A DNA stretch of 52,856 nt from Rhypophila decipiens (lineage: Eukaryota > Ascomycota > Sordariomycetes > Sordariales > Naviculisporaceae): positions 1-52,856 of the forward strand of contig MU858280.1 in the NCBI GenBank assembly GCA_033297075.1. The letters are read 5' to 3'. Within the stretch, counting starts at the first letter, position 1. Every line of letters starts with the position of its first letter. Below are positions 1 through 52,856 of the stretch, piece by piece. Below the pieces are notes generated by a model. It did not search any database. It worked only from the letters and a program-made list of their open reading frames with translations, and was not told where the DNA came from. Made by a program: the position numbers and the translations under genes.

Positions 1-1978
1 TGGATGGAATTTATTTCGCCCGGAGGCACTGAGCCTAAAGGGCCTATGCACGCTAACTACATTCGGTTCATCCAAATCCGCCATTATCTCGTCCATACTT
101 TTATACTGGTCGAAGTGTTAGTTGGTATTGGCGTCTGACTTCCCGTCTCCACCACCAATGTGGCGGGTCCGCGACCCGTTTGCGATCAAACGAGCTCCAC
201 CGCGATAGGTTGCCCATCCCAGGACACGTCACAGGTGTCACGACTGGTGGAAAAGACTAATATTATTGCAATGCTATTGACTAAGATTCTACCCCCGTAC
301 AATAAAGAAGAAGAGAAGGAAAGAGTGCAAAGAGGGGACGCGCGACCGCGTAGACGTAGGCAAACGCGAGAGCAGCAAGTGGTCACGTGATAATGGCACT
401 GCGTCATTGCGGCACAAGTGCGGGGCCACTGCGGGGCGAGAGTTCCCGAGTGGCTTGGCGACGGCCACGCCTCACAACAGACGTGTCAAGTGCATTGCGA
501 ATCGAAACAACTCGATGTTGGAAATCCTAGGGACCTCCAAGTAGTATTCGGGGATTCGCAGTACTGAGAATCCCGAGACCCACAACTTCGGGCCGTCCGT
601 TCAAATCGTCCCCCAGCCTCTTGCAACGTCGCGTTTGCTAGCCGGACACGGACATGAAACCCGGACCGTCGGCGCCATAGGCAGTCCGCTTTGAGACACT
701 CAGACTCCGCTCCGTGAGCAGTTTCTTGCCGGTCTTCCTGCACAATTCATTGGTTGAAGGTCCGGCGAACCTCGGGGCAGCACATCAGCTATAATCAATA
801 GGACTAGTTTTATCACAATGAATAGAACTTGGGTCCTAATTGTACAAGTATACTGGTAACGGCTTACCAACAGATAGCGTCGAGATCATATTTTGAAGAA
901 AAAAGGCTGCTCGAAACTGTTCGACAACTGCCAATGTTCGAGTACAAGCTGCTGCTTCTCTGTTCCAATGCAAAATCAAGACCCGACCGAGAAATCGTGA
1001 TACAGCTAAGGTAAGGATCTATTCCTCGTCCCTATTACATATCCCCGGTAAACTGTGGTGGTGTTATTTCCAGGGAAGTTCTAGACCTGTAAGAAGCTGG
1101 ACCAAGAAGTCCAGAACTGCATACCTAATGGTCTTTTGTATTGAGGCCTTCCATTCTTGTCCAACCAATCGTAAATGGCACTCCGTCCGGAATATTGTCC
1201 CGGTTGTCAAAAACAAAATTAGTAATAAGGTCTGTCATCGGTAGAGAGTGGGGAAAAGGCAAAGACGTTATCATCACGGACAGCGCGGTAGATGTAAAAG
1301 TCGCCAGGTCACCCTGAATCGGTCGCACCGGAAGTGGGTTAAGATTAACATAGTGAATCAAGTGTTCGGGTAGACGGTCCGCAGGAATTTTACTTGACTT
1401 GACCGGCTGTTGGGTAACACATTGTTATACGCACAGCAGCGAGCCGTGAACAACGTGTACTGCTGAAACAATACCGGGAACGGACCAACATCTGTACGAC
1501 CAACAGAGGCTTTTAGGCTTCGTTTTAGCACCATGTGGTTCTACAGTGTTACCAGAGGGCTTGTAAAATTTAACAGCCTCTTGCTAAGTTCCGAACTCAT
1601 TACAGAAGGAGATACCAACAAGACTTGAGGACGGGTTGTGTGGCCTGAGAGTCCGAGGTCCAGTTACTTGTCGTACAAGACATGTCCCTAAATGCGGACC
1701 TCGAAATGCTAGTTTGTTAGATTTGTTAAAGCGTTTATTGCTTCAATTAGTAGGATATCATAATTTCATCTTCCGATTGTAACTATTCAGGTGCACTCGG
1801 TTGATGTAATACGAAGATACGTTTAGTTATATATTTTTTTATAATAATTACAAAATCTTCCCTCCGAGATCTTTTCAGTATGTCACTCGCCTTGATTCCA
1901 GATCATGACCGGAGTCAGGTATCCACCGGTCCATCTCAGAAAATGCAACAGAATAAAAGGTAACCTTATCTTACGTCC
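1..1978. other. Gene-free stretch
   Basis: I see no convincing coding region. Open frames are short, lack domain-like composition and mostly start at non-ATG codons. An AT-rich patch with T and A runs lies around 1800-1860. It probably holds the 3' flank of the Clr5 gene and unique intergenic DNA. Confidence 0.5.
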
Positions 1979-4190
1979 TTACGCGATCGAAATCTTGAAC
2001 AGCTTGCCCGAATACTTCATGAAATCCTCAACGCCCTCAAACGTCGTGGACTCGAAGACACCCGTTTCGAGCATCCTCTGCAGCCTCTTGCTCTCTTGCT
2101 TTTCTGGCCCATCCGCTAGAATGGACAAGGATAGTGCTCGTCCAACCCAAGGCTTGCATCGGTCCCAAGACAGTCTCCTGTTCAGTTCAGCCGCGATGGT
2201 GACCAAAAACTGGATTGCCACACAGTTATCGTCGTTCTCGCCCGCGTAGAGGCTGGTTTTTGACTCGTAGACCGTGGCAATCTCCTCCAACAACCTGTTA
2301 CAAGCGGCTTCATCCTTTGCGTCTAGATGGACAAATGCCAAACGGCGTCCCAGGCTACCCACCGTTTCGGGCAGGTCTCCGTGGTCGTTAAGTCGGCGGA
2401 TGAAATCCGAACAAGTCCCAGTTAAAGTCTGCCTTGCTCCCTCCAGATCGTCCTGCTGTATCTCATGCTCCGCCAAGAGGCACCTCGAAGCAATGCCCTG
2501 CGCCCACAGGGTCTCCGGAAAGCTTTCGCAGTGGTGTATCAAGCGCGTCAACAACGACTTCGGAATGGGAAGGACGCCCTTTCCGCCGTTGATGAGCTGA
2601 CTGAGCCGCTTGATATAGGCGTCGATGCCGTCACTGTTGTCCGACAGCCGGGAAATGCGGTCCGCAAGCTCCTGGGCTTCCCGCTCCGTGTACGTGGCTG
2701 TACGTCGGCCCCGGTGCGGTACGACGTCAATGGTGAGCATCTTTTCAAAGTCCTCCGCGGCGTCGAGGATGCGAAAGCATAGCATGGACGCGTGCTCATG
2801 GCGCGACCACTTCTGCAGCAGCTCGACGACGCGGATGAGGTGACGTCCTGTCTTTTCGTGGTTCATGCCGTGCCGTTTCCGATGTTTGGCCGTCATCCAG
2901 TTGAGCACGTCGTCGGCCTCTCTGGGCCGGGCCTGGTGGGCATAGAAGCACGCCAGTCGGTAGGCCGCTCGCAGCGCGTCGTCATGCGTCGGCGACAAAA
3001 AGCGTGAGAATCCCGAAACGACGTCCCGTAGCATAGACTCTGCGTCCTCGCGGTGCCCATTCGAGCTGGCGGCCCGGTCGAGATTTCTCAGTTCCTCCAG
3101 CGTGCTCTCTCCCAGGTCGAGGTTGACGGGCCCGTCGTCAAGGCTGCAGACCTTCGGCGCTGGTTCCTTACGGTCAGTGGAGCGGTTTTCAGTCTGTGTG
3201 TGGTCGAGTATCTCTGGGCTTGCGGCCACTGTTCGGGGCGTGGCGTAGTCGATGTCGGAGGGGGTCGGGTGATCTCAACCGTCATGTCAGCATTCAAGCC
3301 ATAAAACCCGTCGAGAAGTCTTTTGAGGAGATGGTAGCTTACCGGCTGTGGAAAATGCAGGATCAATGACCACCTGACCATGCGTCTTCAACACCCTATC
3401 TGCCGTCCACATTTGGTTGCCCCATCTAAACTCCGTCTTCTTCGGCTTTCGCTGGTTGGCGCGGTTGACCATCCACGATCCCTTGCCCCTCGGGAGATTC
3501 TTGGCCCAGCGCCACTGTTTGAATCGATCCTTGTACATCTTCTCACTGTTGATGAGATACAAGATGGTTAGCTGCAAAACGTCGCTTCTTCGACCGTGAC
3601 CGTGACCGTGCTATGCTTGCCTTGCTTTGAACTCGAATCCCTTTTCCATCTGCTCGATGGTGTCCCCCAAGGAGAGATTCTGCTTCAGATATAGGCCTTC
3701 GATGACGTCTTTCCATTTCTCCCACACATGATCTGGTGGCGGTCGCGCTCTCTGCTTCCGCTTCGAGAATGCTCCTGCGCGTCCCACTGGCGGAACCGAG
3801 GCTGCTTCAGTCTGTGTTGAAGAATGTCAGCAATTTGACGCACTGTACCCAGGTCTGCGGTGCGGGAAGTAGATGAAATAACAGGGTACACACTGCTTCC
3901 TTTGAGCCTCCATCGGTCTCGTGGGCAGCTGGAACTGATGTTTGGGGGGCGTAGGTGCTGGGATCTGCCGGCAGTCTCGGCGGCGGAAGCATGCCACCTT
4001 GAGGTGCGAACCCAAGATCTAGGGGTAGGGGCTCGGTCCAAGTTTGATCACCCATCGCCGCCAATATTCCAGCTATATCCGCCATTTGTGGTTGTGACAT
4101 GTCACTGCCGAGGTGCCAGTCATTCCCTTGACGCGAACCGTCCCCGTAGTCGATGTGATGGTACTCAGTTCCATTTCGGCCGGCAGACAT
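1979..4190 (-). CDS. Clr5-domain protein with helical (TPR-like) C-terminus
   Basis: Spliced model of four exons: 4190-3894, 3811-3621, 3545-3343 and 3273-1979, giving 661 residues with all phases consistent. The Clr5 domain (about residues 129-178) is split by intron 2. Its first half begins WEKWKDVIEGLYLK, and the second half contains YKDRFKQWRWAKNLPR, the typical conserved aromatic and basic pattern. Residues from about 240 on are helix-rich with repeated Leu/Ala patterns, as in the TPR-like tails of this family. Clr5 domains occur at the N-terminus of many fungal nuclear proteins of unknown function; fission yeast Clr5 is linked to heterochromatic silencing. Intron 2 uses a GC donor (AG then GCAAGC) with an ACAG acceptor; reading it this way restores FKASEKMYKDRF. 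The start ATG at 4190 is the first in frame for the exon. The molecular role here is not known. Confidence 0.85.
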
Positions 4191-6139
4191 TTTGTTGAAA
4201 TCTTTCGTGCAGATCAAGAATGCACGATTCAGACTTGAAAGAGAATCAAGGAGAAAAAGCAGCCCTTTCTCCGAGAGAAAAGTGCAGCAGAGAGTTGGAG
4301 CGCAAAAATGGACAAGCAGCCGCAGGCCCCAGCTTGGGTACGATAGACGGAGACCACGACTCCAAATGCGGTACCAACGTCACGGTCAGGTCCTTACCGC
4401 TTTTTTGGAGAGCCGCAAGGTCGGCTGTACACGTGTAGTAGTTAGCGTGAGTACCGGCTCGGACGCCCATTCAATCTTTCCAGTTCGTCCCCAAAAGTTC
4501 TGAAAAGTGCCTCGGTGGCGTGGCACCGGTGGTGTGACACTGGACCCACCCACCAACTTGCTCAATGAGCAATCTGACTGGCTGTATTCCTGCCTGACAT
4601 GTCCAGCAAACGAATGTCCGTGTGGTTGGTGATGTACAGGTACTTCAATCTCCACCCGACTCGGAACAGACAAGAGACAAAACAGCGCCAAGGTAGCCCG
4701 CGCCCTGTCCACACATGGCGTCGAAAAGACTGAAAAGTGCTACAAGAATCCCAAAACACAACACGGCTTATCGGAACCAAGGATTGATTTTGGCGATGAC
4801 AGGTTGGTAAAAAGGGTAGAAATCAAAATGTCGTGAATAAGACTGAAAAGTTCTTGGCCCAAATGTGGGCACGACCAGGTCGTTTCTGAGGCCACTTTTG
4901 CTTTCTCTCTTTCATCATTCGTCGGCACGGGCAAGGGGCAGGGAACTGGACCTTAGCAACTGGTAAGAAGCCAAATCGTGCCGGAAAGTTCCACGCATCC
5001 AAGATACCAGTATCGATGGGCGAAAAAGATCCCAAAAAAGCCGAGTTGTAGTCCTGCGGTTTTTGACACTATGTAATGGATTCTGCATCTGATCTCTTCA
5101 AGTTCAAGTCGCTGTATAAAGCTGGTCTACCCAGTTCTCTGTGTCGACGTTGGTTAAAGCCGAGCTTGACGATCACGAGGGCAAAAACGTGACCTTTTTC
5201 TTTGAGCGCTTTTATCTTTGGTGATAATCGCAGCAACAGCAAACCGTTTCTGTCGAGAATATCATTGCCTTCCTTGGGCTATATTCCGCCTAGCTTGTAC
5301 AGTTCTGTCGTGTTACTTGAGTACCCACGACAAGCCGATTATCGTGAGCAATCCCAGAGTAATCGTGACAATATGTACCAAATATTAACACTGGAAGCGT
5401 TGTGACAGATGGTGCAAGCCACCACAACCAGCCCTAACGCCCGGACAGGTCTGCATGCACAGCCGCCGCCACAACCCCGACTCAGACCCTCGTACGCCCT
5501 CGAACGATGGCTCTGCGAACCCCCACACAAGGGGCCGTTCCTCGCCTTCCAACCCGCCCGTTTGATCCCTCTTCCCCCAGGCAAAGTTGGGCATATGCGA
5601 TCTGGTCCGGATTTTAGTCCAAGCATGGCTCGGATGCAAGGGGAGACACCAGCCACAGATGAGAAGTAAGAAATAGCTGGCACCGATTACCTCACTGATG
5701 CCTGCCTGCCCCACCAAGGCATGTTTTTGTACCGGTACATGAGAATCGCCGATTTGGGGATGAGGGGCAGGTCATTTCACTATAGCGGCGCTGCCAGATT
5801 GGTTTCTGGAGGGAGCCAGACCAATTTTGGGCAGTGGGAAGCACCCATTCGTTTTCTGTCGGCCTATTCTGTCATTTACAGCAGGTGTCGGTAGGTGCGC
5901 AATTGGGGGTCTACTGTGCCGGACTTATCAAATATGGTAGACCGTAGACATATAACCTCTAATATAAGAGACATAATTCCGCCCAGTCTCCCTTTTAGAG
6001 GACAGAGAAACACATTGGTCTGTGGTGTTATGAATGCCTCCTTCCCGTTTTATTTTATTCTTCTCGGGGTGTAAACCCTGTTTGCCACAAGACACTTCTT
6101 TTGTCCAAACTCCTTCCGTTGGTCCGTCCATCGTCCGAC
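4191..6139. other. Long intergenic region between Clr5 and AAA+ genes
   Basis: About 1.95 kb between divergently transcribed genes. No open frame has domain-like composition; a Pro/Arg-rich frame near 5409-5669 looks like chance translation of GC-rich DNA. A pyrimidine-rich tract at 6030-6120 directly precedes the AAA+ start, as is common in fungal promoters. It presumably contains both promoters. Confidence 0.5.
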
Positions 6140-8389
6140 ATGGCTTACTACGGTGATTCGGTCGGCGATTCTCCCGGATCCACCGTTATGAAGATGAACG
6201 ACCTCGACTGGGGAGTGCAGTACGACACCGGTCAGTCCCCAGCTCTTCTTCAGGGAGCCGGGTTGGAATGTGAGCTCAAACGATTCGACTCCCTGTTCAA
6301 TGCCAGAGGCGACAAGTTCAGACTCCCCATGGGCACCAGCCACATCATCAACCATGAAAGAGATGACTCGGCGTCCTCGGCGCTCGTTCTTACGAAACAT
6401 TGGAATAAGGACAAAGAACTTGACTTCACCGAACTCGAGATCAAGTCACCCTACATCAAGGCGGCGCTGAAGGCCGTTGTTCCCCAATACAAAGATTTTC
6501 AAATCCAGGTGAAACATATCGTCATCCGCAACGAGCCCCAATGCATCTTCCACTTCCGAGAAGAGATCCAGCGCTATGGATGCCAGCTGCAAGACAGCCA
6601 GGCCGCGAAGCACGTCCTCTTCTTATTGCAGTACATGTGGCGGGAGCTCAGCACAGAGATGTTCACCTTCTTCTCCACACTTGGCAGCAGCGATGGCCCT
6701 GCGACGATAGACTTCGCCGGTCTTTGGATGGCTTTCAGACCAGGAGACCTGATCTTCCTCAAACCAGCCACCGCGGTCGACGACGATCGCGTGCTTCGAT
6801 TCAAGTCCATGGACCGATGCCGCTGCAGTTTATCCTTCTGTCCTCGCGACAAATGGACCATCGAGGGCACCTTCATCGACTACGACGGTACCAAATACGG
6901 TCACGACACCATGAGCGTCGACATCAAGAAGTATGAAGGCTGCCGTTCGCTCCAGGAATTAGCGGCCTTCCCTCTGCGGTACCATGATCGGAACAATGAG
7001 ATACGATCTCGACTTATAGCTCGCGGGCAGAAGTTTTGCGGGCTCCATGGTATGCATCACCGTCGGTATGATGGGGTTGCGGAACTGCTTGGTGACGATC
7101 GTAACGTGAGCATGCACGGTGAAGACGATTATTTTCCCTCACGTTCCACGTTGGTATGTATTGCAATCTCATTCTCTGCAATTCATCCTCAATTTCATAC
7201 TTCTTTGCATTTATTGCTCCTTAAAGGAGTCCGTGATCGCTTGCTAACGCTACTTAGGTCAATGGAAGAATCATTGTCGACGCTTTCGCTTTTGAAGAAG
7301 CCCGCCCGGCACACAGCATATGCTTCGCGTCGCTAGAAAAGACATTTGAAGCCGAGAAAGGGCAAAAACTTGAGCTAAGTGATGACGAATACATCATTTG
7401 CACCAGTACTATCAGCGGGTTTTCCCTCAACGAGCGAAAATGGGGAAATTTCAAGATTGATCTGATTCAACCGCTCGAGTTTAACGAGTCTGCATTTCAT
7501 TCTCTCATTCTGGATGAGCACTACAAAAAGCAGATTCTCTCACTGGTCAAGTTTCACAGCGAAGAGAGGGTCAAATTTGATGACTTCATCCAGGGGAAAG
7601 GCAAGGGCATGGTCTTTCTTCTTCATGGAGCACCTGGCGTGGGCAAGACTCTGACGGCCGAGAGTGTGGCCGACTTTTGCGAACGACCGCTTCTTCGGTT
7701 AGATGCTTCCTGTCTAGGGACCACAGCCACAGAGGTGGAAGCCTCTCTCTCGTCCATCTTTCGATTCGCCACGAAGTGGAGAGCTGTAGCGCTCCTCGAC
7801 GAGGCCGACGTCTTCTTGGAGCAGCGGCAAACAAATAACCTCAAGCATAACGCCCTGGTATCAGGTAAATACAAACATTACTCCTTTCTTGATAAATAAT
7901 CACAATACTGACCTTGGACTTTCTTTATTCTCAGTGTTCTTGCGAGCGTTGGAGTACTACGAAGGCATCCTTTTCCTCACAACGAATCGTGTCGATTCCT
8001 TCGACACAGCCTTCAAGTCGCGGATCCACCTTGCCATCAAGTACCCGGAACTAGACGCGGCCAGCCGGCGGAAGCTCTGGTACAACTTCTTGTCCCAAAC
8101 ATCGGCCGAGACCGCCGAGTATTTTGACAGGAGCGGGATGCTAGATGAGCTGAAGAAGGTGCCTCTGAACGGTCGCCAGATCAAGAACATTGTCCGCACA
8201 GCATTCACGCTGGCCGTCAGTGACGGCATGGCAATCCAGATATCTCATATTCGTTCGGCTCTTCAGCCTCTAAAAGACTTTGACGCAGATGTTGAGAAAA
8301 GCAAGCTGGAGAGGAAAAGGATGGCCGATACGGAGGAACCAGAGCCAGATCGGCTGTCGAAAAGGGTGCGGGGCGATACCTTTAGATGA
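6140..8389 (+). CDS. AAA+ ATPase with N-terminal DUF7025-like region
   Basis: Exons 6140-7153, 7258-7864 and 7935-8389 give 691 residues; the introns (104 and 70 nt) have GTATGT and GTAAAT donors. The ATPase core shows Walker A (GAPGVGKT, about residue 462), Walker B (VALLDEAD, about 515), sensor 1 (FLTTN) and a C-terminal lid ending in a basic tail. The preceding half contains FRPGDLIFLKP and, across intron 1, VNGRIIVDAFAFEEA. Both are features of the large fungal family that pairs a DUF7025-like region with one AAA domain of the FtsH/BCS1-like type. Such proteins are thought to remodel or unfold protein substrates; the substrate is unknown. The first in-frame ATG is at 6140, with context GACATGG. 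It stands alone, divergent from the Clr5 gene. Confidence 0.9.
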
Positions 8390-8726
8390 CTAAGCTCTTG
8401 TCATTACACCCCTCATCACATCGGTGGAGGCGTTAGCCTCGGGCGCTTTAGAGGCTTTTTTTCTCTGTGGTTATTTGCTTTGGTAGCGGCCAGTTTGCTT
8501 TATTAGATACCAATCATTCAGAATGTTTTTGTTTTAGAGTAACATTGTGGACAGGCCGACCATGATACCATTCAGCAGACTGAGCGAGTTCAAAAGGTCT
8601 GCGAACATGGACCACTTTCGACGATAATAAGTGTTAGGATACTTCTCGCCCTTTTAAAATCGCCATGAGGGAAGTGCGTTAATGCATCACATTCTCACCA
8701 GAAGGTCCAGAACATCCTGTGGGTAA
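8390..8726. other. 3' flank of the AAA+ gene
   Basis: The stretch holds a T-rich run (about 8456-8485) suitable as a 3'-UTR signal and nothing else recognisable. Short ATG frames here (for example at 8561) end within about 20 codons. Confidence 0.4.
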
Positions 8727-9305
8727 CTCCGTTATGTTCAGAGAAATCCAGCGCCCGCACTCCCGACTCCAGTACAGACATCCGAGCCAAAATCCACTCA
8801 AGGCCTGAACGCCCATGAACAGGCCAGCTTGCATGCTAGGATAGGAATAGGCTTGGGGGTTGCTCTCGGCGGCACACTGTTACTCTCCGTCGTTGGGTGG
8901 TACATTCACCGGGGACGCAAGATGGCAGCTCTCAAAAACATGACGGAAAAGGACATCAGAAACGGGATCGAAGCCGTCCTGTTGACTGCAAAACCTGAGC
9001 TTAGTGGAGATGGTAAGCATTGCGTTGAGCTAAAAGGCTCGGAGCCCCGTCCGCTGTCGGCAAATGTATGTGAGTTGGAAGGCAGTTCCGTGGCGGTTGA
9101 GATGAGCGGGGATGGGCTGTACGGGGAGCTGGATGTTAATTCACGGATGTCAAGTCACGTTGAGGCTAAGGGGAAAGAGGATTCGGCATCTCAGTCGGTT
9201 GGGGAACCGGCTGATGATCAGGCTAGGAATACGCCGGATGGGAGTTCTCAGCCTGGGACGAAGAAACCGGAAGATGTGGAGATCGAGGAAGCGTCTATAT
9301 GTTAG
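8727..9305 (+). pseudogene. Orphan membrane-anchor and cytoplasmic tail of a single-pass protein
   Basis: The frame is open from 8727 to the stop at 9303-9305. It encodes a Pro/Thr/Ser-rich juxtamembrane segment, then a hydrophobic helix (IGIGLGVALGGTLLLSVVGW), a basic stop-transfer (HRGRK) and an acidic, Ser-rich tail of about 130 residues. This is the usual end of fungal Ser/Thr-stalk surface proteins. No in-frame ATG precedes the membrane helix, the frame has a TAA at 8724-8726, and I found no upstream exon with a signal peptide or ectodomain. It is either the 3' remnant of a truncated surface-protein gene or the last exon of a gene whose first exon I could not recognise. Confidence 0.45.
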
Positions 9306-9464
9306 CTTGGAATCAAAAATTAGGTGCCGTATTGCACCTGGGAACATTGGAATCAATCACTAATTAGCCGTTACCAACTTGAACCTTTCTACCAGATCGT
9401 CCTTCCTAGCTGATATCCGGACTCATGGATTCAACTTTAACACCTGCTTCTGTGTCGATCCGTC

Positions 9465-12400
9465 TCAAAACTCATCCACAACACAACCGAGCTCCGTAAT
9501 CACCTCCCAGGCCGTCTTCCCACTCTTGTCTCTGATCTTGGTGTCCACCACTTGCCGGTTAGGCCCAAGCTTGATGTCATCCTCTATCTCTTGACCCAAT
9601 TCTTCCATATCTAATTCTTCGTCCTCTGTCGACACAGACACAGTTCTACCAGTAGTACGATTGAAGTCAAGAAAAACACGCACAATACTCATATTCCCCG
9701 TTCCGGCGGCAACATGGAGCGGTGTCTGGCGCTTTCTATTCATTGCGCTAGGATTGGCATTTAATTGTTTGATCAGGTAGTGTATGATATCGCCCCGCTC
9801 TGCGCTTGCTGCCTTGTGTAGCGGTGTATTTCCGTATCTGTCGCGGGCGTTGACCATTTCTTTCACGTTGGCCGTGGTGTCTCTTTTGGTGGTGTTTCTG
9901 GATGTACTAGTCAGGAGCTTTATTATCTCTGTTGCTGTTGACTTTTCATGCTCTAGGTCGGAGTCTTTGAAACGCGAAGTTGAGGGAGAAGGAAGTGAGG
10001 AAGCTGAAGCAGAGGCAGAAGCAGCGTAATGTAAAGGCGTGGCGTGTTCGTCGTCCATTGCCATTAGTAGCTTTCGTACGATATCGGCATCAGCATTCAC
10101 CTGCTGCTGCTCTGATAATAACAATCGGACGACCTCTACCTGCCCGGCTTCGACGGCGACGTGAAGGGCTGTTGCCCCGTTGTTGAGAGCCTCCCGGACG
10201 GGGTCCGAGCCGCGAGTGAGCAAGAGCGACGCCATGGACAGGTGACCTCTTCTACAGGCAAGATGGAGGGCTGTCTCGCCGTGCTTCGTCTGGACCGAGA
10301 TGGCGCTCGGTGTATGTTGCAGCAGGAGCCAAACCAGATCAGAGTTTCCTGGAGATGAATGACAGGCAAAGTGTAAAGGTGTCCAGCCGAGTTTGGTTCG
10401 TTGGAGGGGGTCAGCGCCGCATTGTAACAGGAGCCAGGGAATAGTGCCACTGTTGCTGTTTTCGGGCTTGGTCCTTGATGATGATGGTGGCGCGAAGCTA
10501 CTACCTTGTTGGTTGGTGCTGGTAGTAGATGCCCAGGCAGCCGCGGCGGCATGCAGCGGAGCCAGTCCCTTCTCATCAGCTTTGTTCACATCTGCCCCGG
10601 CCTGCAGCAGAAACCAGGCGACCATCCCGTGGCCATACTCGACCGCCATGCGCAAGGCGGTCCACCCCTGATCGTCCGTCACGTCGAGGTCGACTCCGCC
10701 GCGCCGGGTACGGGGATGTCTGTTGCCTTTGCCCCCTGAAATGCTGTTCCCTCGGGTACGGCTGCTGCTTCTATTATGCAGGCTCGCCTTTTCTACGATG
10801 CGGCGCACTAAACTCAGCTGCCCGTGGCGCGACGCGTAAAACAGCTGGCTCGACACGTCCCCTAGTGAAGCACCGTGGTCGATGAGCAACTCGGCGATCC
10901 GGCCGTGGCCGTGAGAGTTGGCCCACTGAAGCGCCGTGAAGCCGTCGCGATCTTTGGCGTTGATGTCGGCGCCGTACCCGAGCAGCGCCTGCACGATCGC
11001 GAGCTGACCATGGGCGGCGGCCCAGCGGAGCGGCGTCCAGTTCTGGCTGTCTTTGATATCTGATCTAATCTTTGGTCTAATCTTGTCCGGTATAATCATG
11101 TCTGATGGATGGAAGAGCGCGTCGATGCATGCCGTGTTCTCACCCATGACGGCCTGGAGCAGAGGGGTCTGCCCTTTATTGTCCGTGATGTTGGGGTTCG
11201 CCCCGTTCGTGATGAGGACCTTGACCACAGCGCTGTGCCCGTATGATGTCGCCCAGTGCAGTGCCGTTTCTCCTCGTATTGTGACGGCATCAGGATCTGA
11301 GCCTCTTTTGATCAAGTTGCGAGTGAGTCGGTCAAGACCAAAATAGGCGGCTACATGCAATGGCCAGATGTCCCGCTCGCTTCGGAAGCGGTAGTCGGTC
11401 ATGACCTGGAATGCGCGGGTCACTGGGGCGGGCTTGTAGAGGAAATCTTGCGCCAGCTTATGAATCGCTTGACGCCGCTGTTGGTCCCCTGACATTACGG
11501 CCATGTGTCGGCCCCAATAGTCTGCTGCGTAGTTGTGGAAGGTATGCTTTTGCTTTTCTGTCTTCCCCACGGAGGGGCTGGTGGGCAGCTGAGGGGCGAG
11601 GAAGTCGGGAGAGAGGAGATAGAGCAGGCACGCTTCGGCCAAGATGGCCTGTGAGTCCCCAAATGGCTTAAAGATTGTCGAAGTGTGAGTTTCTACGTAT
11701 GTTCGCGTCGTATAGTGGGCTAGACTGACGGCCTGGGTGACCGGGTCCACTACCAGCAGACCAACACAGACCGAGGTGAGAACATCCTCGGCCACAGGCC
11801 CCTGAGGTTTCTTCAAGCCTGTGTCGTTGCTGCTTTCCAACGTGTTGACAGCCAAGGCATCCAAGAGTTCGGGCATGGTAAGAGCCCTCTCAGCAAACAC
11901 GAGCCATCGAAGTGTCGCAATGGCCAATGCGTGCCTTGCTGGCTTCTGCTCTGCTATGCGCTGCAGCGCCAGCTTGTACACCTCATCGGGAGTCTTTGGT
12001 AGTGTCTTGAGCCCGGCCTCAAATTCCTGGATGGTGAGTTTGGAGGCGAGAAAGTCCATGTGGAGACGAGCGAGAAGGAACCTAGACAATGGAATCGCGG
12101 CGTAAGTCTTTGATAGCTTCATGCATTATTCACCCAGCGTGAAGTATACTTGCATTCCATCAGATCTTTCCACCACTTTGTTAACCACTTTGTTCAAAAA
12201 TGTCATCGTCTTCAGGGGCTCTGAGAGAGGTGTATCTGCCGTCCTCAGAGCCCGGGAGATCTCTTCATCCTTGCTTTCGACCAGTTTCTTCAACTCCCTC
12301 CGCGCATTAATGCGACTCTTCACGTAACTGGCCAATTCGCTTTCGGTTGCAGCGATGCTGATTCTATCATCCGGGTTGACGAGGGACTTGATGCTTTCAT

Positions 12401-13497
12401 CATGGCGTGAGAAGAAGAGGAGTCGGGTGTTCGCCTCGGGGAGCCGTTGCAAGGCGCGAACAAATTCGTCTCGTGTGTTGAGCTCGTCGTCGTCTTGACA
12501 CTCGTCGAGCGCGTCAACCACAATGTAGACCCTGTTGAGTTTCTTGATCTCGGAAGCCAATACATCAAGGTAGTCGTCGAGGGTAGGAGGTATCCCCTTG
12601 AGCCGGTAGGACTGGTGCAACTGGTTAACCTCCTTGGATGCATCATCACGCTGTCGGACCAGTTGAGCCAGAAGGCAGGGTAGTATGTTGTTGGCATCCT
12701 GACGCCTCTGATCTCGGTGGTCAAAGTACACGTAAAGACAAGCACTGGTGCCGTTATCTCTTCGCTCTCTCTCGAGATGATCTATCACGACGGAGCTGAA
12801 GCAATGCAGAGTCAGTCAACTGTCGTCCAGAGGCTGCTATGATGAAGAGGCGGCATACCACAAAATAGTTTTGCCCGCGCCGGCTTTTGTGCCAATAATT
12901 AGTACGATGAAATGTTGGTGTCGAGTGTCTGGTGGTAGCTTGGGAATCTTACGAATACCATGACACCACAAGGTCCTGAGATCCTCCTCGTCTCGCCACC
13001 GACAGAACTCGTCCTTCTCCAATAACCGCTGTCCAGTCCCGGGCGTCTTCCTGGCTATCCTGATGGCCTGGACCTGTTTGTCTGCGAAACTCAGCGGCGT
13101 AAGGTGCGACAACCAGTTGATGATCTGTGGTACGTTTTTGGTGTCTGGCCTGGGTGTTAGCCCTGTACGTTACCCTACCCGACTTGAAGCATGTGGTTAC
13201 CATAAGGAATAAACTTACCTGCTACGTGGCTGTGAAATGCTTTTGATGGTGTCAGTTGTGGACCCGGGGGATTGGTTCGTGTGCTTTGATGTCAATGATT
13301 GCCTGGCTGGCGCTTCAAAGCCTTCAGGAAAAGTGGGCTGACCGCAACAGCAGCAAAGACGTACCGAAGTTGATACCACCCGTATTATGAACGTTTTCGG
13401 CGATAACAGATTGTTGGGCATCTCGTAACGCTGTACGGCTATTCGTGCTCGGGTATTGTCCCGCCCCCTCCGCTGCCCGGTCGTTTTGATGTGTCAT
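9465..13497 (-). CDS. NACHT-ankyrin NLR (STAND) protein with N-terminal amyloid-like motif
   Basis: Six-exon model: 13497-13365, 13321-13219, 13149-12953, 12883-12859, 12795-12154 and 12081-9465, giving about 1238 residues. Residues 1-44 are a short low-complexity leader ending in SVIAENVHNTGGINFG, which resembles segments in the two neighbouring genes. After a Ser/Pro linker comes the region typical of fungal NLRs (WLSHLTPLSFADKQ, PGTGQRLLEKDEF). The NACHT domain has Walker A GIPGAGKT at about residue 145, built across an intron, and Walker B VYIVVDALDEC. The winged-helix region contains DGMFLLARLHMDFLASK, also built across an intron. The C-terminal half is about a dozen degenerate ankyrin repeats. 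Family knowledge: such STAND NTPases oligomerise on ligand binding by the repeats and activate effectors. Intron 1 is short (43 nt) and its acceptor is ambiguous by a few codons; intron 5 uses a GC donor. Confidence 0.87.
13324..13497 (-). other. NLR first exon: candidate prion-like signalling motif
   Basis: ATG at 13497 (context ACCATGAC) opens a 44-codon exon ending just after GGINF and a donor GTACGT. The last 20 coded residues, RDAQQSVIAENVHNTGGINF, align without gaps to the C-terminal repeat of the small protein at 16071-16670, with 8 of 20 identical. In fungal NLRs of the HET-s/NWD2 and SesB-related systems, this exact position (extreme N-terminus, before a flexible linker) carries the amyloid-forming motif. 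I infer the same here. Confidence 0.6.
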
Positions 13498-14084
13498 GGT
13501 CAGGACGCCGGTGACGGAGACTGCCTTGTAGTTTTGTTTCAAAGTACGGTGGGAATTTATTGCATATCGATGGCGGGGTTTGTTACTCTCGGCCACTATT
13601 CTGTAATGTTTCCGTTGTCCAGTGCAGTTTCCCAGGTAGGTTTCTAGAGGGGTCACTGACTCACTGTCTGCTTTGAAGCTAGCCCCTCGCTGCAAAGGGG
13701 GCGAGCATGGGCTGCCTGTTCCTGCGAATTCTGAGCAAATGGAATAAATGGGAAAATGAGGAGGGAGGATTATTGCTGCTCTGTCTGAGGCCTCCTCCCG
13801 CTGGATGTTTTGTGAGTGAGGCTCTGACTTTCGTTGTGCCATCGTTCACGGAATTGAGCGGACATGCAATACTGCATGCGGACCTTGCGTTTTTGGTATA
13901 GTGTATGTAGTGTAACAGAGCCATGACGGATCTATTGTCTCTGATTGGCTTTCGGCCATTTCCGCTGGTGCCCTGCAGCCGCCGACTCCCACCCGGGGAA
14001 GGAGGTGTGGTTCGCGAGCCATGTCACAGCAAACTTGGAAGGTTTGTTGTGGAGCCGAATTTCGCAACTTTCGATATGTCCTAG
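13498..14084. promoter_or_regulatory. Intergenic region between hydrolase and NLR genes
   Basis: 587 bp separate the hydrolase stop from the NLR start; both genes are on the minus strand. No gene is visible. It must contain the hydrolase terminator and the NLR promoter. No TATA box stands out. Confidence 0.5.
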
Positions 14085-15419
14085 CTAGCTACCATTGAAA
14101 GTCAGGTCACCATGCACAATCTGGTTTCCATTGACCACGTTCGACTTGATCACGTCGCCCCAAATTTCGATTCCTCCATCTCCGTACATTCTGGATGTCA
14201 CCTTTGATGGCAGTCCAGAAGCACTTCTGTTGGATGCACCACCAGTTTCTCCATTGACAAACGCAGCCGAGTTGCTCACGGACGCGGCAAGCTCGTTGAC
14301 CAACTGTTGCAGTTCACCGACAACGGCGTCGAACCCCGGCGAGTCTTCGGTTTCAAACCGGGCCATGTCCCTGTGATGGGCGTGGATGCCGATGCCGGTG
14401 TAGCCCGGGAGGACCGCCGAGTCGGTTGATACAATAACATCCCCGAGACCCGGGTACTTGAGCTCCTCGTAGAAACACGACACATGCAGAGCCGGCCTGG
14501 TTTGCAGAATGGTGTAAAACTCGGTCTGTATCCTCGCGAGCACCTCGGAATCTTTTTCGAGCACTCGGAGAATACGCAGGTTTGACTTGGGCGTTGTTAG
14601 CGATAAAACACGGGCCAACCTGTGGGCTGCAGTCGCCAAGCTGGCCCCCGTGTGCGGAGTGCCGAGGAAGAGAATGCCCCTGGTGCACTCGTAGATTCGT
14701 CTCAGACGCTCGTCTGCGCTGGATCTCGACGTGAGGAGAGCCTGAATTTGCGTTGTGTCAGCGAGGTGTGAGTGGCCGGTTATTGACGGCAGTTGTAACT
14801 CACGTCCTTGCACACAAGCCCTCCGAGGCTGTGCGCAACAAATATGATGGGCCTATGGGCCTATGTATTGATTCTGCATGGTTAGCTGCATATGCGCCTG
14901 TCCGAGGAGGGTTCGTGAAGCTTGCCGGCCGTACACTGCACTGCTTATCTTGGCGATGCCGGGCAAGAGCGGCAAGAAGATTTTTGGAGTGATCTCCGAT
15001 TCGGTTCACCGAAACACTGGCTCGCCAAGCGATAGGGTTTGCATCGTATCCAAATGTCATGATCCGGATGTCCGGCATGCGGAGCGGCAAGAGTGTCTGT
15101 GGCCATGGCGGGCCGCCGCTTCCTTGTGACCATGTTTGCTCTCTGTGCCCTTTGATGCCGTGGACAAATATCACACTGTGGCAATGCGATGCATCAGAGG
15201 TTAACCTTGATCCCTTTTAATCGAAACTCGGCGAGACCAACTGCGGACGTACTCAGCTATTGGATCTGATGGATTGTACAAAACTTTAATGCCATATGGG
15301 TTCGAATCGGTTGTGGGTTTTGAGGTAGTTTTGTCATTAAAGGTGCTCGAGGGAGATAAGCGCCCGATAAGCTTCTCAAAGGAGGAGGTTCTTTTGGTCG
15401 GGGAAGTGGTGATAGTCAT
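14085..15419 (-). CDS. Alpha/beta-hydrolase (DUF676/SERAC1-like) effector with C-terminal amyloid-like motif
   Basis: Exons 15419-15253, 15175-14935, 14860-14804 and 14741-14085 give 373 residues. The oxyanion region DVIFVHGIKGHREQTWS and nucleophile elbow FVAHSLGGLVCKDALL are each rebuilt by splicing. Further family marks are GILFLGTPHTGA and a catalytic-His block HAHHRDMARF. This is the lipase/serine-esterase fold used as the effector in SesB-type fungal systems. The last residues, DVIKSNVVNGNQIVHGDLTF then NGS, form a Gly/Asn/Val-rich tail after a Ser-rich linker, where fungal effectors carry their amyloid motif. It lies directly upstream of the NLR on the same strand. An alternative ATG at 15518 would add 33 residues but runs through a 19-bp tandem duplication, so I prefer 15419. 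The substrate is unknown; membrane lipid is an inference. Confidence 0.85.
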
Positions 15420-15420
15420 C

Positions 15421-15458
15421 GTTTCCGGAACCTTGCAGCGTTTCCGGAACCTTGCAGC
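15421..15458. repeat. 19-bp perfect tandem duplication at the hydrolase 5' end
   Basis: The unit GTTTCCGGAACCTTGCAGC occurs twice head to tail. It abuts the preferred start codon of the hydrolase (ATG ending at 15417). Because 19 is not a multiple of three, it shifts the frame of any upstream start, which suggests it lies in the 5'-UTR. Confidence 0.9.
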
Positions 15459-15519
15459 GTTGCCAGGATTTTCAGCCGCAATTCGAGTTTGGTTTGGACG
15501 CCTTTTTTTATGCAACATG

Positions 15520-16070
15520 GAGAGAGATTTTTGGAGTTTGGATCCTTCAGAGAAGGAGATAAGGGGGAATGGGAAGGGCACCCAGTTGAAAGGGTTGTCC
15601 CGCTAATCATATAATTGCATCTCACCGACTTCTGTCTCTCCAAATGTGTCTAGTGCTGATTGGGGCAAAGTTTGCCTCGCTGCTACTGTGCTACACTAAG
15701 ACAATGCAGCGATACCCAACCTACATATCAGTGCAGGCACGAACTTGGCCACAGTGGTGGTACTTCTGGTGAATGGGTGCTGCATGTTCCCTTTAGGAAT
15801 TTTGTGGAAGGACTAATCCGAATATTGCATCCTTCCAATACTGACCCGAATTTGGATCCGTTTTCTTGCATGTATGTGTTAATTCCTTAATGGGCCCTGT
15901 GCTTGTCACTGCTCAACACTAAGAGCCTAACCTCAAGTCCCTGTGGTCTCTCTTTGCCTAGCGCCCTACATAATACTGCGCATTTCGCCACGTCGGATTT
16001 GAGCTACCCAGTCTGAACTACAGGACCACCAAGATTCTGTCTCAAATTTGGCCACGCAGTTACTACTAAG
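15520..16070. promoter_or_regulatory. Shared divergent promoter of the hydrolase and small motif-repeat gene
   Basis: About 550-650 bp between the two start codons. No coding frame is convincing. The head-to-head arrangement would allow co-regulation of the two putative signalling partners; no specific operator was recognised. Confidence 0.5.
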
Positions 16071-16670
16071 ATGTCATCAACGCCCGAGCTGGTCCATCGT
16101 ACTCGTACGCCCCCAGTGGTGTCAAGTCCCCGCAACTACAAGACCCATCCAGGCGTGGTTGCTGTCCAACAACAAAACTTGGTCATGACTAGGGTGAGAC
16201 TTCTTTTTTCGTACCGTCCGTATGTGTCCCCTCACTCCTTACTAATCATCACATGCTATGGTACAAAAGGGACATGCCACGCCTCGAACCGTGGAATCCA
16301 CCGCCTTCTTCGACGTCCACGGAAACCCGGTCCATGCTGTGGTGACGCCGGCTCCGGCAGCTCCCGCCGAGAAGCCCAAAGTGGTCCTGCAAGGCAACGT
16401 CTTCCAGTCCATGGTCCAAACAGAGCTTGAAGAGGAGGGTCGGATTCAATTCAAGGGGAATTTACCAGCAATACCAACATCGTCGGTAGGTTTGACGTCC
16501 CTAAATCGCCGTGTAACGTGCTAATTAGTACCAATTGGTAACAGCAACCACGAAGGCCGGAAAATACCGGAACCTCGCAACCAGCAGCGGGTATAACCGT
16601 GCAGGGAGACGTAGCTCAATGTGTGGTGGGCATCAAAGTCAAGTCGAAAGGGGGGATATCATTTGGATAA
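16071..16670 (+). CDS. Small protein with two copies of the amyloid-like motif
   Basis: Three exons (16071-16193, 16270-16485, 16545-16670) with GTGAGA and GTAGGT donors, phase 0 throughout, give 154 residues. No enzymatic domain or signal peptide is visible. Two related segments end exons 2 and 3: GNVFQSMVQTELEEEGRIQF (residues 83-102) and GDVAQCVVGIKVKSKGGISF (134-153, with one Gly after). They share the pattern G-(N/D)-V-x-Q-x-x-V-x3-(V/L)-x3-G-x-I-x-F, a 21-residue spacing like the pseudo-repeats of the HET-s beta-solenoid. The second copy resembles the NLR N-terminus. Two stacked copies could form a two-rung solenoid. It is divergent from the hydrolase gene and convergent with the disordered-protein gene (121 bp apart). 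Function is inferred only: an adaptor, amplifier or decoy for the NLR. Confidence 0.72.
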
Positions 16671-16791
16671 TTTCGTGTTAAGCTACCGTTGGGTGTATAT
16701 AGATTCCTGCAATGAACCATCTCATTTCCTTTTTTCTTTTTCTTTTTTGCAATACCTTACAAGGCCCAGTCTTCCTAACTTGTTCGATGGA

Positions 16792-19200
16792 TTATAAATT
16801 AGCAGGCGGTGGGTCTGGCACTACCGGCGGCTTCCACGTCGAATCGCTGATATCCAACCCCTTCTTGGCATACTTCATTGGCTTCCGCCTCAAGCCTCGT
16901 GACTCGGCGGTACCATCATCGGAGTCGAACAAGTCCTCATGCCGCGGCGGGTAGCTACTGCTACTGCTTACTCCACCGTGAGTTCCGCTTCGGGTGGTTT
17001 TGATGTTCATGTTACTGGGAGGCGTCGTTATTGTCTGTCCCTTGGGCTGATGTTGATGGTGGGGGGACGAAGACGGCAGTGATGATTTGTATGTGTAATT
17101 TACACTTGCGGAGTACGAGGCAAGATCGTCTTCGTCCTCTTGGTCCGATATGTCATCCTCGAAACGTGCTTTCTTGCTAGAGGAGGATGCTCGGGATGCA
17201 GAGCGACGGTGAGTCGGTTTCATGATCCCCGGCCTGCTCTCGGTCGTGACAGGAACTCCCTCGCCAGGGACATTTTCTCTGGTCGCGGTGGGACGTCTTT
17301 GTCGTTGTCGTCGTCCGGTCTCAAATGCGGTGCCGCTGTCGGTGGTGGCGGTGGTTCCAGTTGTGGAGGCAACCTCGTCGGCGTCCCGGATATGGTCTTT
17401 CTCTTGGCTGGCTCCCAGCCTCGCGTTCAAATGGTGCATGCCTTCGTTGAGGACTTTGAGGTACTCCAGAGCGCTGAAGTCCTTCATTCCACCTGCTGCT
17501 GCTTGTTGCTGCATATGCTCACTTCCGGTCTCGGCTTTGGACGGAGTCGAGGCGTCCCGCTCCCGCTCGAGCCTTTCGATTTTCTGTTGAAGTTGTTGGA
17601 CGTACAGGGCTGTTAGTTCGTCTGGGTGGTTGTTGAGTGGGTGCCCTGGGGTCGAAGTATATTGTGGCCTGAGGAGACTTCCCAGCTGCTGCGAGTTTAT
17701 CATCGGTGTCAAACCACTGAGCGGTGAGATTGCGACAACTGGTGGAGCAAAGCCCACTCCAAGACCCCCCGAGAGTGACTGCAGAAGACTGGACACTTGA
17801 TGCATCAGCTGGCGCGACTCCAGATCCCTCAGCGTCCGGAATGGGTCTTGGGCCAGGCCCGGCACTCGAGCTGCCGTGGTCGTGTGAAGAGCGGTGCCTT
17901 GAAAGGCCGTTACCAACTGTTGCAGGGAATCTTCGATGTTTTTGATCCGGTCCTCCACGACACCAGTGGTCTTCTCGTCCTTTGTTTCCGCCGACTTTGG
18001 ATTCTCTCCGTGTTGGGCCTCAGTTTGTGGTTCCTTTTTTTGTTCCATCTTTGCTTCCTGTTCCCGGGCTTTCTCTCCTGGCCGCATTCCGGCCTTGTTG
18101 GCCGCTTTCATGTACGCTTCAGCGCCCTCCAACTTTTCTAGGTTTTCTTTGCTCAACTGGGGACCTTCCGAGTCTGAAGCGAGCTTCTCGGTTGTACTGG
18201 GACGGTGTGGTCGTGGCCGGCGGCCGTGCGGTGGTTGCGGTCTAGGATGCGATCTTTGTTGCTCGTATTTTCTCGGTGTTGCTTCTTGTCTACCCCTTGT
18301 GCGTCTGGGAAACGGTTCCGAGGGATCGGCATAGGGTGGGGGCGGCGTTGGTCTGGGTTGAGGCTGCTGGTCTTCACGCGTGCTGGAGCGTCGGATATTC
18401 ACCCTCGGTTGACGAATCCTCGGAGGAGGTGCGCCAACATCAATGGGAGGATAGCTGGGGTAAGGAGGCGGCATTTGAAAGTGGCTTTGAGGCTGATTTG
18501 GACGTTGATGTGGATGCTGACCTAAATGTTGTTGTGGATGCTGATTTGGATGCTGATTTGGATGCATAGTTGGATGCATAGTTGGATGCATATTTCCGTA
18601 ACTACTCGGTGGCGGCGGTGGTATTCCATACCCGTGATACATGCCGGGTCCGGTGTTCATCGGGTGCTGCGGTATCGGCGGCGTAGGGCCGGCCGGCATT
18701 GATGGAGGTGGGCCCGGAGCGGCACCCGGAGGGGGAAAGGAATTGTAATTGTAATAGGGAACGACGTGTTCTCCGCGGTAGGAGCCGGCCCCGAATGGAT
18801 ACCAGGCGTCACCAGCGCTACTGTAGGCATGGTCCATGCGTGGGCCATCTTCGTAGTTTCGTGGCCAAGCCGATGCTGCACTTGAGCTAGGCAGTTGATG
18901 ATTACGGGTTGGTTCAATTTGACGTCTAGCATGTGCTCTGGGTCTGCCAGAAGGCGCGAAAGGGTTATTGTCGTGTGGAAACGGGCGAAGTCTTGCGGTT
19001 CCGGTGCTGTTTGGCTCAAGCTCACGAGGACCAAAACCAGTCGGATTGTCGGTACTCGGCCCCTCGGCAAAGGACTCAGAATCGTCCGACCAGGGGTAGT
19101 CTTCGCTCTCGCTTTCGCCATTGACGGTTCTTGCTGAGACCGGTATTCGGTAGACAGGGGGAAGATTACTTGTCTTGTCGTTGCTGGGCGGTGCAGGCAT
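16792..19200 (-). CDS. Large intrinsically disordered Pro/Gln/His/Ser-rich protein
   Basis: A single uninterrupted frame of 802 residues from ATG at 19200. I recognise no folded domain. The N-terminal half is rich in Pro, Tyr and Gly, with PPP runs and a histidine-rich repeat block of MHPT/NQHP/QQHP units (about residues 205-240). A predicted helical or coiled segment (YVQQLQQKIERLERERD) and an Ala/Leu-rich stretch (LQSLSGGLGVGFAPPVVAIS) lie in the middle. The C-terminal part is Ser/Arg-rich with an acidic patch (DISDQEDEDD) and basic ends, consistent with a nuclear or RNA-associated scaffold. It is convergent with the small motif-repeat gene. I do not recognise the family, and function cannot be assigned. 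Confidence 0.75.
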   Translation of the reverse strand: MPAPPSNDKTSNLPPVYRIPVSARTVNGESESEDYPWSDDSESFAEGPSTDNPTGFGPRELEPNSTGTARLRPFPHDNNPFAPSGRPRAHARRQIEPTRNHQLPSSSAASAWPRNYEDGPRMDHAYSSAGDAWYPFGAGSYRGEHVVPYYNYNSFPPPGAAPGPPPSMPAGPTPPIPQHPMNTGPGMYHGYGIPPPPPSSYGNMHPTMHPTMHPNQHPNQHPQQHLGQHPHQRPNQPQSHFQMPPPYPSYPPIDVGAPPPRIRQPRVNIRRSSTREDQQPQPRPTPPPPYADPSEPFPRRTRGRQEATPRKYEQQRSHPRPQPPHGRRPRPHRPSTTEKLASDSEGPQLSKENLEKLEGAEAYMKAANKAGMRPGEKAREQEAKMEQKKEPQTEAQHGENPKSAETKDEKTTGVVEDRIKNIEDSLQQLVTAFQGTALHTTTAARVPGLAQDPFRTLRDLESRQLMHQVSSLLQSLSGGLGVGFAPPVVAISPLSGLTPMINSQQLGSLLRPQYTSTPGHPLNNHPDELTALYVQQLQQKIERLERERDASTPSKAETGSEHMQQQAAAGGMKDFSALEYLKVLNEGMHHLNARLGASQEKDHIRDADEVASTTGTTATTDSGTAFETGRRQRQRRPTATRENVPGEGVPVTTESRPGIMKPTHRRSASRASSSSKKARFEDDISDQEDEDDLASYSASVNYTYKSSLPSSSPHHQHQPKGQTITTPPSNMNIKTTRSGTHGGVSSSSSYPPRHEDLFDSDDGTAESRGLRRKPMKYAKKGLDISDSTWKPPVVPDPPPANL
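18490..18600. repeat. Degenerate 12-bp coding repeat
   Basis: Repeats of the type GCTGATTTGGAT and GCATAGTTGGAT on the plus strand encode the MHPT/NQHP series of the disordered protein on the minus strand. Copies differ by one or two bases. Confidence 0.75.
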
Positions 19201-19896
19201 GGTCGGGGTGTCTGTCTCGGGCGTAAGAAAGACGTGGCAGTGTGCTCATAGTTAGGGGGCAAGTAATGGCAGAGGTCAGAAATCAATGTTTGACTTGGAC
19301 GCTTTCGAAGCAAGCAAAGAGTAGGTTAAGGATACACTTTTCGTATTCCAACCCGCCTGAGGCTCTCTGACATGCCCACAGCTCGCTTGTGGTCTGATGG
19401 ACGCTAACGGGAACAAAACTCCCCGCAGTTCATATCTGGCTGCCTCCCGGGCGATAACAAGACAAACAGGCGGGGTCGGTGGCTGAGCAATGTTGTGTCA
19501 TTCGGTACTGCATTTGCTTTATGCATAGTGAGTCCCAATATGGACAGAGCAGAACCTAGTCTCACCGCTGCTAGCTAGGGGACATCCGCATATGCGGCTC
19601 TCAGCAAGGCAACCACCACACCCGCATGGCGTATTCCTTGGCATGGGTTTGCTCGGCACATCAGATCTCTGTGCTAGATGAGAAACGAAGACATTCCTGA
19701 TTTTCCGTTTCTAAGGGTTAGGGTTATCTACATCAGACCACTAGTTCAAGCTACACAAGATGGACCAAGTGAAGCGGAAGAAGTGAAATAAACTGACCCG
19801 ATTACTCCAGTGGCCTGATTAGATTGGGTTGGCTTAACTTAACTCTGCTTCAAGAAACTCAATTTGTTCGGAACGCCGGGGCTGACTAAAGAACCA
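19201..19896. other. Gene-free flank before the repeat block
   Basis: This is the promoter side of the disordered-protein gene. A TTAGGG pair occurs at about 19713-19727. I see no gene. Confidence 0.4.
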
Positions 19897-20366
19897 GTCA
19901 GAAAGTTTTGCAATGGGTCCCACTTTTCCCGCAAATACCGGGAAATCTCACTGAACTACACATTGTAATACATAGTACCCAGCTAATGCAGCTTGTAATA
20001 AATAAGGTATACTGAAAGCGATTTGAATTACCTATAGAATAATATCTTTGTCTTTTATTATAGATGTGTTTTGGTGGCGCGGTGTATAGTTTTACTTAGG
20101 AAGAAAGTTTGGTAGATGCTTATAGTGGCTTATAGTGGACTTATAGCAGCTGAGATTTCTGAAAATGAAAATATAAATATTTAAAGACGAATATCTCAAC
20201 ACTAGATTAGAATAATTCAAAGCTGACTTCGCTCTGTGTGAAGAACTGTAAATCTCTACGTCATGTATTTTCCTCAGATTTTTAGTATATAATTTACTTG
20301 GGGTGATATGCTTGTGAGTTGATTGAGTTTTGGTGTAAAAGTGGGACCATTGCAAAACTTTCTGAC
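19897..20366. mobile_element. MITE-like element 1 with 30-bp terminal inverted repeats
   Basis: The left end (19897-19927) begins GTCAGAAAGTTTTGCAATGG. The right end (20337-20366) is its reverse complement, with a single extra G in the left copy. The 470-bp interior is AT-rich and has no transposase frame. No clear target-site duplication is visible. It is a non-autonomous element, probably aged. Confidence 0.75.
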
Positions 20367-20539
20367 CCCGATTTTACATGTTAAAACACTAGAGACTTAG
20401 GCCTGTGGTCGTGAATTATCAGCGGCCAGGATTCTTGCAATGGCTGACGACAGTGGAGATCTTATCTAACATTAGATGTCATTAATGGAATGCTAGAAAA
20501 TACACATCACAGCTACTAATAAGTGCAAAGTTTTATTTT

Positions 20540-21123
20540 GGCACCTAATATTCAGGCACCACTACTCTCATATACAGGCACCAGTTCAATACTACAAATT
20601 CAATTTCTCAAGGTATTTATTCTAACTAGTTAAGGCATTTATTCTAGCCAGTCAAAGCCTTTATTCTAGTCTAGTCAAGATATTTATTTTAGCTAGTCAA
20701 GGCCTCTATTCTAGACTTTCTAGTCTAGTCAAAGCATTTATTCCAGCTAGTCAAAGCATTTAACGTATTCTAAGTAGTTAAGGCATTTATTCTAGCCAGT
20801 CAAAGCATTTATTCCAACAAGAGCAGTACCTCTATAATACCCCCCTAGTTTATTTGTTAGCTCGTTACTTCGCCCTATATATTTTCCACTCTCTTATACC
20901 TTTAGCCCACTCACATCACGGAAACACTATGGAAACAGTAGAAAACAGATATCAACTCGAATTTAGTACAAGCGTATAAGGTTCTTGAGCTTTAATGTTC
21001 ATATTTCTCGATATTTCTATTGGATTTTCAACCCTTGTCTTATATCCACCGCCAGTACCAAGCTAACAAACAAACCAGGGGGGTATTGTATATAAGAAGA
21101 CTGGTGCCTGTATATTAGGGGCC
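20540..21123. mobile_element. Palindromic element 2 with interrupted inverted-repeat arms
   Basis: The outer arm at 20540-20562 (GGCACCTAATATTCAGGCAC) pairs with 21101-21123, and the inner arm at 20836-20862 pairs with 21061-21087. On the right the two arms are almost contiguous; on the left they are separated by a minisatellite. Most mismatches are C/T or G/A. There is no coding capacity. It is likely a second non-autonomous transposon, modified by local repeat expansion. Confidence 0.6.
20610..20822. repeat. 22-bp minisatellite, about nine copies
   Basis: The approximate consensus is AARGCATTTATTCTAGCYAG followed by TC. Most units are 22-23 bp, with two longer variants. The array lies inside the left arm of palindromic element 2. 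Confidence 0.8.
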
Positions 21124-21442
21124 TTTGTTTATTCCTTTTGGAGACATCATGTTGAATTCAAGTTCTCTGAGCAAAAGGCAAGTCCTGCCCCGGTCTGTCT
21201 CAAGAATCTCGACTTCGCTTCACCTAAGAGATGGGTGATCATGAAAAGCATTTCATGAAACTGGAAACTACCCTGATCAGTCACATTATCACATTGAAGA
21301 TCAAATCAGACCATATCCTGCGTATGGTACAAGGGCTGTAAATACTACCGGGGTGAGTAGCAATGTGATATTCAGAGTGACTAGGCTAATTAGTAGACTA
21401 CTATGAATCACTACTAACCGTCTAGTCAAGTTGAGTCCCCTC
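21124..21442. other. Gene-free stretch
   Basis: A 320-bp 3' flank of the SnoaL-like gene with AT-rich sequence. I see nothing coding. Confidence 0.4.
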
Positions 21443-22148
21443 TTAGTTAGCAGGCCACTTCTCGCCGGCGTCCCACTGTGTATAGTCAAGCCGGTTAGCA
21501 TCATCCTTGTATTGTCAAGGACAAAGCTTGCCTTGGGACAAGGCAGCAAGTTTGAGAAACAAGACGACTCACGTGCTCAACAATGCAGCCACCTTCCCAG
21601 CGATAACGATCAATGATGTTGCTACCATATGACCCATCATAGTTCAAGTAGCTCATCCCATCCCTGTACATCGTGCGACGGACCCGAATATTCTGGCCGC
21701 CCCAGATGCCGCCTAGGAGGTTGAGTGCCCACTGCGCTCCATTCTGCGCCATTGGGTTGTGGTTCTACCATCACCAATCATCCTGTCAGCATTAGCTTTG
21801 TGATCAAAGTTCCGTGTCGACCAAGTAAGCTGCTCGCGAAGCTTGACGTTAAAGGTCATGAGTGAGGGTCCAGGGAAGACGTACGATGTATTCAGGAGCA
21901 ATGTACGTAAACGCCAGCTTGACATCCTTCTTGACGAGAAAGGCGTCGACGAACTTGTCGTGGCGTGCCTTGATTTCTTCCTCGGAAGGTGCCGGGTCGA
22001 CTTTGTTGCAGAACTTGGCGTCGCCGGGGGCGTTGACCTGTCCGGCTTGTCGGGCTGCTAGGGCCCAGATGGACTCGGTCTCGACGGCCACCGGAGCGGC
22101 GAGGACGGTCAATGGCGCTACGGCCGCGAGGAGAGCTGAGAATTTCAT
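21443..22148 (-). CDS. Secreted SnoaL-like domain protein
   Basis: Exons 22148-21885, 21764-21573 and 21475-21443 give 162 residues, all phase 0. The signal peptide is MKFSALLAAVAPLTVLA followed by APVAVE. The mature protein has the helical start (EEEIKARHDKFVDAFLVKKD), then FTYIAPEYI joined by splicing to NHNPMAQNGAQWAL, then YRWEGGCIVEH joined to WDAGEKWPAN at the stop. This is the compact alpha+beta barrel of the SnoaL/NTF2-like superfamily as found in small fungal secreted proteins. The superfamily includes polyketide cyclases and many proteins with no known reaction; none can be assigned here. The tiny 33-nt last exon is supported by family conservation of that C-terminus. Confidence 0.88.
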
Positions 22149-22237
22149 GTTTTGGGGCGGTATATCTGTCGGAATTGCGGTAGAAGAAACTAAAATTATC
22201 AGGCCGGAGATGGTGGTCGTTGGGATGTCAGGGGCCA

Positions 22238-22243
22238 TATATA
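22238..22243 (-). promoter_or_regulatory. TATA box of the SnoaL-like gene
   Basis: TATATA lies about 90 bp upstream of the start codon at 22148. Confidence 0.5.
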
Positions 22244-22897
22244 CCCCCGACTGACGTCTTCCGGGTGGAAGTCCGGAAGCGGGGAACAGCCCGCCGAGAG
22301 CTTGCCCAGGCGGGTCATTGTAGGTTCGTGATCGAAATGTAGCCCCGGTCTTTATGTTTATCCTCCGGGATAAATTGGGCCGATGGGGCAAGCCAAGAGC
22401 CGCATCATTTGGTCTTTGCTGTTCTTTGGTCCATGTCGTCACATCATACGGTATTTACCCGATAGAGCTAAGGACCTTGTTGTTGCGAATGTTCTTTGCT
22501 GTTTCGTTGCTGTTCCCTGTACCGGGTTACCTTCCGAACGTGGCAAATATGGGGATTATACAACGCTGAGAGTATGTGGTGTAGGATTGGTGCAACACTG
22601 GCAGTCGACCTCCTTTCAACCGGGATACGATTTGCACTATCGAATCGTGCGAGTACGTAGCTTTCCTACCAGAACATGAGCTTCTACAGGTGTTCGTACG
22701 GTTCCTTAACTTCCTGAAGCTGGATTCCTGACATTTGTATTCCGGCACATGGGCCCTGGCTGTCAAGACTCGGTTCCGCGTTGGACCCCGGAGTGGTGCC
22801 CCCAGTTACTGGCCCAATTAGGGAACCGATTCGCGGAGTGAAACCCAAGACACACTGACATGCAAGCGGATCAAATATATTAATTGGAGTCGCCGTC

Positions 22898-22904
22898 TAT
22901 AAAA
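22898..22904 (+). promoter_or_regulatory. TATA box of the Cys-rich secreted protein gene
   Basis: TATAAAA lies about 86 bp upstream of the ATG at 22990. Confidence 0.6.
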
Positions 22905-22989
22905 TCCATGACCTCGGACAACTCCCGCCATCGCAACATAATCCGTCCCATTGACAACATTTATTAGAATTTGTCGGCCTCAAAAAAAA

Positions 22990-23730
22990 ATGTTCAACAC
23001 CCGGACCCTTTCTCTCCTCCTCGGAGGCGCCGCTCTGCTGGCCACTGCCTCCCCGGCTCCCAACCCGAGCACGTCTCCCTTGGCAGACTGTGCCCTAGTC
23101 GACTGCGCCAGCGGTCTCAAATGCGCCATCATCAACAACGCCGCCGCCTGTGTGGCCCCCGGGTCCCGTCAAGGCCCTCAATGCGGATATAACCCACAAA
23201 ATCGCTGTCCAGCCGGAGAGACCTGCTGTAATCCCTCCTGCGGCATCTGCACCAAGCCAGGAATGGGCTGCATCAAGCTTCTCTGCCAACCTCCCAAGCA
23301 GCCAATCATCACACCAAGAGTCCCCCCAACCATTTCTCCCGGAGGAAAATGCGGCAACTCCATCTGCGCAGCCAACGAATACTGCTGCAACGACAGCTGC
23401 GGGTACTGCCGCAAGGCCAACGAGCCGTGCACGCTCGAGCTGTGCGCCACCCCCAAGCCGCCTATCGTCCCGCCGAAGCCTCCCCAGCTGGGACCCAAGT
23501 GCGGACCTAACGTGTGTGCGGCCGGAGAGACCTGCTGTAACGAGAGCTGCGGGTATTGCGCCAAGCCGGGCGGAAAAGGGTGCACAAAAGAGCTGTGTCA
23601 TCTCGGCCCGTCGTGCGGCCGGGGAACGATGCGATGCGCGTATGGCGAGGAGTGCTGCAATGATAGCTGTGGGATCTGCACCAAGCCGGGTATGGGGTGT
23701 ATAATGAAGTTTTGCCCGCCGGCGAATTAA
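22990..23730 (+). CDS. Secreted cysteine-rich protein with four repeats
   Basis: One exon, 246 residues. The ATG at 22990 follows an A9 run; a TTG-started extension is not supported. Signal peptide is about residues 1-20 (FNTRTLSLLLGGAALLATAS). Four repeats follow the pattern CG-x(3-5)-C-x2-GE/NE-x-CCN-x-SCG-x-C-x(3-6)-C-x4-C, at about residues 62-96, 119-148, 165-197 and 200-242. They are separated by Pro-rich linkers (PPKQPIITPRVPP, PPIVPPKPPQ). The short Cys-dense units resemble disulfide-knotted modules of fungal effectors or wall proteins, but I do not recognise a named family. Repeats 1 and 4 share CGICTKPGMGCI, suggesting duplication. It is probably apoplastic or cell-wall located; function unknown. 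Confidence 0.85.
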   Translation: MFNTRTLSLLLGGAALLATASPAPNPSTSPLADCALVDCASGLKCAIINNAAACVAPGSRQGPQCGYNPQNRCPAGETCCNPSCGICTKPGMGCIKLLCQPPKQPIITPRVPPTISPGGKCGNSICAANEYCCNDSCGYCRKANEPCTLELCATPKPPIVPPKPPQLGPKCGPNVCAAGETCCNESCGYCAKPGGKGCTKELCHLGPSCGRGTMRCAYGEECCNDSCGICTKPGMGCIMKFCPPAN

Positions 23731-24277
23731 GAGTGGTTTGCAATTCTTGTCAAAAGTTGGAGGAATTTGAAGGAAAGTTGGGAACGAGGTTATGAGTATT
23801 AAAAGCCATGTATTAGTGCGAGCATAATAATCGAATAGTACAATTATTTCAACAGCCAGGGAATATGAATGCTGCAGGTACACTCCCTCAAAGAAAGGTC
23901 CATCAATGACAATCGCCGTCTTTTGACGACAGTCCACTGTGTGGTTACACAAACAGCCCCCATCACATTCAAACCCCTAAAAGACCCTGCACACCACCTT
24001 CTTCCAGACAAAAGATTGCTGATCATGCAGGTGACGAGATGTGGCGCAAATATTGTTCAGCTTCTCACGGGCCTAGAACTTGCCCGGAAATAACGCCGCG
24101 ACCGTTTACCGGGGAGGTGTGATGAGCACGAGGGGCAGAGCGTCATCAACCTTTCATTACAAACCACGTCCCGCGACGACGCGTCTTCTATTTGTCGCAA
24201 AGTCTCACCCCGGGTGATACTTGGCAGGTTGACAACAAATGGCGCCTTGATATCGTAACTGCTCAGCCCTGCCGCCC
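23731..24277. other. Intergenic region
   Basis: 550 bp between two same-strand genes. I see no gene. Confidence 0.4.
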
Positions 24278-25207
24278 ATGATGGCGGTATCTTCCCCACG
24301 ATGGACACTTTGGCTCATCACCTTGTTGGTCTTGGTCACGCGAGTTGTTGCATTATCGCCAAAAACTCCCAAAATTACCAATGAACAGTATCACATCACC
24401 GTCGACGTGCCATTTACCATCACCTGGTCTGATGTCATCGGGCCAGGCGTGACCATCGACCTTTTGGAACTCACGGGCGACAAGACCATCATGTTCAAAG
24501 AGAGCATCACCAACGGCGTGCACCGTGATGGTCATCACGTCTGGATCCCGCCTCCCTGGCTTTCAGCTACCGAGACATATCTGCTCGGCATCATTGACGA
24601 AGCGACTAACGAGGTTGGCTATTCGTCTACCTTTATGGTAGTGGGAGGGGTAAGCTATCAATCTTACACAATCATGATTCAGGTTTGACCTAACTCATGG
24701 TGGCCATAGGTTCTTCCCGATCTAAAGGTCAGAGGCACAAACATAACAGAGCGACAAGGCGACAATGATACAAATACTGTTATCCCACCAGAACCTACTA
24801 CAGAAGTCGAACCTCCGCCGGAATCCACACCTTTTGTTATCCTACCCGACACTAGTACCGGGACCGAATCAGGGACAACTTCCTTTACAACATCAACAAC
24901 CTCGGGAACAGCGTCCGCGGCCCCGACTGAGTCATCACATCCCAACAGTACCAATGTTCTTAGTACCGGCGCAAAAGCAGGCATCGGTGTCGGGGCCGCA
25001 GCGGGTGTCCTGGTGTTGATCGCTGGGCTAGTGTACTTTATCCGCAGGAGACGAGTCGCGTCCGGTGTCGCGGAGCCAGCGGGAGGAATTTACGAGAGCA
25101 CAGGACATGCGAACGAACCAAGGAATGTGCAGATGTTTCCTACTGATTTGACGGCGGGTGGGAGGGAAGATGTTCCAAGGGTGCAGAGGGTCGGGTTCTC
25201 AGGTTGA
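24278..25207 (+). CDS. Single-pass surface protein with Kre9/Knh1-like N-terminal domain
   Basis: Exons 24278-24649 and 24710-25207 give 289 residues with a 60-nt intron (GTAAGC donor). The signal sequence (LWLITLLVLVTRVVA) is followed by a beta-rich domain with VPFTITWSD and GVTIDLLELTGD. That is the pattern of the N-terminal domain of fungal Ser/Thr-rich wall or GPI proteins related to Kre9/Knh1. A Thr/Ser/Pro-rich stalk of about 80 residues leads to a membrane helix (GIGVGAAAGVLVLIAGLVYF) and a basic stop-transfer IRRRR with a tail of about 60 residues. It is probably a plasma-membrane or wall sensor-like protein; a role in beta-glucan binding is only inference. Confidence 0.82.
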
Positions 25208-26410
25208 GACATTATAAGTGAAATGAGAGATGAGCTGGAAGGCTCGTTCTGATGAGGCAAGTGTGTGTCTCGCCATTTTTAGCAACGGCAGGTGGAGATT
25301 TTGGGTGTGATGCGATTAGATTGGCTCCGAAAGGTAGGAAAGAAAGTCAAAGGTGAATAAAAGCTGTGGAACGAGCTTAATGGAAGTGACACTTTCGGTC
25401 TCTGTATTTTGTAATATTTGATGAACGGACTCATTTCCAATATCTCTTTTCCGGTTCTTGTTTCTCACCTTTGGACCTGCCCGGATTTGTCTTGAGAGCT
25501 GTTGCTGGTGATGTCACCGCGTTCTTTCCTTTTCTTGTTTTATTTCCCCGCTATGACATGCACACATCCGGTGGCCCACCGGGCTCACCGATGCAGTCGC
25601 CTGGGAGTCGGGACCCGCCGACCTTGCTCCCGTTTGCTCACCCGACTCGAATCCCCCGGTATGCCTTGCCCTCCGACTCCACTGCAGTCTACCGATTCCG
25701 TTCGATAACGCCTTACCGGGAAGCATATGATGCTATTCCCCGGCACTCAGCCGTCAGCGTCCACGTGTAGATCCCCTGTCACTGAGCTGAAAACAGTGCA
25801 CAAGGTGGCTTCCGTCATGTGTCGCGTGTCTTCTGTTTGGTCTTTTTTACCGTCCTCCAACGTGGGTGCCGCTCACTTTGTTCTTTTTGCTAAATGACAT
25901 TCCAAGCGAAATATAATCAATTCGCGATATTTCATTGGCAGTGAGGCGGTGAGAGCGATGAAATGTTTGCAACGTTTGCTGGTGTCTCAGTGTGTGTGGG
26001 TGAGTGCATCCAGGTTACCGAAAGGGAATGGCCAGCCAAGCTGTCGTCTTCAATTGTGATGTGTCGATACGGGACACCCAAGCCGGTGGGCATGTTTGGG
26101 TGTTTGCATGGTCGTAAACGGGCGGGTGCGTCGAGGAGCAAGTTGTGGCTGGCCGCACCTTCCCCTGGTAATGATGTGATATGTCAGATCTGACGAGCCC
26201 ACATCAATGAGGAAGTTGCGGGTGCGAGTCTGCCACATATAAACTTCCCAGTGTGCTTCCTTCTTCATTCCGTCAACCCGGTCAATTTCCTCTTTTCAAG
26301 ACTCGCCACCTTTCGTCCAAATTCCAACCCAAGATTCCTCTCACCGCCAAGCAAGTGTCTCTTCGACTTTTCTGCTTTTCTGCTGTCCACACACCATTAC
26401 CCATACCAAG
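25208..26410. promoter_or_regulatory. 1.2-kb upstream region of the HET gene
   Basis: No gene is visible; open frames at 25471-25770 and 25963-26193 lack any protein-like pattern. A TATAAA at 26238-26243 and a pyrimidine-rich leader from 26270 to 26400 precede the HET-gene ATG. Confidence 0.5.
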
Positions 26411-28228
26411 ATGTCTTCGACTAGTTCTACTTCCCCTTTTCAATATCAACCTCTCAAGTCCTCCGAGATCCGCGTGTTCAAGATTCTCCCTGAGTTTGAC
26501 ACCCTCTGCTTCGAGCTGAAGCACATCAACCTCTACAACGAGCCCGGCGAGTTCATCACCGTTTCGTACGTGTGGGGGAACCCACCGGGTACAGCCGAGG
26601 CCAGGATCAACAGATCCAGGCATTCAATTACCCAGAGTTTGTCGCAGGCCTTGCGACAGTTCCAGGAGCTGGCGGGCACCGCTACTCGTCCGGAAAGTCC
26701 GTTGGCCGGCCTAACTCCACCCTACTGGTTCTGGGCAGATGGGATCTGCATAAATCAAGAGGACACGGATGAGAAGAGCAGGCAGATTCCCATGATGGGC
26801 GATATCTATTCGATATCGTCAAGGACTCTCAGCTGGCTTGGGGATATTCCCTCCGACGTCGACCCCGGAAGCCTTGGTCAGCTCTTTGAGATGGCGGGAA
26901 GACTTGCATCACATCCCAAGAATGAAAAATGGGATGCAGTCGTACAAGGTCGCAGGATATACCGGGATTGGACATTCGATCCATGTTTTGAGCCGGTTTT
27001 CTTCGCTTGGTGTTGCCTGGTGAGGGCGGAATGGTTCAAACGATCCTGGACTCAACAAGAGGCTGTCATTTCCTACGACAAAGCATTCCTGAGCGTGGGG
27101 CCCTGTTTCTGTACCTTGAAGGGATTTGTTCTGGTGTCGGACGCGATAGACGCCATCATCGTTGACGAAAACTTACACCCCAGGACAGAAGGCTGGGTGG
27201 ATCCGTCCGTGCTGGCAGTACTTGGTATACGGTCGATCAATGACACAATCCCTCCGATACTTTCCACCCGAAGACAACAGTCTCATTTACCTCAAGCCCT
27301 TCAAGATCCTGACCAGGGTCTCAGTTTATTTGCCGATCGGTACCTAAAGGTGCTTTTAAGTATGGGAGAAAGGAAGGCAACCATACCACACGACCTCATC
27401 TATTCCAGGTTGGTTATCAGCGCCGTTTCCGAGCTGCCGAGTTATCTCGCACCGAACTACCGCGTACCCTACCCGGAAGTGTGTTTGTCATATTTCAAAG
27501 TGATAATTTGTTATACTCCTTTCTTCACATTCCCCCTAACCCCGATTGCCCAGGGTCCGAAAGCCCATCAGACCTGGATTCCTGATATGGGAAGGGCCGA
27601 GATGCTCGTTTCTGTGTTGAGACCCAAAGACTGTTTTTTGATCAAAGTCTCCGACGACGCGAAACTCCTCACACTTCGCGGCCTTCAGGTGGATATCGTC
27701 GCTGCGGTATGGCACCCGGGTAACTTTAAGATGACGCTACCCTCAGCAGTGCACGAAAAGTACGCAGAGTTTGTACACGAAGTAGTGGCGAGGTCTGCAT
27801 TCTTGCAGAGACGACCATTGGAAGTTGTGAAGAAGGAATGCCTATCTCGGATGCTAAACCTTTTGTGGGAAAATAATGATCTCGATAAGTTGTGCAAGGA
27901 CTTTGAGCTTGTGGGCCAGGGATTTGCCCCTCGGGAAGAACACCGGGACCTTGGAGATTTCGTCGCTGGGCTGGAGGGCTATTTTCGCAGCAAGTATAAG
28001 GTTCTCATCACCTTGCGGGGGTTGGTCTTTCAGGCGCACCGGCTTTCCGCACCAGATCCCGGCGACATCATATGCAAACTTGTGACCACAAGAAACAACT
28101 TCTGTCTCCGTCGCCGTGGAGAGTACTTTGAATACGTTAGTTATTGCTTTCCGTTAGAGAATTCCAAGCAGGAACCTGAGGGTCAGGCTCTTGATGGACC
28201 AGATGTAGAGCTCTTTCATCTAATTTAA
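26411..28228 (+). CDS. HET-domain protein
   Basis: One exon from ATG at 26411 (context CAAGATGTC), 605 residues. The heterokaryon-incompatibility domain spans about residues 40-220. Its blocks are FITVSYVWGNPPG, YWFWADGICINQEDTDEKSR followed by QIPMMGDIYSISSRTLSWLGD, and WFKRSWTQQEAV. Family knowledge: HET domains share a fold with TIR domains and trigger programmed cell death on non-self recognition. The C-terminal 380 residues are the usual variable region and show no repeats. Positions 27479-27553 have good intron signals (GTGTGT donor, CTAAC, CCAG) and a length of 75 nt. The enclosed protein (YPEVCLSYFKVII) fits the family, so I kept it as coding. Confidence 0.9.
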   Translation: MSSTSSTSPFQYQPLKSSEIRVFKILPEFDTLCFELKHINLYNEPGEFITVSYVWGNPPGTAEARINRSRHSITQSLSQALRQFQELAGTATRPESPLAGLTPPYWFWADGICINQEDTDEKSRQIPMMGDIYSISSRTLSWLGDIPSDVDPGSLGQLFEMAGRLASHPKNEKWDAVVQGRRIYRDWTFDPCFEPVFFAWCCLVRAEWFKRSWTQQEAVISYDKAFLSVGPCFCTLKGFVLVSDAIDAIIVDENLHPRTEGWVDPSVLAVLGIRSINDTIPPILSTRRQQSHLPQALQDPDQGLSLFADRYLKVLLSMGERKATIPHDLIYSRLVISAVSELPSYLAPNYRVPYPEVCLSYFKVIICYTPFFTFPLTPIAQGPKAHQTWIPDMGRAEMLVSVLRPKDCFLIKVSDDAKLLTLRGLQVDIVAAVWHPGNFKMTLPSAVHEKYAEFVHEVVARSAFLQRRPLEVVKKECLSRMLNLLWENNDLDKLCKDFELVGQGFAPREEHRDLGDFVAGLEGYFRSKYKVLITLRGLVFQAHRLSAPDPGDIICKLVTTRNNFCLRRRGEYFEYVSYCFPLENSKQEPEGQALDGPDVELFHLI

Positions 28229-28707
28229 TATCATAGCAACTCTCCCTTGTCGGTCCTGATGCAGTGAAATTCGGACACTTAGATCTAGTTGTCTCGATTT
28301 TGTACGGAAAGTGGATCAAATCAGGTCAGTTGCCAGCCAAGTGCCATAGTCGATTGCATGGTATGTTCACGTGTATGGAAAGTCTCCATTTGGTGTGTGT
28401 ATATATTCTTCATAAAAGCTGGTTATTTTGAGACTTTCCTTTGAGTGAGCCTGGCGTTTCTGACGTTGGTGTCTTCTGGTGTCTCACCAGGGTCTTAGTC
28501 GTGATATGATGTGAGGATAGATGGCAATGTACCGTATATACATGAGCCGGTAGATACTTGACCGGGACTGCTCCACATCTATGCACATCTAACACGAAAC
28601 TCAGATAACAGTGACAGTGACCCCACTATCAGCTATAATACGCTTCTGGGGCAAGTAACCAGCCCCAACCCGCTCATACAAGCCTGCCCCAGCCTTGACG
28701 GCTCCAC
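28229..28707. other. Intergenic region
   Basis: The 3' flank of the HET gene. I see no gene. Confidence 0.4.
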
Positions 28708-29136
28708 TCAATCTAGTACCAAGTTACCCTCTTGAAAGGGTTTCACGAGAATCAAGTAGCTCAGTAGATCATCCCTGTTTGTCCTCCTTGGTGTGGCCGA
28801 TGACGAGAAAGAAAGCCGCCTAACGGTCACTTGGCTAGTCAACGACGAAACCGGTGGCCATGCCTCCGAGGATCCAACGGCTGATCCCGATCCATTGTAG
28901 GGCGGCAGGTGATGAACCTGATAAGCCTGTTGCAACATACGGTTAACGGTTAGTATGATAAATCTTCCAAGGGCTTTCTCAACCCTGTTCTCGTGGAATA
29001 CCTCCCTGTCATAGTCACAGAAAAGCAGCGACCTGTCGAAAGGGTCTGCCGTCAAGCGGAGCACTCGAGCAAACAGAGACGAGAGATTTCTGATGGTCAA
29101 GTCGGTCCAAGGTCGCCATGTTGAGCAGGATCCCAT
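28708..29136 (-). CDS. Hypothetical protein, possibly partial
   Basis: An ATG-started frame of 142 codons. The first part reads as a plausible soluble protein (LTIRNLSSLFARVLRL, DPFDRSLLFCDYDREVF, VEKALGRF). Around 28925-28965 there is an ACTAAC branch-like site followed by CAACAG, so part of this stretch may be intronic. The C-terminal third is Ser-rich and low complexity. No known family was recognised. It lies just downstream of, and on the same strand as, the FTA2-like gene and could be a separate small gene or a remnant. Confidence 0.35.
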   Translation of the reverse strand: MGSCSTWRPWTDLTIRNLSSLFARVLRLTADPFDRSLLFCDYDREVFHENRVEKALGRFIILTVNRMLQQAYQVHHLPPYNGSGSAVGSSEAWPPVSSLTSQVTVRRLSFSSSATPRRTNRDDLLSYLILVKPFQEGNLVLD

Positions 29137-29431
29137 TCCCCACCCTGTGTATTACCACTATAGGAAACAGAAACAAGGAGTTTGGAGTTCTTTTCCCCAA
29201 GGACGTCAGAAGTCTTCATAACTAGACTAATTTATATAAGGGTATGGGTGACTTTGTCTTCTTCAAAGTTGACACAAGTGGGATGGGGGTATAGCATTGA
29301 TACCATTTTCCTACAATGACGGACGTACCGATGATGGGTTCTGCTTGTAGTGTACTACTAACCGCCACAAGCGCGATGAAAATCCTGGAGACACATGTGC
29401 CAAACACCATCCCCCTCCTCCCACGCGCCAC

Positions 29432-30388
29432 TCATGGTTGGTTGGAACGCAGCGGGCGGTTGTTTGGGGCATATGCAACAAGGTCCTTAAACTTTGGCCT
29501 CGTCAAGCGGCTCCTCAGAAACGCGGGATGCCAAGGGTACCGAATGGCTGATAGGTCCAATAGAACCCCATCCCTCCAGTCCTCAGGACGTGTTGGGAAA
29601 GTGAGTTGGAAGCCTGCCTGCCAGAGAAAGTCTATCTCCTGTTGTGCGACGACTGGATCAGACTTGCGGTGGGGGATGTACTCGTAAACGATGGCGTTGC
29701 GATCACCCGTCTCTGGTGATATTGTACGCAGCACATCGCTAGCATGAAGCCTACGAGGAAGTCCACGCGTGATTGCGCGGGCAATGTCGGCAGGGCTGAC
29801 GGTTGTCCAGCCATAACAGCGCCTCAGACGTGGCATCGTTTCGCCGATTACCCGGACTGCAACGGGCAGGTTTTGGAATTGGCCGTCTTGTCGGCCCCCG
29901 TCTGAGAAGGCTCGCAGGTTCTGGATGGCATCGTCTCGGGTCGAGGGCCTAGGATGGAGGTAGACTGCCTCGTTTTGGGCCGAGGCGGTGTGAACAGCAG
30001 AGGTGATCATCTCAAAGAGGGCAGAATTCTGGCATTCTCTCTGAAAGGCCCAGTATTTCTCGGGCTCCGGAGGCGCCATAGTGTTCCAGAACTATCGGAC
30101 AGGTTGGTAAACACTCAAATGCCTCGCCGCGACTGACTGCATGACAAAGGCCACACTCACCACCTTGAGCGCGTAGCTCTTGCCCAGTATCGTGACCTCG
30201 GACACGAATCCATCAACGCCAGCTCCGAGCAGGGCTTTCCACTCCCAATCCTTGACAAAGTCGCAGGGCCAGAGCTTGGGCTGGCGAAAGTTTTCCCAGG
30301 CGCGTGGCGCCTCCCCTTGTAGGGGTTGGTGGTGTTGAAATGGGCGAGTTTTGAACTCGCTGCATTTTTGGTAAAAGGACGTGGCCAT
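29432..30388 (-). CDS. FTA2-like kinase-fold protein
   Basis: Exons 30388-30161 and 30091-29432 give 295 residues; the 69-nt intron is GTGAGT...GATAG, phase 0. A Gly-rich loop (LLGAGVDGFVSEV) and a lysine strand (YALKV, then FW after splicing) form a kinase N-lobe-like start. Downstream come a helix with ECQNSALFEMI and a C-terminal DGVLLDLSAIRYPWHPAF, comparable to the degraded catalytic and activation region of the fungal FTA2 (Sim4 kinetochore subunit) family. No HRD or DFG is visible, so catalysis is doubtful. Many filamentous fungi have multiple non-kinetochore paralogues of this family, so a kinetochore role should not be assumed. Confidence 0.75.
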
Positions 30389-31016
30389 GTTCCGCAGATT
30401 TGGGTCTTGACTCGCGTTTTGCTGAGGTTGTTGTGGGAAAATCGGGAAAACAGAGTGGGGTGGTTCTGACAGCCACAGCGGGTGGGTTTTCCTGTTTGCT
30501 GCGACCGACTGTTGTCACACCGAGTTCCATTTCGTTCCAGTCAGAGGCAAAGCCCCCTTGCCGGCTACGCGTGACCGTGTGCTGGGTAAGGGTTGTTGAG
30601 TCCGAGACCGCGATGGTCACTTTCTCACTGCAAATCTTTCAAACACTACAATATTTTGCTCGCTCCCCTTTTCTAATTTTTTTTTATTTCTGCTGTTTTT
30701 TAGAGGGTTGGCGAGGGTTCGAAAAGATTCAGCTGGCTTTGTGTTGTCCCACTGCTAAAATGAGAGCTACCTATTCAATCAAATATGGTAAAAAGGTCAG
30801 CGGTTATATTAGTGAGGGTTCGAAGAGATTTAGGTGACTTAATGCTGTCCTAGTGCTAAAATGAGAGCTGTTTAGTCGGGGCAAAGGTGCATTGGAAAGG
30901 TTTATTCAATAATGCAATATTAATTTTCCTCAGTCTGGCCAAACCTCCACGCAGTTACCTGCTTGACTATGTACCTACCCTCAACCTCCTGCCCACTATA
31001 TACACATATCCATCCC
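30389..31016. other. Intergenic region with a diverged direct repeat
   Basis: The stretch holds the promoter of the FTA2-like gene and the 3' flank of the DUF1996 gene. It contains the direct repeat listed separately. I see no gene. Confidence 0.45.
30712..30869. repeat. Direct repeat, 57 bp, offset 101 bp
   Basis: The copies at 30712-30768 and 30813-30869 both start GAGGGTTCGAA and end GCTAAAATGAGAGCT. Several of the internal differences are transitions. It may be a decayed transposon end or local duplication. Confidence 0.65.
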
Positions 31017-32315
31017 TCAAAGACACTGCGAATACCACTCATTCGAAGCGCGACAAGTCGACCCCGAAGCACAGGTCGTGCATCCCGTATATCCACGACC
31101 ACCACACTGTCCCCATTTCGCAACCTGACACCCTCCCCCATTGCCCGGATTCGGGTTCGGTGTCGGGGTAGGTGTGCTCCCACCACCATTCCCAGGACTT
31201 CCCCCGCCAGGCTTAGGCTGCGGCCCCGTAATCTCCACCGCACCAGGTAACTCACTCAACCAGCCATCAATATTCTCCGGAACTTTCTTCGACTGGGTAC
31301 ACCGATTTCCCTCGGCAATACTCTGTGTCTTTAACGTCCTGCAGTTCAGACCGGAAAAGTCGCAGTTGGGATCATCCATCGCGCTCTGCAAGCTGTTTCC
31401 TCGCCAGCCAAAGACATAGTCCCCGTGGTTGCCGTAGCCGGTGTAATCGCCATAGGCCCAGACAAACGGCTGGGATCCGTCCTCCGGCCATAGCGAGCGG
31501 TCGTTGAACCGCCGTGTGTCCCAGATTACTTCGTAAAACAGCTGGGGGATCTTGACGGGGTGGGAGGCTGGGCAGGGACCGTTTGACTCGAAAGTTCCCG
31601 AGGATGGGTAAGCCACGTGGGAGGAGTGGTCTGCCGAGTCGAGGTTTTTACCGTCCCAGCAGGTGGGGAACCGGATGTTGGCCATGATTCCTGCTGGACA
31701 GGGGCCCGTCGGCATGGTGGCTGTTTCGCCTGTTCGGGTGGAGAGGTCTTGCAGACAGGTGTAGGTTAGCTGGCGGAATTTGGAGGCTTCCTGGGCGGTG
31801 CGGTAAAACGGGTTGCCGACGATCATGCGGAAGCCTGGCTGGAAAGCGGTTACCCGCCCGCCCGAGAAGGAGGGCGTGTAGTAGACCGTCATGCCGCCGT
31901 CGCGGGCGGACTCAAAATTGAGGTTGGCGCGTTGCGGCACGCGGTGGTAGGATCCGTTGCGCGCGCGAAAGTACAAGACTGCGGTCCAGTAGTTGGAAAA
32001 GTCCTCGCTAAAGGTGCAGGTTGTGCAGGTGGATTCGGTCGAGATGTCGTTGCGGGTGTGGTCCATTGTTATGTTGAAGCCGTTTCCGCCCACGATTTGG
32101 TGCACGTGGGGGGACTGGGTGGCTCCGGGGAAGACGAGGCTAGGGGGACATGATTGTTAGAATGCGGCATGGAAATGATCGTGGATGAAGAATGGAACTT
32201 ACGGATCAAGACGCTCGACCACGAGTTGAGAGCACTGGAAGCGGAGGAGGGCTTCGGCGGTTGGGGCGAGAGCCGCAAGGGCCGCTGCCAGGAGGGGCAG
32301 GCCTCGGAGTGTCAT
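31017..32315 (-). CDS. Secreted DUF1996 protein with C-terminal CBM1 cellulose-binding domain
   Basis: Exons 32315-32203 and 32139-31017 give 411 residues; the 63-nt intron has a GTAAGT donor. Signal peptide [20 protein letters not shown]. The DUF1996 region (about residues 25-320) contains [40 protein letters not shown] and [21 protein letters not shown] Pro/Gly/Thr linker leads to a family 1 carbohydrate-binding module: [19 protein letters not shown], ending EWYSQCL, with the conserved Cys and aromatic residues. It is therefore exported and likely attached to cellulose during growth on plant matter. The activity of DUF1996 is not established. Confidence 0.93.
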
Positions 32316-32404
32316 CTTGACGGATGGACTGGGAGGAATGGAGGAATGGAGTTGAAGTGGTGATGAGGCTGACGAGTGATGAACTTTAGGATGCCTTCCT
32401 GGGG

Positions 32405-32414
32405 TATTTATAAA
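32405..32414 (-). promoter_or_regulatory. TATA box of the DUF1996-CBM1 gene
   Basis: TTTATAAATA on the minus strand lies about 90 bp upstream of the ATG at 32315. Confidence 0.55.
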
Positions 32415-33848
32415 GATTCACCATCGGGAGATGATGGACTTGCTCACAGCCAAAGAGCGGGCTTTCTCTAGTTCCAGACCATCGCGGACGGGGATCTGGT
32501 CGACAGGATCCCGCGGTCTGGCCGGGGTCCGTGGATCACGAACACGAACAATCATGTCCATCGAGGAGAAGGCGCTTCCAGGCGTTGTTCACCACAACAA
32601 GATGTTGAATTCCAGGTCAGAGCGTACGCTTCAGTACTACACTCATATGAGTTTGGTGTAGGGTACCAGGTTTGGTTGCCACGATGTAACCGCGTGGCGT
32701 GGTTGTGATATCCGGTTAAACCACAGCGTCGCACCCCCTAGCTTTTAGCCATCCTCCGAGCTCTGTTCCAAGGCTATGAACACACCTGGACCTATCAAAA
32801 GTCAGGTACGCTACTGACTTGCATATTTCCTGCTAGCAGAAACATGTGAATCCGGGGAACAAAACGCCTCCCCCAGGTTTCCCCACGTGGTGCAATACCA
32901 CTGCGGCTCTTTTACTGCCGAGCTGGGACGTCTGTCAGCGGCAGGCTTTTTCGCTACCGTGGCATTGGGCCACCTTTTGTTGTGTGGAAAACATGGCTAA
33001 CCTTCCAATTTCATCTCGGGGGTTTCCTTGCCGTTCGGAGGGAGGATGCCTTCTTGCCTGGTAGAGTTTAGTTGGCACGCTGTCCAGCCCGGTATGCGTT
33101 GACAGCTGCATGCCACTAGGCACGCTGTCCAGGAGCTCATAGGAGACTAGTGCGACGCTTTGGGATATCTTGAGGTCTGTTTTGGGCACATTGGTGGTCA
33201 TGGAAGTGTGACCACGGCAAGACTATTTTAGCCAGATTTGTTAGCACCGTGGAGACCGGGTTAATGGGACTCAGGAGGCCTTCTAGAAGCCTTGGAGAAC
33301 ATCCCAGACTGGTCTTTTGGGCGTCATTTGGAGACTGCAAACTATGGCTGAGCTTCTGACTGGTGGAAAAATTTGGAATCCGTTCTGCGAAGAGCACGCT
33401 GCCCAGGCTGGGGCGATTTTTGGGCGGCTGGTGATCGTTTCCGGACAGCTGAGAGTTGAGATGGAGTGACACCTAGCCTAGAACATTGAGTTGAGACATA
33501 AGACAATGCGATGGTGGAACAAGATATCATGTACGTAATAGGAAAGGGTGAAAGAACCTGGTCTCGTGTATTGACCAGATCACGTTTCTCGTAGAGTTGT
33601 TGAAGCCCGCATCCCTTTTAAAGCACCCTTGGACCATTACAGGTATTTCCTAACACCCTCGAGTAAGCTTCGGTCATTCTCATCCCTGATTCTCATCATG
33701 AGCAAAAGTGTAAGGCGTGATAAATTTTGCAGTGATGGCAAAGAACTCGGTCTTGCAAGGCAAGGGAGTAAGAGAAAGGGGCCTTACAAAGTGAAAGGGA
33801 CGAAGTCTTTCTCTGGTCATAACATACGTATACCAGTCAGGTCAGCGC
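32415..33848. other. 1.4-kb gene-free stretch
   Basis: No convincing gene. A short direct repeat GGCACGCTGTCCAG occurs at about 33073-33086 and 33120-33133. Open frames on both strands lack domain-like composition. Confidence 0.45.
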
Positions 33849-34433
33849 ATGGAGCCAAGTGTGGACATTCCACAGGCCCTCGAGATGCGCCCTCGGAGGC
33901 ATTTGCCTCCTTTTCCTTCAAGATCCACCAGAAACTCATCTCGCCCTTCTCTTCCCGCCTCCCGTCTGTACCATCACGCAGCCTATGCATCCGAGGAAGG
34001 CGAAGAGAATGTGGAAAGCACTGTAAGGAGCTTCTGTTAGTCTTGCCATCCCTATCATCAACTGGTGCCATGCATTGCCTCCACCTCTCTTCATCCTCTA
34101 TGACAGGCTCCTTGTCCATCAGATAACCTCACGCCAACTAACCCAGCCGAGCATGAGCCTATGAGGGAGCACAGTGTATCTTTGGAGCCGTCTGAGGCCT
34201 CTCAGAGGTGCAGCCCACCAATTACGGACTGGGATACAACCTCTCTTTCGTTCTCCCGGTCCAGTTCGGTTTCCCAGTCCGCACATCCAACATTCGGCCC
34301 ACAACCGAGCAAATCCACTTCCACAGATCATGCATCCATCATCATAACGAAGAGAAAAAGGCAAATGAACTCACCCACAAATAACCCCAAACAGCCCAAC
34401 CAACCTCCCCATGCCCGCCCATTTCCACCCTAA
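33849..34433 (+). CDS. Possible small Ser/Pro-rich protein
   Basis: A tentative two-exon model, 33849-34022 and 34152-34433, gives 151 residues; the donor is GTAAGG, the branch ACTAAC and the acceptor GAG. The product is a disordered Ser/Thr/Pro/Arg-rich chain with no recognised domain. Its last 63 bp overlap the 3' end of the four-TM gene on the other strand, which weakens the model. It could equally be intergenic sequence. Confidence 0.3.
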
Positions 34434-35000
34434 CTCGTCCTCCGTCTTCCCATCCATCCCATCCGTACTATAGGTATAGACCCTAATAACACCCAAAACA
34501 CCCATAATCCCAACACCCACATCAGCAAGGACCATAAAGGTTATCCACCACAACCCGTACTTCTTGCACGTCGATAAAATCACAGCACTGAGATCCAAGG
34601 CAAGCGCCACTCCAACTGTTGCAACCGACAGTTCATATCTCGACGTCGGGAAATTCCTGGTAGGCTGCCATTTGACTAGGAAGAAACAGCCGAACCCCAT
34701 TGCGCCGACTTCAAGGACCGCGAGCAGGGCGCGCGCGAGTTGTGTCACCCAGCTTGGGAACGGAGATTTGAAACCGGCATTGGAGCCTCTTGTTTGCGTG
34801 GAGCGGGACTCGAATTGTTGGGATTGGGCTTCGGTGTCTCGTATGGGGGAATATGCTTGGATCGGTGATTGGATTGGTGATCGATGGGCGTAGTGAGATC
34901 CAGAGTTTTGTAATGGTTCTTGTTGGAATACGCCTCCTCTGCTTGAGCTTCTTCCTCCGCCGCTGTCTCCTCGTGGATAATACCTTTGCGGGTATACCAT
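34371..35000 (-). CDS. Four-TM membrane protein (MARVEL-like topology)
   Basis: 209 residues from ATG at 35000. A disordered N-terminal region of about 75 residues is followed by four hydrophobic helices: LARALLAVLEVGAMGFGCFF, LSVATVGVALALDLSAVIL, WWITFMVLADVGVGIMGVLG and GMGRLVGLFGVICG. This topology and size match small fungal membrane proteins of MARVEL type, but the sequence match is not strong. A GTGAGT just at the 3' end of the frame could be a donor, so the real C-terminus may lie in a further exon that I could not define. Function unknown. Confidence 0.6.
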   Translation of the reverse strand: MVYPQRYYPRGDSGGGRSSSRGGVFQQEPLQNSGSHYAHRSPIQSPIQAYSPIRDTEAQSQQFESRSTQTRGSNAGFKSPFPSWVTQLARALLAVLEVGAMGFGCFFLVKWQPTRNFPTSRYELSVATVGVALALDLSAVILSTCKKYGLWWITFMVLADVGVGIMGVLGVIRVYTYSTDGMDGKTEDELGWKWAGMGRLVGLFGVICG

Positions 35001-35433
35001 CGCTTGCTTGGTCGTTGGTTGACCCAACTGATTTGGACTCGGAGCTCTCTGTCACGCGGTGCTGAGTTCGGATCGTGGAGTTCTTTGGGCGGTCGGGTTT
35101 GAACTTATCGGGTAAAAGTGAGTCGTACTAGTTGATCAGTTGTGTCTATCAGTAATGCGTGAACCGACTGCGCTATCTGGACGGTGAAGAGGTTTGTTGC
35201 TTGAAGTTTCTTCACCGCCCGTCGACAATTTGACGAGAGAAGACAACCAAGCCCAACAACTCGGGCCATCGAGCTATCATGTAATAAAACACCTCAAGCG
35301 ACCGACAAGATCGCCAAACCCGCACGGATACCTCGCCAAGTATCGAATTCATCGCTCCATCGATTGTCGATACCCGACTGGGTTTAATCTCGACTGTCAT
35401 CTTGGAATTTCAACGCATGGGCCTTAAGCGGTA

Positions 35434-35610
35434 CCGTATCTACTAGGAAAGGAGAAAATTGGTCTAGAGCTAAGGTAGGCCTAGCTACTGGCTGAAGGAG
35501 GCTAAGTGCACGGGAATGGTGGGCCTGCTCGGTTCCTCGCCCGCAAATTCTTGTAGCACACTAGGCCTACTTGGCTCTAGACCATCTTTCTCCTATCTTA
35601 GTAGATACGG
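35434..35610. mobile_element. 177-bp MITE flanked by TA
   Basis: The ends are CCGTATCTACTA and its reverse complement. Imperfect inverted repeats extend about 50 bp inward (including AGGAGAAA, GGTCTAGAGC and TAGGCCTAG). TA dinucleotides flank both sides (35432-35433 and 35611-35612), fitting a Tc1/mariner-type target duplication. There is no coding capacity; the RNA or single strand would fold into one long hairpin. Confidence 0.8.
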
Positions 35611-35669
35611 TATGCGGACTGTCTGAGAGCATGTCACCAAGTCCACGACGCAGCTAGTCCGAATTCTCA

Positions 35670-36101
35670 CTAACTCGCTTCGTCGTCCCAATGATTCACT
35701 GATCCGGTGGTCTTGGCCCGTGGAGCCGAATGAGCCGATGGCACCATTGGTGACATTTTGTGGCGGGGAAGCGCATTGGCGATCGGATTGTTTCGAGACG
35801 AAGCTCCAGATGAGGGGGAGGTCTCGTCAATGTTAAATCCTGGGGATGAATATCCCGGGGCTACGGTTTCGTAACGGTCGTGGTGAGCTGATGGAATATT
35901 CGTGTTGAGCCGTGCCAAAGAACGGTTCGTTTTGTTGTGTTTGTAGTGCTGGAAGACACAAAGTGGAGCGACGTTTGTTTCTCTCTCACAGAACATCCGT
36001 AAATAGCCGAGCAAGTGAGTATGCAAATAACGGGACCCTCCAGCAGGCAAGTAAAGCTTGGCATAGATTCTCCTCTCGGTTAGGTACCGAGTTCGATACA
36101 T
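35670..36101 (-). pseudogene. Possible remnant of a membrane-protein C-terminal tail
   Basis: A minus-strand frame whose C-terminal half (SAHHDRYETVAPGYSSPGFN, ending SVNHWDDEAS) looks like a natural cytoplasmic tail of a fungal multi-pass protein. The upstream part does not look like membrane helices, and no complete gene can be built. It is listed as a fragment only. Confidence 0.25.
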
Positions 36102-36113
36102 GCATGGATTCAC

Positions 36114-36624
36114 GGGGTGTCGTCTTTTTGCGATTGACGACTTCTCATCCTCGTCATTTGCTCGCTTCTAGAATATTGGCGCTAATGTTCGCATTTGAGC
36201 CTCGCAGATGCAGTCAAGACTTGGAATAAGGCATATAAAGTTCCCTACCTAGGTGTTTTAAACTTCCCACCTACGCGTGAGAGGGATTGTAATAATGCGC
36301 TGAGTGAGATCGACATATACATATATCAAGATTAATAAATGCCTCGAGGCTTGGAGGCAGACTTGGGAGCAATGATCATCATCGATAACCCACCTTGAAC
36401 CCTAACCCTCATTCGACCCCAACAAATATCGCCTTCCCTGATCAAGAGTAGCGCTATTCTGCGGCTGAAAGTCTCCCTCGGCCTCAGGCAGTCACAACCA
36501 GCTTCGGACCTTGTCCAGGATGAAGAAATATCATTATCATACCATTTCACCATAGTTCATCAACTCAACTTGATAAGCAAATCTGCATGTACCTACCTCA
36601 TGAACAAGATCTCATTACTGACGC
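36114..36624. other. Gene-free stretch
   Basis: The 3' flank of the receptor-like gene. Nothing recognisable. Confidence 0.35.
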
Positions 36625-37739
36625 CTAATAATTCCTCCTCCCCACCTGCTCAGCACTCCCCAGCTCCGCAGCGTGCACAACCGCAAACGGCTGCGGCGAC
36701 TGCCATCCCCTTTGACCTTCCTGATGAGGCAGCTTGTCAACCACAAACGGCTGCGACTGCCAACCTTGCGGGGACTTGTAAATCCCGCCGCCGCCGCTGC
36801 TGCCCCTCGTATTATTATTTTCCAGAACACTTGGTGCCTTCCTTCCCCGCTTCCGACGGACAAGCCAAATCCCTAACAAGACGGCAGCAATTGCCACGAC
36901 TCCGCCAGCGCCTAATCCCGCGCCTAGGCCGATTGCCAGTGTGTTGTTGTTGTTACTATTTTGTGATGTCTCGGGCAAGGCAGTGGATGTCGGGGCCCCC
37001 GGTTGAGCTCGATGTATCCCTTGCCAGCGATCCAGATCCCGCCGGCGATGATATAGTCGTACCCAAGGCAGACGATGTCGTACCGCCGGACGCGGTAGTA
37101 CTACTTGTTGAAGAAGTAGAAGAAGAAGTGTCTGGCTCCCAGGCGATCCCAGTCGCGGGAATGACAGTCAAGGTCGTGGCCAGGTCCATGGAAAATAAAT
37201 AGGGGGAGTCCCAGCCGCAGCAGCCCGAATAAAAGGCGCTCTCGTAGTCGACTTCGCAGCAGTGGTTGGAGTTGCCGAAGCACTGCGATATGTAGGCCGT
37301 GCCCGAGGGGTTGGCTTGACGCTTTTATCAGCAAAAAAGGTGAAAGTGGGTATTTGTTCTTCAGGATAGTTACGAACCATCGTCGCATAATATGGACAGG
37401 AGCTGCTTTCCCCTGTTTGGTACCGCCAACGAAACAAAAATGTCAGCAATGTTCCAGACTCCACTACATAAAATGCCACCAGTTGTCCCATTACATACAA
37501 CTCTCATCGGTGCAACTCCCCCGTTGGTACCGGATCCGGGTATTCGCCTGGTCCCCGGGCGCCCGGCAGAGCCCGTTGCTCATGCATGCGTGACCCTTTG
37601 CACAGCACATGCTGTCTTCTTCGTCGGGAAAGCATGGAAAGTCGTCTGGATGAGAGCCGCTCTGGTCTTTGAAGACGCATTGCTTGCTGCGCGCGGTGCG
37701 CTTGGTGAGGTTGTTGTTGGGTTCCGTCGGGTCGTCCAT
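36625..37739 (-). pseudogene. Cys-rich single-pass receptor-like gene with a frameshift
   Basis: Exons 37739-37499, 37412-37374 and 37314 onward. The ectodomain follows a common fungal pattern: CCAKGHACMSNGLCR, RGSCTDES joined by splicing to WESSSCPYY, then NPSGTAYISQC and NHCCE...CCGW. A Ser/Thr stalk follows. The reading frame then ends at 36956, whereas the membrane helix (LAIGLGAGLGAGGVVAIAAV), basic stop-transfer RRKRGRK and tail lie in the next frame. The break maps to a five-G run (36996-37000, minus strand); one G fewer would join the two frames. No signal peptide precedes MDDPTEPNN, so the 5' end may be damaged too. It is either a true pseudogene or a homopolymer sequencing error. 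Confidence 0.7.
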
Positions 37740-38278
37740 GCTTCTGGTAGGTAGGTAGACATGGTATGGAGTGAGAAACGAGGTGAGCTTTGAAATGAGA
37801 GAAACGACAATGACGTTGATACCTCACGTTTATTCACTCTTCAACGGTTTTTTTGGCCTTGGACCCTTGGTGCATGCAGGGCTCATACTCAGCTTCTCAG
37901 CTAATGCAAGCCATCGGAGGTGCAAATTGGCGATTATGGGCGTTAATTCCTCACCGATTTCCTTATTACAGCCAGGTGCGCAGAGAATTGAAGGTGATAA
38001 ACGCAGCCAAGGCTGGTGCCTATCAGCCACCACCTAGGGAGACTAGTATGTATGTACGCTCATCACCTGCAGCTATCAACAATACATCTGCGCCCGAGTC
38101 ACGAGCAAAAGAGCCTCAAAGCACGCAATATCATGTAGTCTATAAATATCAGACGACAAATAACGCCCCCAACAACAAAACTCCAATCTCTTCCTAAAAT
38201 ACACACTCAACAAGTTCAGCCACAGAGCCCTTGTCCTAATATGGCCCAAGATCCATTGTTATGCCCGTAAGCTTATTC
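37740..38278. other. Intergenic region
   Basis: 540 bp with no gene recognised. It contains no in-frame signal peptide exon for the preceding gene that I could find. Confidence 0.4.
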
Positions 38279-38825
38279 TCAAAACTCGGTGATATAAAAC
38301 TCCTTGGGCCCAGTGTACGCAACGTCGTTATCAAACGGATTCGGCTCGTCGTTCAGCCACACGGTAATATCCTTGGCAGGCACGGTATAGTTGCCCGTGA
38401 TGTTGTTGATGGACACTTGAAAGAGTGCGTCGCCGCTGGGATCGACCGGGTCCGAGAAGGTCCACTTGACGGCATCGTTGTCGCATGTCCCGTTCCAGAC
38501 GAGAGCCAGCCAGGTGGCGCCCGAGAAGCCCGCGTCGACGTAGGCGGTGCAGTGGGCCGGTTTTGGTGTTGCCATGCGAGGACCTGCGACGTCGAATTCG
38601 TACCTGGAATGGAAGGAGTTTTTGGGTTAGTGCGAGCTGTTGTAAGTTGACCGTGGAAAGTGCGACGGGGACTTACCTGCAGTATCCCGACATGTGGCCT
38701 TTGGCAGCGCTAAAGTTTGTGATGTGATATTTGAGGTGCGCTGGAGGTGGGCAGGCTTTACCCTCGTCCGTTGGAGCGGCGGTGGTCAGACCGGCGAAAA
38801 GAAGGACGGCTGAGGTGATTTTCAT
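38279..38825 (-). CDS. Small secreted protein
   Basis: Exons 38825-38677 and 38603-38279 give 157 residues; the 73-nt intron has a GTAAGT donor and is closed by TTCCAG. The signal peptide is ITSAVLLFAGLTTA followed by APTDEG. The mature protein (about 140 residues) is beta-rich with six Cys, and includes YHITNFSAAKGHMSGYC, TAYVDAGFSGATWLALVWNG and DITVWLNDEPNPFDNDVAY. I do not recognise a named family; it resembles small secreted beta-sandwich proteins of ascomycetes. It is probably extracellular. Confidence 0.82.
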
Positions 38826-39995
38826 GATTGCAAATTTCTGATGGCAGTGTTTTCTAGCGCAGTTGTTGCCTTTGAGATGAAGATGCTGAATGAATGTCTG
38901 CGTAAACGGATGGGTATGCCTGTGGTTCTCGTTTCGTGCTTTTATGTTCAATCATGATCTCGTCGCTTCAGGTGGTGATTTTCATGATGTGACTGGGAAT
39001 GCTACCCAAGTGCCGCTGACCCGGGACAAGCTGACAGCGATCGACGGATCGGCATCATATGAGGCTTGTGTGACGAAACTCGTGTTCAAGTCCGAGCTTA
39101 TACGTTGATCAAGTTATAGTGGAAAGAGGCGCAGGAAGATTTGGCTGAGAAGTCGACGAGTCGTACCGAGTCCCATAGCAAGGCCATCTATGGATACATC
39201 GTGATTGGTTGTCTTCTTTTGTGGGCTGGACCTATGTATAGGTGACTCTAACGTTATATTCGAAGAGCGCTTTGATGCCGTGCCGCGCTGCTTACAATGG
39301 CAACTGGGTTGAAAAACAGTCAGTTCAAGGTTTCAAAGCCTAGTTTTCTATACGTACATGTATACACGTGAGCTAAAAGGACTAAACGTAACGGAGTGTA
39401 AGCGGTTGCAAGCAATTAAAGCGAGAGCAAGTACCTAATTAAATCAAGGGCAAATAGTTGAACGCGGCATGGTTGCGGAGCGAAAAGGTGAAGGTCATAG
39501 TTAAGGTCATTTAGCCATACATAAAAAGGCCTTTTGTTGGGAGGCGGGTGAAATTGTCGAAAGATTGTAGGGTTAGGGTTGTGCGTGGGGGTAACTCCTT
39601 GCAGCTGACAAGTGATGTTCATGATGGTTCACGTTGCGGAAGTGTCGCGTGTCGCGGAATCGCCCTTCCTTTTTGGTGATTGCCAAGCGTCCTTTCCCGT
39701 TCAAGAACGACTAATTTTTATTTGGGTCGCTAGCGTCCCAGGTTGGTAGGAAATTGCTGGGTCGGTGGGGATGGCTTTGAAATGAGACAGTCTTCCTTCC
39801 CTGATACGTTCAGCTCACACTCCCGTGACAATTAGCGCATGACACCCATGCAAACAACATTCTTCAACTTCAATCGAATGTCAAACCTCTTCAAGACGAT
39901 ATGCACGACAAACAAGCGCGACAACACGCGGTTTCTCCTTATTCGTCCATACAGTACCAATCAGTTAAAGGAGACAAGCTAGAGAACACTGCAGA
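38826..39995. other. 1.2-kb gene-free stretch
   Basis: The promoter of the small secreted protein lies at its left edge. No gene or RNA was recognised. Confidence 0.45.
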
Positions 39996-41290
39996 ATGCC
40001 ACCAAAAAGAAAAGCTGCTGCGGGTACGGCTCGAAGAGGCCCAGGCCGGCCACCTTAAGCGATCAAAACGGAATCATCCACGGACGTCACAGACTCTGTG
40101 ACACCCAAAGAGGAACCAGACGCAGAGGATGTCAGCATTGACGCCGTACCGAGAGTATTTCAGCTCCCACCCGGAGCTCGAGGACTGCGTTTCTCCCGCT
40201 GGGCAGAACCTGCAGAAGCTCAACACGACGCACCTGGTGACACGGCAGTTGACTCCAAGCCCTCCATCACAGTGGCCCAAGAAGTGGACATGACACAGCC
40301 AGAGCCGGCACAGCAAGAGCCGACACAGCCAGAGCCGCCACAGCCAGAGCCGACACTGCCGGAGCCGACACAGCAAGAGCCGACACAGCCAGAGCCGACA
40401 CAGTCATTGCCACCAATCCGGTCACCACCCCGCTCCTCGACGGAGGTGAAGGTGAAGGTGGAGGTGGACGAAGCACAGACAGAGCAACCACCACCACCGC
40501 CCTCAACGACGATAGATATCGCGCCCGACGGCGACCTCATTCTTGTGGTGGGCCCGGAGGCGGCCAGGTTCCGAGTCTACTCTCAAGTACTCAAAATATC
40601 TTCCAAGTACTTTACCCGGTTGCTGAGTCCGCCACTGCCGGACGAACTTCTCATGCGACACCTTGATGCCGATGCCATCAATGTTATTATGGAGGTTCTC
40701 CACCATCGCCGCGATATTGTGAGCGGCGGCCTGGACGCGAAACGGATCCTCCGCAGCGCCATCGCAGCTTACGAGATTGACTGCAAAGAGGCCATGTCTT
40801 TTAGTTTATACCAGTCGCTAATGACCACCCTTGACTACAAGAGTCTCAACTCGCCCCAGGCGTTTATGCTGCTCGAAACCAAGAGGGATACTCTGGCCTC
40901 AGTTCACACCTAATCATCAATCACCAGGGTCCCTACCTCGACCTCTGGCCTTTCAAGAGTGAGTACATCAAGCCCGACGTGGCGGTGCAGATTCTGAGTG
41001 AGTCCGTCCTGCATCCCAGTATCCACCCGCGATACTAGGAAGGAACATGACTGCTAACCATCGGATCTGGGGGATAGGAGCACTAGAGGACCGGCGCGAC
41101 AAGATCCGTAGACATCTTGTTCGAATGGCGTTGAACAAAGCCATACATCCCAAACTTCCATCGCCTGCCGACCTGCAGCAAGGAATGTGCATGGATTCAA
41201 AGCTCACGCGAGAAGTGGAAATCGCTTGTCCTCGGGTCGAAAGTGATAGAGAGGATAGTTGAAGATTCGGTACAGGCGCCCTCAATATAG
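39996..41290 (+). pseudogene. BTB/POZ-domain pseudogene
   Basis: ATG at 39996 starts MPPKRKAAAGTARRGPGRPP, a basic AT-hook-like leader, followed directly by an in-frame TAA (40056-40058). The same frame then continues with KTESSTDVTDSVTPKEEPDA. A PEPT/EPTQ repeat leads into a BTB domain: GDLILVVGPEAARFRVYSQV, SSKYFTRLLSP, VIMEVLHHRRDIV. The frame ends at 40911-40913, but the neighbouring frame continues with HLIINHQGPYLDLWPFKSEY. A later exon (from about 41078, after a GTGAGT intron) starts ALEDRRDKIRRHLVRMALN and shifts frame again before CSKECAWIQSSREKWKSLV. One nonsense and two frame breaks make function unlikely. Intact relatives are BTB proteins of unknown role in fungi. Confidence 0.75.
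40290..40410 (+). repeat. Coding repeat (CAGCCAGAGCCGACA type)
   Basis: About eight 12-15 bp units of CAGCCAGAGCCGACA and CAGCAAGAGCCGACA encode a QPEPT/QQEPT series within the BTB pseudogene. It is a slippage-prone region. Confidence 0.8.
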
Positions 41291-41904
41291 CTGGGACAAT
41301 CATGGAACCTGCCATAGCACCACACCCCCATTGCAAACGCCCGAGACCACACCAGTTACCAAATGGCGAAAGGTTCAACCAGATGGATCCACACATCTTG
41401 AAGAAGCGGGGATTCTGTGTTGGGCTGGTGATCCCGAGGAGAGACGACGGTGTATCTACCTAATAACACACCCCCGCGCCATTTCAACCAAGGTACTCGG
41501 GAGAGTTGTTCAAAGTTGTTTTATTCTGTGAGGAGTTGGAGTGGCCATCAGCTTTTATGTTGTTTTTATACCAATGTACTTTAGAGCCACACATGGATAT
41601 TTCAGGGACGCTGGACGTCGTTTGAATGTCAGAGGTTAAGCTATTACTTACCTGCCTTGTATTATGTAGTACTTTGTAACTAAAAACACGCGAATACCTA
41701 ACAACATCCATCCCTAACCTACAACTTTAGCTGTGACTGTGTTAATTCTCGGACTACGTGGTCGATCCATTTGAATCAGCATAGTCGCTGGGAGGGACCT
41801 CGAACCACTGCCGCAGCGAGACCTTAGTCTTCGTACCAGGCCTCGCACATGGAGAAAAAACGCCTCTGAGAACTTTGACAAAGAGGTAATACTCACCTCA
41901 CGGA
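41291..41904. other. Intergenic region
   Basis: AT-rich flank between two pseudogenes. I see no gene. Confidence 0.4.
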
Positions 41905-42330
41905 AGCCTTGCCGCGGACAGTTAAATGCTTATACGAGACTATGAACCTGTGAAAATCTTAGTAAATAAGTCAAGATGGTCTCACAAAGGCAGAATTACC
42001 AAGAGGTAAATGCATTTACGAGATTAGGAAAAGGCATATAAAAATCCGACTTGATACATTTACCTAGTCTCGCAGGGGCCTTATCTGCGACAGGTAAAGG
42101 CATAAAAGGGATTAAGGGGACGCATTTAATTGTCTCAACTGACGGGTTATACCGGTTTGAAAGAGGCCTTATCACAGAAGGTTGGAGGCATGTAAGAGAC
42201 TAAGGTGAGGCGTGTTAAAATGTTGATAAATACGTTGATTAGGTAAAGGCCTTGTCACTAATAGGCAAAGATATATAAAAGAAGTGCTCTGGGGACTTGT
42301 GGACTATAGGAGTATGTCTGACTTTGGATT
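41905..42330. repeat. Five diverged tandem copies of an 80-90 bp unit
   Basis: Units begin near 41905, 41986, 42076, 42163 and 42246 with AAGCCTTG/AAGGCAGA/GGCCTTATC-type starts. Each then carries GGTAAA-GGCAT-A-ACGAGATTA-like segments. Divergence is rich in transitions and the region is AT-rich. There is no coding potential. Confidence 0.6.
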
Positions 42331-42592
42331 TGTCAACTGAGGACTGCCGCATGGGCCAGCAAAAGCTAAAAGGAAAAGATTTTATTCAAGAATATAAAAG
42401 AAGAAGGGACGGTATTTGAGCAATATGGTAACAAATATCGATTTATAAGTCCAGAAGGCCTAAAAGCCGGTTTCTGGTGTACTAATAATGATCTTGTGCT
42501 TAGACTATCTAATGTTATGAAACTAGTAAGGGCAATATAAGGAAATGAGAAAAAAAAGAAAAAGATGGACGCAGGACTTGCACCTCCCCGCC

Positions 42593-45539
42593 TCAGAGTA
42601 TCCTCACAGTCTTCATTCTTCCGTCCATATTGAATTCATCAATAGCGACCTGAGGCCAATCATGACAAAGTATCAACTCGTCATCTCGGTGCGATGGCCT
42701 GAGGTAAATGTTTGTTTCGTTAAGTTCGCAGTTGAAGTACGACCGGGCGCCAGCCAGCCGTGAAATCGCTGCGGTGCATTTGCATACTTCAACAAAACGT
42801 CTTATCTCGTAGATCCTGGCCCTAACATATGTGACTTCGCCTCGAGGTCTCATATCCTGTTTAACCACGAGCTCATTGATGTTTCTCCAGCCAGCGATAT
42901 CGCTATTGTCGTCCAACCACTGCCACTGGATCTCGGTTCTGGAAGCCAGGCTGCTGCAGTGCTCCATGAACGACAGCCCTTTAAAAGGCTCCAACTCATC
43001 CCCATACAACTATCAGTGTACAAAATGCCTTCAAAGGTGTAGCACTCTCGTAGCAGTTCCCACTCGCTCACGGTGAAGTAGAAGACTAGGTGGTCGTCCT
43101 CGATTTTGAACTTCTCGTCTGAAAGAGCCACCTTAAGGCAGGTTTTATATGATTCGAGAAACCCTGGGGAAATGCCCCGGAATTCGTTCATGAGACCCTG
43201 AATAACGTCAAGAGCAAGTCGCTCACAAGGCAACATACTGGCAAATAACTGTGCGAATGTCTTTCGATCGTCTTTGCTGAATTTCCACCGCTCATGATTG
43301 TAAGCACTCCGTAGCGGATATAAAGCCCTTTTAGCCTCTGCCTGGATGGTCCAAAGATTGTATGAAATCAATTTCCTGTTCAGAATGCGATACGGGCGGT
43401 CTCGTCTCTCCCAAGAGCGGTGAAATTCTGGTGGTGGCCCATTCGCGATCAAGAATAACAACTTCACCACGAAGCAGACGACGATCTTGTAATCCCCTGG
43501 AGTACCCAGCTTGCGCAGGATAAGCACGAGATTGCCCATACCTTTGCCTTGTTCAAGAACAAAGAGTTGATGCGGGCTATGGCGGATAATGCTGCCCAAG
43601 TCTTCTCGTAGAGTAGAAAAAAAGAGTTTGCAAGAGTCAGTATTAATCTGATGAGTGTAGAGGTGATTGTCATCTCCCTGTGTGCTCTCCGTCTGGCCAA
43701 TATCTGTACAGCGTCTTGGACTGCTGTCAAAATCAAGGAGATGGTACAGAGTTAGGGTGAGACCCGCATTTCTTGAATTGACAGACGAGCCCTGGGGCCA
43801 TGATGGACGTTTGATGTCGGTCCAGCCTCTTTGAAAATCAGGTATCTGACTGTCCTCGAGTATGGCTATATGATATCTCGCGCACTGACCCATGCACCTT
43901 TTGATAGCAGCGATCCAACCGGTGTTCCCAGGCCAATATGGGAGGTCCAGGTAGTATTGTGGTGGTGTTGCTAGTGAAAATATCCACGATGGCACCCATG
44001 ATGGGTAAGGACATGGAGCTTCCATACCTATCGCGTGTGAGAGTAGTTCGTCATGCTCGAGGTTTAACAGCAGGTGGGCTAAGGTTCCTATTAAGGTGTG
44101 TGCGCGAGTGAGAAGATAATTGGGTCTGAGAGGCCAGGCAGCATCGGAATCCCCGTATGTATATTCAAATAACCCTAGAATCCCAAATACTTTGTCGCGG
44201 GGATCAGTTGCTTGGGATTCCCATGTCTGCTGCAAAATTTCCCAGACGTCACCTCTCATGTGTGTTCCTTTGGCGGTGTGCTGAAACCACGGTGTTCCGA
44301 GTTCTGGCCATGGCGACCGGATGAGGCTCAAATGCTTATCATACAATCAAAACAGAATTAGCTATACATTCGAAGAAAAAAAAAAAGAAAAAAAGAAAAA
44401 AAAAGACGCACTGTGGTATGATAGTATCTATGGGCAATCATTGTGTACTTTGGCTTGAGGATAGAGGATGAAGCTGACTGGGAATCAGTGAATCGTTTTT
44501 TCGATCGACATACCTTTTTTACTCCCTCCTCCGAACTGGGCTGACCCGGTACGAGATAACCCCAAGGTCGGTACAGTGACCATTTATTGATAACGCGTTC
44601 AATTGACTGTCTTGTTACTTGAAACTCTACCTTACCAAATGGTATAATTGTCCAAGGGGCAAGTATTAGCTCCTGTATGACCCAAACACGACTGAAATAC
44701 CTTCGTCGGAATAGCTCATGCAGCTAAATCGACGTTCTCTCAATATCGTCCAGACCGCACCGCAACGGGTAAGAATCTCGGTTTTGGGCGCAAACCACAT
44801 CATTCCCCAGGTAGACGACGAGCCGCATTGACCGCCGATAAGTTTCACGCATGGCATCGACCTGTTCTGCTCGTTCCCGTGGATCGCCCTGATTGATACA
44901 AATAGCGTCAATCCATACGTTTCTCGTCCTGTTCCGAGGTCTCAGGCATTGCAGCATCGACCAACAGTTTGGGGTCTGAAACAGAATATCCCAGTTGGGG
45001 CCGATAAATACTGGTTTTGACAGGGTATAATCACCGTCTTCTCCCCCCCATGAATAAGACGTAGCCTCGTATTCCGGACAGTTGTTGCGATCATACGTCT
45101 CCAGCGTTAGATGAACTAGGGGGTCGGCGTGCTCTGGCGCTTCGAGAGAGACGAGGCGGAACTCTCCAGCTTTCAGAGGGCGTGAGTAGACCGTGGAAAT
45201 TGTGGAAATTGAGGACTTGGAGGATCTTTGATGACACAAAACATCCATTTCGGAGGACCCAGAAACGGCAGATGGCTCATCATACAGCCAACGAAGGCCG
45301 AAGTCCGAGAGTCCTTCATCACCGCATGGGCTGTCTTCTCTGTATGGAACACATGGGGGCCAGTACAACCCAAGCTGACCAGCAGGCTCATCTGGTGGGA
45401 CTGTCCATGGAGGATCCGGAGCATGCTCTAGGGCCGTGATGTCGGTATCAGATGGAGCTTTCTCGCAGTTGCGGCATCGAGGCAGCACACCGTCTACGAA
45501 AATATCGGGATTGTCGCAGTTTGTGTGCCAACGGGACAT
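42593..45539 (-). pseudogene. HET-domain pseudogene
   Basis: Exon 1 runs 45539-44514 and exon 2 from 44334 to 42593; the 179-nt intron carries an A/T-run tract at 44372-44406. The HET blocks are present: YEATSYSWGG, VWIDAICINQGDPRERAEQV, MRLVVYLG and, beyond an in-frame TAG at 44724-44726, LHELFRRRYFSRVWVIQEL. The TAG sits where the family is continuous; CAG is a likely ancestor. Exon 2 is long, with QQTWESQATDPRDKVFGILG typical of the post-HET region. A second lesion at about 43007-43013 shifts the frame between FEGILYTDS and YGDELEPFKG; the remaining frame runs to a stop at 42593. It is a recently inactivated incompatibility-type gene or an allele decayed by mutation. Confidence 0.8.
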
Positions 45540-45915
45540 GGTAAAGGGGACCGAGCAGCAGCTGAGGTGAGGTGGAGTGTTGGTTGTCTTGTAACGTTGA
45601 ATACCGAGTCAGGTTCTTCGATTTTGCTGAGATTGAGGAGGAAGGTGAATGGTGTTGGGTCCAAGTTGCTGGGGTGGGTGACAGTGACACTGACACTGAC
45701 CATGGAAGCTACAATCCCCTCTCGGTGAGATCTCAACAGATGCGTACAAAAGCGGATCACAAATCACGCTCGAAGCGCCGGTGTGACGTTTCGGGGTCTC
45801 ACCAAGCAGGCACATGTGCTGAAGCATTGGAAGGAGGAAGGCGCGATGCCATGCAGTGTACGTTGAAATCAGCGCTCCACAATTCAGTACAAATACAATC
45901 CTGATATCCAAATTC

Positions 45916-47327
45916 TCACATAGTAGCCCTCATATCATCATGTGTAAGAGGGCCCTTCTTCACGATCATACCCAACCTTATTGCCCAATCATCCCGCTTT
46001 GTCTCAGCAATGAGCTCCTCGGCAAGGGTCAATCTCCGATCGTACTTCTTCCGTTCCCCGACAAGCTTGACAACTTTGCCATGCATCAGCAATTCCTTGG
46101 TGGCACTATTCGCGATAGCCAACAGTCCGACAGACCCGATCAACAACGCCAGCAACAAAATCTTTCCAAACTGAGTCAGGTTACTCGCAAGCGCGGCATC
46201 GAGATAAACCAGCACCGTCGCGAGGGCCGTGACCCAGCTCTCGACTCTTGTCTGGTCGCGTAGCCATTGGCCTGACGTGACGAGCTTGATATCGTCTACT
46301 AAGCCCTTGATACGTATCCATCTGTCTCGACTAAGGAGAACCAGGAGATCCCCCTGCACCCCAGGCTCTGGTGCACCAGCCCACCCTGGCAGGGATCTTC
46401 GGCGGATGACGACGATGTTGCAGAGTCGAGATATAACCAGCAGCATGATTACCACTATGCCCCACCAGTCCTCCGACAGTCCGAGAAGAACAAGGACGGT
46501 CAGAGTCAAAGGGATGATTAGTCCATAGGCAAGAGCAGAGACGGGCGTGGCGTTTTGGTGCGAAAAGAGGGCAGACCAGAACCCTGATGTCTTGCCTGGT
46601 AGCACGTTGAGCGTGGTGAGCTGGCCTGTCCGTCCGATTTGTTGCAGGTAGTATACCATTGCTGAGTTTTCGATTCGAAAGACGTAACCTGTTGTGAGAG
46701 CCGCACAGGCAGGGTATTCTCCTAGGTTGAGCTCGGGAGCGGATTGCTGCATGTGGATTCCTGGACAGAGGACCAGGGCATCCAGGTAGACGGCTGTACC
46801 GGTAAGAACGGTGCGCTCTTGGACCGTTGCGAGGTCGGCGAGCGCGACGATACCCGCTGCATCGAGGGCGACATCTGGGGTGGAGGGTTGGATTGGAATG
46901 GGCACGTCCTGCTCATAAGATACTTCAGTTCATTATCCGTCGCTAAGTTGAAATGGGGGTAAAGGCGACCTAATATCAATCCGTCCCTAGGGTAAAGAGG
47001 GGGTAGTAGAGAGGGTAAGGATGGGGTAGAAGAGAGCGTAAAGGCGAGTTGACATTAATCCGTCGCCAAGGTGAAGAGAGGGTAGAGGAGAGGGTCAAGG
47101 CGAGCTGATAATTACCTTTTTAAGCACAGGCATGGACATGTTTCTCGCTCTGAAATAAGAGCGATAGAGTGCTGTTAAGTTTGTTTGGAGCCTCTTGTAG
47201 GGTCTCTGAAGGGTGTTCTGGGGTCTAAGTTGGAAGGGTCGGTAAGATTAAGTAAGTTAAGCAGCGCAAGAGGTCCTAAAAGAAGTGATAAAGTGTAGTC
47301 TCTCACCTCCACATTGCTATGCTGCAT
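45916..47327 (-). CDS. Fungal multi-span membrane protein of unknown function
   Basis: The main exon, 46908-45916, encodes 331 residues starting at a CAG acceptor, not at an ATG. A short first exon (47327-47307, seven codons, MQHSNVE, donor GTGAGA) joins in phase 0, giving 337 residues. Conserved-looking N-terminal part: QERTVLTGTAVYLDALVL and LTTGYVFRIENSAMVYYLQ. Membrane helices are SALAYGLIIPLTLTVLVLLG, WWGIVVIMLLVISRLCNIVV, a segment around VTALATVLVYLDAALA, and ILLLALLIGSVGLLAIA. A charged C-terminal tail follows. I recognise this as a family recurring in filamentous fungi but know no function. The proposed intron is unusually long (398 nt) because it contains a tandem repeat; the first exon is the weaker part of the model. 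Confidence 0.7.
46930..47116. repeat. Three diverged tandem copies of a 45-75 bp unit
   Basis: Each copy carries ATTATCCGTCGCTAAG/ATCAATCCGTCCCTAGGG/ATTAATCCGTCGCCAAGG followed by GTAGAGGAGAGGGT-like and AAAGGCGA-like blocks. The array lies inside the proposed first intron of the membrane-protein gene. Confidence 0.7.
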
Positions 47328-48337
47328 ACTGATTGACTTCCAGAAACGAAACGGCGGCCCTCAGTGCTCGGCTTCTCCACGGTAAGTTTGGAATTAATAA
47401 GAAGTATCGCCTGAAAGTCTTAAAAGGATTTGGGGAACATGTGGTATCGAACCTGCTTGGCGTTGTGCGACCTGTGTAAGTCGGTCGAAACGCGCTGTGC
47501 GCAGTAATACTTTGGGCACTCGATTCAGCCCGACAATAGCTGCTCAGAAGCTAAGTTCCCCGGGAAATGGTGGTACCGACCTCACGGGGAGCTCTCTCGG
47601 CAAATAGCTGCTTGATATTGGACCGTGACTCTATCGTGATATTCTCTTTGCCGATCTAACTGGCTGGTGAAACGTCCACAAGCTGCAATATCCACGCGCT
47701 CAAAGTATAGGTGCGGCAAAGAAAATGGATGATTGGCCAAAGCTGCGTCAAAAATACGGCCGATTATGCACTCATCTGCAGAGCAGCCCAAAGACCCAAT
47801 CCTGTAGCCTCATTCGGGTTGAATCTGCTGCTGGTTGGGTAACACAGCCGGTCTGTAGGTCTTCTGGTGTGTCGACAACTGCTGATCATGCCCAAGGTGG
47901 GCAGCTGTCAATTTTATTGCTGCAGACACGGAAAGTACCCGAGCTCGTTGCATTATTTTCCCTTCAGCCTCACTTTTTATCGAGGGGTCGCTGTGCAGAA
48001 TATGCAGGTATCGTACGATGTGTCCATATTGTGCGGCATTGTCCTGAAGGGACCCAATTCATGCTTGACAATTGGCGATCGATAAAGTACGTTGATAAAT
48101 AAAATGATCTGAGAAGTGGAGTAAATGTGAATTCACGAAGGATGTCACGGTAGATGGGAAAAGTTCAAAAGGTGGTTCCTTCCAAAGGTACCGAAGTACC
48201 TTCTCTAGTGTGTATTGTGTAACGGGTCTCAGCAAAACCTGCCTGTTCCGCACAACACTGTGGATTCATCAACTTGGAAGGTACGACCTCTCCAGATTTT
48301 GTCTTTCTATTGTTATCATTGCTGCCGCACCAACACA
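47328..48337. promoter_or_regulatory. 1-kb region between divergent genes
   Basis: No gene recognised. It should hold the promoters of the membrane-protein gene (minus) and of the coiled-coil HET gene (plus). A T-arm-like string near 47450 does not fold into a tRNA. Confidence 0.45.
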
Positions 48338-51300
48338 ATGCCACCATTCGATCCAAGCCAAATTGACCTGCCCAAGCAGGCCGCAAGAGCCAAAACCAGA
48401 TTTGACCGTCTCGACTTCCGAGAACCCGGCAATGTCGCTGCTCGAACCCGCAAAAAGCACCTGGAAGATGAGATCAAGTCGTTGCAAGAGGAGGAGGAGA
48501 AAGTGAGACACAAGATGGCTGAGATGCGAAACAGCTACTTCTCCAGGGCAGAGGCAGACGAAGTCGAGCGCTCTTTCTTGCAAATGAATGCGAGATTTGG
48601 CGAGATGAAGCCAGAAACACAGGCCCTGTGCGACAGAGTCGGGAAGCAGATCGACGAAACCAAACGAGCTTTGGTTCAAGCTTTGGCTCCGAGGACCTCG
48701 GTTAATTCTGAGGGAAAGGCTACTTCTCACGGGCTGGAGAGAAAGAAGAGGGCCCTTGCGCGCTGTGAACGTGACCTGAAGATATTTACGCTGAAGGTCG
48801 GAAATCTCGATTTTGACACTCGAATGGTAGAGCAAGATCTTGAGCGTTTGAAGCAGCGCCTGGTCGCTTTGAGGAAAGAGCGAGCATCACTGAGAAAAGG
48901 GAGCACAGGATCTATCGACGGCGACCACCAGGATCAGGAATACGAGTTTAACTCCGCGTACGACTCGGATCAAGTCACGACAGATCACTCACCTGATCGT
49001 GTCAGCTCGCCTACCACAGAGCGGACAGAGAGCGAGAAACTTGTTGAAAGACCCTCCTCACACACTTCAGGTGATGAATCCCACGATAATTTCGTTATTC
49101 GAAACACAGACGACACTCTACAAGACGAACCACAATCCACTCGGGCGACCAAGCTCTCGGATGCCGACATTCAACAAACCGAGAACGGCGAGGAGCATAA
49201 TTCGGATAGCGAGAGGGAAGAGTTTCAAAGCCTCAAAGATGAGCAGGTGGTTGAGTCGGTCCGCCAAAACGGCCATCAAGATCTCGATGAGAAAGGCGCG
49301 AGTCGAGGAAAAGAGGCGCAGCGAAACAATTCGGACGATGGGAAGAATAATGATGGAGACGAGAACGGCCCGAACGGGGGAATTGATGCACAGAATATGG
49401 TACCGTCGCCGATGGACATGACAGTGGAAGAAGCCAGCAAAAAGAGTGACGGTGTTGCGAGCATTGACAAGGAGGAAAAACGGGCTCAGAAAATAGAATC
49501 ACTCACGAGCGAAATAACTGCGGTAAGAACCTTCCGCGATCAGCTGGTTAGGAAACAGAGGTCAAAGTTGCAGGAGAAGGAGTCATTGAAAAGGAAGTGC
49601 ACCGTGTTAGAGGGAAAGAAACAGGAGATCGACAAAGACATCGCAGAGTTGTCTTCAGCAAAGGATAAGAAGAGGGGAGTAGGCGCGTTGGAAACAACGA
49701 ATGATGATAAATGGCAACTGAAGAAGAGGGAGGACCAAAAACGCGAAATTGAGGAGCTCGAGAGACAGAAGCAACGCGACAAAGCACTGAGAACGGTCCG
49801 GATGGAATCGGCAAAGAATCTGCGCAATGGAGCTGGGTTCATGGAACGGAACTATTATGTCAGCAGGAGACACCATGGCAGATGGCCTCCGCCTCCCAGG
49901 ATGCACCGGATACCCCATCGCCGAGTATATTACGACTCGAACTCTGAATCGGATTTGTACATGGCCGATTCCGATCACTGGTCAAGCTCACAAGACTCGG
50001 ATTCTGACGACCAGGAAAACACCGAAGACAACCACTTGAAATCTCTCCGGAAGATCATTGACCAGGTGGAAGACCTAGAGGAGAGTATTCGCACTATACG
50101 AAAGCTTGGCGAGAAATTGGACACAATGGTGGACTTCCGGGTCGTCCTGGAACGGGAGCTTGACCTGGAGACATCATGGCTGGCTACGCAACAGCTCCGG
50201 GCTGGCCAACAATCCACGATATCAACGTCGATAAACCTGATCGAGAGTGGTACGGCTAGGGACCATCTCACCGCTCCCCTCAGCCCAAGTCAGTTGGACT
50301 TCTACAAACCTTTGAAGAAAAACGAAATAAGACTGCTTGTTGTGTGGCCCGCTAAATCCGACCACCACCCTCTGTTGTGCTCATTGCAGACCTCATCATT
50401 GGGAAAAGGCGAGCAGAAACCCAAGTACGCAGCGCTTTCTTACAATTGGGGATCGCCGCTTGTCAATGGAAGGCTCTATCTCGTCCTTCAAGATGACCTG
50501 ATGGCCGGTACGTCACCCGACAGCTGGGGATCGACAGCACGGTACGCGCTTCGGATTCCAATCCGCAACAACCTCTTCAGGGCCCTTCTTCGCCTGCGCC
50601 GACCAGACCACCCTGTATCACTCTGGGTCGACTTGATGTGCATCAATCAGAACGATGCAGTGGAAAAGACGGACCAACTGGAGCAACTGATCGAGATCTA
50701 CCGCAATGCCGATAACGTTTGCATTTGGTTGGGCGAGCGCGATGATGAGGGACGGAGCGATGAGGCCATGGACTTTGTCACATCTATCATGGACTTTGCC
50801 GTCCTAGACAGATATGCCACAGATCCAAAACAGGCCAAGAAGTGGCAAGGGCTTGCAGAGCTGATGAGGGACAGGTGGTTTTCCAGGCGCTGGGTTGTGC
50901 AGGAAATATCTTTGGCTCGTCGGGCCACTCTTCACTGCGGAGGGAAGACAGTTCAGTGGCTCGACTTTGCAGACGCCGTGTCTCTTTTGGCCTCTAATCA
51001 GGATGCCATCAAGAAGTTATTCGATTACAAGGAGTGGCGAGACGGACCAAATACGCTTGGAGATGTCAACTCGTTTGGGGCTTATGTGCTCCTCGAGGCT
51101 ACCAGCAGACTATTTCTTCGCACTGCCAAGGGTCGAATCACGAAGCCCGTGAAGAAGTTGGAAGCTTTGGTCACATCTCTCAAGACTTTCGATGCCACGG
51201 ACCAGAAGGACCTGATTTACAGCTTGGTTTCCATTGCCTGTGACACACCGCAATCCCGAAACGTATACGACCAAATGGCGGGAGAGACGGCCGAGCTAAA

Positions 51301-52600
51301 GGTCAACTACAGCAACAAAGCCATTGATGTTTACAAGGATTTCACCCGATTCTGTCTGATGTCTTCGAATTCGCTGGACATTTTGTGCCGGCCGTGGGCA
51401 ATGCCGATCAAGTTCGAGTCGGAGAATAACCAAGATCAGCCGCCGCCCAGCGTCACGCTGCCCTCGTGGATTCCCATGCTCTCACGATCCGAGTTTGGTA
51501 ACCCCGAGGATGTATATAGCGGGCGCAAGAACGGAGAGAACCTCGTCGGTCCGGTCGATAGGCCACGTTACAGAGCATGCGGCGATACTACTTATGATAC
51601 GGGCCTGATAAGCGATGCTGAGACATTCGGGCAGAACGACATTCTCCCAATGAGAGGTTTCAAGTTGGCTAGGATCACCAGAATATCACCGAGGATCACC
51701 GGTGGCGTCATTCTTCGTGAGTCGATTCAGATGGGGGGATGGAAAGGCATCGAGCATGACACCGTCAGTGTGCCAGACCAGATATGGCGAACTTTGGTGG
51801 CAGACAGGGACCAAGACGGGCAGATCCCGCCAACCTGGTACCAGCGGGCCTGTCTTCGGTGTCTCGAAATCGCCGACACCTTCAACAACGGGGATCTGAA
51901 CATCAGCGAGCTCTTGCAAGGCAACTCGGAGCTCATACGCCAGTACCTCACGCGTGTGCGCAACGTCACCTGGAATCGACGCTTCTTCGAGGCCATCTCC
52001 GTGGATCCGCGGACTGGCATTAGCGTGGAAACTGAAACTGAACCCTCATCATACCGCGACCATGACGACCAAGAAAACTCGTCCAAGCATGAGACTATTT
52101 CTGGCTATTCAGATTCCGAAATCGACTCCAACAATGACGCAGACGACCTACACGCAAGCCAAGAAGAAAACAACTCTTTTCAGGATGTCCCATACTTATT
52201 TGGCCTAGGACCACCCACGATCCGGGAAAACGATCTGGTATGTGTTCTCGATGGGTGCTCTGTTCCCATCATTCTGCGAGAAATCTTCAATCTCCCTGCC
52301 GCCACACCGACGCCAAGCTCTCCTCCCACGCTTCTCACACACGAATCTCTACGTGACCTGGCCAATGCTACCGAGCCGGAACCTGCGGCTGAATACGATG
52401 TCGATGAAGCCATCAACATACCACTTCCCCCTACGCCCCCTCCTGTGGAGCCCAACGGCACAAATCAACAAGGTCAAGGACCATATATGATGTTCATTGG
52501 CGAGGCATATGTGCATGGCAAAATGGAAGGTGAGGCTCTTGACGACTTGAAGGACGGTCAGAGCTTGGGAAGTGGGAAGGAGATATTTGAGGTCAAGTGA
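48338..52600 (+). CDS. Giant coiled-coil protein with HET domain
   Basis: A single exon of 1420 residues from ATG at 48338 (context ACACAATGCC). An upstream in-frame extension lacks an ATG in good context. Residues 1-190 and 385-500 are strongly charged Lys/Glu/Arg/Leu helices (KKHLEDEIKSLQEEEEKVRH, QDLERLKQRLVALRKERASL, REIEELERQKQRDKAL), i.e. long coiled coils. They are separated by an acidic Ser/Asp/Asn-rich linker. The HET domain lies at about 680-870: YAALSYNWGSP, PVSLWVDLMCINQNDAVEK, ADNVCIWLGERDDEG and WFSRRWVVQEISLARRATL. A C-terminal region of about 500 residues ends with Pro-rich and acidic segments and ENDLVCVLDGCSVPIILRE, a common HET-protein tail. Coiled-coil fusions of this length to a HET domain are unusual; oligomerisation-driven activation is an inference. 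Confidence 0.93.
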   Translation: MPPFDPSQIDLPKQAARAKTRFDRLDFREPGNVAARTRKKHLEDEIKSLQEEEEKVRHKMAEMRNSYFSRAEADEVERSFLQMNARFGEMKPETQALCDRVGKQIDETKRALVQALAPRTSVNSEGKATSHGLERKKRALARCERDLKIFTLKVGNLDFDTRMVEQDLERLKQRLVALRKERASLRKGSTGSIDGDHQDQEYEFNSAYDSDQVTTDHSPDRVSSPTTERTESEKLVERPSSHTSGDESHDNFVIRNTDDTLQDEPQSTRATKLSDADIQQTENGEEHNSDSEREEFQSLKDEQVVESVRQNGHQDLDEKGASRGKEAQRNNSDDGKNNDGDENGPNGGIDAQNMVPSPMDMTVEEASKKSDGVASIDKEEKRAQKIESLTSEITAVRTFRDQLVRKQRSKLQEKESLKRKCTVLEGKKQEIDKDIAELSSAKDKKRGVGALETTNDDKWQLKKREDQKREIEELERQKQRDKALRTVRMESAKNLRNGAGFMERNYYVSRRHHGRWPPPPRMHRIPHRRVYYDSNSESDLYMADSDHWSSSQDSDSDDQENTEDNHLKSLRKIIDQVEDLEESIRTIRKLGEKLDTMVDFRVVLERELDLETSWLATQQLRAGQQSTISTSINLIESGTARDHLTAPLSPSQLDFYKPLKKNEIRLLVVWPAKSDHHPLLCSLQTSSLGKGEQKPKYAALSYNWGSPLVNGRLYLVLQDDLMAGTSPDSWGSTARYALRIPIRNNLFRALLRLRRPDHPVSLWVDLMCINQNDAVEKTDQLEQLIEIYRNADNVCIWLGERDDEGRSDEAMDFVTSIMDFAVLDRYATDPKQAKKWQGLAELMRDRWFSRRWVVQEISLARRATLHCGGKTVQWLDFADAVSLLASNQDAIKKLFDYKEWRDGPNTLGDVNSFGAYVLLEATSRLFLRTAKGRITKPVKKLEALVTSLKTFDATDQKDLIYSLVSIACDTPQSRNVYDQMAGETAELKVNYSNKAIDVYKDFTRFCLMSSNSLDILCRPWAMPIKFESENNQDQPPPSVTLPSWIPMLSRSEFGNPEDVYSGRKNGENLVGPVDRPRYRACGDTTYDTGLISDAETFGQNDILPMRGFKLARITRISPRITGGVILRESIQMGGWKGIEHDTVSVPDQIWRTLVADRDQDGQIPPTWYQRACLRCLEIADTFNNGDLNISELLQGNSELIRQYLTRVRNVTWNRRFFEAISVDPRTGISVETETEPSSYRDHDDQENSSKHETISGYSDSEIDSNNDADDLHASQEENNSFQDVPYLFGLGPPTIRENDLVCVLDGCSVPIILREIFNLPAATPTPSSPPTLLTHESLRDLANATEPEPAAEYDVDEAINIPLPPTPPPVEPNGTNQQGQGPYMMFIGEAYVHGKMEGEALDDLKDGQSLGSGKEIFEVK

Positions 52601-52856
52601 CCGGAAATGAAACCGGCCCTTGTGATTATTTTGTGCCTTTTCAGATTGTCAATTTTATCTTTGGATGTCTTTATTACAGCAGTCCTAACTTCGCATTTAT
52701 TTCAAGATCTTAATATATATACTTATATTCGGATGTATTTGTTGGTTGCACTGGTGATCAATATCAACAGAGTCCTCTTGGGCTCTGGTGAATCTGATCG
52801 TTAGTAGTGCATGTGTATTTCTCAATCTAGTGTGTCTATGGACCTGCTACCTACTG
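52601..52856. other. 3' flank of the coiled-coil HET gene
   Basis: AT-rich terminator region to the window end. Nothing else is seen. Confidence 0.4.

Follow-up and report, generated by a model that had tools for sequence, protein, structure and literature searches.

Gene clusters in which an NLR shares a short amyloid signalling motif with its neighbours have been described in several fungi. In the HET-S/NWD2 system (HRAM1-5) a motif of about 21 residues is carried once by the NLR and twice by the partner protein, hydrophobic residues occupying positions 5, 8, 10, 16 and 18, a polar residue position 3, K or R position 15 and G position 19; as reported in the same source, loops of 6–18 residues separate the repeats in 154 of 155 cases, and opposite charges are found at stacked positions (PMC4518210). 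The ses locus of Nectria haematococca consists of three neighbouring genes (het-eN NLR, SesA, SesB) sharing the sigma motif, which is built of GxGxQFN and GGTQN repeats. The motif is N-terminal in a NACHT-ankyrin NLR, C-terminal in an alpha/beta hydrolase, and present in a third protein (PMC3321046); the latter, SesA, is described as remotely homologous to HeLo and HeLo-like domains (PMC5485727). Loci of the PP type hold sesB homologues with a C-terminal PP motif (PMC3321046), and in the PNT1/HELLP/SBP cluster of Chaetomium globosum the NLR appears to control two proteins, one of which is the putative lipase SBP (PMC5485727). PUASM and GDQN motifs likewise pair the N-terminus of an NLR with the C-terminus of an effector (PMC9815663, PMC12261475). 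In one survey, about one in six short N-termini of fungal NLRs carried an amyloid-like motif, and neighbouring effectors backed just four kinds of motif (PMC9815663).

The window analysed here is the whole stretch of 52,856 nucleotides of contig MU858280.1 (assembly GCA_033297075.1) of Rhypophila decipiens (Sordariales; Naviculisporaceae). It encodes, in adjacent genes, an NLR of the NACHT-ankyrin type, an alpha/beta hydrolase resembling SesB and a small protein of 154 residues that has no annotation. NCBI models, which map exactly on the contig, were used for the NLR and the hydrolase; the small gene is proposed here. Genes and motifs are the following:

9465..13497, minus strand: NLR gene, NACHT-ankyrin, 1209 aa, NCBI model P0121
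13497-13365, 13239-13219, 13144-12953, 12883-12859, 12795-12154 and 12081-9465 (with stop), minus strand: NLR exons, exact mapping of P0121
13366..13425, minus strand: NLR N-terminal motif RDAQQSVIAENVHNTGGINF, residues 25-44, exon 1
14085..15419, minus strand: SesB-like alpha/beta hydrolase gene, 373 aa, NCBI QBC37DRAFT_298226 (P0001)
15419-15253, 15175-14935, 14860-14804 and 14741-14085 (with stop), minus strand: hydrolase exons, exact mapping of P0001
14088..14177, minus strand: hydrolase C-terminal motif GGIEIWGDVIKSNVVNGNQIVHGDLTFNGS, a pattern recurring among the listed homologues
15420..16070, no strand: intergenic region, 651 bases by the gene models, flanked by the hydrolase and small genes in divergent orientation
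16071..16669, plus strand: small two-motif gene, 154 aa, proposed here
16071-16193, 16270-16485 and 16545-16669, plus strand: exons of the small gene, an open frame across two GT-AG introns
16381..16458, plus strand: small-protein motif r1 VVLQGNVFQSMVQTELEEEGRIQFKG
16590..16667, plus strand: small-protein motif r2 GITVQGDVAQCVVGIKVKSKGGISFG, at the protein's C-terminus

The hydrolase stop and the NLR start are 587 bases apart, and the 651-base region may serve the hydrolase and small genes as a shared promoter. In the mapping of P0121 a GC-AG intron follows the NLR exon 12795-12154. Searches for NLR and hydrolase homologues were run with earlier models featuring other introns; the motif segments are identical in both sets of models.

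A preliminary description of the locus, made from the sequence alone, had placed four related segments in three adjacent genes, and all were found where claimed (13366-13425 and 14088-14177 on the minus strand, 16393-16452 and 16605-16664 on the plus strand). The count of 8 identical residues out of 20 between the NLR motif and r2, aligned there by eye, was confirmed, as was the presence of a third motif-bearing component beside NLR and hydrolase, a small gene featuring the motif twice. The NLR motif precedes the NPHP3/NACHT region, which starts at residue 87. In the hydrolase the motif has one additional residue. Both motifs of the small protein lie in its C-terminal half and are alike (18/1000 shuffles reach their similarity); the repeat offset of 51 leaves 30 residues between the 21-residue repeats.

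In its layout the locus resembles the ses locus, being likewise made of three neighbouring genes with the same distribution of motifs (PMC3321046). Unlike the ses locus, it shows no fit to the sigma GxGxQFN or GGTQN repeats beyond that of shuffles, and no match to PF17106 (sigma), a profile matched by no sequence scanned. Unlike SesA, the small protein has no Pfam match: searched whole, it hit no family up to E 10, and no HeLo, HeLo-like or SesA domain was found in it. The locus differs from PNT1/HELLP/SBP in fitting neither the PP pattern nor the Ses_B profile. Only 2–3 of the 11 positions of the pattern FxGx(x)NxGLQLxGxNxGxL are satisfied, no better than in shuffles, and neither PF17046 (Ses_B, the PP profile) nor the NxGxQxGxN core was found at the locus; as a control, PF17046 matches P0046 and two places elsewhere in the genome. 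PUASM goes with PNP_UDP, unlike the motif studied here, and neither this partner nor the pattern FxGxGxQxxGxGxF occurs at the locus; GDQN, found once and with SesA, has a pattern that does not fit the locus either. As judged by profiles and patterns, the motif falls outside the HET-s, PP, sigma, PUASM and GDQN definitions tested. The preliminary description had set it apart from the HRAM, sigma and PP classes. This holds for the sigma and PP profiles and patterns tested and for PF11558, but r1 and r2 keep most of the HRAM hydrophobic layout, so that the motif may yet be related to HRAM.

Similarity between the small protein and the NLR N-terminus was scored on ungapped 20-mers, taking the maximum over all positions. 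The best score is 39 in this strain (2/1000 shuffles), 43 with the NLR of another R. decipiens strain (0/1000) and 30 with the NLR of Podospora aff. communis (68/1000). Of 828 real pieces of 80 residues, a single one scores 39 or more against the small protein (P0120, 42; next 33). In gapped local alignments the scores of the three NLRs, in the same order, are reached by 4, 1 and 13 of 2000 shuffles, and the NLRs rank 8, 4 and 8 among 666 real pieces. Compared pairwise, hydrolase and small protein are not significantly similar in this strain (727/2000 shuffles); the P. aff. communis hydrolase is similar to the small protein (1/2000). Hydrolase and NLR compared with each other give 898/2000 in this strain, 1906/2000 in P. 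aff. communis and 110/2000 in the other R. decipiens strain.

A hydrolase-family profile was built from 22 hand-picked rows, reduced to 19 by dropping both R. decipiens strains and P. aff. communis. The small-protein motifs match this profile from other species better than all 300 column permutations (0/300), and among 1500 real windows none scores as high as r1, and one as high as r2. The figure is 14/300 for the NLR motifs, and 1/300 for the small-protein and NLR sets together. Taken singly, the NLR windows are equalled by 4 (first copy in P. aff. communis), 341 (second copy), 23 (other R. decipiens) and 85 (this NLR) of 1500 real windows; 2 of 14 windows from outside the motifs outscore the motif of this NLR, and HMMER found no domain with a meaningful score when NLRs were compared to the hydrolase profile. 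The hydrolase tail, proposed earlier to be alignable to the other motifs, can be joined to the small protein through the family profile, but stays at chance in pairwise comparisons within this strain. Similarity above shuffles is seen for the small protein with the NLR and with the hydrolase family, but is weak for hydrolase and NLR. By these scores the small protein is nearer to NLR and hydrolase than those two are to each other, and the NLR-hydrolase motif link, weak in sequence, appears better joined through the small protein.

The hydrolase is assigned to DUF676 (22.8 bits, above the cut-off of 20.3) and has homologues deposited as sesB-related; the serine nucleophile motif HSLGG is almost invariant across 44 homologues. 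In Foldseek searches its AlphaFold2 model matches alpha/beta hydrolases, with low TM-scores, and the tail is modelled with low confidence. The single protein matched no PDB entry by sequence, the alignment one esterase (BlEst2, E 0.00014), and NCBIfam gave no match. Among the 120 matches listed of 731, the motif tail was recognized by pattern in at least 32 homologues, P0001 counted. A set of 32 C-termini chosen by eye from the same 120 leaves out P0001 and includes P0092, which a stricter pattern misses. Mean identity is 55% in the motif and 19% in the linker preceding it; among the matches listed, hydrolases from many genera keep the tail but have divergent linkers. Searched with a consensus peptide of the motif, the R. 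decipiens genome yielded the hydrolase's own tail as the only place found, one candidate being scored. This conserved tail is a larger find than the original three-gene observation.

The NLR matches NPHP3_N (134.6 bits), NACHT (32.4 bits) and Ank_2 (294.8 bits) in Pfam; its 11 NCBIfam matches, mostly to the ankyrin part, are all under their cut-offs. The N-terminal motif is present in 3 of 23 NLR homologues, this gene included. The NLR of the other R. decipiens strain shares 16/20 of its residues, and the first of two copies in the P. aff. communis NLR shares 7/20. Hydrolases of both relatives keep the motif as well. NLR P0122 and hydrolase P0002 reside on contigs of equal size in the other R. 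decipiens strain (86,722 bases), as do NLR P0123 and hydrolase P0028 in P. aff. communis (683,158 bases); as judged by this equality of contig size, the genes may be paired in both.

Taken together, these features are best read as a new motif family, set apart by the profiles and patterns tested, within an NLR amyloid-signalling cluster of a kind already known. That the cluster signals by amyloid templating through the shared motif, as the preliminary description had proposed, is given a probability of about 0.6: the layout is that of described clusters (PMC3321046, PMC5485727) and the motif is kept in relatives, but the hydrolase-NLR link is weak. Sensing of a ligand by the ankyrin repeats would cause the NACHT module to oligomerise, gathering the N-terminal motifs, which may then adopt a cross-beta fold and serve as template. 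On this template the small protein, carrying two motifs on a stalk without known domain, would polymerise and so amplify it, the acidic r1 stacking on the basic r2 as a two-rung unit. The hydrolase would be recruited by the motif tail at the end of its flexible linker, so that a lipase or esterase activity may be concentrated or unlocked, possibly leading to membrane damage or cell death. The role of amplifier is assigned to the small protein tentatively. A broader proposal is just as speculative: the GNVxxSxV-type motif might define a separate amyloid-signalling family, found on SesB-like hydrolases in both Sordariomycetes and Leotiomycetes, and the Rhypophila small protein, with two charge-complementary motifs and no effector, might be a dedicated relay, a fungal counterpart of the inflammasome adaptor, turning NLR seeds into an enzyme-recruiting polymer.

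Other readings, not all mutually exclusive, have to be weighed. NLR and small protein might form a signalling unit with a divergent HRAM, the hydrolase motif being a separate look-alike family and the hydrolase having another partner. As in HET-S/NWD2, the NLR has a single motif of about 21 residues and its partner has two, and r1 and r2 share with that system most hydrophobic positions and charge complementarity (PMC4518210). They fit 6/8 and 7/8 HRAM positions (shuffles 0.04 and 0.00), with the hydrolase at chance level (4–5/8; 0.95, 0.51). E residues at r1 motif positions 11, 13 and 15 stand opposite K in r2; as many opposite-charge pairs occur in 67/10000 shuffles of r2, and in 420/10000 when shuffling is confined to the 12 non-hydrophobic positions of r2. 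This reading is nevertheless unlikely. The NLR motifs fit 4–5/8 positions, no better than shuffles (0.12–0.52), the 30 residues between the repeats exceed the 6–18 of nearly all HRAM pairs, and the hydrolase-family profile does match r1 and r2. Unlike its HET-S/NWD2 counterpart, the small protein has neither a HeLo nor a PF11558 (HET-s) match, and its sequence ends with r2. The lack of a PF11558 match anywhere at the locus is a weak argument, since only 38 of 155 HRAM proteins match this profile (PMC4518210); the motifs are also unlike the HET-s-type domain that this genome encodes on another contig (90.4 bits, the single PF11558 match found). Direct homology to HET-s gets no support from either comparison. 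Chance or shared composition, suggested by the pairwise hydrolase comparisons in this strain, is very improbable as the origin of the segments: conservation in relatives speaks against it, and for the small protein it is disfavoured by the shuffle, permutation and real-window controls; for hydrolase and NLR compared pairwise, it may account for the scores.

The small gene itself might be unreal, a pseudogene or old remnant carrying the motifs beside a two-gene NLR-hydrolase pair. Among 5.8 billion proteins, searched for candidates 0.55 to 1.75 times its length (about 85–270 aa), 36 were retrieved and none had E up to 1; no paralogue was found, NCBIfam gave no match, and the small protein and both motif alignments, searched against PDB sequences, gave unrelated, chance-level matches only. 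Codon signal is weak in exon 3, where other frames score better than frame 0. The exons are open, however, intron ends are canonical, and of the six frames, frame 0 scores best by codons over the gene as a whole (0.013). Moreover r1 and r2 match a profile built from other species, and drift would erase such a match, so that a pseudogene is rather improbable. If real, the small protein is an unusual third part, with two motifs and no recognisable effector. This composition, and its being nearer to both partners than these are to each other, would also suit a decoy or brake that, by capping or titrating the NLR template, determines the threshold at which the hydrolase is activated. Such a role, a variant inside the templating explanation, is unlikely, as two charge-complementary repeats look made for polymerising.

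Amyloid templating within the NLR cluster remains the preferred reading. The conserved tail of a widespread hydrolase family provides a ready set of enzymes for testing control by NLRs. If the motif-only third component is what it seems, fungi, like animals, would be able to place an adaptor between receptor and effector.

Three genes, encoding an NLR, a SesB-like alpha/beta hydrolase and a small protein, are clustered in the window, a 52,856-base contig of Rhypophila decipiens (Sordariales, Naviculisporaceae):

13497 to 9465, minus strand: NLR, six exons, 1209 residues, NPHP3/NACHT module and ankyrin repeats
15419 to 14085, minus strand: hydrolase, same strand as the NLR and upstream of it, 587 bases apart
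16071 to 16669, plus strand: small gene for a 154-residue protein, its three exons separated by GT-AG introns

The cluster is real, its motif is conserved in relatives, and its layout is of a known kind; the motif and the third part are new within the available text of the literature covered. We put the probability that the three genes form an amyloid-type signalling cluster at about 60%. NCBI models of the NLR and the hydrolase map exactly onto the contig, and QBC37DRAFT_298226, the hydrolase itself, is the top match in the hydrolase homologue search. The small gene is divergently oriented from the hydrolase start, with 651 bases between. The NLR model features a GC-AG intron (12082-12153) and a 21-base exon (13219-13239), on the minus strand. 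A tRNA-Leu (CAA) predicted by ARAGORN antisense within an NLR exon (11627-11722, plus strand) may be a false positive. Two identical 19-base units, arranged head to tail (15420-15457), lie immediately 5' of the start codon of the hydrolase. Three more ORFs with a HET (heterokaryon incompatibility) domain reside on the same contig (26243-28225, plus; 44727-45608, minus; 48209-52597, plus), which makes this region rich in likely self/non-self genes.

The motif that the preliminary description had assigned to all three adjacent genes was located in each, at NLR residues 25-44 (RDAQQSVIAENVHNTGGINF), in the hydrolase tail, and twice in the small protein. Among 23 NLR homologues, the motif is carried by three: the window NLR, P0122 of another R. 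decipiens strain (GDAKQSIIAGNVHNTGGINF), and P0123 of Podospora aff. communis, which has two copies (GNVNKSIIADSVENAQDVNF at 38, GGFEQSILANKLDIHGAVNY at 68). Self-similarity of P0123 residues 38-87, which include both copies, was reached in 18/1000 shuffles. In the other 20 homologues the motif was not seen by eye in the first 210 residues. A loose pattern run over 250 residues matches P0122 and P0123 only, and passes over the window NLR because of R at the first motif position. P0122 and the hydrolase P0002 each reside on a contig of 86,722 bases, P0123 and the hydrolase P0028 each on one of 683,158 bases; equal contig size suggests that the members of each pair may be linked.

The hydrolase tail (roughly I-x-I-x-G-N-V-x-x-S-x-V-V-x-G-x-Q-x-I-x-G-x-L-x-F) is carried by at least 32 hydrolases (32 among the 120 homologues listed of 731, own protein included), and by none of the 23 NLRs (143 proteins scanned in all). 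Carriers include Rhypophila (Sordariales), Thelonectria (Hypocreales), Apiospora (Amphisphaeriales) and Acephala (Helotiales, Leotiomycetes). Across 30 tail carriers out of 44 aligned homologues, the motif averages 55% pairwise identity, the 30 residues preceding it 19% and the catalytic part 56%. Conservation of the tail roughly on a par with the enzyme, past a linker that drifts, is the pattern expected of a signalling motif. The family consensus, one candidate scored, has a single match in the 45.7 Mb genome, at this locus; the hydrolase has 61, 4 of them its own. The AlphaFold2 model (overall mean pLDDT 71.7) features confident core stretches; residues 330-344 lie below pLDDT 50, and the tail, where two short strands are modelled, is of low confidence. 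Its best 50 Foldseek matches are chiefly thioesterases, lipases and other alpha/beta hydrolases (E from 6.6e-8; TM-scores to the model low, 0.28-0.39).

The small protein carries r1 (GNVFQSMVQTELEEEGRIQF) and r2 (GDVAQCVVGIKVKSKGGISF), 51 residues apart. None of 36 candidates in a protein database search had an E-value up to 1, the whole protein matches no Pfam family, and the gene matches its own three exons only in its genome. Frame 0 leads on codon score (0.013, against -0.064 for the runner-up and close to the 0.021 of a neighbouring ORF), but in exon 3 taken alone two other frames outscore it. E at motif positions 11, 13 and 15 of r1 faces K in r2, an opposition of charges found in 67/10000 free shuffles, and in 420/10000 with hydrophobic positions fixed.

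Shuffle, permutation and window tests place the small protein close to both partners, and leave NLR and hydrolase weakly alike. Ungapped, NLR N-terminus and small protein scores were reached in 2/1000 shuffles in this strain (and by 1/828 real pieces), 0/1000 in the other strain and 68/1000 in P. aff. communis; gapped, in 4, 1 and 13/2000, ranking 8, 4 and 8 among 666 real pieces. A hydrolase-tail profile of 19 sequences, Rhypophila and P. aff. communis rows left out, recognizes both small-protein motifs (0/300 column permutations; r1 0/1500, r2 1/1500 real windows; HMMER, outscored by 1/9000 shuffled sequences). Pairwise, the small protein was matched at 1/2000 shuffles by the P. aff. communis hydrolase and at 727/2000 by that of this strain. 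The same profile gave 14/300 permutations for the NLR motifs together and 4, 23, 85 and 341/1500 real windows for single ones; on it, the window NLR motif is outscored by 2/14 windows outside motifs, and HMMER found no NLR domain with a meaningful score. Pairwise hydrolase-NLR shuffles gave 898/2000 (this strain), 1906/2000 (P. aff. communis) and 110/2000 (other strain).

The preliminary description had also matched the motif to none of the HRAM, sigma and PP classes. Pfam profiles HET-s, PP (Ses_B) and sigma match none of the three proteins; Ses_B recognized its positive control, one homologue (P0046), and also matches two places elsewhere in the same genome (G000:C222:47986-48036 and G000:C352:57-110, both just above cut-off), and the sigma result is a negative without any positive control. 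Published PP, sigma, PUASM and GDQN patterns fit the motifs no better than shuffles. A HET-s-type prion-forming domain found elsewhere in this genome (PF11558, 90.4 bits, G000:C71:1764-1958, minus, locus L036) is similar to no motif segment (lowest 155/1000). HRAM likeness is partial: r1 fits 6/8 and r2 7/8 positions, both above shuffles, and charge complementarity of r1/r2 is reported for HRAM pairs (available text of PMC4518210), but NLR and hydrolase motifs fit no better than shuffles, the r1-r2 loop measures 30 residues against 6–18, and Pfam finds no HeLo domain in the small protein. The available text of the literature on such motifs (including PMC3321046, PMC5485727, PMC9815663, PMC4518210, PMC12261475, PMC12881547, PMC12258605, PMC8086366) features no such motif; this comparison is of texts, the logos being in figures and supplements, and a motif that PMC9815663 leaves unnamed could be the same one.

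HET-S/NWD2, ses and PNT1/HELLP/SBP, as available in PMC3321046, PMC5485727 and PMC9815663, serve as models for the mechanism. By analogy, a ligand would induce NLR oligomers, whose N-terminal motifs would fold as a cross-beta seed. By its looks (two repeats, charge-complementary r1/r2), the small protein would be the polymerising part; that it is a dedicated relay is a tentative view, and its sequence favours neither an amplifier nor a brake. The hydrolase would be recruited through its single tail. Human SERAC1, a related lipase, is linked to membrane lipids (available text of PMC4986451), and we infer that the polymer would lead to membrane damage.
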